Source: Rugalucina vietnamica
Lineage: Eukaryota > Mollusca > Bivalvia > Lucinida > Lucinidae
DNA length: 64,000 bases
Assembly (NCBI GenBank): GCA_964017185.1
Contig: OZ024872.1
Location: 45,842,188-45,906,187 of the forward strand
Reading direction: 5' to 3'
This document shows positions 1-64,000 of the stretch, in pieces; position 1 is the stretch's first letter; the number at the start of each line of letters is the position of its first letter. The notes under the pieces are model-generated. The model was not told the origin of the DNA and searched no databases. It worked only from the letters and a program-made list of their open reading frames with translations. The position numbers and the translations under genes are program-made.

Positions 1-791
1 GAGTGTTTATAACTCGAAATAGAGCAATATGGCTCATACTACTTCCCTATGAATGTTCTCACTGATTCCAAAGGATCTTAATTTTATGTATTATTTCACA
101 GTTCATAGTTATAACATACAACGTATCGGTACATGACGTTCAATATAAACAGGAATAGAACAGAAGCATTTATTGTTAAAAGTAGTTTATCCTTTTAAGT
201 TCTGTCTTATTTACGGAATTGAACTTTATCGATACTGTTACAGAATCCATAGTTGCCAAACAAATATACCAATGTCCTATGAATTGGCTTATAACTGCCA
301 ATTTAAGGAAGAAAACAAAGCTGAAAATAATAATACTATTTGCAATAAATGGTTTCTATGACTAAGTGAAAAATTCTCCATAGATATGTGCTCCTAACAT
401 GACTGAAAACTCGTACTTTGATTAACCCCGTTTGTTTGTTTGGAAGCTTGACGTCCATTGGAAGCTGCGTTTCGACATTTTCCTTCATAGGCAAGGAGTC
501 GACACAGCAGTGTTCCAGTACCTATGAGACATGCTTTTACAAGAAAGAGCAATCGTCAATGGCTACACGGTGCCTGTCGGATCGTTTGAACCTGTTTTGA
601 TGAAGGAGGATGGCATCATGTATACTGGGTTTGAACCAAGATGAAAGAACAGGTCATCAAGAGAATTTATTTATTTATGTATTGGCCAATTGAGGGAAGA
701 ACAACTTAGCAATATGTTTTGCAGTTTCTCTCACAATAATGAAATAGTACCAGATTGTGAAATGCAAGAGGAACAGTGTGTTATGTTTTGG
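1..791. other. AT-rich sequence without recognised genes
   Basis: Only short open frames of 60-70 codons occur, with no recognisable motif. No RNA gene or clear transposon end was seen. I treat this as non-coding. Confidence 0.5.
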
Positions 792-1385
792 CAGGGTCTC
801 TATAGAAGGGGTCAAGAATCTTTGTCCTATGTTCAAAATTCTTGTATGTCAGTTTCATATTTACTCACCTATAAAACATACATTCAAAATTTATAATTAA
901 TGTCAATTTACCATAATCCTGTTATTAATTCTTTCATTTTTTCTATATCAGAACATGCTAAATTATCCAGTCTACATTAATAATAGTACTATAGTTTGGA
1001 ATTTATATATGTTTTGACTTAATATGTACCACAGTGTCCATTTTCACATTTTTTCATGCATTTTCACAATTTTCTTGAACATTGCACAATTTATTTTGTT
1101 GAAAATTGTATGAATGTGAAGCTGACATGATGCATTGCTTATTATATTGTATTTCGTTTTTCACAATTTTTACTGTGATAAATTCACTTTTGAGTGTTGT
1201 AACAACTTCTTACACTGTCCCTTATATATCACGGGGTCTATTCTCTAAGCCTCTATAATCTGGTGTCGTCCAGGTATAAGCAGGTTCCGGTAGTGGTTGT
1301 GAAAAATTGAATGTAAACAAAGAAATGGAGTAGACAGGTGAACAGGTAAGTTGCATGATTACTGTTTTATCTTTTGATTTTGAAT

Positions 1386-1652
1386 AAAAAGGTACAAGTA
1401 GGCAAAGATCAGGAAAAGGCGCAATCAGAAAAAGATTCCCACTCCAAAAACCGAGGTGGGAAAAAACCAAACTAACAATCAGGTACTTATACCATGAAAC
1501 ATATCGTAAGCCGAATGAGCAGCTATTTTCCCAATAGGTGGCCACTCAGTTACCTTAACTTAACTAAAAATATGAAAACATACATAAGGCGCCAACAGCA
1601 CAAAAATTTTTAAACACCAAGACATAAAACAAAAAGAACCACTACAGAAGTA
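1386..1652 (-). mobile_element. Naiad (Penelope-like) 3' tail, 5'-truncated
   Basis: On the minus strand this matches the last ~265 bases of the full Naiad copy at 27738-32017, including the terminal segment GCCTACTTGTACCTTTTT. It stops upstream near the CTTCTGTGGTGG segment of the 3' UTR. No coding part is included. This is the usual product of incomplete reverse transcription. The same cut-off region is seen in the copy at 58162-58415. Confidence 0.85.
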
Positions 1653-2377
1653 ATCTTGATGTGCAGTCTCAAGAGAATTTACAAACGCTAGTAGAAATCC
1701 AAACTAGAGTGGCGAAGATGCAATAGCAAACTAGTTTTTGATGTTCAAAGTCTCGATACATAGCTGTTTTGATATAACAGTTTCGGCCAGATTCACAAGT
1801 TTGCCCTTCATTTTGAATATTTGTGCGCCGGAAATTGTCCGATTCGACCCACAAATATATATAACCAGTACGTACATTCCTGGAAATCGAAATCGCTTCA
1901 TGAAAGCGAGTCCAAAATAAAAAATCTTGGTATAAGCACATTTTTCAGGTGGCCGTGAATGTTAAGACGCTTTAGTACGGTGAACGTGTAATCTGACTGA
2001 CACTGTAACAGGTTCTTATATTGTTTATGCAGTCGCAACCACTCTCAAAGCTGAAATAATTGAGCTTGTTTATGGTGGCTGAGAGACATATTCGCTCAAA
2101 AGCATAATAAGGATCTCATCCCATCCCAAAACATAAAATGGTTCCTCCTAATTCTGGCGTGAGTTGCATAACGCGAACCCTTAAGATATTGATGACGCCA
2201 TTTTGATCTTCCTTGTTCCTTAAAGCAATGGCGGGTTGCATTCAGAGATTCAGCTCCTGGGAACGTTACGTTACGCTGGCGAAAACGTTTTTGTAACACA
2301 CTGTTGCATAGAAAATAGTTAAAACAGTTTTTCAATCACGTCGGGACGGAGCCACTGCTTCCTGTGTTAGGGAGTAA

Positions 2378-2480
2378 ATGTGTCGTGCGCAAGGACGCAG
2401 CACGGTTACCCCAGTTGAAATTGAATCCAAAACCTCTTTTCGGAGTCTAACGCTCTACCACCAGGTCACCGCGCTCGGTT
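2378..2480 (-). repeat. tRNA-like remnant (possible SINE head)
   Basis: Read on the minus strand the sequence contains TGGTGGTAGAGCGTTAGACTC, close to an RNA polymerase III box A with a tRNA D-arm. About 30 bases on is GGATTCAATTTC, a degraded box B. The two halves do not fold into a clean cloverleaf, so this is not called as a working tRNA gene. A decayed tRNA-derived SINE head or tRNA pseudogene is most likely. Confidence 0.35.
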
Positions 2481-2779
2481 TATATTATTATTTCTGTTTT
2501 CGTCATTGCCGAAACATTTTTAAAATGTTTAATTCTTATGTGTTATTGTACGTTTTTTTATTCAAGAGACAATTAAAAAAAATGATTGTACCAAAAACAC
2601 AGTATGTAGAAATTTTATGAAGACCGGACAAAATATCTCGAGCGATAGCGAGTCCGATTCTCTTATTGACATCGACTTACAGTTAGAGGTTTCCAACCAT
2701 GTATGTTGCAAACATGTTGATACGACCACAAGGAAAGTAAATCTGTGGACCAGAATGTCCAGGAATATACATAATTGAC

Positions 2780-3388
2780 TTGGTTGGGGCCGGAGCTTCT
2801 TGTCTGTTGCTTGGCCCACCGGGGTCCAACTGATGTTTTTTTTTCGCTCCGGAATTAGTAAGTTATTTGGCGCCCAGGGATCTCCATCGTCGGGCAGCTT
2901 ACTGAATCTGTGTGTCCTGGTTTTTGATTCATCAGGATGTTTATCATGATTTATTTGTTTGTTCTTGATGATTCATTTACTAGTTAGGGATTCACCACGA
3001 GGACCGAAGAACTAACTAAATGTTATGAACCACTGCAGAAGCTGAGGGTGAGGTTACGGCCGTGTAAAATCGATTTAAACCCGCCAGTAACTTTGTGTTA
3101 CTGATCGTTCCAAGTCGATACTTCTGTGGTGGTTCTTTTTGTTTTTTGTCTTGGTGTTTAAAATATTTTTGTGCTGTTGGCGCCTTATGTATGTTTGCAA
3201 ATTTTTAGTTAAGTTAAGGTAACTGAGTGGCCACCTATTGGGAAAATAGCTGCTCATTCGGCTTACGAAATGTTTTCATGGTATGGGTACCTGATTGTTA
3301 ATTTGGTTTTTTCCCACCTTGGTTTTTGGAGTGGGAGTCTTTTTCTGATTGCGCATTTTCCTGATCTTTGCCTACTTGTACTTTTTTG
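2780..3388 (+). mobile_element. Naiad 3' tail, 5'-truncated, ~610 bp
   Basis: Matches the 3' UTR of the full Naiad copy from its beginning (TTGGTTGGGGCCGGAGC, just after the RT stop) to the terminal GCCTACTTGTAC. It includes the whole region with the long stem GAACCACTGCAGAAG/CTTCTGTGGTGGTTC. The first stem arm differs from the full copy by one C-to-T change that leaves a G-U pair. No coding sequence is attached, so it is a dead insertion. Confidence 0.9.
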
Positions 3389-3514
3389 AATATATAATCT
3401 ACACACAGGCACCAGGCGGGCAAATGACATTACAAGACATCTCTAAAATATACTGAATGAGTTGCATCATGAGAAACCCAACATTTCGCATATGCCAAAA
3501 CAAAAGCGCAGATC

Positions 3515-3715
3515 AGCTTCACAGTAACTGCGAAGATGATCAGCGCCTTTGTTTTCGCTACTCTGCTAGTACAATTCATCTACTTTCTAAATCCAAACTT
3601 TTCAGCCTCTAGCCATCTTCTGTGTTTGTACAGCTCGGTTTGTGTCGAACCTATTCGGAAACCACATTATTGGTTTTCTCATGACGCGGCTCAAACGTTG
3701 TTTAGCAAATATTCT
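3515..3715 (+). repeat. diverged interspersed repeat shared with element D
   Basis: Recognisably similar to 11722-11930 and 44020-44210 (shared stretches such as CTTTGTTTTCGCTAC, GGTTTGTGT and TCGGAAAC). It is too diverged to be the same insertion event. It shows that a part of element D is itself an older interspersed repeat. Confidence 0.5.
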
Positions 3716-3924
3716 TTTGTATTTGTAGGCGGGCGTATACGTTTATACACCATATATCTGGTTCTACACAGGGAGCTTTGAATCCCTCCCGACATCACTC
3801 AACCATTGACGACTGGGACTTTTAACCTAATTCTTGCCTCCGTTCGACCTAAAGTATCGATTAGACGTACATGTAATGCCCAACTCATCCTGACATCAAT
3901 GACTACTATGACTAATGCATAGGT

Positions 3925-4462
3925 CACATTTGTACCACGATTAGCTTGCGATGATCGCACGATGCTAATTTTGGCATTTTCGTCCGGTGTCCGCAGGATG
4001 ATCCTACGATGTTCCAACGATCTCTTTAGCCTCTACGAATCTGTAATAGTCTGCCCTTTCACAATTTTTTTTAAAAATCGGAAAACCGTAATCCGTAGAC
4101 ACGTCGTGTTCGCGCCGTGCGGAGACCCTGCGATGATCGTACAATCGCCGCACGATTTATTATGATAATTTGTGGACAAGAAACGTACGGCGATCGTAGG
4201 GAAAGGGCTCAGTCAGAAATCATAGGGACTCCTCGCGGACATCGCACGGGCTCCGTACTATTTTCAATTAAAGACGATTTCCATACGATCTCTATACGGT
4301 TCTGACTCAAAACATCGACGAAAGCCAGAGCAAGAAATCGTTGAGTTGTTAACACATATATACGTCATAGCTCACGATCACCTACGATGTCTAGAATCGT
4401 AGGGAAAATCGCAGACCGAAAAATCGTACGATGATCGGGGCAAATCTAACCTTGGCATAAAC
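3925..4462. mobile_element. MITE with many GATCGTACGAT-type motifs
   Basis: About 540 bp bounded by imperfect inverted ends: AGGTCACATTTGTACCACGAT on the left, and on the right the complement of AGGTTAGATTTGCCCCGATCA. The inside is filled with short self-complementary words such as GATCGCACGATG, CGTACGGCGATCG and TCGTACGATGATCG. A second, longer member lies at 20994-21659. There is no coding capacity, so this is a non-autonomous DNA element. Confidence 0.65.
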
Positions 4463-4512
4463 ACTATAATACTTTCACTGTTAATCGTACAAACTAGTTG
4501 TAATGCTTATAA

Positions 4513-4578
4513 GAAGGTACAAGTAGGCAAAGATCAGGAAAAGGCGCAATCAGAAAAAGATTCCCACTCCAAAAACCG
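4513..4578 (-). mobile_element. Naiad 3' terminus, very short copy
   Basis: Sixty-six bases matching the minus strand of the Naiad 3' end, from AAGGTACAAGTAGGC to CCAAAAACCG. An extreme 5' truncation that marks the minimal transcribed 3' end of the family. Confidence 0.8.
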
Positions 4579-5371
4579 TGGCCTATTACTGTTCGATCTA
4601 CAGTAACATTTTAACGAAAGTCTTAATGTGTGCAACTGCACATATTAATTATGGTATTGTCTGTTAAAAGAGTACATATCACGAACGAATCTCAATAATA
4701 ACGAAAACTTAACAGTTTCATGTTTTTTGAAAATATCTCACAACCCATGATTTTGTGCTTTGCATTCACACCACCCCTACATTTTATACTTATTCGTTAC
4801 ATGTTTACATGCTGTTCTTGCTCCAAAGCAAAATGACATGCTATTTCTTGAATATTAAAATCATTGAAGACCAACAAGTATACTCACCTTTAGCAGTCTG
4901 CTCAAAATCACAAGTGTGTCGACAAATCAACCAAAATGTACCGCTAGTTTATTTTCTCGCGGATGAGGCACGTGCTTTTACGAGCTTTGAACATTGTCGC
5001 TGAACGCTTCTCAAACTTTTGCAAAGATTTGTTAATGCTAATTTGATGTTTTAATATGTATCTAGAGACTGCACTTCAAAAAATGTACATTGCTGACCTA
5101 AGTTCTTATATTTTTCTCATTTTATGCAGAAAACAATGAAACACCCGACTAAATTGACCTTAACCAGCACAACTCCCGAGCATATTGGCTTGAAGAATAG
5201 ACCCCGTGTATATGGTACTTAACATACCTGAGTTTTTTATTATTGGAAAAATCAATTCATAGTTTCTTGACCCCTTCTATAGAGACCCTGGTTTTGGGTA
5301 ATGGCTCTTTATTAAATATCTTCAATTACCTACACAACTGACAATCACGTGGTATTGTTTACATACAAACC

Positions 5372-5905
5372 GATAAATGATCAGTGACACACACTGCAAT
5401 TGAGGCAGAAGTTGAGGTTAGATATTCGAGTTTTCTCCTATAGCGTGTACTCTATTGAAAAAATAGATGGGTGCAGAAATTTAATATTTATTGAATGAAA
5501 GTAACATAAGAAATCCTAGACGGAATATTTCCATCGGTATTCCGTTAAGCCTCTCCAAGGATGTGTAAAGAGGTACCGAAGTGGAGCGGAGTGACAGTTA
5601 GCCAGCTGATCTAAAGAAATCCCGGTTATTTTGTTTTCGCAAACACTTCAATGTTATTGTGTTAGAAGCACTATATATGTTCATGGGGCGGAAGTGTTTG
5701 CGAAAATGAAATAACCTGGATTTCTTATGTTACTTTCATTCAATAAATGTTCAATTTCTGCATTGACTGCGTCTATCTATCAGTCAGTAGAGTAAATGGT
5801 ATACATGGTATAGGAGAAAACTCGAATTTTTCATCTCAACGTCGGGCGGAACTGCATTGTGCGTCACCCATTCCATACCGCGTGTTTATCAGCTGTAAGA
5901 TAATT
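5372..5905. repeat. fold-back element with inner hairpin
   Basis: Arms at about 5400-5520 and 5730-5900 are inverted copies of each other, sharing TTCGAGTTTTCTCCTATA and TTATTGAATGAAAGTAACAT. A second inverted pair lies inside, at 5614-5648 and 5690-5725 (AAGAAATCC...GCAAACACTTC). The whole unit can fold into a long stem. There is no coding content. Likely a non-autonomous fold-back or MITE. Confidence 0.65.
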
Positions 5906-5986
5906 TAGTTTTTTCCCACCTCGGTTTTTGGAGTGGGATTTTTTTCTAATTGCGCCTTTTCCTGGTCGTTGCCTACTTTTACATTT
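5905..5986 (+). mobile_element. Naiad 3' tail fragment joined to inverted Naiad body
   Basis: Matches the last ~80 bases of Naiad on the plus strand (TTTTTTCCCACCTCGG to GCCTACTTTTAC). It directly abuts, at about 5987, a minus-strand Naiad RT segment. Head-to-head and tandem junctions of this kind are characteristic of Penelope-like element insertions. Confidence 0.8.
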
Positions 5987-7075
5987 TTAACCCAACATTA
6001 TGTTTGGAAATCAGTTCATAGTGTCTACGATAAAATTTAGAAAATGTTTTTTCGAAGTTTATGATACCGATAGCCCTGTTTGATTAGTCTGGCCGTTAAA
6101 CATTTATTTCGAGCGTTGAAGTCCGTAACATGATTGCAGACTCTAGCACACCTAATAAGTTGCGAAATGTATACACCATAAGAAGCACGACGAAAACCGG
6201 AAAATTTACTTATCAAAATCAAAGGCATCGCGTATATCATAAATTTAAGAAGAGACAAATCCATTTGTAAACAGAGAGGTGTAAATCTTAAAAAAGGGGG
6301 CTTCGGTATCTGAGATAATTGGCTTTGTTCAACAGTTACTGTAGTTCAGGTGGATAAATTTGATTGGCCATACCTTCAAAATAAAGGTTGTCAATGTTCA
6401 AAAGGTCATCGAGGTACCTGGGAGTAGAAAATTAAAAGCTTCGATGGCATCAGCTTGTTTATCATGGTTAAGAGAATCCATGAAATCTCTTTCGTAGCAA
6501 TATAAAAATAAATCAGCTACGAGAGGTGCGCAATTTGTACCCATCGGAATTCCAACAATTTGTCTGTATAACTTGGTCCCAAATCTAATGTAAGTATTAT
6601 CCATGAGATAGGATAAGGCGTCACGCACATTCTGACATGACCAAAGTGTATACCGACTTTGGTCAAAGGAAGTGAAAAAACCCTTTCTGTCATTACATAC
6701 CAAATAAAGTGAACCATATTTTTTAATGGCCTTTCGAATGTCCACTCTATCAAATCCAGAAGTTTGTCGTTAATTAGATTGTGTGGCAGTGTTGTATACA
6801 GAGTAGAAAATTCATCTCTACACTTCAATTTACTGAGCACTTCGTCAGAATTTTTATTGACCATAACCATTTTATTAAGTTTCATACACTGTCTCACAGT
6901 ATCTTATGACATGAGGTTTGATAGCAGTAAGACTTGGAAAGTTCAGTAGCAGTACAAGAGCTAGAATTTGCAATAAATCTAGCTTTGTTCGACCTTTTGT
7001 GAAGCTTAGGTAACCAATACATTGTAGGAAGTTTGTCTTGGCCTTCAATGGGTGTTTTTATAAACTTTGTCCCCA
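5987..7075 (-). pseudogene. Naiad reverse transcriptase, truncated and frameshifted
   Basis: On the minus strand this is a broken copy of the RT of the intact element at 28160-31393. Recognisable blocks, from right to left, are the LPKLHKR motif, the TLYTTLPHNLI region, the GIPMGTNCAPLVADLF block and the region around FNARNKCLTARL. These fall in different frames with internal stops, so no functional enzyme can be made. It begins mid-RT and ends about 300 bases before the normal stop, where it meets the plus-strand tail at 5905-5986. The N-terminal GIY-YIG domain and the recoded TGA sites are not included. Confidence 0.9.
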
Positions 7076-7131
7076 TCGCAGGACGAGGTATCCCTCAACA
7101 CAGTCCACAAGGGCTGGTTATATATTAATAT

Positions 7132-8906
7132 TGTAACGGCACTGGCTATTTTCTGTAATTCTTATGGATACACCATTATTTTAGAAGCTTTTGTATTTTA
7201 TTTGTTTACGTGTATCAAAATGGAACCTGAAACGAACCAGGGCCGAACCAAATATGTGCCAACTTCGCATCGGTTTTCCGTAGTAAATACGCAATGACAT
7301 CGGTTATTGACGGTTAGAATAAATCAAGCATACTCTAAATAATCTAAGCATACCGTTCTTATTCCGCTAAACTATGTTTTGTGGCTGTATTTTGCACCGA
7401 TTCCCGTTCCAAATCTCGATTTCTCAGCTGTCATTCGCCGCATTTTAGTCGTGTTGAACGTAGATATCCGAGTGTTCCGAACGTTATTTTGACGACAGCA
7501 TTTCTGACGTCACAGCGCGAGGCACTTCTTTGGTCGTGGGTATAAATAGGAAATCCTAGGCGCAGTACGGCAGTTGCGAATTGGCTGGCAACTCACGCTG
7601 AAGGGTCTCCACCTGAAATGCTGAGGCGTCAGCGCCTGGATCGTTGTTGATATGCCTTGGTGTACAAACTTAGACGAGTTTGTAGGCAGAATGAGTCAAC
7701 ATGGGTGTCGATCTTGGTGCATGATTTACTCCCTTTGATATTTACCGTACAAGTAAATAATTCTTAGGCGAACTTGGCACATGTTTACTAATGATTATTT
7801 CTTATCATAATTTATATTTAGATTATTTGCCATGCTAAGTATTCAAAACGGTTGCGCCACGCTACACGCCTCGATCAGCCAAGTAAGGCGTAGACTCTGG
7901 CGTAGACCTAGGCGTAGACTCTGGCGTAGACCCAGGCGTAGACTCTGGCGTAGACCCAGGCGTAGGCTCTGGCGTAGACCCTGGCGTAGCATAATGCATT
8001 GACAGTTTGGTTTGTTATAGTGCTGTAGTGTTGGCTTATCTAAAGCGTGTTGATGCTGATTTGCAAACTGTCAATAGTATTAGCTGCGAACTGTAAACAC
8101 AATTCTGATTTACGTGTTATGAGTCCGATGCATTAATTAGACGATTTTAGCTTAGCATAGCTTGGATAATTCTTCTTTTTGATACGAAAACTAAGATAAC
8201 AAAACGAACACTTGATTTATCATTATATTGCATCTCATGTGTATGTTTAAAGTATTAATTGATCTTTGTTCGAAATAATGCTCTTACGCAAGTCGTAAAA
8301 TAATGCAACATTGACTACGTTAACTAAGACGCCAACCTAGGAGACCCAGGCGCGCCTTGGTACACGCCTAGCGATATGAATGTTGGTTGGCGTTGCCTGT
8401 TGTTAGTTAGGTGTCATTTTATATAGACAATTAAGCGTTCCGTATTCAGCTTACGTAGGGGACATTCACCTTGGCAGATAAAGACAGAATGCCAACAGAC
8501 TGTTGTGTTGGAAGTCTTACCTGCTAGTATGGACTCAGTGATGACGTAAGACTGAGTTGGTTGGATACTGGTGATTTTCCCTACTTCGGCAATATAATAC
8601 TGAACATAAGAATTTGGTTACTGTCATCTTATTAAAGATTAAGTGTAAAGTTAAGTCAATTCCATATGAATATTTTAAGAGTTTAATTGTATTGGAAGTA
8701 AACCTATCTGTATTCTGAAGCATATTCTTGAATTATTACGTATTATTAAAACAGTGTAGCCTTTACTGAATCATTTAGTATGATTGCTCATTTAGGATGC
8801 TGAGTTGTATAACTTCAATTGTTAAGGTTTAGTCCGTAAGCTAAGGAGTAAGAGACTGCGTACGTTATACAACTTTCTCAACATGTTTTGCAACTATATT
8901 CAAATA
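7132..8906 (+). mobile_element. long LTR of a Gypsy-group element, left part
   Basis: Begins TGTAACGGCACTGGC and is nearly identical to 53542-55314 in the complete LTR at 53542-55689. At the TA at 8905-8906 it is interrupted by element D. It resumes at 26420 and runs to about 26728, where it meets an inverted segment, so the 3' end of this LTR is lost. The flank before 7132 is not a polypurine tract, unlike the LTR at 53542. Short frames inside (for example 8535-8723 minus) are conserved between copies only because the whole LTR is, and look non-coding. Confidence 0.8.
7887..7990 (+). repeat. GGCGTAGACTCT minisatellite inside the LTR
   Basis: About eight copies of a 12-14 bp unit, GGCGTAGACTCT alternating with GGCGTAGACCCA. 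The same array occurs at 54297-54400. A related, diverged array (GTGGCGTAAACC type) lies at 27648-27715 in the minus-strand LTR, so the array is an old part of this LTR group. Confidence 0.85.
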
Positions 8907-9193
8907 ATATGAAATAGGCACACCTAATGGGCAACCAACCAATCTATCAGGATACCGCACGCTTGAATTCATGATTTTTGTGTGTACATTGTTTGTTTTG
9001 TTGCTTAACCAAATGAACAACTTTGGTCAATGGTCATATCTGTGCATCAAATTTCCTTTTGTAAACATAACTTAGATACCTTTACTTACAAAAACGTATG
9101 GCTCTCATCATTGAACTGTATGCAAAATGGACTTTCAAACTGGTTTACATGACCAGATTACGGATATGCATCATATGCACCAGAAGTTTTCAA

Positions 9194-11184
9194 CCAGAGG
9201 ACCAATGGTCCTGTAAACGCTCACCTGAGTCTGCTGCATATACCAATAAACACGTTTGAATATTATGGTATTTAACCCCAGTGCAGGGGCAGATGAAGCC
9301 CTTGGGCGGTTTTCTTTTTTCAGAATAATCAATATTCTGTCCATTTGCCAATTTCTTGCTGGCTTTTCCCTTCAAATGACATTTTAACAGTTTTTCCCAT
9401 TCAAATGCATGGGCAACCCATGTTGACCTTGCCATAAACTTGGTCAAGGTCATCACAGGGTCATGATTTATATACACATTGTAGTACTATAGCCATGGAT
9501 GCTTCACGCCAAGTTTCATTGAAGTCAATCTATTGGTTTCAGCGAAGAAGATATTTGAAGGGTTTTTACCATATATGGGCATGGTGGCCATCTTGGTCAT
9601 GTGACCTAGATTATTAATATATACATTGGTTCCCCCATCCTATAGATGCTTCACATAAAATTTGGCTTCAATTGGCCAAGTGGTTTTAGAGGAGAAGATG
9701 TTTGAATATTATGGTAATATACATGTATATTGCCCCGGGCTGTGGGCATATGAGCCCTTAGGTCCATTTTTTTTTCAGAATCATTAATATTTAGTCCTAC
9801 TACCCATTTCCTGCAAGATTTTCACCTCAAATGACTTTTTAAAAGTTTTCCCCATTCCAATGCATTGGCGACCTATGTTGACCTTGTCCTAAAATAGGTC
9901 AAGGTCACCACAGGGTCATAATTTATATATACATTGTAGTACTTCAGCCATTGGTGCTTCATGCCAAGTTTCTTTGAAATCAGTCCACCAGATTCGGAGA
10001 AGAAGATTTTTGAAGGGTTTTTACCGTATATGGGCATGGCAGCCATCTTGGTCATGTGAACTTGATAATTTATATATACATTAATTCCCCCATTCCATAG
10101 ATGCTTCACATAAAATTTGGCTTTGATTCGCCAAGCGGTTTCAGAGGAGAAGATGTTTGAATATTACATGTATATTTGAATATTATGGTAATATACATGC
10201 CCCGGGGTGGGGGCAGATGAGCCCCTGGGGTCCATTTTTTTTCAGAATCATTAATATTCAGTCCTACTGCCCATTTCCTGCAAGACCTTCACTTTACATG
10301 ACATTTTAAAAGTTTTCCCTATTCAAATGCATTGGCGACCAATGTTGACCTTGCCGTAAAAAAAGGTCAAGGTCATCACAGGGTCATGATTTATATACAC
10401 ATTCTAGTACTTGAGCCATCGATGCTTCATGCCAAGTTTCTTTGAAATCGATCCACTGGTTCTGGAGAAGAAGATTTTTGAAGGGTTTTTACCATATATG
10501 GGCATTGCGGCCATCTTGGTCATGTGACCCGGATTATTTATATACACATTGATTGCCCCTTCCTATTGATGCTTCACATAAAATTTGGCTTTGATTGGCC
10601 AAGCGGTTTCAGAGGAGATGATGTTTAAATATTATGGTAATATACATGTATATACATGTATATTGCCCCGGGGTGGGGGGCATATGAGCCCCTGGGGTCC
10701 AATTTCTTTCAGAATCATTAATATTCAGTCCTACTGCCCATTTCCTGCAAGACTTTCACTTTAAATGACATTTTAAAAGTTTTCCCCATTCAAATGCATT
10801 GGTGACCTATGTTGACCTTGCCGTAAAACTGGTCAAGGTCATCACAGGGTCATGATTTATATATACATTGTAGTGCTTGAGCCATCAATGCTTCATGCCA
10901 AGTTTTGTTGAAATCAGTCCACCGGTTCTTGAGAAGAAGATTTTTGAAGGGTTTTTACCATATATGGGCATGGCGGCCATCTTGGTCATGTGACCTGGAT
11001 TTCTTATATACACATTGGTTCCCCCTTCCTATAGATACTTCATATAAAATTTGGCTTTGGTTGGCCAAGCGGTTTCAGAGAAGAAGATCTTTGAAATTGT
11101 GGACGGACGGACGACGGACGGACGGACGCCGGATCATGGCCATCCTATAAGCTCACCTTGTGAGCCTAACGGCTCAGGTGAGCT
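9194..11184 (+). mobile_element. tandem-repeat element E, copy 1
   Basis: Inserted into D copy A. The empty site CAACAAGGCATC is at 43020-43031 in D copy B. It begins CCAGAGGACCAATGGTCC, carries GCTCACCTGAG 25 bases in, and contains four diverged units of about 460 bp (each with GTTGACCTTG...GGTCAAGGTCA and ACCATATATGGGCAT). It ends with GGACGGACGG microsatellite and a terminal hairpin GGCTCAGGTGAGC. Two extra A bases fit a 2-bp AA duplication, or an element ending CTAA with none. No coding capacity. Confidence 0.85.
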
Positions 11185-13296
11185 AACAAGGCATCAATAA
11201 ATGTATTATTAAATAACCAGTCTGCAATTCTATAGCTTTTCTGTTCCAAGACACTTATAGATCTCTTAAAAAGTTGTAAATTGAGCCTATACGCCACCAG
11301 GCCTCCCATTTATTTTACTTCCCATTTTAAATTCGCCATCAGTGCTCACAGAAGCCATGTTTCAGTTTTGTTTGCATTCAGGCTGAACAGTACAGTCAAC
11401 CATTTTTCATTATTACAAGACAGGCCACATTTTTTGGATACTTGATGGTTACAAAAGCGTTATTCAACAACACATCCTAGTACTTATGTCTTAGAAGCAG
11501 GCTTTGAACTACAACCTTTCTATCGAGCTAATCTACATGTACAAGTACATGTATGGCAACATAATGGAAATGATTTTGGGTTAAATATCTGGCACAGAGT
11601 CACATGTACAAACTGTATATAAACACAGCAAGTATATGGGTGTGTAGAATTTATTCTTTTAAAATGTAACATTTATAATTTGAGCCACATGAGAAAAACA
11701 GGATTTTTGCAAATGTGATTTAACAAAGCTGCAGATCAGCTGATTAGTAACTGTTCATCTGATTAGCGCCCTTGTTTTCGCTACACATATAGTATAATCC
11801 CTTTTCTACTTAAACTTTCTAGCTTCTTTCCTTTTCCTGTGACTCAACAGACCGGTTTGTGTAAGACCTGGTCGGAAACCCTGAAGACCAATTTTCTGGT
11901 GTCATGGCTCATTTAATAGTCTATTACATTTCTGAAATGTTTTATTTAACAGAACTCCTATATGGAAAATGTTGCCAAGCATTTTTCAGTTCTAATGTCT
12001 CACTTTTCTAACTAAGATTCTTGAAGTTAAGTTTTAATATTTAAGTGACACCTTCACAGGTCTGTCAATTTAATAAATAAAGTGCATTTTCTTAAGCTAA
12101 AACAGACAACTTTCACATGAAAAAGAAGATGGTATTTGCTAACTTTTACTAAGAATATTTGAAAAACAGTAAAGTAGTTTGATGATTCAACTGTAGTAAT
12201 TGCGCTTTGACAAGACACAATCCTGAATGAATGAACTTGCTGGCAAGATGGGGAGTCTCAGAATTGAATCTAAATCAGTCCATAATGTTTATGCTGACTG
12301 GGCATAAATTTCTCTGGTAATGTGTTAACAATGTTCCAGTTTCCATGGTCAATGATGCATATGACACTGGTCAATACTGTATTCCCACTTAAAAGAAATC
12401 TGAAACAGATTTAAACACCTCTAATAAATTACATGAAACCTTATCAAGGAAAATGCATCAACTTCTATAAGAGTAAAGTGCCTATAAATTCAATCTATAT
12501 TCATAATAATTAATTCTGTAAAAGATTTCATATTTTAGCAATTAAGATGGATATTCCAAAACTTTATACTTATGATTAAGTTTTAATCATAGATGTATAA
12601 GTACACATTTATTAGATGCATATTTGCTTGACTTAATGTTTTACATTCACAGACAATTGCTGTGTTATTAGGATGGTCAGATATATACAAATCAATCTGA
12701 GGCAGTTATTACCATCCTGTATACCTGTGATTCTTACAGTGCAGACTGATGCAGCATTTCACGACACATGACACGCAGTCCAGTGATTGGAAGCTAAATG
12801 ATCCAATGGGATTCAACCTACAGCAAAGAGGTCATTGTCTCTCTGTAGGTATATGCCTCACGGTAAGTTGCACTCAAATCAATCTGGCTTCCAAACACTA
12901 CACTCCATTTTGTCATGATGGAGTGTTGCATCAATCTGTGCTTAAGAAATTTGGTTGCATCACGGATATACAGGGCTTTACCAGTATATTTTACTGAGAT
13001 CTGTTCTTGGATCAGGGGAAGCAGAATATGAGGAAAGAAGTATAAATATCTTCATGACCAAATCTTCATGAATAACTATACTGTACTTCAACCAAGCATT
13101 CTTAAAACCTACCTTTTAATGCTATTCACCTAGTTCAAAAATGTATCTGATATTGTTTTCCCATTGCATTCCTCGATCCCTAAAAAGTTCAACACAAATT
13201 TTGAAAATCAGTTGACAAAATCATAACATTATAGTACTGAATAGCAGTGTTAACCTTGCATTTTACATGCACTGGTGGGAGGTACTTCAAAAATTT
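11185..13296. other. element D internal, non-coding
   Basis: Single-copy part of D, closely matched by 43316-45596 in copy B. Contains the diverged interspersed repeat at 11722-11930. A frame at 12749-12997 is conserved in copy B (45051-45299), but it has no recognisable domain and differs there only as the surrounding non-coding DNA does. No gene is called. Confidence 0.6.
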
Positions 13297-14002
13297 AACA
13301 AGAACGCCGCGGAGGTCGATATCGCACCTGCACTGGGCAAAATAACTAAAAACCTGAAATATAGGTCGAGGGGACCAGGTCAAGGTATGTTCTGAAAGGG
13401 TATGTCAAGGACATTTACTATGCAAGATTTCACACTCACAGCTATCACAGGTGCAGAGAAAACCAAAGTTTGACATAAAAATCAACAAGTCAATGGACCA
13501 TGAAATATAGGTCAAGGTCAGCGGGTCAAGGTGCATGCTTGACGGGTATGTCAAGGACAATTACTATGTAAGGTTTCACACTCGCAGCTATCACAGGTGC
13601 AGAGAAAACCAAAGTTTGACATAAAAATTAACAAGTCAATGGACCATGAAATATAGGTCAAGGTCAGCGGGTCAAGGTGCATGCTTGAAGGGTATGTCAA
13701 GGACAATTACTATGCAAGGTTTCACACTTGCAGCTATCACTGATGCAGAGAAAATCAAACTTCGACATAAAAATGAACAAAGTCAGTGGACCTTGAAATA
13801 TAGGTCAAGGGCACTGGGTCAAGGGGCGTGCTTGAAGGGTATGTCAAGGACAATTACTATGCAAGGTTTCATGTTCCTAGCTCTCACTAATGTAGAGAAA
13901 ACCAAACTTCAACGTAAATTTTGACAGACGGATGGACGAACGAACGGACAGACGGAAATTTTGACTCCTATATCGCACCCTGCTATAAGCAGGTACGATA
14001 AA
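13297..14002 (+). mobile_element. tandem-repeat element F, copy 1 (4 units)
   Basis: Starts near AACAAGAACGCCGCGGAGG, has TATCGCACCTGC about 24 bases in, and ends in a hairpin with GCAGGTACGATA. Between are four units of about 148 bp (TATAGGTCAAGGTCAGCGGG...), followed by a short GGACGGAC run. The matching element in D copy B (45597-46616) has six units. The ends are inferred from the inverted words, not from an empty site. Confidence 0.7.
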
Positions 14003-14193
14003 AATCAATTATTTCAGCACAGGACTTCTGTTGTGAGAAACATTCCATCTAATTTTCAGGATGGAGCCTAATTCAAGAATGTTTTTGGAAATAAAATTAA
14101 TTTGTGAACACAGTTTGAAAACTTTTGCATGTCAAAACATTTGGAAAGCAAATTTTATGCATGTCAATCACTAAATTTCATTCTACTCTGAAA

Positions 14194-16490
14194 CCAGAGG
14201 ACCAATGGTCCTGTAAACGCTCACCTGAGTCTGCTGCATATACCAATAAACATGTTTGAATATTATGGTATTTAACCCCAGTGCAGGGGCAGATGAAGCC
14301 CTTGGGCCGTTTTCTTTTTTCAGACTAATCAATATTCTGTCCATGGATGCTTCACGCCAAGTTTCATTAAAATCAATCTATTGGTTTCAGAGAAGAAGAT
14401 ATTTGAAGGGTTTTTACCATATATGGGCATGGTGGCCATCTTGGTCATGTGACTTAGATTATTAATATACACATTGGTTCCCCTATCCTATAGATGCTTC
14501 ACATAAAATTTGGCTTCAATTGGCCAAGTGGTTTTAGAGGAGAAGATGTTTGACTATTATGGTAATATACATGTATATTGCCCCGGGGTGTGGACATATG
14601 AGCCCTTAGGTCCATTTTTTTTTTTTCAGAATCATTAATATTTAGTCCTACTACCCATTTCCTGCAAGATTTTCACCTCAAATGACTTTTTAAAAGTTTT
14701 CCCCATTCCAATGCATTGGCGACCTATGTTGACCTTGTCGTAAAATAGGTCAAGGTCACCACAGGGTCATGATTTATATATACATTGTAGTACTTCAGCC
14801 ATTGCATGGTGCTTCATATCAAGTTTCTTTGAAATGAAATCGGTCCTCAAAATTCGGAGAAGAAGATTTTTGAAGGTTTTTACCATATATGGGCATGGCA
14901 GCCATCTTGGTTATGTGAACTAGATAATTTATATATACATTAATTCCTCCATTCCATAGATGCTTCACATACAATTTGGCTATGATTCGCCAAGCGGTTT
15001 CAGAGGAGAAGATGTTTGAATATTATGGTAATATACATGTATATTGCCCCGGAGTGGGGGCAGATGAGCCCCTGGGGTCCAATTTTTTTCAGAATCATTA
15101 ATATTCAGTCCTACTGCCCATTTCCTGCAAGACTTTCACTTTAAATGACATTTTAAAAGTTTTCCCTATTCAAATGCATTGGCGACCTATGTTGACCTTG
15201 CCATAAAAAAAAGGTCAAGGTCATCACAGGGTCATGATTTATATGCACATTGTAGTACTTCAGCCATCAATGCTTCATGCCAAGTTTCTTTGAAATCGAT
15301 CCACCTGTTCTGGAGAAGAAGATTTTTGAAGGGTTTTTACCATATATGGGCATCGCGGCCATCTTGGTCATGTGACCTAGATTACTTATATACACATTGA
15401 TTACCCCTTCCTATTGATGCTTCACATAAAATTTGGCTTTGATTTGCCAAGCGGTTTCAGAGGAGATGATGTTTGAATATTATGGTAATATACATGTATA
15501 TTGCCCCGGGGTGGGGGCATATGAGCCCCTGGGGTCCAATTTTTTTCAGAATCATTAATATTCAGTCCTACTGCCCATTTCCTGCAAGACTTTCACTTTA
15601 AATGACTTTAAATGACATTTTAAAAGTTTTCCCCATTCAAATGCATTGGCGACCTATGTTGACCTTGCCGTAAAATAAGTCAAGGTCATCACAGGGTCAT
15701 GATTTATATACACATTGTAGTGATTGAGCCATTGATGCTTCATGCCAAGTTTCTTTGAAATCGATCCACCTGTTCTGGAGAAGAAGATTTTTGAAGGGTT
15801 TTTACCATATATGGGCATCGCGGCCATCTTGGTCATGTGACCTGGATTATTTATATACACCTTGGTTCCCCCTTCCCATAGATGCTTCATGTAAAATTTG
15901 GCTTTGATTGGCCAAGCGGTTTCAGAGAAGAAGATGTTTGAATATTATGATAATATACATGTATATTGCCCCGGGGTGGGGGCGGATGAGCCCCTGGTGC
16001 CCAATTTTTTTCAGAATCATTAATATTCAGTCCTACTGCTCATTTTCTGCAAGATTTTTCCTTTAAATGACAATTTAACAATTTTTCCCATTCAAATGCA
16101 AAGGCGACCTATGTTGACCTTGCCGTAAAATAGGTCAAGGTCACCGCAAGGTCATGATTTATATACACATTGTAGTACTTGAGTCATCGATGCTTCATGC
16201 CAAGTTTGGTTGAAATCGGTCCAGTGGTTCCGGAGAAGAAGATTTTTGAAGGGTTTTTACCATATATGGGCATGGCGGCCATCTTGGTCATGTGACCTGG
16301 ATTATTTATATACACATTGGTTCCCCCTTCCCATAGATGCTTCATGTAAAATTTGGCTTTGATTGGCCAAGCGGTTTCAGAGAAGAAGATCTTTGAAAAT
16401 GGTGGACGACGGACGACAGACGGACGGACGGACGCCGGATCATGGCCATCCTATAAGCTCACCTTGTGAGCCTGACGGCTCAGGTGAGCT
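14194..16490 (+). mobile_element. tandem-repeat element E, copy 2
   Basis: Same ends as copy 1 (CCAGAGGACC... and ...GGCTCAGGTGAGCT). The empty site CTCTGAAAAAAT is at 47380-47392 in D copy B. Holds four full ~460-bp units and one partial. The sequence resembles copy 1 closely but the unit order and small deletions differ, so the two are independent insertions. Non-coding. Confidence 0.85.
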
Positions 16491-17141
16491 AAAAATGTTA
16501 TGGTGGTTTCCAGAGGAGGGTTTAGGGAAAGAGTAAATCTTGGGTCATATAACTTGAGGAGCACTTACCTATGAAATTATGACTTGTACAATAACAGAAA
16601 TTAATGCCCCTCCTGGTCCAAAGGTCACAGTCCAGGACAGCACCATGAATATCTACAGTTGCTGAAAATAATAATATCAACTTATTATGATCTACATATT
16701 GAATTTCTACATCAAGTTTGCTTATCCTAGTTACTTTACTTCAGTTTTGTGTTCATAAGGACAAGCAACAGGTGAAAGAATGTTTGTGTTCATTGTAGTT
16801 TGGCATTTTATAAACCTGTTTTTCAAAATTTCCTGATTTTGGCTTAAATTGAAAAATTCCCTGACTGATGTCAAAAATCCCTGACAATTCCTTGGCTTTG
16901 AAAAAAGTGATTTCTCTCTGACTTTTTCCCTGACCATGGACACCCTGAATAAGTATTTGCAAGAAAGACAGAAACTTTATTTGTCTTACCCAAGGCTAAT
17001 TTAGAACACCTCAATGACCATGGATTCATGACCACACTGCTTGTTTTTTACCTGAAAATAAAACAGTACATGTATACAGTTCAAAGAAACAGTATAAAAC
17101 TTATTCAAATGAAAGTGTGTTGTTTTTTTTTTCTAATTCAG

Positions 17142-17634
17142 TTTAACGTCCCTTTCAAGATTATTTCAGCTCATATGAGACGGGCCAATCAATAGGTGGG
17201 GCGAAAACGGGAGAACCGCGAGAAAAACCACCTGGCACACCCGCAAGCAGAACTTGGCTTGTCTCGCATGTGGCCAGAGCGGGACTCGAACCCACACCAG
17301 ACACAGCGGTGAAATGACCGAGTGATTAAGAAACACGGAGCCAGTGACCTCAAATGAAATTGACCATAGTGTCAGACAATAGATTATTGGCAGAACAATT
17401 TCATATGAAAAGCGGTTCATATTCATCTTGTCAACTTTTTTTTCCATTTATACTGCTCATAATCATTCCTTTGTCTCATCACTGTGTCCAGTGTATGTGG
17501 GTTCAAGCCCCCTTTGCCTTGGGTAGTGTGCTTATGGGTGTACAAAGTATTTTGTCTTAGAGTACTTCAGTTTTCGCCCCGCCTACTGATATGCCCATCT
17601 CATATGAGCTGAAAGAATCTTGTAAGGGCGTAAA
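17142..17634. repeat. tRNA-derived inverted dimer
   Basis: The ends are inverted copies: TTTAACGTCCCTTTCAAGAT...CAGCTCATATGAGA at the left and its relative on the opposite strand at the right. Each arm carries a tRNA-like box B, GGGTTCGAGTCCC on the minus strand near 17280 and GGGTTCAAGCCCC on the plus strand near 17500. A box A-like GACCGAGTGATTAAG lies at about 17317. Copy B has the same dimer at 48092-48583. Likely two SINE-like units fused head to head. Confidence 0.6.
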
Positions 17635-18066
17635 AAGTAGGTTTAGAAAAAGAGAACAAGTTTCACTATCCATGATGTTCTTGAACATTTATGAATTAAT
17701 TAAGTTCAGACAGGCAAGCTCTTTGACCAAGTGGTAGGGGTCTCCAATTTCCTGGGATCAATACTATTGTAAAAGTTCTGGGATGTTATGCAATATTTGG
17801 ATTATTTGCAAGATACTCTTACAATATTCATGAGACATAAATTTGTAAAAGTGCCTCAATCTCACTTCATTCACAATAAGTTTGTTAAGTTTGTTTTGTC
17901 ACAAGATAGACAAAAATAATTACCCAATTATTTTCAAAACTTGAAACAGTTTTGCATCAATTGCCTTGGTAAAGAGATGTTTGCAAAAGTGTCATAGAAG
18001 CCAGGCATACTTTTGATTTACTAATATTTGCATTTGATTGTGTAACCAGAACTTTGAAATATTGGG

Positions 18067-18150
18067 GGTGGCCCTAGTGGCCGAGTGGTTAAGAGCGCTG
18101 ATATTTTATTACCCCATTTAACCATTCAAGCATCTGTGTGGGTTTGAAGA
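18067..18150 (+). repeat. tRNA-Ser/Leu-like SINE head
   Basis: TGGCCGAGTGGTTAAG is a good box A of the type found in tRNA-Ser and tRNA-Leu. A box B-like GTGGGTTTGAAG follows 45 bases on and runs into an A-rich tract. The anticodon arm and acceptor stem do not form, so this is a SINE-like promoter remnant rather than a tRNA gene. Same at 49010-49094. Confidence 0.55.
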
Positions 18151-18234
18151 AAAAAAAAAAAAAGAAAAGAAAATTGTCAGCTTTAAAAATTGAAAATTTC
18201 ATCAGAAAAGCTTTGATATTTTTCTTATTTTTGC

Positions 18235-18296
18235 TAGATTGTGGGTACACATTAGAACGCCTCACCGAAGCGGTTCTAACGAGTACCCACAATCTA
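18235..18296. repeat. near-perfect hairpin (62 bp)
   Basis: Arms TAGATTGTGGGTAC and GTACCCACAATCTA flank an inner pair TTAGAACGC...GCGGTTCTAA. The flanks continue as a weaker inverted pair (TTTTTCTTATTTTTGC / GCAAAACTAAGAAAAA). The same hairpin lies at 49184-49245. Confidence 0.8.
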
Positions 18297-18582
18297 TGTT
18301 TGGGAGCAAAACTAAGAAAAATAGGTATGCCCCTGCATTCCCCAGTTTTTCTATATAAAAGTGGGGTATGAGGGGGTATACTTTTCATGGACATGTTTTT
18401 CTGATGATTAATTTATTATATAATAGGCAGATTTAAAACCAAGACTTTTAACTGTCGTTGTTTAAAAATCACTCCGAATCTATCAGAAATGATACAGGGT
18501 CGGTGGTGCGGCTTGTTGGCGAACTGTCTTATCTCGATTGTTTACAGTATTGCTGCGTATTGAATTTGGACTGGTTTAGCCC

Positions 18583-19213
18583 TATCTCACTGGAATGCGA
18601 CAACTGGAGACTATTTCGCGACAAAGATTGACAATATAAACACAACTTTCACCGTTTCACGTTGCAGTCTCATTGAACAGACATTTATGCGACAAATTCG
18701 CAAATTTCGGTCTAATTTTGAAAATAAATCTTGCGACTGTCATGCAATAGTCGCACGACTTTCCCGGGAATGTAGCTTATTTTCATTTTAATTCATACGA
18801 CAGTTGCACAACATTCGTGCGAGTGCTGCACGACATTCGTACGAATGTTGCTTAGTTTTATTTTCTCGCCAGATAGTTGTGAGGTTTTTCACATGTTTTC
18901 ATAAGACTGTCGCGCAACCATCGTGAGACACTCGCAGGACATTGTTACGAGTGTCGAGAAAATTTGGCATTGTAAATTTGCCAAAATTTCGCGGCGACAG
19001 GTTCGCGACACTTGCACGACTGTTGCACGACATTCTTGCGAAATATTTTGGAACAACTTTAAAAAATTTGCATAAAATTTTAAAACATGTTTAAAACCTT
19101 CGGGACCAGTTGGCGACAAGCTCACGACACATGAATATTCTCACGACACTCGTGCGACACTCGCACAAATGTAGTACGAAAGTCCGCGACAAAATTCGCA
19201 TGCCAGTGAGATA
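18583..19213. mobile_element. MITE with TCTCACTGG termini and CGAC-rich interior
   Basis: About 630 bp with inverted ends TATCTCACTGGAATGCGA and its near complement TTCGCATGCCAGTGAGATA. If the outer TA is the target, the element is TA-flanked, as for Tc1/mariner-type MITEs. The interior repeats short words such as GTCGCACGAC, CACGACATTCGTGCG and GTGTCGCGA. Second copy at 49532-50151. Confidence 0.75.
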
Positions 19214-20611
19214 CTAGCTTTTCTCGTATCGGATCTTTTTTCGATGTCGGCGATGGACAATCTACAGATGTAAAACAAAACCGGCTCAAATTTTACTGCA
19301 TTCAACCTAATTAGGACCTTTCCAATTAATGTTTGTAAGCATAACATTTACTTCACGTATCCTTTGAGAACCACTAGATGATCGATCACTGGTCCTTGAT
19401 CGATCACTTGTCGTCTTACGCTACCCCACCCACTGGTGGCGGTGGTTCGGATTGTTTTTAATCTGTTAAATTTACACCTTCTGTATGTTAGAGACTATAA
19501 ATATTTTGTTGACGATGTTTAACATGTGCAATGTCCACCTACTCGCAGTAAACAAGGTGCAGATCCAAATAATCATAGAGGAAACCGAATCAGGTAGTGA
19601 AATTTCGAGTCCTTCCAGTCGGTCGGTAACTATGGGCGGTAGCTGTATTCTATTATTTTTGTGCTTCCGCGATTTGGGACTACATTTTGTCTTTGAAAAA
19701 TCTACAAAATCGTCATTCTACTTCCGGTGTTTTAAACTCGCTATATTTGAGTATAAAACTATTAAAACTGTAGAAATGCGTATGCAGTGGATAATTTGGT
19801 TTGTCATCTTCAACTTGAACCTAATTTGCATTCTGACGAATCAGATATGTCATAGAAATTAGCGCTCGAATTTGACCACCAAAATCGAATCGGTGGTCCA
19901 TTTCAGGACAGTGCCTCCACAAAATTGTGGCAGAAATTTAGGGCCTATAAAAAGTTTTCAAAGATATTTTTATAACGTGTTCTAGAGATGTCAATCTAAC
20001 CTTGGGCCGAATGTGTGATTTCCAGTTTACTCGGTTTTAGAGAAAATTGACCATAAATGAAGACAAGATTTTGACACTCGAAACCCCTTTGCGCAGCCGC
20101 AGTAAACATCATCAACACGTGTTTACAAAACAAGGGACGACTGAAGACGCTTAAATAACCAGGCTTCATAGCAAGTTTTCTTTTAAGGACGTTGAAACAA
20201 ATTCAGGCAATTGCTGAATGATTTCATGGGGGGACTGTTGGCCTAGAATGATCAGTTGTCATTATTCATTTTTTGAATGCAATCGATCCAATAATGGTAC
20301 TCACCGATTTTTACAGTGTGTATCTCGGCATGTCTTCTCAGATTTGTAACCAAATGAAGCATGATAAATTTCCCAAAAGCAAGAAAAAAGCTTGAAAATA
20401 CAAGCACACACAACTCTCATGCCTTCTTCTTTTTTGCTTCATAATGATGTCGTCATAACAGAGTGACATCATGCGTCATGTGACTACTACAGAATGTGGC
20501 CAAAAGTATTCGATTTTCATTGATTTTTCGAATTTGGTTTCACACCACAACTAAATGCATACGCATATCCTCGTTTTTATATATCTATTATTTTTTCAGT
20601 TTGTGATTGCT

Positions 20612-20789
20612 GCCATGCGCGGATCCAGAAATTTTCATGAGAGGGGGTCCAACGAAAATGGTAATTTTCGGCCACAGTCGAGGGGGGGTCCAACCCCCCA
20701 AAAATCCCGAAATTACCTTTTTTTAGGTAAAATTTTCAAATTCCAGGGGGGGTCCGGACCCCCGGTCCCCCCCTCTGGATCCGCGCATG
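20612..20789. mobile_element. small MITE with CATGCGCGGATCCAG termini
   Basis: A perfect 15-bp inverted pair, CATGCGCGGATCCAG and CTGGATCCGCGCATG, bounds about 176 bp with nested G-rich/C-rich palindromes. ATTGCT occurs on both sides and may be the target duplication. Confidence 0.75.
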
Positions 20790-20993
20790 ATTGCTTTCCT
20801 GCTATCAAACCACGTAATAATGATTTCATTTCTATTGAATTTACGCCATGGAAAGGGTGAAATGATTTCGAAAGTGTTAGAGTGGCCTGAGATGGGGCAC
20901 GCGCCCCCACCCCCTCTACCGGCACTGTAGGCCTTCTTTGCAAATAACAATTACAATGATATATCCAGAAAACAAATCTTGGTTCTAAAGCCT

Positions 20994-21659
20994 AGGTTAC
21001 ATTTGGCCTACGATTAGCGATGATCGTACGATACACATTTTTGCATTTCGCGCGATCTCCGCAGGGTGACCCTACGATACCCCTACGATTTTACGGCTTA
21101 CTACGATCTCCATAGCTTCTACGATTTTGTAGTAGGCCTAGTCTGCACTTTTACAAGTTTCTAAAAATCGCAAGACCGTAGCCCGTAGACATATCGCAGT
21201 TAGCATCGTACGGGCGCCGTCCGGAACCCCTACGCTGATCGTGTGGTCACCGCACGATTTTTATGATAATTTTGGGACTAAAATCGTAAGATATTCGTAA
21301 ACCTTTAGGGTGATCGTAAAGGTTATTAAAATCGTTCGCATATCGTTTGGTCGTTATACGGACATACCACGGCGTCCGCGAGTTTATCGTGTGGCCGCCA
21401 TATGATAGTTGTGCATTTTTGACGGGATATGGTTCCTTACGATTTCCACTTAAAGTGTGCGGAGACCCTACGACTTCCCTACGATCTCCGTACGGTTTTG
21501 ACTCGGAACATAAAAGAAAGTCAGAACAAAAAATCATAAGATGCCCGCATGAATTGTAAACACATACTGTCGTAGCCCATTATCGCCTACGATGTCTAAA
21601 ATATCGTAGGGAAAATCGCAGACCGAAAAGTCGTACAATGATCGGGGAAAATGTAACCT
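20994..21659. mobile_element. MITE with GATCGTACGAT motifs, second copy
   Basis: Ends AGGTTACATTTGGCCTACGA and the complement of AGGTTACATTTTCCCCGATCA. The interior is packed with words such as GATCGTACGAT, CCCTACGAT and CGCACGAT. Same family as 3925-4462. A further partial piece of the family follows at 21661-21990. Confidence 0.7.
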
Positions 21660-22379
21660 ACTAGGCATGACCCCTTGCGGACTCCCTACGATCACTGCAC
21701 GATTTTTGTCCCCAAACTATCATACAAAAATGACGAGGTGACCGCTTGATCAGCGCAGGGTCTCCGTACGGCGCCCGTATGATGAAAATGTAAAAATTGT
21801 ACGATCATCGCAAGCTAATTGTAGCCAAGGCATCAGTCAGAAGTCCAAGGGACTCCGTACTTTGTCCACTAAAAGTCTTCGAAGACCCTACGACTATCGC
21901 ACGACCGCCTTGCGTTTTGTATCAGAACGTATAGTGACTCCGTACGGACATCGCACGGGTTCCGTACGATATCCACTTATATATAGGCTTAATGGAGATA
22001 GAACGTATTATCGTTGCAAAGATTGTACAGAATTAGCAAACGTACATAAAGTTGGTTTATGAAAGAAAAAAAAATGTTTCCAGGGGTTGTATTTTAAAAC
22101 ATTTTCTCTGAAACTGCTTATTAATCGCAGGCCTTTTGTTTTGGTTCTAGTGATATTTAAAGGATCTTGTTATTTATAATCTATCTTTGTAATTACAACC
22201 TGGATTCTCGATTAACGAGTTTTTATGAGATACGGTAAATGGCGAGGGTTGTTCGGAATTAGTCGCCCTGTCAATTTAGATCAGTATATTTGAGAACGCT
22301 TGATGATAAGAAAAAGTAAAGATCAGAAGAAGTTAAAAAAAAATCATATATGCGCAGCACATTGCATTACTAAATTTAG

Positions 22380-22720
22380 TTAAATCATAGTAACTGAGTG
22401 GCAATCTATTGGGAAATAGAAAATCACTCGGCTTACGATGTATTCTAAGTATAATAAGATTGTACATAAATGTCAATTTAGTTTTTCCCACCTCGGGTTT
22501 TGGAGTGGGCCTTTTCTCGATCATTACTTACTCTTACTTTTTAGGGCATGTGCATATTAAAGGGCACTGTGTTGTCATCGGACCTTTATATATATAGCTC
22601 TCGTTATTTATTCTATGAAAACGTACAATAAGTTATTCATCACCGACATTGAAGATCCATGGGCGCCGAATAACTAACTGAAATCCGGAGAAAAAGAAAA
22701 ACACAAGCTGAACCGCGGTG
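22380..22720. mobile_element. diverged Naiad-type tails in inverted arrangement
   Basis: 22380-22545 resembles the Naiad 3' end on the plus strand (GTAACTGAGTGGC, CCACCTCGGGTTTTGGAGTGG). 22635-22720 resembles an inner part of the same tail on the minus strand (TGGGCGCCGAATAACTAACT). The sequence is clearly older than the other copies. The inverted junction matches that at 5986/5987. Confidence 0.65.
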
Positions 22721-23429
22721 GTATGCCCGACGAGTGCATAGGCGTGACTAACAATGCTTTTAAGTCAAATTTACAGAATATCCACTCTCTGTATCGGTAG
22801 CCAACGCTACCCATAGAGAAAGGAAAATATTTTTAAAAACATAATTTGCAAATAAAAGTTTGGATGACCAAACGCTGAGCTAGGACAAGACTGAGTTGAT
22901 AAAATCGTTCGGAAACTGCCGGAGTTCGGGAATTCATGAATAGACATGCCCACTCTGGTATTTAGCCGTCGGTTCAGGGATTACATGTTCAATTATCTTA
23001 TATCCGTCTCGACGTGACTTTTACCTTGTTGACTGAGGCGCGCTGACATGGCTAAACCACATTTAAACATACTAAAAAAGCAATGGCTTAAATCTCTCAT
23101 AAGGTCGTACGAGTTACCTATCTTGACTATTTCGAGGTCATGGCTCTATCATTTGAAGTTGCTTCCCTTTTACCATCAGCGGCTTGTATTGAGCAATTGG
23201 CCAATTAAAGCCAAATAACAAGAAGTGAGAACCAATGTTTCGACATTATGTGTTTAAACATAATCCTAGACAAATGACCAAGATGCCTGCCATATGCCCA
23301 CACACTTCTTCCAAACTTTTACTCTCGGGAACTGCTGAATCTATTGCAATGAAACTTGACATGTTGCAGATAACCACTATGTGTTATTCTGGCCCTGCCC
23401 TAGGGCTATCTATATGACCATTATATATG

Positions 23430-23485
23430 TACATGTATCTCACACCTCAGGTGAGCGTTAACAGTACCATAGATCCTCTGTTTTA
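23430..23485 (-). repeat. fragment of element E 5' end
   Basis: On the minus strand, ACAGAGGATCTATGGTACTG followed by AACGCTCACCTGAG resembles the start of element E. It is a diverged, isolated end. Confidence 0.45.
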
Positions 23486-23763
23486 ACACCATGCTGTTCA
23501 ATGCCCGGTTTGGGTCGGTGAAGCATGACCCCATGTCGCAGAACTGTACATGTAGAAATAAACTGGGCCGCGGTAAAACTATGGCGCTGTCATAGAAAAT
23601 TTGGTAAAAGTGGTACTTTTGCTGTCGGGTGGCAAGAATTTTATTACCTGGGATTACCTGTTGAAATTTAATTGGGCGTGGATTGACAACTAGCCCAGGT
23701 AACATTAAACCATATTATTGCATAAATACCGGTGTCACACGATATTAACAGCCGTTTATTAAT

Positions 23764-23793
23764 GAAAAAAAAAAAAAAAAAAAAAAAAAAACA
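23764..23793 (+). repeat. poly(A) run of about 30
   Basis: Uninterrupted A tract inside insertion G. Could be a retrotransposon tail, but no recognisable body precedes it. Confidence 0.9.
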
Positions 23794-24052
23794 TGCAACA
23801 TTAATATTGCAATTCACACGCGCACGTGCTGTTTATACATGGCTTTTACTTATGTTCGTTACCGGGCGCCAGCAAAGCACGTGCTAGTAATGAGAAACTG
23901 AAGTCCGCCCGGACGAAAGACTTTACGCGTATGAAAATGTGATTGAGGTTGTAAAATATAGTGCACCATATTTCTTTCGTTTCTGCACCTTATTTCTTTC
24001 GTTTCTGCAAAATTTATGCGATCAAAAATGTTTTTGTCATCCATTTACATTC

Positions 24053-24128
24053 GCTAGGTCCCTTGGGGAGTGTTGAAAACCGGGTGCTACTGCGCCCTCG
24101 GTTTTCAACACTCCCCGAGGGACCTAGC
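24053..24128. repeat. 76-bp hairpin with 36-bp arms
   Basis: Arms begin GCTAGGTCCCTTGGGGAGTG and end with its near-perfect complement CACTCCCCGAGGGACCTAGC, separated by about 4 bases. Very stable if transcribed. A G18 run follows at about 24163. Confidence 0.85.
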
Positions 24129-24871
24129 ATGAACCGTGATAATTACCGTTTGTATCAGGCTAGGTGGGGGGGGGGGGGGGGGCACCGGGATATACCGGCA
24201 GAAACATGGGCTTAAACCTGCTTAAACCTGGATGCTTCGGCGAAGTTTGACCGATGCCACAGTACAACTTTTACTTACAGCGTAAATGAAAACATGCCCA
24301 TGCAATATCAGTATACATCTTAGTGTGTTTCTCCTTTTCTTTTTTTCTTCAAGTATTGCATGGATATTTATAGTTTGTGTCACAGTGATTCAAATACGAT
24401 GATTTCGTCGCGAGCTGGCTTTTCGTGTGCTCGGCGCGTTAGACCAAAAGCTTTAGCCGGCTTCCTTACACACAGATGAACCATTTGCTCTATTTTTAAA
24501 GCGATTAAGATCTACCATCTCCGATTATATATATGACTTTTTAACGTCTTGGAATCGCCTCCCTGTCTCGCTTCTGGTAGAAAACGCACACAACATGTAA
24601 CATAACTGTTTTCAGAATCTAAGTTCTGCTTGCACACTGATGTGGCGGTTGTCTTTTAATCATGGGATTCGTCTGGACTCAATCATTATTCTTGAATTGA
24701 CGGTGAAATTGATTATTGAAATAACAGCAAAACTATGCTTTTATGTTACCAAAACTGTGCTTTTATGTCAGCAAAACTGTGTTTTTATGATTGCAATGAC
24801 AAGGACAAAGTTTCCGGGTGTGCCGAGTGTTAAAATGCTATGTAACGTTCTTTCTATTTTATCCTGCATCC

Positions 24872-24916
24872 ACGCGCGCGCGCGCGCGCGCGTGTGCGTG
24901 TGTGTGTGTGTGTGTA
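24872..24916 (+). repeat. compound (CG)n(TG)n microsatellite
   Basis: About ten CG repeats followed directly by about ten TG repeats. Alternating purine-pyrimidine DNA of this kind can adopt Z-form. Confidence 0.9.
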
Positions 24917-26364
24917 AGTGTGTGTCCAATTAATGGGTCCAATTAGGAATAGCACTTACAACATTAAAATAGAAACTCAGCACGTGCAAATATTTATTGG
25001 CACACACATGTCGTATAGATTACAGATACCTGTTCATGTGTTGTGCATTCAATCAATATGAACCGAAACACGCCTATCATCAAATTATAGTGGTGTGCTA
25101 CCTTCCAGTGTCAGTGCAGTGGGGTGACGACAGCTGATTATTGTTACGTCACAGATTACTTCACAGACCTGCGAAATTTGCAGAGTCCTCCTGCATTTTG
25201 CTGTCGTTGTTTTTAGACGATTCTTTTGAAAATAAATGGAATTGGACATTGTATGGAATATGAATTTGATCATAGTGCTACTAGAATTACTAAAATGAGG
25301 GGATCAAAGACCAATGGTAAGATAAAACATTTGCTTTTGTTCACATTTTATGTCAACAACAAGCCAAACACTGTTCCAGAAATGTCGCCATTTTCTCCGG
25401 TTTTACCATTTTGAAACCGAAAGTAGATTTTAGATTGTGGCAGAAATTTAGGGCCTATAAAAAGTTTTTGATGAAAATTGGCACACAGACAGAAAATTGT
25501 ATGCTCTGTTTGGTTGTCAAGATGAAAAATTTCCAGTTTATTCGCAAATTACTGCTTTTTTCGTTTTTCTGAGGGCACTGTCAAACGGCAAAAAACTCGC
25601 AACTTTAACGCGGTTCTTCAGCGACACCGGGATAAATTCACGCATACGGCAATTCTTTTTGAACCGAATGATGTTCGCTTTTTCTATTTTCATCGCTGAC
25701 AGATCGCAAATCTGAAGTATAAACGAGAACTTTGATGATAAACGCATCAACTGAAATGGGGCTTCAAAAATTGGAAGTAGTTCCCGGGAACGAACGCACG
25801 TGAATTTTGTTTTTAAAATCCTACGCTAGGCCCATCTCCGTTCCCGACTGTTCTTCGCTTGACAAAGTTATCTTTGAGACAACTAAACACCGAAGTGCTA
25901 ATCAGCGGTACCAAGTAATGTCATACCGGTTCAGGCTGTTAAACAGGGCTTAACATTGGCTAAGTCAGCATGAATGAATTAGTTTCAATGAACCATTTCC
26001 ATGCATTTCAGAAGCATATTTCATTTCAACTGCCTCCCGCCATCCAACTAGCAAAGAACGATTTCTGTTGCTATGCAACAATTACGGAGAGAATGAACCG
26101 CAGCTTGTAAGAGGAAAAATGATAAAACGAAAGTAAAGAAAAACAGGTTTTGCATTTCAAACGCAGTTTCGAGCGTTTGTATGTTCTTGTGTAATTTTAT
26201 TTTCAACTATCACAAGTCTAGCATATTTTTATTTGTAAGATTAAATGGGTTCGCTTGGCGGAATTCGACTGCGGTAAAAATTTCCGGAAGTTGAATGACT
26301 CACAAAAATCGACGTCTTCATACTGCAAAACAGAATAGAACAGAACAGAACTTCTAATCGTAAA

Positions 26365-26419
26365 GCAACCAACACCTCGTTGTTGTCGCTGCGCGACAAC
26401 AACTCGGTTGGTTGGTTGC
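26365..26419. repeat. terminal hairpin of element D (copy A)
   Basis: GCAACCAAC...GTTGTTGTCGC pairs with GCGACAACAAC...GGTTGGTTGC around a 3-base loop. The hairpin runs to the exact end of D. Identical at 51175-51229. The words at its base repeat the left subterminal GCAACCAACC. Confidence 0.85.
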
Positions 26420-26753
26420 TATCAAGTCAGTTATGTTCATTTATTATATGACTGCAACAATATGTATAATTGTACATCTAAGAATACATTTCTACGTAAT
26501 AAGGATTTTATGTGTAAAGTTAAGTAACGGTGTATCCATAATAATAGTATTCGATTACGGCAATCGTTCATTTTATTTGTATCATACCTTCATGATTAAA
26601 TCATCTACTTGTTAAGGGAAATATGGAATAAATTAAGAAAACTAAAGAACGGCTCGGAGTCATTTCACTCCCAAATAGCAGAGCAATCAGCCCAGGTCGG
26701 ATCCACATAGAATTCCTTGTGAATTCATTGTGGATCCGACCTGGGCTGATTGC
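26420..26753. mobile_element. LTR right part ending in a palindromic junction
   Basis: 26420-26728 continues the LTR interrupted by D (same as 55315-55623). At the end, 26683-26707 and 26729-26753 are perfect 25-bp inverted arms (GCAATCAGCCCAGGTCGGAT...), so the LTR is broken and joined to an inverted copy of its own sequence. A minus-strand LTR follows. Confidence 0.75.
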
Positions 26754-26796
26754 TTCTGACACTTCTGTAACTTTCAGAAAGTACTTTGAAAGTGCT

Positions 26797-26813
26797 TCCC
26801 ACTTCTGACACCA
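26797..26813 (-). other. primer binding site
   Basis: TGGTGTCAGAAGTGGGA on the minus strand, three bases after the LTR end ..CCGTTGCA. Same motif as at 55693-55709 and 59976-59992. The motif and spacing are typical of metazoan Gypsy-group elements. Confidence 0.85.
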
Positions 26814-28159
26814 AATTGCAACGGCGCCACCTCAGATAGCCATTGCTTAACTGTATTCGGTCAGGAGGCTGTGACGCAGTTACAAAAATCTGTTGTGGGT
26901 TCGACCTGTGCTGTACTCAATGCTATATGGAAGAGAAAATATTCCAAGCCATCATTTTCAAGTTTAACAAATTTATTTGTATTCCCTTAACAATGAGAAA
27001 TTTCAGATTTCTTTTAGTTATACAAATAACAATTACTGCAGTTACAGTTGTACAAAGAACCGATAGCCGTTGACCTTGATGAACTTTGAGTGTACAACAC
27101 AGTATAGTATTACATTAACGAGTTATCTATTATGATCAATAATATCAATGGAATAATGATTGAATGATTAGTTTACTATTCAAAAATACAACAGTGCAGT
27201 TGCAGTTATAGACATCAGATAAATTACAATTATTTGGCCTAATACCTTAAACGTAATGCAGTTGTACAACCCATTCTCCTATGGTTTAATTATTCCTACT
27301 TTATTTATTTTACAATTGCCGTTGTACAACTAAGACCCTTAACAATTTAAGAAACTATTGTATTTACTTTAATATGCAGTTGCATTTACAGTTCAGATTA
27401 AATGTTCACTTCAAAACTTGTTAATTCTACCAGATATTAATTAATAGTGACAGTATAATACAGCAAGTCTTAGTTTATGCAAAAGTACAACCAATTACTG
27501 CATTTAGGTACACCACTCTTCTATAAACAAATACACATTTCCTATATACTTTGAAATTGCAATCCGTAAGTTACCAACCAAAGCTCAAAATAAGCTCACA
27601 ACAATGCAACTAATTGGATTGCAACCACAAGTATCAGCAACAAGTCAGGCGGAAACCGTGGCGTGAACCGTGGCGTAAACCGTGGCGTCAACTCAGGCGT
27701 GAAGTGAGGCGCAGAGTCTGGCAAAAACTAATCCTTGCTTTTTTTTGATTGCGCCTTTTCCTGATCTTTGCCTACTTGTACCTTTTTATATCAGAGTTCT
27801 TGTGGTTGTGCCGTGTGGCGGCCCTAAAAAGTCTCCCCGTACATCCATTTAATGCTCTTATTTTTCCAATCCTCAGGGATTGCTTGCAATCAGTTTGTAT
27901 TTTCCTATCTCTAACTACCACAACTCTTCGATACCGTATTGAAGGTCATTAGTTGACCGTCACTCGTATCTCGTTGTATAAGCGATTCTTACGTTTCTAT
28001 CCATGGACTTGTATTAGACATGGACCTGAGGTGTGGGTTTCGGTTATACCTTTTTCTTTCATTCGAAAGATTTTGCATTACGATTAAGTGCATTATTGAT
28101 TCTATAACCGGTATGAGTGTCGCGCTCCTTTTGGCAGTATCAACACAATACTCCCAACT

Positions 28160-31100
28160 ATGACTATCACAAAAAGATTAGGAATTACATTAACTCCCCG
28201 TAGGTTGCATGCCGCGTCTACTGTACGGATTCCTCATTCAACTAACAATTTTCAAAATTTATTACCTACTGTAAGGGTGACACCTCTTAATTTATTTTCG
28301 GCATCTACTGTTAATCTACACGGAGCTTCTAATTCTAATATGTTTCGCAATAATCTTCAGATTAGGTTATCTCCACTCAAATCACCAATTTTACGTAAAT
28401 ATATTAATCCGTTCAAGAGACCTGGAATGTACCCTAGTATTTCTAAGTGCAATGCCAAGAAGTGCAACTGTTGCAATCATTTATGCTCTAAGACTACTAT
28501 CACTTCATCTGTGAATGGTAGGACATTTTCAGTGGTTAATGATTCTGATTTAGACTGAAAATCAATGGATCTTGTATATGTTCTTACTTGAAATACAAAC
28601 AATTGTAGGATGCAATATGTTGGACAAACTTGTCGAACTTTGCAAAAACGATTTGGTGAGCACTATCGTAGAATCAGAAAGCCCAAAAATAATGATACCT
28701 TTCTGTACCAGCATTTTAAGCGCACTGGTCATTCTCCCAAAGATGTTAAAGTTCAACCAGTGGAGAAAATCACATATGATGAAAATTCTTCAGTTAGATT
28801 CAAAAACATTAAACGATTTGAAACTGAACTTAAATGGATAAAATTACTGCAAACACCCTTTCCACTGGGATTTAACGACAACATTTACCATGAAGGCAAT
28901 ATTTCCAAAATGCCCGATTTTGATGTACTTACACTTTCGGACTCTCGTAAACGTAAATCTAGATCTCATGGTATACGGAAAAAGGGTAATGACAAACGTA
29001 AACGGTGCGCTGCATTGAAATTGAACATTTCTCTTAATGATTTAGCTGTTAAACTAAGGATTCACGGTCGACATCCAATGCTGTCGTATCTTAGTTCTCT
29101 ACCTATTGCTGCATTACGTTCCTTGGACACAGAGGCTAATAGATTTTACGATAGAAATCATCAAATGTATGGCGCTGCACTGTTAACAAGATGTTATACT
29201 CAGCATGCTCTTCGTCCATTTATCGATTCCAAATCTAATCACATTAGAAGTTTTATTAAAATTCCTTTCATCAATAAAGGAATTGACTTTATTGATTTAC
29301 CAAGCATATTCCAGGATAAATCAGTGATACAGTCTATACCTACCTACTTCCAAAATTCAGAACCTCCTATTATTTGTTACAAATATAACAAACCAATCAG
29401 AAATACTATTTTTAATTTCAATAAACTTGTTTCTGATCTTGATATCCATGCTAATACTCCTAAGTCTTGAAATTGTAAAGATTCAAAATATGTTTATCAA
29501 CCCGCTGGACATATTGTTACTGGAAATTTAAAAATAATTTCGGATTCTAGAATTCGCAAAATTGTTTCTAAAGGTCCGAAATATAGATTCCCTTCCTACA
29601 TTAATTTCGACAAATGTAGAGAGGAGATTTCATCTGCATTAAATGATTTCGGTAATCGATGGTGTAAACGAGAGGGTGTTGAGGATAATGCTCTTAAAGA
29701 ATGGAAAAGAAGTATCTTCACTATCGTGGATAAACGTACTAAGTTTTATTCACAAAATACTAATCTTTTACCTCCTAAACCCAAATCGTCATTTAGGCAT
29801 TTGAAGCAGGGTATCCAAGAATTTCATAGAAAGTATGTCTTGGTTCCGGCAGATAAAGCCGCAAACAATGTTGTTGTCGTTTGTAGGCTTCACTACGTTA
29901 ACACCTTAAAACAGGAGCTTGATGGTACCAGGGCTTATCTGGAGACAGATACTGATGAGGTGTCTGTAGTTAATGCCCACTTAAACGATTTACCTGTTAA
30001 GTTTTCTGTTTGTGTCAATGAAGGCCAAGACAAACTTCCTACGATGTATTGGTTACCTAAGCTTCACAAAAGACCATACAAAGCTAGATTTATTGCAAAT
30101 TCTAGCTCTTGTACTACCACTGAACTTTCTAAATTATTAACTTCCTGTCTTACTGCTATCAAATCTCATGTTATAAGATACTGTGAGACAGTGTATGAAA
30201 CTTCAAATAAAAATTGGTTTTGGTCAATTAAAAATTCTGGTGAGGTGCTCAGTAAATTGAAGTGTAGAGGGTTCCGTGCGACAAGCTTGTCCACATATGA
30301 TTTTTCTACTCTGTATACAACATTACCACATAATCTAATAAAAGAAAAACTTCTGGATTTGATAGAATGGACCTTCAAAAGGGCATTTAAAAACTATGGT
30401 TCACTTTATTTGGCATGTAATGACAGAAAGGCTTTTTTCACTTCCTCTGACCAAAGTCGGTATACACTTTGGTCATGTCAGAATGTATGCGATGCCTTAT
30501 CCTATCTCCTTGATAATATTTATATTAGATTTGGGACCAAGTTATACAGACAAATTGTTGGAATTCCGATGGGTACAAATTGCGCACCTCTCGTAGCTGA
30601 TTTATTTTTATACTGCTACGAAAGAGATTTCATGGATTCTCTTAACCATGATAATCAAGCTGATGTTATCGAGGCTTTTAATTCCACATCTAGGTACCTC
30701 GATGACCATTTGAACATTGACAACCCTTATTTTGAAGGTATGGTCAATCAAATTTATCCACCTGAACTTCAGTTGAACAAAGCCAATATCACAGATACTG
30801 AAGCCCCCTTTTTAGATCTACATCTTTCTGTTGCAGATGGATTTGTTTCTTCTAAAATTTATGATAAGCGCGATGACTTTGATTTTGATATAGTAAATTT
30901 TCCTTTTTTGGATGGTGACGTTCCTCGTCGTGCTTCTTATGGTGTATACATTTCGCAACTTATTAGGTTTGCTAGAGTCTGCAATCATGTTACAGACTTC
31001 AACGCTCGAAATAAATGTTTAACGGCAAAACTTCTCCAACAGGGCTATCGGTATCATAAACTTCGAAAAACATTTTCTAAATTTTATCGTAGACACTATG

Positions 31101-31393
31101 AATTGATTTCCAAATATAATGTTGGGTTAAAGTCGCTTTTAAGTGAGGGTCTTTCGGAACCTGAATTTTATGGTGACTTGGTTTACAAATTTAAGAAACT
31201 TAAAGGAATTAATGATTTTTCTTTTCAGTTCAGAAAAATCATAACACGTTACAGACGTATAGGTTATAACTTAAATGTTATGCGACAGTCTGCATGCTTA
31301 GTTTTTAACCCAATCATGGTTGATAACTACGCTGCCTTCTTTAATTGCACGCCGGTGGGTCGGGCGTCAGACTCTATGATGGCCCCGACATAA
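28160..31393 (+). CDS. Naiad polyprotein: GIY-YIG endonuclease and RT, with 3 in-frame UGA codons
   Basis: One frame of 1077 residues ending in TAA, broken only by TGA at codons 133, 144 and 437. Codons 133 and 144 flank the LVYVLT strand of the GIY-YIG fold (YVGQT at 153-157), where family members carry zinc-binding Cys. Codon 437 makes UGA-Asn-Cys, the CxC motif of the linker. RT motifs follow: LPKLHKRP (~631), DFSTLYT (~714), GIPMGTNCAP (~801) and the catalytic YLDD (846-849). Selenocysteine at these positions is the simplest reading, because clam Naiads are reported as selenoproteins. ATG at 28160 is the first in frame after TAA (28085) and TGA (28097). The alternative, three random nonsense mutations, is unlikely with no TAA/TAG or frameshift in 3.2 kb. 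Confidence 0.9.
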
Positions 31394-31655
31394 AGCTATT
31401 CATTTTAGTTGGTTGGGGCCGGAGCTTCTTGTCTGTTGCTTGGCCCACCGGGGTCCAACTGGTGTTTTTCTTTTGCTCCGGAGTTAGTAGGTTATTCGGC
31501 GCCCAGGGATCTCCATCGTCGGGCAGCTTACTCAGTCTGTGAGTCCTGGTTTTTGATTCATCAGGATGTTTATCATGATTTATTTGTTTGTTCTTGATGA
31601 TTCATTGACTAGTTAGAGATTCACTACGAGGACCAAATAACTAACTAAATGTTAT

Positions 31656-31764
31656 GAACCACCGCAGAAGCTGAGGGTGAGGTTATGGCCATGTAAAACC
31701 GGTTTAAGCCCGCCAGTAACTTTGTGTTACTGATCGTTCCAAGTCGATACTTCTGTGGTGGTTC
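31656..31764 (+). promoter_or_regulatory. structured 3' UTR stem, candidate SECIS
   Basis: GAACCACCGCAGAAG (31656-31670) pairs fully with CTTCTGTGGTGGTTC (31750-31764). Just inside, UGA on the 5' side faces CGA on the 3' side, as in the non-canonical core of a SECIS. An inner hairpin CAGTAAC/GTTACTG follows. The stem is kept in the tail at 2780-3388 with a G-U-compatible change. The second helix and apical AA loop of a standard SECIS are not clear by eye, so the call is tentative. Confidence 0.35.
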
Positions 31765-31845
31765 TTTTTGTTTTATGTCTTGGTGTATAAATTTTTTTGT
31801 GCTGTTGGCGCCTTATGTATGTTTTCATATTTTTAGTTAAGTTAA

Positions 31846-31888
31846 GGTAACTGAGTGGCCACCTATTGGGAAAATAGCTGCTCATTCG
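31846..31888 (+). other. conserved hairpin in the Naiad 3' UTR
   Basis: GAGTGGCCACCTATT and AATAGCTGCTCATTC form a stem with two C-C mismatches and a GGGAA loop. It is present in nearly every tail copy in the window (for example 3224-3266 and, on the minus strand, 1512-1554). It may serve RT recognition of the 3' end. This is inference. Confidence 0.5.
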
Positions 31889-32017
31889 GCTTGCGATATG
31901 TTTCGTGGTGTGGGTACCTGATTGTTAGTTTGGTTTTTTCCCACCTCGGTTTTTGGAGTGGGAATCTTTTTCTGATTGCGCCTTTTCCTGATCTTTGCCT
32001 ACTTGTACCTTTTTAGT

Positions 32018-32799
32018 AGTTAAGAAAATAAGAATACTTCATAATTTATGAATCAAAACACCTTAGAAATTTATATAATTTGAAATATTAATGTGAACCT
32101 ATGCCAACTTTGCCTAGAATTTAGTTGAAAGAAAATTCACGCCACACTTTGCAAAGCCAGGCGCAAAGCAAGGCGTAACGTGAAAATATGGGTGGGGTAC
32201 TGAGAAAGAAAATGAGTTCTAGACCTGAGTAGGGGTCTGTTTACTCCTACAGGGCATCAGGTCCAAGCAAACACTTTAACTGAATGTGTTAAAGTCAGGC
32301 GCAGACAATGTAAAGCCAGGCGCAGTTGTTCAGACAAGCTGAGACAGCTGTTGACAGGTTGCTGTTTACAGTCGCAACAGCCAAACGACTCCGCGCACTG
32401 CTATTTATACTGAAAAAAAATCACGTGACGCAACTAGGCAACCATTGCGGAAGTCGCGGAAGAATACACAGAAAACTACGCAAATGGCGGCTTAGAAATG
32501 GAACTTTTGAACTGGAATTCCTGTGAAATATCGCTACAAAAATGGATTTTATGAGTTAAGAAAGGTATGAGTAGATGATTAAGGATTTAAACTACAAGAT
32601 ATAGACGGGAAATGATGCTGACAAAGCGGATAAATATCGATAAATCGGGGCAAAGTTGGCACACATTCCGTTCGGCCTTCGTCCGATTCGCACAAAAATG
32701 CGGAATTTAATAATGAAAAATCATGAATCGGAGGCCCTGACAGACATGTAAAATGATAAATCAAGGCAACATAACCTGAAATAGCCAGACGCCGTTACA
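32018..32799 (-). other. LTR sequence downstream of Naiad, non-coding
   Basis: The start-side part of the minus-strand LTR. GGCGCAAAGC/GGCGCAGAC words at 32160-32330 belong to the LTR minisatellite type. No gene. Confidence 0.5.
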
Positions 32800-33150
32800 A
32801 CAGCCCCCCACCAATAAAAGGCATGGACCCCATGACAAAGGTAAAGTAGGAATTTATATTAAGCTTAGAAAGGGGGTATAATTTTGCAACAGCCAAAAGT
32901 TATCTAATGAGGCCACTGGCTATTATGAGGTTATATTTCAGCTATCGGTTGTTTTCAATTTTAAAAATACACATTTTCAATATAAAACAATTTGTTATGA
33001 GGCACTCAATGAGATTATTTTATATAAAGTACAGAGTGGAGTGAGTGTGCTCAAAATATATGTATAGATTTAATCAATTTGCAATATGAATAGTCATATA
33101 ACAAATTGGCACCCACACAGCCCCCTATACTACTAATTTTCCCTTTTCAT
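32800..33150 (-). other. polypurine tract and pre-LTR region
   Basis: On the minus strand the sequence GGTGGGGGGCTGT ends directly at the LTR start (32799), as a polypurine tract should. The preceding ~340 bases resemble 53205-53541, upstream of the plus-strand LTR (TAGTAGTATAGGGG, CATGGGG.CCATGCC). The similarity fades at about 33150, marking the inner edge of the shared 3' region. Confidence 0.7.
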
Positions 33151-34691
33151 CTTGTTTTCAGGTGAACCTCAACGTTGGCCAATTCAGGCTCACCCAAGAA
33201 CAAGAGGGGTAACGCCTCACAACCTATGTTATTGACTGTTGTAAGTAAATCAAGCAAAAATTCATTCTTAGAATTGCCAAACTTAGATGTACAGTACATG
33301 TATAAATATCATTGACTCATTGTATGAAAGATAGAATAAAATTCACTCTCATTATATTTGGCAAACATATTCACATATGAAAGTTAACATCTGATTTAGA
33401 GCTAAAGACATGCAATTTACTTTAGAGAATAGTGTTTCATAAATTCATAATTAACAATATGCTATTAAGTACATTATTGTCAAAATTCATATCCTTATTC
33501 CCTAACATAAATGTCATGCAAGCAATACTGATACTTCCATATAAAAGCATTCGGAGTGACAAATAACACGTTCCTAACAATAATAGGATTAAAAATCAGC
33601 AACAGTCAATAACTATTTAAGATTTACAATGTAAAACTTGGCTTTACAATAAAAACACTGCAATGCTGATGACATCCCCATGCAAATTCATCTCACTATA
33701 AAACAATGAAATTGATCCTTTATTCCTAGTCTGTATTTTTTTTTTTTTTTTTTTTTTTTTTAATGAATAAAGAAAAAAATTCATCTAGAGACATCACTTT
33801 ATCTAAGAATTAGGTACTCGTATCAAGTATATAGAAGTGAGATAAAGCTAATGGAAAAATCACACAACATTACAGAAATACATCAAGTGAAATTTGAAAA
33901 TGATTTACAAGTATTTTCAATAATTAAGGCATGTACACCAGTTTAAAACAATGTCTTAATGTTTATGTTCTTCATTACAGGCAACATGAAGTGGAAGCAT
34001 ACTGGTCAAGGTTGTTAAAGTGGACTTGAGGCTTGAAAGAGAAATTGAGTTTCCAAAGGTAACACCTCACAAAACTAGACAAGCTTTAAATTGATAGTTT
34101 AGTAAAAAGAACAGATTGCTTCATGATTTAAATGAAATATGCAAAAATTCTTAGGTTTTTGAAAAGAATTTAGAAACTTGACACTTCCACAGATGGCTGA
34201 AAAAGATTTGCAAAAATATTACAAAAGAAGTTACAATGTACTTTAGCATTAAGGCTAACTTACTATAGATAAATTTGAATGTATCTCAATGATTTGAATT
34301 TTGAGTTTTGACTTTTGAATTTCTAAAACAAATCTTTACATCCAAATATTTAAAAAAAACTAACAATGAACAAGAAATCTTAAAACTAATTCCAGAGTCT
34401 TCTTCATCTAGATGTAGATCACTTTTATTGGCGTCATTTCTTTGGTGTAATGTTCTTTATTATTTCAATTTAAACGCGAGAGTAATTTCAAAATTTCATG
34501 TTAAAGCGCGAATCGCGAGATGATCTGCATCAGCTCCTCATACATATAAGTTCATATATAGGAATATGAACTTCCAACACTTTTGATTAGTTTGTTTGCA
34601 ACAAACTACCAAACCAACAGTCTTTCAGCCATCTGTGAGTAGTTTAGGTCTAAACTATTAGTCTTGTTGTCATCAGTGGTGGATGATTTTC
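33151..34691. other. non-coding stretch between pre-LTR region and KCTD ORF
   Basis: AT-rich with a T27 run at 33737-33763. On the minus strand, AATAAA at 34424-34429 could be a poly(A) signal for the KCTD gene. On the plus strand two exon-like segments follow TTTTCAG (33163-33169) and ATTACAG (33974-33980). Both are followed by a GTAACRCCTCACAA donor-like word (33209, 34059). No ORF of note. Confidence 0.4.
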
Positions 34692-35960
34692 CTAATATTT
34701 CCAAAGCTCGGCTAAGCGGTTTTCAATAATCTTGCACAGTCCCTGAATACGATAATATTCGCACTCCTTTTTTAATTCAACAAGGTACTTCCTCTTTTTA
34801 GGCAACACCGCTGGGTTTATTTCAAGATTATACCGTAGGTAGTTAAGAATTATTTTGAAGTGTGAGGGGTCACGGTCAAAGAATATGGTGTTTCCCTGGG
34901 CTACCACTGATGATTCTGTAGTAAATATTTTTGCGAACAAGGAATTTGGATCGTTCCGTAGGGTAGGTCTACTTGTTTCAAACCTAGCCCCTCCAACATT
35001 TAAAATGACTCGACTATTTTTGATTTCTTTCAGCATTGCAAGATCCCTGTCTTCACAATACATATCCTCCTCAGTTTCAGTATCCCTGTTTGCTCTCTTT
35101 GTTGTGTGTCTGTCCTCCTTGTCCTCCAATACATCTCTCTTCCTTTCTCCTGTATTTGTTTTTATTATTTCTTCAATGTTTTCCTCCTCTTTATTTCTCC
35201 TACTTATTACTTCTTCTATTGCATGGTTAATAATCCCATCTATTTCACTGTTAATTATGTTGAGCTCTAGCACTTCTAAGGCTGCATCAGCCATTACTGA
35301 TTCGGATTCCCTTTCATTTGAGTTTTCCATTTCTTTCTCTATACTTTCAACGGCTCTAATGGTTTCATTCTCATCTTCATCTGCCCTCACACACCTACAT
35401 GATTCCAACCCTTCATTTTCATTATCGATTGGCGTTATAGGCCTCATTTGCATGAAGGAGAAAGTTTCTGTCATAGCCTGTAATATTGAACCGACTTCCA
35501 AATCATTTTCGCTAGTTTCTCTGACTAATTCTAAATTCCTTCCCTTTTTAGCACTGCTTTTGTCATTCATAATCTGTTTTTCTTTGTTCTGTCTTTCTTT
35601 CACTGATTTAAGTTTATTATTGTCTCTTTGTTCACCTCCCAAATCTTTTTCCTTTCCACTTTCCTTGACACTTTCCACCCTACAGTTTTGCTTGTCTTTC
35701 TTCTCATTTAAGGTACACACTTTTGCTTTTGTCGTAATACTGCTCCCTTTTCCCTTTTCTACACCCTTAACAGGTTCATTCTGTTTTTCATTTTGTTTTC
35801 TTCCTTTTTCTTTATTTTCACTGTCTTTAGAAGGTTTATTTTCCTTATTTGCATCACTTCCTTTATGTTTCTGTTTTGTCTTTTCACTTATATTGCTTTC
35901 AGTCTCTTTCTTTTTCTCAATTCCTTCTGCTTTCTTTGTAGTGCTTATACTTTCTTTCAT
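34692..35960 (-). CDS. Lys/Glu-rich protein with C-terminal KCTD-type BTB (T1) domain
   Basis: Frame of 422 residues from ATG. Residues 1-150 are strongly charged and probably disordered (repeated Lys, Glu, Asn, Ser). The middle part (150-310) is acidic and helical-looking. Residues 317-410 form a T1/BTB domain of the potassium-channel-tetramerisation family: VILNVGG.RFETSR..L, then IFFDRDP.HFK.ILNYLR and a final LKKECEYY..IQGL. This domain mediates oligomerisation and, in KCTD proteins, often links to cullin-3. No transmembrane segment is present, so it is not a channel. The frame is the same as that of the ORF at 35985-36965, with one TAA between, so both may once have been a single protein. 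An antisense 371-codon frame is a low-complexity shadow. Confidence 0.7.
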   Translation of the reverse strand: MKESISTTKKAEGIEKKKETESNISEKTKQKHKGSDANKENKPSKDSENKEKGRKQNEKQNEPVKGVEKGKGSSITTKAKVCTLNEKKDKQNCRVESVKESGKEKDLGGEQRDNNKLKSVKERQNKEKQIMNDKSSAKKGRNLELVRETSENDLEVGSILQAMTETFSFMQMRPITPIDNENEGLESCRCVRADEDENETIRAVESIEKEMENSNERESESVMADAALEVLELNIINSEIDGIINHAIEEVISRRNKEEENIEEIIKTNTGERKRDVLEDKEDRHTTKRANRDTETEEDMYCEDRDLAMLKEIKNSRVILNVGGARFETSRPTLRNDPNSLFAKIFTTESSVVAQGNTIFFDRDPSHFKIILNYLRYNLEINPAVLPKKRKYLVELKKECEYYRIQGLCKIIENRLAELWKY

Positions 35961-35984
35961 TATGTTATGAACTTCCTTCTCTAC

Positions 35985-36965
35985 TTACCTTGCCATTTCT
36001 CTCTGTTTTTCTTTTCCTTGATTATTACTAGCACTGTCTCTCACTTTTTCATTGTCATGTGTCTTTCTTTCAACCGCTTTCCCTTTATTGTTCTCCACTG
36101 CCTTTTCCTTTTCTTTTCCTTGTTTACTACTGCCACTGTCTTTCACTTTTTCATTGTCATGTGTCTTTCTTTCAACTTCTTTCCCTTTATTATTTTCCAC
36201 TGTCTTTTCCTTTTCTTTTCCTTGTTTATCACTTGTACTTTCTTTCACTATTTCATTTTCTTTTGACTTCTCCTTTTGCTTTTCCTTTCTCTGACTACTA
36301 CTTGAACTGTCTCTTTTGTTTTTATTTTCCTTTGATTTTTCCTTTCTGTCCTTTTCAATCCCTTTCAGTTTTTCATTCACATCTGACGTCTCCTTTTGTT
36401 TTTCTTTTTCTTTGTCCGTTCTCTTTCTATCATACTCCTGTGACATTTCCTTTCCTCTGTTTTCAGTCTTTTTCAAATTTTCATTCACCTTCGTCTTTTC
36501 CTTCTGTTTTTCATTTACTTTCTCAGTTCTTTCATCATGCTTAATTGGGTTTTCACTTTCAACATTGTCATCATCACATTCATAATTCAAATCCTCTTCA
36601 CTTTCAGTGTCAGAACAAGATCCACTGGAGCTAGAACCACTACTACTGGAGCTGCTACTAGCTGACAGACTGGAGGCAGTGGACAGGGTGGGACTTATGA
36701 CAAGATCCTCAGCTACTTGGTCACGAGAGTCCACATGTAGCCTCTGGATTTTCCTGGGAGGCTCCTCCAACGAGATCTCTGGTTCTTCCATCATCTCAGG
36801 TGACATGGTCTCCTCACGTGGCATGGGAGCAATTGGGGGATGGGGGACAACGACAACAGATCTAATATCTGTGGTAGCCTTAGCAGCCTTCAGCCCTTCC
36901 TCATAGTCATCGACTGTGACATACTCCCAATGTTTATCCTGACCTTGGATAAACGTAAGTAACAT
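35985..36965 (-). CDS. charged low-complexity protein segment (Ser-rich, then Lys/Glu repeats)
   Basis: Frame of 326 residues. Residues 1-60 are ordered-looking (GQDKHWEYVTVDDYEEGLKA), followed by a Pro-rich stretch, a Ser run at about 98-115, an acidic patch, and from about 140 a Lys/Glu/Asn-rich tail. The tail has a ~34-residue tandem repeat (ENNKGK.VERKTHDNEKV, two to three copies) visible in DNA at 36040-36220. It ends at TAA in AAG|GTAAGTAGAG, which also reads as a strong splice donor (35988). The frame continues open on both sides, to the zinc-finger ORF across TAG at 37011-37013 and to the BTB ORF. Function unknown; likely the middle of a multi-part protein. Confidence 0.55.
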   Translation of the reverse strand: MLLTFIQGQDKHWEYVTVDDYEEGLKAAKATTDIRSVVVVPHPPIAPMPREETMSPEMMEEPEISLEEPPRKIQRLHVDSRDQVAEDLVISPTLSTASSLSASSSSSSSGSSSSGSCSDTESEEDLNYECDDDNVESENPIKHDERTEKVNEKQKEKTKVNENLKKTENRGKEMSQEYDRKRTDKEKEKQKETSDVNEKLKGIEKDRKEKSKENKNKRDSSSSSQRKEKQKEKSKENEIVKESTSDKQGKEKEKTVENNKGKEVERKTHDNEKVKDSGSSKQGKEKEKAVENNKGKAVERKTHDNEKVRDSASNNQGKEKQREMAR

Positions 36966-37010
36966 AGCCTTAGCTACATCACCGAAATCCCCAGTTGATC
37001 TTATGGTGTA

Positions 37011-37193
37011 CTACATGTCCTTCTCGGTAGCATTACATCCATGCCGTAAACTTCTACGGTTGAATGTTAGCCCACAAAACGCACACTGGAATCCAACACC
37101 AGAGTGTTGCTCCTGCAAGTGTCGCCGGACGTCATATTTGGTCTTGGAGTACTTTGGATACCTCTTGCACAACTTGCACTTGAAGTGGTACCC
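37011..37193 (-). CDS. two C2H2-type zinc fingers, exon-like
   Basis: After a good splice acceptor (TTATATATTACAG|GGGTACC, exon edge at 37193) the frame encodes a finger CKLC...HLQEQH and a second, CAFC...RHGC (CCHC spacing). It ends at TAG in TGCTACCGAGAAGGACATGTAG. The downstream frame, GDFGDVAKAMLLTFIQGQDK, is in register with the ORF at 35985-36965, so the TAG either ends a separate short protein or is a nonsense change in one long ORF. The upstream exon is not identified. It would lie to the right, towards or beyond the Gypsy pol gene. DNA or RNA binding is likely from the fingers. Confidence 0.6.
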   Translation of the reverse strand, partial: GYHFKCKLCKRYPKYSKTKYDVRRHLQEQHSGVGFQCAFCGLTFNRRSLRHGCNATEKDM

Positions 37194-37250
37194 CTGTAAT
37201 ATATAATCATAACGATTTTTGAGTAAGTTGTCACACCTTATGTCACACAT

Positions 37251-37853
37251 CAGAAGTCTAGCTAGAGACTGCTTAATTGTTTTGGCAATTAATGCATGTG
37301 GGTTTTCTCAATCTTTGGGTGATCAGCACATTAGATGAACAGTCAACTGAAAAACGATTGACCCAGCATTAAAAAGTGAAGTCCTTCTTGATCTCCACTC
37401 AATCAGGTTTGTGAATGGAAATTTCTATCATTCTATTTTCAGCTTATACATGAGACAGCGAGTGGTTCCCAAACAACTTCATCAGGAGTCCGACCAGCAA
37501 AACAAACTACATATATATGGCAAACTTGACAGAGAAAAACATTCTGCCTAATATATAAGACCAGTCTGATTTATTTATTTATTTATTTATAAGTAAGAGT
37601 CAAGGATAGGAGTGATAGACTGAGACAAAAGTATTGGCTTGTTGGCACAGATTCTTCCTATCATCATCCTTAATCATTATGTAATGATTTAAAGCATTAT
37701 ATTCATAATATAATAAAGAATATAACTGTTGTTACTTTAAGTTGTTTGTAAGTTTTTATTTTCATGTAAATCACTTAAGTTTTTCTATGTCTTGAATAAA
37801 CCTCTGTCACGCTATATTGACCAACAACAATTACATTTCTTGCATGTATGTGT
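37251..37853. other. non-coding spacer between zinc-finger exon and Gypsy pol
   Basis: AT-rich, with a (TTTA)n run at 37568-37591. No polypurine tract or LTR end was found here, so the Gypsy element does not obviously stop before the zinc-finger/KCTD region. Confidence 0.5.
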
Positions 37854-40800
37854 TTATGTTGTCTTATGCATGAACCAAACAGGCTTATCTTCCCCTAAAT
37901 ATGGTTTCAACTTATCATGGTGAACTACTTGCGGTTTTGCTTTTGGGCCAGACTGAATTTTGAATAGAACATCGTTCAGACGTTCGACAACTATGTAAGG
38001 TCCCTTCCAAGGCCTTTGTAGTTTTGGGTTGAAGCCTAGTCTTCGTTTGGGGTAATAGTACCACACTGCATCTCCTACTTTGTAAGGAATTTTGTGCAGT
38101 TTAACATCATATCTCCTTTTCATGCTTTCACTCGAAATGTTCAAATGTTTTCGAGCGAAGTCATGAATTTCTAAGAGTCTTTGCTCTAGTTGATAGGCAT
38201 GTTCGGTAGCACATAGCCTATCATCTCGTATTGGTCTTCCCAGCGTCATGTCTACGGGCAGTGTCAACTCCCTGCCAAACATCATCATTGCAGGGGAAAT
38301 TCCCGTAGATTCATGAACCGAGGAACGGTATGCCATCATCAGGAGGGGTATATGCTCATCCCAGTCATTCTGACTATCTGATATATAGGATGAGATCATA
38401 TTCTGAATTGAGCGATTAGCTCTCTCGACCATTCCATCAGACTGAGGTCTACGAACAGTCGTTCTGGTTTTGTCTATTCCCATGAGTTTACAAACCTCTT
38501 GAAATACCTTGGATTCAAAATTTGAACCCAAGTCCGTGTGCAACTGTAATGGCACTCCAAATATAGATATGAATCTATTTACAAGCTTCGATGCAACATA
38601 TTTGGCATCTTGTGATTTCAAGGGTATAGCATCTATCCATTTAGTAAAGTAACATGATACAACCATCAAATATCTGTGCCCCTTCTGGGAAACAGGGAAT
38701 GGACCACAGATATCAAGTCCAATGCGTTCCATTGGGTATCCGACATTATATTGTCGCATGGGTGCTTTTGCATTTCTATGTGGCATCTTCCTAGAGCCAC
38801 AGGTTGAACATATCCTACACCAGTATGAAACATCTTTGTGCATACAGCACCAATAAAACCTCTTTCTAATCTTATCATAGGTTTTACGTCTGCCTAAGTG
38901 ACCACCAGTCAAACCTTCATGTAACTGGCGGAAGGCTTCTTTTCGGAGGACAGCTGGCATGAGAAATAAGTATTCGGCATCGTTGCCTATATCTCTAAAG
39001 CGCTTTTTATACAGAATATTATCTTTCAATTCTATTGTTTCCCATTCATGCCAGTAAGCTTTGAGTTCTTTGCTCAAAGGTGCCACCGTAGACCAAGCCG
39101 GCTTTGAATCATCTCTTTTCCATTGAATCAAATGATTTAAGACAGGGTCCTCCTCCTGTCTTAAACGAATATTTTCCTGTGTAAGATCTAAACACACATT
39201 GGTTTGACCACAGGACGAGGTGGATTGGCCATTTCCACTACTAAGCTGACAAATATTTAAACAAGATCTACAAATACTTTCACAACACCGACGATCGTCT
39301 TGAAGGGTGTCAGGGTTTGGATTGTCTGAGCATTCAGTCTCGCCATCGTCATGGCGAGCACCCATTTCTTTTATCACGCCAGCATGACCAACATCTACCT
39401 CTGGGGAAATTTCCCCAGTCTCAAATAAACACCCAAACAGTGAGTCATCTCCAAGGCGATCTATCCAATCTTCCATTTCAAAATATGCTGCATTTATGCA
39501 GCAACAACAATGTACTGAACGACAAAAGAATTTAGTGAGCCTTGCCTCCGCCCCAACACACACAGAGCGAGTCGATGCATGTGCGGAGTGAGGAACCCCA
39601 TGACAGGATATTCCATGTGACTCTTTTTCAGAGGACACCTCAGCTGCTCTAGGTCCGAAATCAGTAGTAGTGTGCACATTCCTACCACTGGAGTTGTCGT
39701 CAGTAAATGGGCGCGCCATGTACCCAGGATTCTCATCCGGGACATTATTTGCACTTACAATGTGCTTCTGAATGGTACCATCAAAAGAAGTGTCCTTGAG
39801 ATCATTCACATCAGGGTGAATGTCCCTAGTGTCACCCCTAATGCAGAGCAGGGCGATATTATCACCCCTTACTTTTTCAGTTGTAACAGCTTTCTGTTCA
39901 ACATCATTCCACCCTGCATTTAAGTCAGCATTTTTCTCCAGAGAATATCTTTGTTCATATCTATCACAGTGTCTACACTGGTTGTCATAACATGGTCTAC
40001 GGGACAATGCGTCTGCATTATTATGCACCCTACCTGCACGGTGTACAATTGTAAAGGTGTAGGCTGATAGGGTCTCTATCCAGCGTGCGATTTGACCTTC
40101 ACAATTCTTGAATCGCATAAGCCACTGGAGTGATCCATGATCAGTTCTGATTGTAAATTTTCTCCCTATCAAATAGTGATGCAGGTTTTTCACTGCCGTA
40201 ACTACGGCTAACAACTCTTTTCTGGTTGTACAATACTTCATTTCAACTCTTGACAGACATTTACTAAAGTAGCATATCACTTTTTCCTCACCATCTTGCA
40301 CTTGCGACAGGACTGCCCCTACACCAACATTTGATGCATCACAGTCAAGCAGAAATGGTTGGTCCTGTAGCAAGGGATAACTAAGGATAGGAGCGGTGGT
40401 GAGTAATTGTTTGATTGTGTCAAACGAAGTCTGTGTCTTGTCATTCCAAATAAACTTTGAGTTAAACTCAGTCAATATATGTAGGGGCTTACATATGGTT
40501 GCAAAGTTGGGAATGAACTTCCGGTAGTAAGAGGCTAACCCAACAAACTGTCTGACCTCTGTCGAAGACTTAGGCTGGGGCCAGTCTCTTACAGCTTGAA
40601 TTTTTGCTGGATCAGTAGCTATTCCTTGTTCAGAAACCTCATGACCAAGGAAAGCTACCTTAGGGCACAGCAAATTGCACTTTTTGGGATTGAGCTTAAG
40701 GTTTGCATGCTTCAGTCTTTCCAAGACTACCTTCAAATTCTCTAAGTGCTCTTTGAATGTTTTGAAATAGACAATAATGTCATCCAAGTATATGAGTAAT

Positions 40801-41261
40801 ATGAGATAAGTCAAACCGGCGAAAACTCTCTCCATAAGGCGTTCAAACACACCTGGTGAATTAATTAATCCAAAAGGTAATACACGCCATTGCCACAAAC
40901 CACTGCCTGGTATGGAAAAAGCTGTCTTAGGTCTGTCCTCCTCAGCAATACTCACTTGATGAAACCCACTTTTCAAATCCAATGTTGAGAACCAACAGGA
41001 GCCCCCAAGAGCATCTAAAGTGTCGTCAATCCTGGGTAAAGGATGACTGTCTGGAATAGTGAGTTGATTCAGCTTTCTGTAGTCGATACAGAACCTTGTT
41101 GTACCATCACGTTTTGGCACCAACACAGCCGGAGCACTCCATGCAGAACAAGAAGGCTCAATCAACCCTTTTTCAGCCATAGCTTTAATTTCATTTTCAG
41201 CAAATTCTCTTTTTGCAAGGGGTATCCTGTATGGTTGAACACTTTCCTGTTCAGTGAACAA
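37854..41261 (-). CDS. pol: Ty3/Gypsy pol: RT, RNase H, Cys-rich spacer, integrase (5'-truncated)
   Basis: Frame of 1135 residues. RT: STLDLKSGFHQ (Asp 95), LPFGL.NSPGVF, catalytic YLDD 158-161. RNase H: Asp 308, Glu 349, Asp 374, Asp 417 (NNADALSRRP). A spacer of ~270 residues (425-700) is rich in Cys/His and has no family I recognise. Integrase: HHCC finger (His 781, His 788, Cys 818, Cys 821), then a DDE core at Asp 850, Asp 910 and Glu 946 (SDGMVERANR), and a GPY/F-like end (RPWKGPYIV). HTDLGSNFE has Leu where HTDQG is usual. Gag and protease are missing: TAA lies two codons before the first residues, and an inverted Gypsy derivative begins right after. All catalytic residues are kept, so the decay is recent. 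Confidence 0.9.
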   Translation of the reverse strand: MFTEQESVQPYRIPLAKREFAENEIKAMAEKGLIEPSCSAWSAPAVLVPKRDGTTRFCIDYRKLNQLTIPDSHPLPRIDDTLDALGGSCWFSTLDLKSGFHQVSIAEEDRPKTAFSIPGSGLWQWRVLPFGLINSPGVFERLMERVFAGLTYLILLIYLDDIIVYFKTFKEHLENLKVVLERLKHANLKLNPKKCNLLCPKVAFLGHEVSEQGIATDPAKIQAVRDWPQPKSSTEVRQFVGLASYYRKFIPNFATICKPLHILTEFNSKFIWNDKTQTSFDTIKQLLTTAPILSYPLLQDQPFLLDCDASNVGVGAVLSQVQDGEEKVICYFSKCLSRVEMKYCTTRKELLAVVTAVKNLHHYLIGRKFTIRTDHGSLQWLMRFKNCEGQIARWIETLSAYTFTIVHRAGRVHNNADALSRRPCYDNQCRHCDRYEQRYSLEKNADLNAGWNDVEQKAVTTEKVRGDNIALLCIRGDTRDIHPDVNDLKDTSFDGTIQKHIVSANNVPDENPGYMARPFTDDNSSGRNVHTTTDFGPRAAEVSSEKESHGISCHGVPHSAHASTRSVCVGAEARLTKFFCRSVHCCCCINAAYFEMEDWIDRLGDDSLFGCLFETGEISPEVDVGHAGVIKEMGARHDDGETECSDNPNPDTLQDDRRCCESICRSCLNICQLSSGNGQSTSSCGQTNVCLDLTQENIRLRQEEDPVLNHLIQWKRDDSKPAWSTVAPLSKELKAYWHEWETIELKDNILYKKRFRDIGNDAEYLFLMPAVLRKEAFRQLHEGLTGGHLGRRKTYDKIRKRFYWCCMHKDVSYWCRICSTCGSRKMPHRNAKAPMRQYNVGYPMERIGLDICGPFPVSQKGHRYLMVVSCYFTKWIDAIPLKSQDAKYVASKLVNRFISIFGVPLQLHTDLGSNFESKVFQEVCKLMGIDKTRTTVRRPQSDGMVERANRSIQNMISSYISDSQNDWDEHIPLLMMAYRSSVHESTGISPAMMMFGRELTLPVDMTLGRPIRDDRLCATEHAYQLEQRLLEIHDFARKHLNISSESMKRRYDVKLHKIPYKVGDAVWYYYPKRRLGFNPKLQRPWKGPYIVVERLNDVLFKIQSGPKAKPQVVHHDKLKPYLGEDKPVWFMHKTT

Positions 41262-41282
41262 CTCTTACGATGGTCGCAAATA

Positions 41283-42731
41283 GCTGTAATATGGTACATG
41301 TGCTTATATGATAAAGGCAAAATGAAGATTATTACGCCTGTAATATGTGACCCTTCCTAACGTTGTTCACCGTGCAGGTAGGTGAACCCAGTTTTAAATT
41401 AACGAATCTACAAAAATGGAGGTTTATCGCGTCTGCTAATTGCGACCATCGTAAGAGTTGTTCACTGATCAGGAAAGTGTTCAACAAAGTAGATTCAGTG
41501 CACCGTAGACCATTTATATATAATAAGGATTTGTGTGGTTATTGTGATATATATGAATAAGATATTCTCCGGAGTTTTATGCTGACTTTAAATGCAGGGT
41601 GGAATGATGTTGAACAGAAAGCTGTTACAACCAAGAAAGTAAGGGGTGATAATATCGCCTTGCTCTGCATTAGGGGTGACTCTCGGGATACATACCCTGA
41701 CGGGGATGATCGTGAGGGCACGTCTTTTTATGGTACCATTCAGAAGCACGTTGATAGTGCAACTATTGACCCGGATAAGAATCCTGGGTAAAAGGGGCCC
41801 CCCTTTAACTGGCGACTATTTTATTGGTGGAAATGCGCATTCTACCGCTTATTTCGGACTGAGCAGCTGAGGTGTCCTCTGAAAAAGAGTCACATGGAAT
41901 ATCCTGTCATGGGGTTCCTCACTCCGCACATGCATCGACTCGCTCTGTGTGTGTTGGGGCGGAGGCAAGGCTCACTAAATTCTTTTGTCGTTCAGTACAT
42001 TGTTGTTGCTACCTAATGGCAGCTTATTACGAAATGGAAGATTGGATAGAACGCCTTGAAGATGACTCACTGTTTGGGTGTTTATTTGAGACTGGGGAAA
42101 TTTCCCCAGTGGTTGATGTTGATCATGCTGGCGTGACCAAAGAAATGGGTGCTCGCCATGACGATGGCGAAGACAATCCAAACCTTGACACCCTTCAAGA
42201 CGATCATCGGTGTGGTGAAGTATATGTAGATCTTGTTTAAATATTTGTCAGCTTAGTAGTGGAAATGGCCAATCCACATCCTCCTGTGGTCAAACCAATG
42301 TGTGTTTAGATCTTAAACAGGAAAATATTTGTTTGAGGTAGAAGGAGGACTCTGTCTCAAACCGTTTGTAACATCTGAGTAAAGATGGATGAAGATTAGA
42401 TTCAGTCTACGGTAGCACATTTAAGAACTCAAAATTTGCTGGCATGAATACATGTAGATTACAAAGGACAGAATAATAAATAACCACATACAGGAGAAGC
42501 GCTTCGAAGGTATATGAATGATGGATTAATGAATACTTATTTTTTATTTTTTTTTATTTTATACTTATTTCTCATGCCAGCTGTCCTCCTAATCCAGTTA
42601 CGCTAAATGTAACTGTTGCTTATACCGAATTTGACAAAATTACGGTAATATTACATGCACATAAATGTACCATGATTTTAGTTGGAGTATACCCAACATT
42701 GATAACCTGGAAGGGGGTTAAAAAGAAAGTA
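41283..42731 (+). mobile_element. Gypsy derivative X, left part (RT and RNase H deleted)
   Basis: Plus-strand relative of the Gypsy element. It keeps sequence like the start of RT (GTTCACTGATCAGGAAAGTG, 41463-41482) and then jumps to the end of RNase H/spacer (HRRPFIYNK...). RT and most of RNase H are absent. It also matches 57355-59042 in inverted orientation (X'). D copy B is inserted at its TA (42730-42731), and X resumes at 51230. Likely a non-autonomous Gypsy family. Confidence 0.75.
41571..42400 (+). pseudogene. Gypsy Cys-rich spacer and integrase N-terminus, broken
   Basis: Matches the spacer of the pol gene at 37854-41261 in blocks: LNAGWNDVEQKAVTT (41585), then 41872-42240 with SVHCCCYL, MEDWIERLEDDSLFGCLFET and DNPNLDTLQDD. 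Stops and small shifts separate the blocks. Similarity falls away at about 42400 in the integrase N-terminal part. The spacer is better preserved than what follows. Confidence 0.75.
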
Positions 42732-42848
42732 ATATGAAATAGGCACACCTAATGGGCAACCAACCAATCTATCAGGATACCGCACGCTTGAATTCATGAT
42801 TTTTGTGTGTACATTAGTTTGTTTTGTTGCTTAACCAAATGAACAACT

Positions 42849-43432
42849 TTGGTCAATGGTCATATCTGTGCATCAAATTTCCTTTTGTTAACATAACTTA
42901 GATACCTTTACTTACAAAAACGTATGGCTCTCATCATTGAACTGTATGCAAAATGGACTTTCAAACTGGTTTACATGACCTGATTACGGATATGCATCAT
43001 ATGCACCTGAAGTTTTCAACAAGGCATCAATAAATGTAATATTATTAAATAACCAGTCTGCAATTCTATAGCTTTTCTGTTCCAAGACACTTATAGATCT
43101 CTTAAAAAGTTGTAAATTGAACCTATACGCCACCAGGCCTTTGGTCAATGGTCATATCTGTGCATCAAATTTCCTTTTGTTAACATAACTTAGATACCTT
43201 TACTTACAAAAACGTATGGCTCTCATCATTGAACTGTATGCAAAATGGACTTTCAAACTGGTTTACATGACCTGATTACGGATATGCATCATATGCACCA
43301 GAAGTTTTCAACAAGGCATCAATAAATGTATTATTAAATAACCAGTCTGCAATTCTATAGCTTTTCTGTTCCAAGACACTTATAGATCTCTTAAAAAGTT
43401 GTAAATTGAGCCTATACGCCACCAGGCCTCCC
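42849..43432 (+). repeat. 292-bp tandem duplication
   Basis: 42849-43140 and 43141-43432 are nearly identical (both begin TTGGTCAATGGTCATATCTG). Copy A has a single unit, so the duplication happened after D transposed. Confidence 0.85.
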
Positions 43433-43610
43433 ATTTATTTTACTTCCCGTTTTAAATTCGTCATCAGTGTTCACAGAAGCCATGTTTCAGTTTTGTTTGC
43501 ATTCAGGCTGAACAGTACAGTCAACCATTTTTCATTATTACAAGACAGGCCACATTTTTTGGATACTTGATGGTTACAAAAGCGTTGTTCAACAACACAT
43601 CCTAGTACTT

Positions 43611-43644
<34 letters not shown>

Positions 43645-43772
43645 TTCTTTATTTAAAGAGGGTGACCCAATTGGTAAGAACCAATCTTCCTTAGGGCCCT
43701 CTAAAACAAGTTAACATATATACAACAACATAACATATGTGCGAAAACAATATCAAGAATTACAATAATTTA
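43611..43772 (-). mobile_element. LINE 3' tail with (TTAC)n end and 7-bp target duplication
   Basis: AGTACTT at 43604-43610 and 43773-43779 flanks 162 bp that on the minus strand end in AAATAAAGAATTTACTTAC repeats. Copy A has the single site CCTAGTACTTATG. A heavily 5'-truncated non-LTR retrotransposon insertion. Confidence 0.85.
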
Positions 43773-45596
43773 AGTACTTATGTCTTAGAAGCAGGATTTG
43801 AACTACAACCTTTCTATCGAGCTAAGCTACATGTACAAGTACATGTATGTCAACATAATGGAAATGATTTTGGGTTAAATATCTGGCACAGAGTCACATG
43901 TACAAACTGTATATAAACACAGCAAGTATATGGGTGTGTAGAATTTATTCTTTTAAAATGTAACATTTATAATTTGAGCCACATGAGAAAAACAGGATTT
44001 TTGCAAATGTGAAAACAAAGCCGCAGATCAGCTGAGTAACATCTGATTAGCGCCCTTGTTTTCGCTACACATATAGTACAATCCCTTTTCTACTTAAACT
44101 TTCTAGCTTCTTTCCTTTTCCTGTGACTCAACAGACCTGTTTGTGTAAGACCTGGTCGGAAACACTGAAGACCAATTTTCTGGTGTCATGGCTCATTTAA
44201 TAGTCTATTACATTTCTGAAATATTTTATTTAACAGAACTCCTATATGGAAAATGTTGCCAAGCTTTTTTCAGTTCTAATGTCTCACTTTTCTAACTAAG
44301 ATTCTTGAAGTTAAGTTTTAATATTTAAGTGACACCTTCACAGGTCTGTCAATTTAATAAATAATAAAGTGCATTTTCTTAAGCTAAAACAGACAACTTT
44401 CACATGAAAAAGAAGATGGTATTTGCTAACTTTTACTAAGAATATTTGAAAAACAGTAAAGTAGTTTGATGATTCAACTGTAGTAATTGCGCTTTGACAA
44501 GACAGAATCCTGAATGAATGAACTTGCTGGCAAGATGGGGAGTCTCAGAACTGAATCTAAATCAGTCCATAATGTTTATGCTGACTGGGCATAAATTTCT
44601 CTGGTAATGTGTTAACAATGTTCCAGTTTCCATGGTCAGTGATGCATTTGACACTGGTCAATACTGTATTCCCACTTAAAAGATCAAACCGTAAATAAAT
44701 CTGAAACAGATTTAAACACCTCTAATAAATTACATGAAAGCTTATCAAGGAAAATGCATCAACTTCTATAAGAGTAAAGTGCCTATAAATTCAATCTATA
44801 TTCATAATAATTAATTCTGTAAAAGATTTCATATTTTAGCAATTAAGATGGATATTCCAAAACTTTATACTTATGATTAAGTTTTAAATCATAGATGTAT
44901 AAGTACACATTTATTAGATGCATATTTGCTTGACTTAATGTTTTACATTCGCAGACAATTGCTGTGTTATTAGGATGGTCAGATATACATAAATCAATCT
45001 GAGGCAGTTATTACCATCCTGTATACCTGTGATTCTTACAGTGCAGACTGATGCAGCGTTTCACGACACATGACACGCAGTCCAGTGATTGGAAGCTAAA
45101 TGATCCATTGGGATTCAACCTACAGCAAAGAGGTCATTGTCTCTCTGTAATTATATGCCTCACGGTAAGTTGCACTCAAATCAATCTGGCTTCCAAACAC
45201 TACACTCCATTTTGTCATGATGGAATGTTGCATCAATCTGTGCTTAAGAAATTTGGTTGCATCACGGATATACAGGGCTTTACCAGTATATTTTACTGAG
45301 ATCTGTTCTTGGATCAGGGGAAGCAGAAAATGAGGAAAGAAGTATAAATATCTTCATGACCAAATCTTCACGAATAACCATACTGTACTTCAACCAAGCA
45401 TTCTTAAAACCTACCTTTTTAGTTATTCACCTAGTTCAAAAATGTATCTGATATTGTTTTCCCATTGCATTCCTCGATCCCTAAAAAGTTCAACACAAAT
45501 TTTGAAAATCAGTTGACAAAATCATAACATTATAGTACTGAATAGCAGTGTTAACCTTGCATTTTACATGCACTGGTGGGAGGTACTTCAAAAATT

Positions 45597-46616
45597 TAAC
45601 AAGAACGCCGCGGAGGTTGATATCGCACCTGCACTGGGCAAAATAACTAAAAACCTGAAATATAGGTCGAGGGGACCAGGTCAAGGTATGTTCTGAAAGG
45701 GTATGTCAAGGACATTTACTATGCAAGATTTCACACTCACAGCTATCACAGGTGCAGAGAAAACCACAGTTTGACATAAAAATTAACAAGTCAATGGACC
45801 ATGAAATATAGGTCAAGGTCAGCAGGTCAAGGTGCATGCTTGACGGGTATGTCAAGGACAATTCCTATGTAAGGTTTCACACTCGCAGCTATCACAGGTG
45901 CAGAGAAAACCAAAGTTTGAAATAAAAATTAACAAGTCAATGGACCATGAAATATAGGTCAAGGTCAGCGGGTCAAGGTGCATGCTTGAAGGGTATGTCA
46001 AGGACAATTACTATGCAAGGTTTCACACTTGCAGCTATCACCGATGCAGAGAAAATCAAACTTTGACATAAAAATGAACAAAGTCAGTGGACCTTGAAAT
46101 ATAGGTCAAGGGCACTGGGTCAAGGGGCGTGCTTGAAGGGTATGTCAAGGACAATTACTATGCAAGGTTTCACACTCGCAGGTATCACTGATGCAGAGAA
46201 AACCAAACTTCGACGTAAAAATTAACAAAGTCAATGGACTGTAAAATAAAGGTCAAGGGCACCGGGTCAAGGTGCATGCTTGAAGGGTATGTCAAAGGGT
46301 ATGTCAAGGACAATTACTTTGCAAGGTTTCACACTCGCAGGTATCACTGATGCAGAGAAAACCAAACTTCGACATAAAAATGAACAAAGTCAATGGACCG
46401 TAAAATATAGGTCAAGGGCACCGGGTCAAGGTGCGTGTTGAAGGGTATGTCAAGGACAATTACTTTGCAAGGTTTCACGTTCCTAGCTCTCACTAATGTA
46501 GAGAAAACCAAACTTCAACGTAAATGTTGACGGACGAACGAATCGACGGATGGACGGACGGACAGACGGAAATTTGGACTCCTATATCACACCCTGCTAT
46601 AAGCAGGTACGATAAA
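45597..46616 (+). mobile_element. tandem-repeat element F, copy 2 (6 units)
   Basis: Same ends as 13297-14002, about 314 bp longer, with six ~148-bp units instead of four. The terminal hairpin with GCAGGTACGATA is conserved. Confidence 0.75.
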
Positions 46617-46766
46617 AATCAATTATTTCAGCACAGGACTTCTGTTGTGAGAAACATTCCATCTAATTTTCAGGATGGAGCCTAATTCAAGAATATTTTT
46701 GGAAATAAAATTAATTTGTGAACAAAGTTTGAAAACTTATGCATGTCAAAACATTTGGAAAGCAAA

Positions 46767-47346
46767 GGCCTAGGGAATTTAAGGCCTGATTTCGGCCTCA
46801 TGTGTTGGTAGAAAATTGAATTTTGGAATTTTGAGGAAAGACGTATTGCAAATAGCAGGTATAGGTCCCTGCTTACAAATTCTAGCACAACTGCCACATT
46901 CAAATTACACATGTTGCCATGGCAACGCTCCGAAAAGGATAGAAATACCACTTTTTGCAACTTTGGGTCTATTTTTCACCTTTTAACATCATTTTCAACT
47001 ACCGGCCCACGCGACGAACAATTTCTTACAATGAAATAATTATGAAGTATCATCCAGAGATATTGTGTGCTAAGTTTCATTTTGTTCGTCGTGTGGGCTG
47101 GCACTTTAAAATTAAAAAAAGTGTTCAGAAATGGTCAAAAATAGACCAAAAAGTGCAAAATGTGCTCAACCTATGGTTCTTCTGGGCGTTGCCATGGTAA
47201 CGCTTGTAGAATAAATGAAGTACTTGTTCTTGTTTTTAATAGAGGAGATGTATGACTGTTTCAAGGAATAGCTTTCTCACCTAAATTCCAAAATTTATTT
47301 TTTAGCAAAATCTGAGGCCAAAATCAGACGTTAAATGCCCTAGTCC
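46767..47346. mobile_element. 580-bp MITE with ~34-bp inverted ends, no target duplication
   Basis: Ends GGCCTAGGGAATTTAAGGCC and, inverted, GGACTAGGGCATTTAACGTC, both continuing to TTGGCCTCA or TCGGCCTCA. Copy A at 14149-14155 has the uninterrupted GCAAATTTTATGC, exactly the sum of both flanks. The inside has a further inverted pair around GTTGCCATGGCAACG / CGTTGCCATGGTAACG. Confidence 0.8.
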
Positions 47347-48091
47347 TTTTATGCATGTCAATCACTAAATTTTATTCTACTCTGAAAAAATATTATGGTG
47401 GTTTCCAGAGGAGGGTTTAGGGAAAGAGTAAATCTTGGGTCATATAACTTGAGGAGCACTTACCTATGAAATTATGACTTGTACAAAAACAGAAATTAAT
47501 GCCCCTCCTGGTCCAAAGGTCACAGTCCAGGACAGCACCATGAATATCTACAGTTGCTGAAAATAATAATATCAACTTATTATGATCTACATATTGAATT
47601 TCTACATCAAGTTTGCTTATCCTAGTTACTTTACTTCAGTTTTGTGTTCATAAGGACAAGCAACAGGTGAAAGAATGTTTGTGTTCATTGTAGTTTGGCA
47701 TTTTATAAACCTGTTTTTCAAAATTTCCTGATTTTGGCTTAAATTGAAAAATTCCCTGACTGATGTCAAAAATCCCTGACAATTCCTTGGCTTTGAAAAA
47801 AGTGATTTCTCTCTGACTTTTTCCCTGACCATGGACACCCTGAATAAGTATTTGCAAGAAAGAATCTCTGACTTTTTCCCTGACCATGGACACCCTGAAT
47901 AAGTATTTGCAAGAAAGACAGAAACTTTATTTGTCTTACCCAAGGCTAATTTAGAACACCTCAATGACCATGGATTCATGACCACACTGCTGGTTTTTTA
48001 CCTGAAAATAAAACAGTACATGTATACAGTTCAAAGAAACAGTAAAACTTATTCAAATGAAAGTGTTTTTTTTTTTTTTTTTCTAATTCAG

Positions 48092-48583
48092 TTTAACGTC
48101 CCTTTCAAGATTATTTCAGCTCATATGAGATGGGCCAATCAATAGGTGGGGCGAAAACGGGAGAACCGCAAGAAAAACCACCTGGCACACCCGCAAGCAG
48201 AACTTGGCTTGTCTCACATGTGGCCAGAGCGGGACTCGAACCCACACCAGACACAGCGGTGAAATGATCAAGTGATTAAGAAACACGGAGCCACCTCAAA
48301 TGAAATTGACCACAGTGTCAGACAATAGAGTATTGGCAGAACAATTTCATATGAAAAGCCGTTCATAATTCATCTTGTCAACTTTTTTTTTCCATTTATA
48401 CTGCTCATAATCATTCCTTTGTCTCACCACTGTGTCCAGTGTATGTGGGCTCAAGCCCCCTTTGCCTTGGGTAGTGTGCTTATGGGTGTACAAAGTATTT
48501 TGTCTTAGAGTACTTCAGTTTTCGCCCCGCCTACTGATATGCCCATCTCATATGAGCTGAGAGAATCTTGTAAGGGTGTAAAA
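48092..48583. repeat. tRNA-derived inverted dimer, copy in D-B
   Basis: Counterpart of 17142-17634, with the same inverted ends and two box B-like words. Confidence 0.6.
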
Positions 48584-49009
48584 AGTAGGTTTAGAAAAAG
48601 AGAACTAGTTTCACTATCCATGATGTTCTTGAATTTGAACATTTATGAATTAATTAAGTTCAGACAGGCAAGCTCTTTGACCAAGTGGTAGGGGTCTCCA
48701 ATTTCCTGGGATCAATACTATTGTAAAAGTTCTGGGATGTTATGCAATATTTGGATTATTTGCAAGATACTCTTACAATATTCATGAGACATAAATTTGT
48801 AAAAGTGCCTCAATCTCACTTCATTCACAATAAGTTTGTTTTGTCACAAGATAGACAAAAATAATTACCCAATTATTTTCAAAACTTGAAACAGTTTTGC
48901 ATCAATTGCCTTGGTAAAGAGATGTTTGCAAAAGTGTCATAGAAGCCAGGCATACTTTTGATTTACTAATATTTGCATTTGATTGTGTAACCAGAACTTT
49001 GAAATATTG

Positions 49010-49094
49010 GGGGTGGCTCTAGTGGCCGAGTGGTTAAGAGCGCTGATATTTTATTACCGCACTTAACCATTCAAGCATGTGTGGGTTTGAAGAA
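49010..49094 (+). repeat. tRNA-Ser/Leu-like SINE head, copy in D-B
   Basis: Counterpart of 18067-18150, with box A TGGCCGAGTGGTTAAG and box B-like GTGGGTTTGAAG. Confidence 0.55.
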
Positions 49095-49531
49095 AAAAGA
49101 AAAAAAAAAAAAGAAAAGAAAATTGTCAGCTTTAAAAATTGAAAATTTCACCAGAAAAGCTTTGATATTTTTCTTATTTTTGCTAGATTGTGGGTACACA
49201 TTAGAACGCCTCACCGAAGCGGTTCTAACGAGTACCCACAATCTATGTTTGGGAGCAAAACTAAGAAAAATAGGTATGCCCCTGCATTCCCCAGTTTTTC
49301 TATATAAAAGTTGGGTATGAGGGGGTATACTTTTCATGGACATGTTTTCCTGATGATTAATTTATTATATAATAGGCAGATTTAAAACCAAGACTTTTAA
49401 CTGTCGTTGTTTAAAAATCACTCCGAATCTATCAGAAATGATACAGGGTCGGTGGTGCGGCTTGTTTGGGAACTGTCTTATCTTGATTGTTTACAGTATT
49501 GCTGCGTATTGAATTTGGACTGGTTTAGCCC

Positions 49532-50151
49532 TATCTCACTGGAATGCGACAACTGGAGACTATTTCGCGACAAAGATTGACAATATAAACACAACTTTCA
49601 CCGTTTCACGTTGCAGTCTCATTGAACAGACATTTATGCGACAAATTCGCAAATTTCGGTCCAATTTTGAAAATAAATCTTGCGACTGTCATGCAATAGT
49701 CGCACGACTTTCCCGGGAATGTAGCTTATTTTCATTTTAATTCGTACGACAGTTGCACAACATTCGTGCGAGTGCTGCACGACATTCATACGAATGTCGC
49801 TTAGTTTTATTTTCTCGCCAGATAGTTGTGAGGTTTTTCGCATGTTTTCATAAGACTGTCACGCAACCATCGTGAGACACTCGCAGGACATTGTTACGAG
49901 TGTCGCGAAAATTTCGCATTGTAAATTTGCCAAAATTTTGCGGCGACAGGTTCGCGACACTTGCACGACTGTTGCACGACATTCTTGCGAAATATTTTGG
50001 AACAACTTTAAAAAATTCGCATAAAATTTTAAAACATGTTTAAAACCTTCGGGACCAGTTGGCGACAAGCTCACGACACATGAATATTCTCACGACACTC
50101 GCACAAATGTAGTGCGAAAGTCCGCGACAAAATTCGCATGCCAGTGAGATA
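49532..50151. mobile_element. MITE with TCTCACTGG termini, copy in D-B
   Basis: Counterpart of 18583-19213. Small differences include loss of one CTCGTGCGACA unit near the right end. Confidence 0.75.
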
Positions 50152-50279
50152 CTAGCTTTTCTCGTATCGGATCTTTTTTCGATGTCGGCGATGGACAATC
50201 TACAGATGTAAAACAAAACCGGCTCAAATTTTACTGCATTCAACCTAATTAGGATCTTTCCAATTAATGTTTGTAAGCA

Positions 50280-50380
50280 AGATTACAAGAAACTTTATTT
50301 AAAGTCGACTTTCAAATTTACAACAGGATAACATTAGCCATTGGCTATTTTGTCGACAAACACAAATTAAAACTGTACAT
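50280..50380 (-). mobile_element. LINE-type tail with 7-bp target duplication
   Basis: GTAAGCA at 50273-50279 and 50381-50387 flanks 101 bp ending (minus strand) TTAAATAAAGTTTCTTGTAA. Copy A has a single GTAAGCA at 19335-19341. A short, 5'-truncated non-LTR insertion of a different family from that at 43611. Confidence 0.8.
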
Positions 50381-51229
50381 GTAAGCATAAGATTTACTTC
50401 ACGTATCCTTTGAGAACCACTAGATGATCGATCACTGGTCCTTGATCGATCACTTGTCGTCTTACGCTACCCCACCCACTGGTGGCGGTGGTTCGGATTG
50501 TTTTTAATCTGTTAAATTTACACCTTCTGTATGTTAGAGACTATAAATATTTTGTTGACGATGTTTAACATGTGCAATGTCCACCTACTCGCAGTAAACA
50601 AGGTGCAGATCCAAATAATCATAGAGGAAACCGAATCAGGTAGTGAAATTTCGAGTCCTTCTTCGCTTGACAAAGTTATCTTTGAGACAACTAAACACCG
50701 AAGTGCTACTCAGCGGTACCAAGTAATGTCATACCGGTTCAGGCTGTTAAACAGGGCTTAGCATTGGCTAAGTCAGCATGAATGAATTAGTTTCAATGAA
50801 CCATTTCCATGCATTTCAGAAGCATATCTCATTTCAACTGCCTCCCGCCATCCAACTAGCAAAGAACGATTTCTGTTGCTATGCAACAATTACGGAGAGA
50901 ATGAACCACAGCTTGTAAGAGGAAAAATAATGATAAAACGAAAGTAAAGAAAAACAGGTTTGCATTTCAAACGCAGTTTCGAGCGTTTGTATGTTCTTGT
51001 GTAATTTTATTTTCAACTATCACAAATCTAGCATATTTTTATTTGTAAGATTAAATGGTTTCGCTTGGCGGAATTCGACTGCGGTAAAAATTTCCGGAAG
51101 TTGAATGACTCACAAAAATCGACGTCTTCATACTGCAAAACAGAATAGAACAGAACAGAACTTCTAATCGTAAAGCAACCAACACCTCGTTGTTGTCGCT
51201 GCGCGACAACAACTCGGTTGGTTGGTTGC

Positions 51230-53204
51230 TATAAAGCACAAATGCTGCATTAAACCAAAACGGATATAGTGATATGCTGCCCATACAACGGGACATATTA
51301 TATAAAGTGAATGCTGTCTTTTACTTACTAATTAATACAGTAAGTAGACGAATATTCGTTGTTTAGTTTATGCTAAATGATACCTCGGAGTTTGATACCC
51401 AGGGAAAATGTAATACACAAGCATAAAGAAGTTAAATCCTGCAAGATAGCAAATATTAGATGTTCACTGAGCTTTGATTACTGAACATAAAGAATGTGTA
51501 TATGGTCTGTCCACTGGTGACTAAGTGGACCGTGAGTCTAAAGACATACATGTACATATAGAACATATAGAATGACAATTAATGATGATATCTCGTAGTA
51601 GATATATGTGCACTTCCTGACGCAGATATGTGCAGCGAATCAAGCTGTTCAGTATGCAGAAAACACAAGGGATAATTACAAGGTCTGGTAATCATCTCTT
51701 CATACACTTATGACCATTATGAAAACAATTGATGCTGAAGATGACACCTGAAATGGAAAATGAATATATAAATATTACTGGGCGAAGAGTTTCACAAGTT
51801 TGTGAACATACTTCTGAAAATTATAACATATTTATAAAGGATACTCTGTTGACCGTAGCCTTACAACCACAGAGGCTGTTGTTGTTTGTTTTCTATAAAC
51901 AAACTAAAAGACGCTTGGTGATCATATTCATATATGAACTAGATGATTTGCTGGTAGTTCATGTCCATATATGGGCTAAGGCGATCGGATGGGGACACTT
52001 ATGTTGAAGACGACATCTGAAAGACACGCGTTATCGCGCATTAATAAATCGGATGTGTATTTTATATTAATCTACGTGAAATAACACGCATTATAAACAT
52101 AAACTTTAATTTAAATTCAGTGAATTAAAATGGACACTTTAGGAGAGGAATATGAAACAGAACTCGGAAACGTGATGAACATATAAAATAGACATTAATA
52201 CGCGAAGCATCCTACAGTGAAGAAACAACACTAGAAGACTCTGGAATTAGTTTAAGATTAGTTAAGAATGTTACTTATCAAATTGCTTTGTATATGATAC
52301 ATTATGCAGACGTAAATGTTACATGTATTTTAAAAAAAATATTATACTAAAGTATTCTTTCTAAGATAAATCATTACACTGTGTTTTGTTTTCTTCATCA
52401 GGCAATAAAATTATTAATAGTTATTATACTAATATGAGAATGAAAGGTAATACATAACATATGTGTTGATGTGACTATTGAACATTTAAATGGAGAATTT
52501 ACAAGGTAAAGGTGATATAACTTCTTATAAAGTCAGAATCAATTTTGAATTTTCAAATGAAAATGTTATAGTAGCAAATGTGTTGTGCTCATACATTTCG
52601 ACCTTTCAAGAATATTTTCACATCTCTTTTTACAACTCAGAATAGTTGTGTATTGCATTTGAAGCAATCCAAATGGAAGTAAATCGTATTAAGGGGCTTA
52701 CGATTTGTAAAAATGTATGGTCAGATGATCTAAACAACTTATTTCATTCTCGTTAATGTTATAACCAACTGTAAACAGAAGTGTGAGTGTTTTAAGTAAA
52801 TGATACATATTAAAGTGTACATGTGAGAGTGTAAAAAAAATCAAAATTATGTTTTGAGTAACAGGCTTTATATAGATCTTGTTGCCATTGTATAACACTT
52901 AAGGAGTGCAATTCAGTCATTTACATGTGACATTCTCCTTTTATATCAAATAATTTGTTTCCTATGGATTCTGATATGTTGGCAACCCATAAACTAGTAT
53001 GTGTCATTGTTGACTAAAATGAAATTCAGCCAATGTACTGTTTACACTGTATCAATGAGCAAAGTTTTTAAATTATTGTACAGACGTGTATCAATCAGTA
53101 CTATAACTAGGGCTCCAACTATGAGACACATTTGTTAATTTGCATGCCATGATTCTTGTATGAATTTCGATTAACCAGCATCGACGTTCATCCCACTTTT
53201 TTGT
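51230..53204 (+). mobile_element. Gypsy derivative X, right part, non-coding
   Basis: Continues X after D. 51230-52536 is the inverted counterpart of 56047-57353 in X'. 52537-53204 has no counterpart in X'. AT-rich with no gene. It leads into the pre-LTR region of the LTR at 53542. Confidence 0.65.
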
Positions 53205-53541
53205 CGATAGTAGTATAGGGGTTCCTTTGGGTCCAAATTCTGAGTGACGTTGTAAATGTTTATCGCGTGGCTCAGTTTTGATTTTATTGATAGAAATATA
53301 ATGTATTGATATTTTACAAACGAAATTGTTAAAGCATAATTTAATTGCAAAATATTGTTTGGTGTCTCAGAGTTAATATATAACATTAAATAAATAATGT
53401 TTAGTTACAGCATAATAGCCAGTAGCCTCCTTTAAATATTGATTCATTTCGTATAGATGAATGATTTGATCCAACTTTCCAAGCTATGTACTTGCATTAC
53501 GTTCTTCATGGGGACCATGCCATTTTAAGGGAGGGGGCTGT
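53205..53541 (+). other. pre-LTR region and polypurine tract
   Basis: AAGGGAGGGGGCTGT (53527-53541) ends at the LTR start and is the polypurine tract. The ~320 bases before it resemble the minus-strand region 32800-33150. Confidence 0.75.
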
Positions 53542-55689
53542 TGTAACGGCACTGGCTATTTTCTGTAATTCTTATGGATACACCATTATTTTAGAAGCTT
53601 TTGTATTTTATTTGTTTACGTGTATCAAAATGGAACCTGAAACGAACCAGGGCCGAACCAAATATGTGCCAACTTCGCATCGGTTTTCCGTAGTAAATAC
53701 GCAATGACATCGGTTATTGACGGTTAGAATAAATCAAGCATACTCTAAATAATCTAAGCATACCGTTCTTATTCCGCTAAACTATGTTTTGTGGCTGTAT
53801 TTTGCACCGATTCCCGTTCCAAATCTCGATTTCTCAGCTGTCATTCGCCGCATTTTAGTCGTGTTGAACGTAGATATCCGAGTGTTCCGAACGTTATTTT
53901 GACGACAGCATTTCTGACGTCACTGCGCGAGGCACTTCTTTGGTCGTGGGTATAAATAGGAAATCCTAGGCGCAGTACGGCAGTTGCGAATTGGCTGGCA
54001 ACTCACGCTGAAGGGTCTCCACCTGAAATGCTGAGGCGTCAGCGCCTGGATCGTTGTTGATATGCCTTGGTGTACAAACTTAGACGAGTTTGTAGGCAGA
54101 ATGAGTCAACATGGGTGTCGATCTTGGTGCATGATTTACTCCCTTTGATATTTACCGTACAAGTAAATAATTCTTAGGCGAACTTGGCACATGTTTACTA
54201 ATGATTATTTCTTATCATAATTTATATTTAGATTATTTGCCATGCTAAGTATTCAAAACGGTTGCGCCACGCTACACGCCTCGATCAGCCAAGTAAGGCG
54301 TAGACTCTGGCGTAGACCTAGGCGTAGACTCTGGCGTAGACCCAGGCGTAGACTCTGGCGTAGACCCAGGCGTAGGCTCTGGCGTAGACCCTGGCGTAGC
54401 ATAATGCATTGACAGTTTGGTTTGTTATAGTGCTGTAGTGTTGGCTTATCTAAAGCGTGTTGATGCTGATTTGCAAACTGTCAATAGTATTAGCTGCGAA
54501 CTGTAAACACAATTCTGATTTACGTGTTATGAGTCCGATGCATTAATTAGACGATTTTAGCTTAGCATAGCTTGGATAATTCTTCTTTTTGATACGAAAA
54601 CTAAGATAACAAAACGAACACTTGATTTATCATTATATTGCATCTCATGTGTATGTTTAAAGTATTAATTGATCTTTGTTCGAAATAATGCTCTTACGCA
54701 AGTCGTAAAATAATGCAACATTGACTACGTTAACTAAGACGCCAACCTAGGAGACCCAGGCGCGCCTTGGTACACGCCTAGCGATATGAATGTTGGTTGG
54801 CGTTGCCTGTTGTTAGTTAGGTGTCATTTTATATAGACAATTAAGCGTTCCGTATTCAGCTTACGTAGGGGACATTCACCTTGGCAGATAAAGACAGAAT
54901 GCCAACAGACTGTTGTGTTGGAAGTCTTACCTGCTAGTATGGACTCAGTGATGACGTAAGACTGAGTTGGTTGGATACTGGTGATTTTCCCTACTTCGGC
55001 AATATAATACTGAACATAAGAATTTGGTTACTGTCATCTTATTAAAGATTAAGTGTAAAGTTAAGTCAATTCCATATGAATATTTTAAGAGTTTAATTGT
55101 ATTGGAAGTAAACCTATCTGTATTCTGAAGCATATTCTTGAATTATTACGTATTATTAAAACAGTGTAGCCTTTACTGAATCATTTAGTATGATTGCTCA
55201 TTTAGGATGCTGAGTTGTATAACTTCAATTGTTAAGGTTTAGTCCGTAAGCTAAGGAGTAAGAGACTGCGTACGTTATACAACTTTCTCAACATGTTTTG
55301 CAACTATATTCAAATATCAAGTCAGTTATGTTCATTTATTATATGACTGCAACAATATGTATAATTGTACATCTAAGAATACATTTCTACGTAATAAGGA
55401 TTTTATGTGTAAAGTTAAGTAACGGTGTATCCATAATAATAGTATTCGATTACGGCAATCGTTCATTTTATTTGTATCATACCTTCATGATTAAATCATC
55501 TACTTGTTAAGGGAAATATGGAATAAATTAAGAAAACTAAAGAACGGCTCGGAGTCATTTCACTCCCAAATAGCAGAGCAATCAGCCCAGGTCGGATCCA
55601 CATAGAATTCCTTGTGAATTCATTGCGACTGGTCACCTATCCTGACAACGATATAAAGAGAGTATACTCGACCAGGTGGTTCCGTTGCA
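53542..55689 (+). mobile_element. complete 2.1-kb LTR of the Gypsy group
   Basis: Begins TGTAACGG and ends CCGTTGCA, nearly inverted ends. It is preceded by a polypurine tract and followed after ATT by a primer binding site, so one LTR serves as 3' LTR of the element on the left and 5' LTR of sequence on the right. It holds the minisatellite at 54297-54400 and the uninterrupted TA target of D at 55315-55316. TATAAAG at about 55651 could be its promoter TATA box. Non-coding. Confidence 0.8.
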
Positions 55690-55692
55690 ATT

Positions 55693-55709
55693 TGGTGTCA
55701 GAAGTGGGA
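55693..55709 (+). other. primer binding site
   Basis: TGGTGTCAGAAGTGGGA, three bases after the LTR end. Primes minus-strand synthesis from a tRNA 3' end in this element group. Confidence 0.85.
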
Positions 55710-56046
55710 TACAATATTTAAACAAGAATGATTTAAGTTTTATAACTTTCTTATCGGCATATAAAGGGTACTATGACTAAAATATAGCAGGGGTCTGGTT
55801 GTTAGCCTGTTGATTGGGTCTTGTACCAACTGATGTTGTTTCTTTGAAAGTTATTAAATCCTGGTGTTTGATCAGTGCTGTTGTGGGAGCGAACTACATG
55901 TAACAGTCAATAGTTTATGCTATAATAAACAAATCTTTTACATGTATCAAGTAACAAGAAAAACGATGACATCTCAATACTTCTGATTATTCTGTAGTAT
56001 ACATCGACTACGACATTTTTATAACACGATGACATCATGTTATAGT
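55710..56046 (+). mobile_element. Gypsy leader region, inverted counterpart at 59641-59975
   Basis: Sequence after the primer binding site (ATACAATATTTAAACAAG...). 55710-55964 is the reverse complement of 59727-59975. The 86 bases at 55965-56050 are repeated in the same orientation at 59641-59726, so that segment has been flipped in one of the two. Confidence 0.7.
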
Positions 56047-58161
56047 TTTTGATTCTGACTTTATAAGAAGTTATACCACTTTTACCTTGTAAATTCTCCA
56101 TTTAAATGTTCAATAGTCACATCAACACATATGTTATGTATTACCTTTCATACTCATTTTAGTATAATAACTATTAATAATTTTATTGCCTGATGAAGAA
56201 AACAAAACACAGTGTAATGATTTATCTTAGAAAGAATACTTTAGTATAATATTTTTTTTTTTTAAATACATGTAACATTTACGTCTGCACAATGTGTCAT
56301 ATACAAAGCAATTTGATAAGTAACATTCTTAACTAATCTTAATCTAATTCCAGAGTCTTCTAGTGTTGTTTCTTCACTGTAGGATGCTTTGCGTATTAAT
56401 GTCTATTTTATATGTTCATCACGTTTCCGAGTTCTGTTCCATATTCCTCTCCTAAAGTGTCCATTTTCATTCACTAAATTTATATTAAAGTTTATGTTTA
56501 TAATGCATGTTATTTCACGTAGATTAATATAAAATACACATCCGATTTATTAATGCGCGATAACGCGGGTCTTTCAGATGTCGTCTTCAACATAAGTGTC
56601 CCCATCCGGTCGTCTTAGCCCATATATGGATATGAACTACCAGCAAATCATCTAGTTCATATATGAATATGAACACCAAGCGTCTTTTAGTTTGTCTATA
56701 GAAAACAAACAACAACAGCCTCGGTTGTTAAGCTACGGTCAACATAGGATCCTTTATAAATCTGTTTTAATTTTCAGATCAATTTTCACAAACTTGTGAA
56801 ACTCTTTGCCCAGTAATATTTATATATTCATTTTCCATTTCAGGTGTTATCTCCGGCCTCAAACATTTTCAAAATTGTCATAAGTGTATGGATGATGACC
56901 AGACCTTGTAATTATTCACCTTGTGTTTTCTGCATACGCAACAGCTTGATTCGCTGCACATATCTGCGTCAGGAAGTGCACATATACGCTCGTATCTGCT
57001 ACGAGATATCATCATTAATTGTCATTCTATATGTTCTATATGTACATGTATGTCTTTAGACTCACGGTTCACTTAGTCACCAGTGGACAGACTATGCTTT
57101 ATGTTCAGTAATAAAAGCTCAGGGAATAACTGATATTTGCTATCTTGCAGGCTTTAACTTCTTTATGCTTGTGTATTACTTTTCCCCTAGGTATCTAACT
57201 CCGAGGTATAATTTAGCATAAGCTAAACGAATATTCGTCTGCTTACTGTTCTACATAGAAAGTAACAGACATCATTCACTTTATATAATATGCCCCGTTG
57301 TATGGGCAGCATATCACTATATCCGTTTTGGTTTAATGCAGCATTGTGCTTTATATTTTCTTTTTAACCCCCTTCCAGGTTATCAATGTTGGGTATACAC
57401 CAACGAAAATCATGGTACATTTATGTGCATGTAACATTACCGTAATTTTGTCAAATTCGGTATAAGCAACAGTTACATTTAGCGTAACTGGATTAGGAGG
57501 ACAGCTGGCATGAGAAATAAGTATTCATGATCATCATTAATCCATCATTCATATATCTTCGAAGCGCTTCTCTTGTATGTGGTTATTATTATTCTGTCCT
57601 TTGTAATCCATTCATGCCAGCAAATTTTGAGTTCTTAACTCAAATGTGCCACCGTAGACCGAATCTAATCTTCATCCCTCTTAACTCGGATGTTACAAAC
57701 GGTTTGAGACATAGTCCTCCTTCTGCCTCAAACAAATACTTCCTGTGTAATAACTTAACACCTTTTTGAACCACCACAGGAAGACGTAGACTGGCCAAAT
57801 CCACGATTGGGCTGACTAATACGCTAAAAATACTTTCATTCCGATGATCAGCATGGGTGGTCCCAGTTTGGAACGTTTGGACATTCAGACTCGCAAAGAC
57901 ACCTAGGATCGTCAGAATGAGCACCCAATGTAGCAATCACGCCAGCGTGAACTACACCAAACTCAAGGGAAGTACCCCCAATCTCAAGCAAACATCCAAA
58001 GGATTTCTCACTAGCCATGCGATTCATCCAATCTTCCCGATAATATAATATTCTTATACAGCAACAACAATGTACTGGTCGACAAAAAAAATAAATTTAG
58101 TGAGCTTTTGCCTCCGCCCCAACACACACAGAGCGAGTCGATGCATGTGCGGAGTGAGGAA

Positions 58162-58415
58162 AAAGGTACAAGTAGGCAAAGATCAGGAAAAGGCGCAATC
58201 AGAAAAAGATTCCCACTCCAAAAACCGAGGTGGGAAAAAACCAAACTAACAATCAGGTACTTATACCATGAAACATATCGTAAGCCGAATGAGCAGCTAT
58301 TTTCCCAATAGGTGGCCACTCAGTTACCTTAACTTAACTAAAAATATGAAAACATACATAAGGCGCCAACAGCACAAAAAAATTTAAACACCAAGACATA
58401 AAACAAAAAGAACCA
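58162..58415 (-). mobile_element. Naiad 3' tail with GGAA target duplication
   Basis: 254 bp matching the Naiad 3' end on the minus strand, flanked by GGAA (58158-58161 and 58416-58419). The related pol gene has the uninterrupted GTGAGGAACCCCATGAC at 39586-39602. It gives a precise 3' boundary for Naiad transcripts. Confidence 0.85.
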
Positions 58416-58470
58416 GGAACCCATGACAGGATATTCCATGTGACTCTTTTTCAGAGGACACCTCAGCTGC

Positions 58471-58752
58471 TCAGTCCGAAATAAGAGGCAGAATGCGCAT
58501 TTCCACCAATAATATAGTCGCCAGTAAAGGGGGGCCCCTTAACCCAGGATTCTTATCCAGGTCAATATATGCACTATCAACGTGCTTCAAAATGGTACCA
58601 TGAAAAGAAGTGTCCTTGAGATCATTTACATCAAGGTAAATGTCCCTTGTGTCACCCCTAATGCAGAGCAGAGCAACTTTGTCACTCCTTACTTTTTTGG
58701 TTGTAACAGATTTCTGTACAACATCATTCCACCCTGCATTTAAAGTCAGCAT
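58471..58752 (-). pseudogene. Gypsy spacer-domain remnant in X'
   Basis: A 93-codon stretch related to residues ~446-540 of the pol spacer (LNAGWNDVVQKSVTT, then RGDTRDIYLDVNDLKDTSF). Downstream frames are broken. Not expected to be functional alone. Confidence 0.75.
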
Positions 58753-59042
58753 TTTTCTCCGGAGAATATCTTATTCATATATATCACAATAACCACACAA
58801 ATCCTTATTATATATAAATGGTCTACGGTGCACTGAATCTACTTTGTTGAACACTTGCCTGATCAGTGAACAACTCTTACAAGGGGCGCAATTAATAGGC
58901 GCGATTAACCTCCATTTTTGTAGATTCGTTAATAGGATTCACCTACCTGCACGGTGAACGTTAGGAAGGGTTACATATTACAGGCGTAATAATCTTCATT
59001 TTGCCTTTATCATATAAGCACATGTACCATATTACAGCTAAC

Positions 59043-59640
59043 CGCAGTTTCTGTAGGTAGTGACAAGTCAACAAATGTTTGCGTCTTTATAAGATGATTT
59101 TATATTTACTTTGAGTCACGGCAGCTATGTTGCTCTGACAGGTTGGTTGGATTCCTTATAAATGCATGCTAGTCGCATCAATCATCGAAAGCAGGGGTTT
59201 CTTACCCGCGAGTGGTAAGCATATCTACCCTAGTTGTCATGCAAGCATGGACAACAGTTCATAAGTCACGGCCATCACAGGGTCAAGGACCACTCCAGAG
59301 GTAAGTACCATTACGAACATCGGGAGTCAAAGGCGTCAACATTTTCAGTTGCTCTCGGCAGCCCTTGAAAGCCTATATTCATTCTCAACAAGCAATCCAT
59401 TTAAAAATCCATTATTTGCTGCTCCTGTTTCGTCCAAAATATGCATACCTTCTGCACTTCATATGCCATAATTGCGATGATGCGATGATGCCGCAATGAA
59501 GTTAGTATTCAACTCGCTCATCTCACAAGTGCATGCATTTTTTTTTTACATACCGTATTCCTGACTTATAGGCATACATCAATGTTTAAGCCAGTAACAA
59601 TCTTCATTCGAAGATTGTCAGCTTTGAAAAGCATCCACTT
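59043..59640. other. X' internal leader, non-coding
   Basis: No homology to other parts of the window apart from short words. No gene or repeat recognised. Confidence 0.4.
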
Positions 59641-59975
59641 GATGACATCTCAATACTTCTGATTATTCTGTAGTATACATCGACTACGACATTTTTATAA
59701 CACGATGACATCATGTTATAGTTTTTCTTGTTACTTGATACATGTAAAAGATTTGTTTATTATAGCATAAACTATTGACTGTTACATGTAGTTCGCTCCC
59801 ACAACAGCACTGATCAAACACCAGGATTTAATAACTTTCAAAGAAACAACATCAGTTGGTACAAGACCCAATCAACAGGCTAACAACCAGACCCCTGCTA
59901 TATTTTAGTCATAGTACCCTTTATATGCCGATAAGAAAGTTATAAAACTTAAATCATTCTTGTTTAAATATTGTA

Positions 59976-59992
59976 TCCCACTTCTGACACCA
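59976..59992 (-). other. primer binding site of X'
   Basis: TGGTGTCAGAAGTGGGA on the minus strand, after the 203-bp LTR and the spacer ATT. Confidence 0.85.
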
Positions 59993-59995
59993 AAT

Positions 59996-60198
59996 TGTGA
60001 CGAACGGCCGAGCCGAGTCACAGCAAACCCCGTCGATGGAAAAGCATGCTCATCCACCAAGGGTGGTTTACTGCGCTATATACCTAACACTTACTCTAAT
60101 CACAAAGTTTCGAGTTTCTAATTTGCATATTACTACCCGCTAATATGCCGCTTATACGTTGCACCAACGTATTCTACAAGGGAGACTATCCCGTTACA
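59996..60198 (-). mobile_element. 203-bp LTR of X'
   Basis: On the minus strand runs from TGTAACGGGATAGTC to ..CCGTTCGTCACA and is followed by the primer binding site. GTATATAG near the middle could be a TATA box. It shares only the terminal bases with the 2.1-kb LTR, although the adjoining leader is nearly the same. Confidence 0.75.
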
Positions 60199-60480
60199 AT
60201 ATTATCAAATTGTAGACTACAGGGTGCAAATTTTAATCTTTACATCTCCAGAGGTGCATGCATACCAATACTATGCTAGATAACCCTTTTTCCACTTGTG
60301 TTTGAGGGGAGGGGGTATAACCTTCTAGCTTCACTGAGATTTACCCTGAGTCCTGAATACTCTTTAAGGTTTTCGGAAGATTTCTTTTGTGAGATTGCAC
60401 ATGAAATTTTCAAAATCTCAGGCTCCAGGCACTGGAATGGTGTTTATTGCAGTCGAAAAATATGTTTCTATTGTATCTAA

Positions 60481-60840
60481 ACATGTAATGTTTTGTGTAA
60501 CTCAAGCAGTGACTTCTTTAAAAATTGCACAAAATCTTTTAATTTAATATAGCATTATATAGGAAATAGGAAACTTTTATAAGACCATGTTCCCCACCCC
60601 CTTGCCCATCCAAAATATTTTGAACACAACTGTATTTTTGTAAATGACGTATTTAAACATGTAATGTTTTGTGTAACTCAAGCAGTGTCTTTAAAAATTG
60701 GACAAAATCTTTGAATTTAATAAAGCATCATATAGGAAATAGGATAAGACCATGTCCCCCCCCCCCCCCCCCCACCACCCTTGCCCATCTAAAATATTTT
60801 GAACACAACTGTATTTTTGTAAATGACATATTATATCAAA
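60481..60840 (+). repeat. ~177-bp tandem duplication with poly(C)
   Basis: Two similar units, each starting near CATGTAATGTTTTGTGTAAC and containing ACCATGT then C-rich DNA, TTGCCCATC and AAAATATTTTGAACACAAC. A C18 run lies at about 60757. Confidence 0.8.
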
Positions 60841-61059
60841 ATACCATGTTCGGGCAAGGTGTGGGGGAGGGGCTGTCAAAAAGCCCTAAAACCGATAAAT
60901 GGGAAAATTTCATATTCGTGTGGTCTTCGTGTGCCACAATCGACTAGGTGTGACATCAGCGTTACAAATACCGCGGACAACAGACTTATAAAATCAATAT
61001 TTAAGTGGTCGAAATCCGGAGAAACGTTTTATGAACTTTGTGGGTGATGCTGATTTAGC

Positions 61060-61765
61060 CTGAATCTGTTACAGTAATACTGAATATGGTATCAAACAGT
61101 GTAAGTCTTTATTAATTGAAATGGACAGAATTAAATGGCATTCTGACCTGTTTAATGCTACTGGACATGTTAACGGCAATACAGGATATATAAGACTACT
61201 CTAGAACCAGAAGCGCATGTTAAAACCTTTCATATCAGGGATCATCGCCGCGTTTTGGTTATGTTTCGATGTGATAATTTGCCCTTGTACATAGAAATTG
61301 GGCGTTTTGTTAGACCCAAAATACCTCTACATGAACGTACATAGGATGCTGTTGAAAATGAGATACATTTTCTCCTTGAATGCCCTTTTTATGATGGCCT
61401 GCAGAGAAAGTTGTTTCAAAAAGGCCATTTTATGTAATTCAGACTTTGACGCTCTTATATAGATTTGATATTCTTAATGAACAACATAAACATACAGCCT
61501 ATTGCTGCAAGCACTTTATTTGACATGTGGCAAAGAAAAAAAAACGAGTATTATAAGCATTTGAAGAAGACGAAAAATAAGTTGGTTTAAGTATTGTGAG
61601 ATTTTACATATTATATTTATTAAGTAATATTTGAAATGGTCTTAATTGCATTGCGTATCTCTAAGCTGGATAACCCCAGCTGTGTGTCTTAATCTGTACT
61701 GAATTGTATTGTTTTATATCATGTGTTATATATTTTGTACATAGAAATGTAACACGTTAATAAAC
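61060..61765 (+). pseudogene. non-LTR retrotransposon (LINE) C-terminal and 3' UTR fragment
   Basis: From 61228 one frame reads FHIRDHRRVLVMFRCDNLPL..IEIGRF..., one TAG, then ENEIHFLLECPFYD. This is the C-terminal pattern of many invertebrate LINE ORF2 proteins (short basic stretch, then HFLL.CP.Y). Stops and the missing RT show it is dead. The 3' end is near TAATAAACTATTTACTCACT. Confidence 0.7.
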
Positions 61766-61769
61766 TATT

Positions 61770-63640
61770 TACTCACTACCACAGTAAAACTGACAAAAAT
61801 ATCTAGACACCCTCAAATAACAAAGCACATATCGAAAGACGAATTTATGTATTTCAACTTGAAACTTCATGTTATAGCTGTCTAGAAAAACTGGTGTTTT
61901 GCAGAATATCTGGCTTATTATTATTGATACAATTAAATTTATTTTTCCTATGTTATTTTTATACCAATACATAACTAGAAACTGATTTTCAGAATTTTCA
62001 CTTGTTGATTTCTTGCTTTTGTCTATTAAACTTAATACAAAAAATTAAGACAGAATGAAGGGGAGTACTTCAAATTATTGTAACAGCTATAGGTACTGCC
62101 CTTGCCCACATCCCATTCAATGAAATTTCAATAGGCAGATTAATTTAATCCAATAGTATACTGTTCAACAAAGTGAATGTTCGAACCATGTAAATGCACT
62201 TTTCAAAAAAGTTTAAAGTTACAATTTCATTAAGCTTCAGTGTCATCATCAGACAGTTAATGCTCCTGACTCTGTATCCTCACTATATCAGAGTCAATGC
62301 TTCAACATACTTATAGATTTTCACAATCACATTTGATTTTTCTGGCAAAGTTTTAGGAGGCATTTCTTTTTTCTTCAGGGAGAATACAAAAACAAGAGAA
62401 TAAGTTTTACTCAGGCAAGAGATTAACAGTTATACCGGTATTATAAATGCATTTTCACATAAAAGCCATGACATTTTAAAACCTACATCACGGTATGTGT
62501 TTCCAATGTAAACTGTATCTGTCTCTACTTAGCATATGTCGCTTTGGGGCCTTGCTGTTCCCATGCGCACAGCTTTGAAGAAAACATACTGCTCTGAGTC
62601 TTTCGTTGGAACACAGGACACTTCTTTGGTTTTACTTAACATATTTTTTCATGTGCATTTTAATGCAGACGATAGAGGTATTGTATACAAAGGAGCATAT
62701 TGCTAGGCTATTACATAAACAAATTTACTCCCATGTTCATTACAGCCAAACTGCCATGTAAGAGCGTCTGGATGGGGTATAATGATTAAAGAATAATGGC
62801 CTAAAAATTTTAATGAGAGTGAATAAAGAGCCAAAAATATAATGATTAGTGAATAAGTAGGTCCTAAAAAATAATGAATAAATGGAAAATTTTAATGAAT
62901 AGCAGAATAATATAATGAATAGTGAATAATAACATTTTAAAGAATAATGAATATGCTAAATTTGGCTATGGAATTGTCTTAGATGGCCTCCCTGACATTC
63001 CAGAATTTCATTTTTTTCGCCCCCAGACCCGATTTAGCTCAAATGTTACAGTCATATTTCTGAAATCTTTGAATGTTTGGAAAGACATAGCATGTAGGGA
63101 CTCACTTCATGAATCTTTTAAAAACTGTGTCATTTCCTGAGCCAGATACTATTTCACTGTTTTGTTTGCTTATGTATATGTATTTTCTTTTTATTCTGTT
63201 ACCCCACTTTGTCCTTATTATGTATGTTCCAATCCTATAATGATAATCTTTTCTGTGGACGGACATCACTTTGCTTTTTTATATGACAGAGCATAATTAT
63301 GGTGACTTTTGCAATCAGAAACAAGCCAGTACTAAGAACGTTAATGCAAATCTAACTGGCAGTTTATATGGCGCTACATATAGCTCGCTCGGTATTTAAG
63401 ACATTTATAAAATGTTTTGTACCATCAGGCACAAGCACAAAATCATACTTCACATAGTACTCCTATGCTTACTAGTTAACTAAATAAAAACAACAGCTTT
63501 TTATTATAACTTATACCCCTGAAGTTACAATTTTTCTTAAATTAACCTTTGATATGCATGAAGAGAAAGATTCAGGGTGAAACTCAGGGCATATTCAGTA
63601 TACAGTTTTGAGGGGATTATATTCCCAACAGATTAAAAGA
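61770..63640. other. AT-rich sequence without recognised genes
   Basis: No domain-bearing ORF. 62790-62945 is a degenerate run of GAATAATGAATA words. Nothing else assignable. Confidence 0.5.
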
Positions 63641-63773
63641 GGATTTGTTAAAAAATCAGTTAACTATTTTGGAAAGTTTCTATAAGGCTTTGTGGTCTAG
63701 CAGATATTCTTGCATAGAAATCTATAGCTGTTTGAAGCAGTTTTCGATTGGTCGAAAGCCGTGTTCAAACAGC

Positions 63774-63824
63774 AAAACCCATGTTCAAATCATGAAATTC
63801 ACGTGCCGTTTGAACATGGGTTTT
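63774..63824. repeat. palindrome upstream of a first exon
   Basis: AAAACCCATGTTCAAA and TTTGAACATGGGTTTT, 16-bp perfect arms with a 19-base loop. They lie about 55-100 bases before the start codon at 63879. Confidence 0.8.
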
Positions 63825-63828
63825 GGCC

Positions 63829-63860
63829 GACGTCATTGGTCAATGCGACGTGACGTCATG
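63829..63860 (+). promoter_or_regulatory. CRE and inverted CCAAT box
   Basis: TGACGTCA at 63851-63858 is a perfect cAMP-response element. ATTGG at 63835-63839 is an inverted CCAAT box, and another GACGTCA lies beside it. The combination and position 20-45 bases before the ATG suggest a TATA-less housekeeping-type promoter. Confidence 0.6.
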
Positions 63861-63878
63861 TATTTCGTTCTAAACAAA

Positions 63879-63911
63879 ATGGCCGACGTTGAAGAAGATC
63901 CGCGGTTTTCG
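63879..63911 (+). CDS. probable first coding exon of a host gene (starts MADVEEDPRFS)
   Basis: ATG in an optimal context (AACAAAATGG), 11 codons, then TTTTCG|GTGAGTTTTT, a consensus splice donor, with the intron continuing to the window end. The frame also stays open past the donor for some codons, but the donor, the short acidic N-terminus and the upstream CRE/CCAAT elements favour a spliced gene. The protein family cannot be told from 11 residues. This is the only clear non-transposon gene start in the window. Confidence 0.6.
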
Positions 63912-64000
63912 GTGAGTTTTTACGTTGTTAATGCTATTTTCAAGAGATTTAAGTGGATTAGAGTGAAAATGCAAGAATAGCGATCAACCATGGTTTGTTT

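Follow-up and report, generated by a model that had tools for sequence, protein, structure and literature searches.

Penelope-like elements are retroelements which, unlike telomerase reverse transcriptase (TERT), are copied from their own RNA. Among them, the Naiads were reportedly named by Craig, Yushenova, Rodriguez and Arkhipova in 2021 in Mol Biol Evol, and are said to combine an N-terminal GIY-YIG endonuclease, a CxC linker, a telomerase-like reverse transcriptase (RT), a tandem/pseudo-LTR structure and a high copy number, with selenoprotein forms bearing multiple selenocysteines (Sec) in spiders and clams. Here we describe a locus of the bivalve Rugalucina vietnamica, lying in a stretch of 64,000 nucleotides which was analysed as a whole and is called the window below. 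The locus very probably holds a Naiad-type Penelope-like retroelement that encodes a three-Sec selenoprotein and carries a SECIS element straddling the 3' end of its open reading frame (ORF). Compared with the selenoprotein Naiads reported by that study, it has the same domain order with a CxC linker, multiple putative Sec, the tandem/pseudo-LTR structure and a copy number that may be very high. It is thus probably another selenoprotein Naiad, a type reportedly published already, and the stop-straddling SECIS and the probable fourth Sec discussed below may also be in print. A literature search joining Penelope-like elements with selenocysteine/GIY-YIG or with selenoproteins returned no match in the library searched.

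Several Sec in one chain are also found in multi-Sec selenoproteins such as SELENOP (PMC8230778). Our element resembles them in its several putative Sec per chain. It differs in encoding an enzyme of a mobile element, in which Sec would take Cys sites of the metal or disulfide type, and in that the one SECIS found overlaps the coding sequence rather than lying wholly in the 3' UTR.

Architecture of the element and its reading frame

On the plus strand, positions 28160-31393 read as 1,077 codons followed by the stop TAA, and the sole interruptions are TGA triplets at 28556 (codon 133), 28589 (codon 144) and 29468 (codon 437). Translation thus confirmed the original prediction of a single 3.2-kb frame interrupted by three TGAs only, with no TAA, TAG or frameshift. 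At the local base composition the chance of meeting neither TAA nor TAG over 1,077 codons is about 4e-25, and each of the five remaining frames across this region contains 43 to 148 stops. The features of the element are as follows, all on the plus strand.

27740..32015 (+): retroelement unit as inserted, a monomer of 4,227 nt whose 49-nt end is repeated once
27740..27788 (+): left-hand 49-nt terminal direct repeat, edge of the pseudo-LTR
28160..31393 (+): single ORF by translation, with N-terminal GIY-YIG endonuclease, UxC linker and telomerase-like RT, ending in TAA
28556..28558 (+): in-frame TGA, putative Sec133; Cys in homologs, close homologs end at 132
28571..28783 (+): GIY-YIG domain match (Pfam PF01541), residues 138-208
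28589..28591 (+): in-frame TGA, putative Sec144, inside the GIY-YIG domain; Cys in 19/19 aligned homologs
29387..31171 (+): RT region, residues 410-1004, with a telomerase-like predicted fold; motif A D714, YLDD 846-849
29468..29476 (+): CxC linker written UGA-Asn-Cys (putative Sec437, C439), at Cys columns of homologs
31368..31435 (+): SECIS element straddling the ORF end (Rfam SECIS_1)
31656..31764 (+): second strong 3' UTR hairpin, three-branched, with a 15-bp closing stem and fold z -5.2
31967..32015 (+): right-hand 49-nt terminal direct repeat

The two direct repeats, 27740-27788 and 31967-32015, are 98% alike over their 49 nt. The 3' UTR hairpin at 31656-31764 could be a processing or template-recognition structure. 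A twister ribozyme in this hairpin was considered and rejected, as Rfam twister-P1 scored 20.8 bits against a gathering threshold of 67.2 and the P1 pairing is poor. No hammerhead ribozyme was matched in the Rfam scans of the element at the thresholds used; Naiads are not known to have a canonical hammerhead ribozyme.

Protein domains and assignment to Naiads

As had been anticipated, ordinary gene calling would split the frame into three, namely ORFs of 152, 292 and 640 aa counted from stop to stop. The TGAs might accordingly be real stops with three separate proteins made, a reading favoured by the fact that every segment is an ORF and that databases list such pieces as separate ORFs. This is extremely improbable when the endonuclease domain is considered. 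In fact, with a cutoff of 22.6 bits, PF01541 scored 27.9 bits for residues 90-249 and 29.4 bits for residues 135-249 with TGA read as Cys, and 21.0 bits for residues 145-249. Since the score rises from 21.0 to 29.4 on extending the piece backward, GIY-YIG clears the Pfam cutoff only with TGA144, which lies inside the match, read through. Moreover, just 10 codons separate the first two TGAs, distant relatives are one continuous protein, and a set of three proteins would leave the SECIS unexplained.

The first two TGAs had been said to frame the first GIY-YIG strand, which fits our results: the predicted strand 138-144 lies between them, with residue 144 as its last. For the endonuclease the CCHH set, which we take to be U144, C149, H168 and H185 here, is present by sequence with UGA for its first Cys, and columns 144 and 149 are both Cys in 19/19 homologs. 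The third TGA, as had been noticed, stands for the first Cys of the CxC linker between endonuclease and RT, which reads UGA-Asn-Cys at 29468-29476, and the second linker column, 439, is Cys in 51/56 homologs.

The GIY-YIG domain (PF01541, residues 138-208) is N-terminal to the RT fold (residues 410-1004) within one ORF. When the whole 1,077-aa reading was submitted to Pfam neither RT nor GIY-YIG was matched, GIY-YIG being matched in pieces only, and the piece 29471-31393 gave no RT match either. The RT was recognised by its predicted fold, which is telomerase-like and suggests kinship to telomerase RT, with an identity of 10-14% to TERT; compared with TERT the element carries the added endonuclease. 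A PDB sequence search with the element protein returned nothing credible, and viral contig scans with P0001 and A1 found no relative. Together with the 49-nt repeat, the partial copies upstream and the head-to-tail period of 4,226-4,228 nt, these features make the assignment to Naiad-type (N-terminal GIY-YIG) Penelope-like retroelements well supported, the clade name being taken from domain order and motifs.

The TGA sites in related proteins

The columns of the three TGAs had been proposed for a check for Cys or UGA in relatives, and the proteins compared speak for this pattern. With a query in which the UGAs were written as Cys, 86 database proteins were matched. Among these distant relatives, Cys is aligned to codon 133 in 17/18, to codon 144 in all 19 and to codon 437 in 50/56, the remaining six at 437 being 4 Trp, 1 Tyr and 1 Leu (P0083); the Pro at 133 and the Tyr at 437 look like alignment slips.

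Close relatives tend to stop where our element has TGA. Residues 1-132 alone had 432 homologs, and of the 120 listed ones that were examined 99 end exactly at residue 132 (65-100% identity) and 21 do not. Six of these 21 read through both sites, with Trp at 133 and 144 in 6/6, and P0275 and P0291 have Leu at 133. Likewise, the search with residues 145-436 found 1,215 homologs, of which 120 listed ones were examined. Among them 91 reach residue 425, and 77 of these 91 end exactly at 436 (about 50-98% identity), the other 14 showing frameshifts, continuations or short ends. Six of the 120 continue through 437, with Trp in five, Ser in one and Cys in none; P0202 has the Ser at 437 and ends at residue 574. 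None of the alignments of these 120 homologs includes residue 144, and 51 of them start at 151. As the length limits of both searches exclude relatives with Cys133/144 joined to the rest, the absence of nearby Cys forms is only partly tested by these counts. In addition the predicted proteins P0088-P0327, some of them with hundreds of member sequences, resemble fragments of the family cut at UGA codons.

Cys forms at a larger distance, at 29-39% identity, are the Naiad-like elements L043, L044, P0022, P0025-P0033, P0035 and P0036, which have the same domain order and conserved columns with Cys at the Sec columns. For example, L043 and L044 have Cys at 133, 144, 149, 437, 439 and 575, and their aligned parts are without stops. 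These two, for which DNA is at hand, have no gathering-level SECIS. As a side observation, L043, L044, L045 and L046 are Penelope-like elements on contigs of bacterial metagenome-assembled genomes (MAGs), a MAG of a Bathymodiolus symbiont holding two of the four, and these MAG loci are presumably eukaryotic contamination.

Trp readings and a possible fourth UGA

Trp in place of Cys occurs at both 437 and 575 in P0004, P0011, P0013 and P0014, and at 575 in P0018, P0020 and P0053, with Cys at 575 in 63 others. Elsewhere, Trp is seen at 514 in P0018, at 371 and 916 in P0020 and at 916 in P0053. P0119 ends NTPAS where its kin P0013 reads NTPASWDC, i.e., with a stop at exactly codon 437. A true Sec-to-Trp change at 437 was considered and dropped, since Trp stands at the Cys columns 437 and 575, and at 133 and 144 jointly, and close kin stop at 437. 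We infer instead that the Trp at these sites is TGA translated under a TGA=Trp code that the gene caller applied to some contigs, with TGG possible in some copies. As the Trp at 575 can be read as TGA in the same manner, some relatives probably have, to judge from their sequences, a fourth UGA and thus a fourth Sec at the conserved Cys575 of the RT. This residue is at the end of the predicted strand 567-575 and, by our reading, within the fingers region of the RT.

The SECIS element

A feature absent from the original prediction is an Rfam SECIS_1 match at 31368-31435 with 37.4 bits (gathering 35, E 6.5e-5). No other Rfam family reaches its gathering level anywhere in the 64-kb window, nor does SECIS_1 at a second place. 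Its AUGA core at 31376-31379 is spelled by the codons Met1073-Met1074, as checked letter by letter, and its apical AAA at 31392-31394 combines the second and third bases of the stop TAA with the base after it, so that the SECIS straddles the end of the coding sequence, with its 5' arm coding. The extended stem spans 31355-31448, and the fold of 31355-31450 has -48.7 kcal/mol versus -28.7 (sd 3.1) for shuffles, i.e., z -6.5. An AUGA/GA core with an apical A run is therefore present at the end of the ORF, presumably on a transcript shared with it.

Conservation was studied in two ways. Across the genomic copies, 5 minor alleles were counted in 3,937 bases of the SECIS, or 1.27 per kb, against 3.47 in the CDS, 6.7 at CDS third positions and 4.2 to 17.9 in the 3' UTR; as 9% of all 94-nt windows are as variant-poor, this paucity alone is not decisive. 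Among the SECIS matches in the fetched loci, 41/48 are identical to that of the window, a count in which overlapping fetches may double-count copies. At the protein level, SDSMM in the tail is shared by 19 database proteins besides the query, at identities from 72% upward. They agree with the query at 12-14 of the final 14 positions, versus 24-40 of the 40 before these. The most diverged four retain 12/14 tail residues against 24-25/40 before, and P0087 retains 14/14 against 30/40. Such tail conservation is what a SECIS beneath the last codons would impose, and speaks for it as 19 proteins that are not independent of each other. Two proteins at 77% identity, P0023 and P0064, speak against it, as they terminate with TSD partway along the tail, ahead of the codons that spell the SECIS core. 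P0017 and P0020 (about 50% identity) have different ends.

The UGAs could also be read through with no selenium involved, if Trp, Arg or Cys were inserted by a suppressor tRNA or a near-cognate one, or if the nuclear code of the host were a changed one, and the Trp at TGA sites in some gene-caller translations agrees with this. We regard it as very improbable, because a SECIS with the expected core stands at the ORF end as the only gathering-level one in 64 kb, and two Cys-form relatives have none at that level. Furthermore, base composition predicts about 19 TGAs across the 1,077 codons, but only 3 are observed, all at Cys columns.

Copies in the host genome

Searching the 1.09-Gb assembly at the protein level yielded 33,770 first-look candidates, a candidate not being a confirmed copy, and the best 43 were scored. 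These 43, with the window copy included, are 98.4-100% identical to the window copy, and all of them read TGA/TGA/TGA at the three codons; one has an additional in-register stop (TAG). The expectation that TGA is conserved at these codons in the genomic copies was thus borne out for the best-scoring copies, and since they were chosen as the most query-like, the shared TGAs alone are weak evidence. In 29 full-length, gap-free and again best-scoring copies, nonsynonymous changes per opportunity are fewer than synonymous ones in all three long segments, with ratios of 0.36 (codons 1-132), 0.22 (145-436) and 0.13 (437-1077), the low nonsynonymous rate being partly an effect of how the search selects copies.

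A decaying pseudogene, with stops falling at Cys codons by chance, would be in line with one peculiarity: the window copy reads YLDDH where the other 42/43 copies compared read YLDDL, so that this copy may be impaired or less active. The probability of such decay is nevertheless close to negligible, since the frame is without TAA, TAG or frameshift, the TGAs are common to 43/43 copies, and the sites are kept by most of the examined relatives down to 60-70% identity. Moreover, three random hits on such Cys columns (at least 14 columns kept in at least 80% of the matches, of 1,077) would occur with a chance of about 2e-6. The selenoprotein-form Naiad of the original prediction is supported by the Cys columns, the TGAs of the copies, the stops of relatives at 133 and 437, and the SECIS.

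As to the ends of the element, 33/43 long copy alignments begin at 27740 and 30 of those run to 32009-32015; some other alignments are cut by fetch limits. Copies are single or head to tail, with neighbouring tandem copies spaced 4,226-4,228 nt. One array has five units; 0-1 base differences over 4,226 separate its first four, and the fifth is offset or truncated towards its end, so that differences counted there cannot be set beside the others. Incomplete copies are often seen upstream, many of them cut by fetch limits. Within 100 bases on either side of 27740/32015 there is no target-site duplication of at least 8 nt. Six or more further pieces of the element family, 73-98% identical, lie elsewhere in the window, and the following were located.

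1385-1652 (-): other piece of the family
2780-3387 (+): other piece of the family
4510-4581 (-): other piece of the family
5901-5989 (+): other piece of the family
5986-7050 (-): other piece of the family
22375-22509 (+): other piece of the family
22643-22721 (-): other piece of the family
58160-58415 (-): other piece of the family

All of them except 5986-7050 (-) fall in the 3' part. A separate observation concerns the 3' UTR, where runs of A-to-G differences on the sense strand (at least 3, neighbours at most 15 nt apart) were seen 8 times at 4 places in 84 alignments, namely at 31893-31913 in the window copy and at the equivalents of 31691-31927 in L037, L012 and L021. The counterpart runs in the same 84 alignments number 0 for T-to-C, 2 for T-to-A and 1 for T-to-G. 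The A-to-G runs resemble traces of A-to-I (ADAR) editing that acted on the RNA prior to its reverse transcription.

Proposed mechanism and its meaning

The frame, the codons and their conservation, the sequence and fold of the SECIS, the domains and the arrays are seen in the sequences themselves, and Sec incorporation at the UGAs, current mobility and the chemistry gained from Sec are inferred. SBP2 and eEFSec of the host would decode the three UGAs as Sec and thus yield one endonuclease-RT protein of 1,077 residues, in which each Sec would replace a Cys conserved in related proteins: Sec133 just ahead of the GIY-YIG domain, Sec144 as the first zinc-type ligand, and Sec437 as the first residue of CxC. 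The GIY-YIG endonuclease would then nick the target DNA, and the telomerase-like RT would copy the element RNA at the nick, leaving monomers and head-to-tail arrays.

The overlap of SECIS and stop suggests a switch between translation and reverse transcription. As the core and the apical loop come from Met codons and the stop, a ribosome reading through must melt the SECIS at termination. It is conceivable, though doubtful, that finishing a protein switches off Sec decoding on its RNA for a short time, so that few full-length proteins are made per RNA and the 3' end becomes free for the newly made protein to reverse-transcribe, with a preference in cis. Were this true, mobility would also depend on the selenium supply of the host.

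From the sequence alone, our analysis supports a mobile element that uses the 21st amino acid, at a possibly very high copy number, and the SECIS/stop overlap offers a testable dual-coding arrangement. The Cys sites that Sec would occupy are of the metal or disulfide type; they belong to an endonuclease and, among relatives, probably to an RT as well. Having Cys and Sec forms in one enzyme family lets us ask what is gained by Sec versus Cys.

Other features in the window

Apart from the Naiad family, long ORFs overlap on both strands at 34692-36266: the ORF at 34843-35970 (+) has no Pfam match, and 34692-35984 (-) carries a BTB/POZ domain (PF02214). Further downstream, 37854-41264 (-) is a 1,136-aa ORF with RT, RNase H and integrase domains, whose order is Gypsy-like and points to an LTR retroelement.
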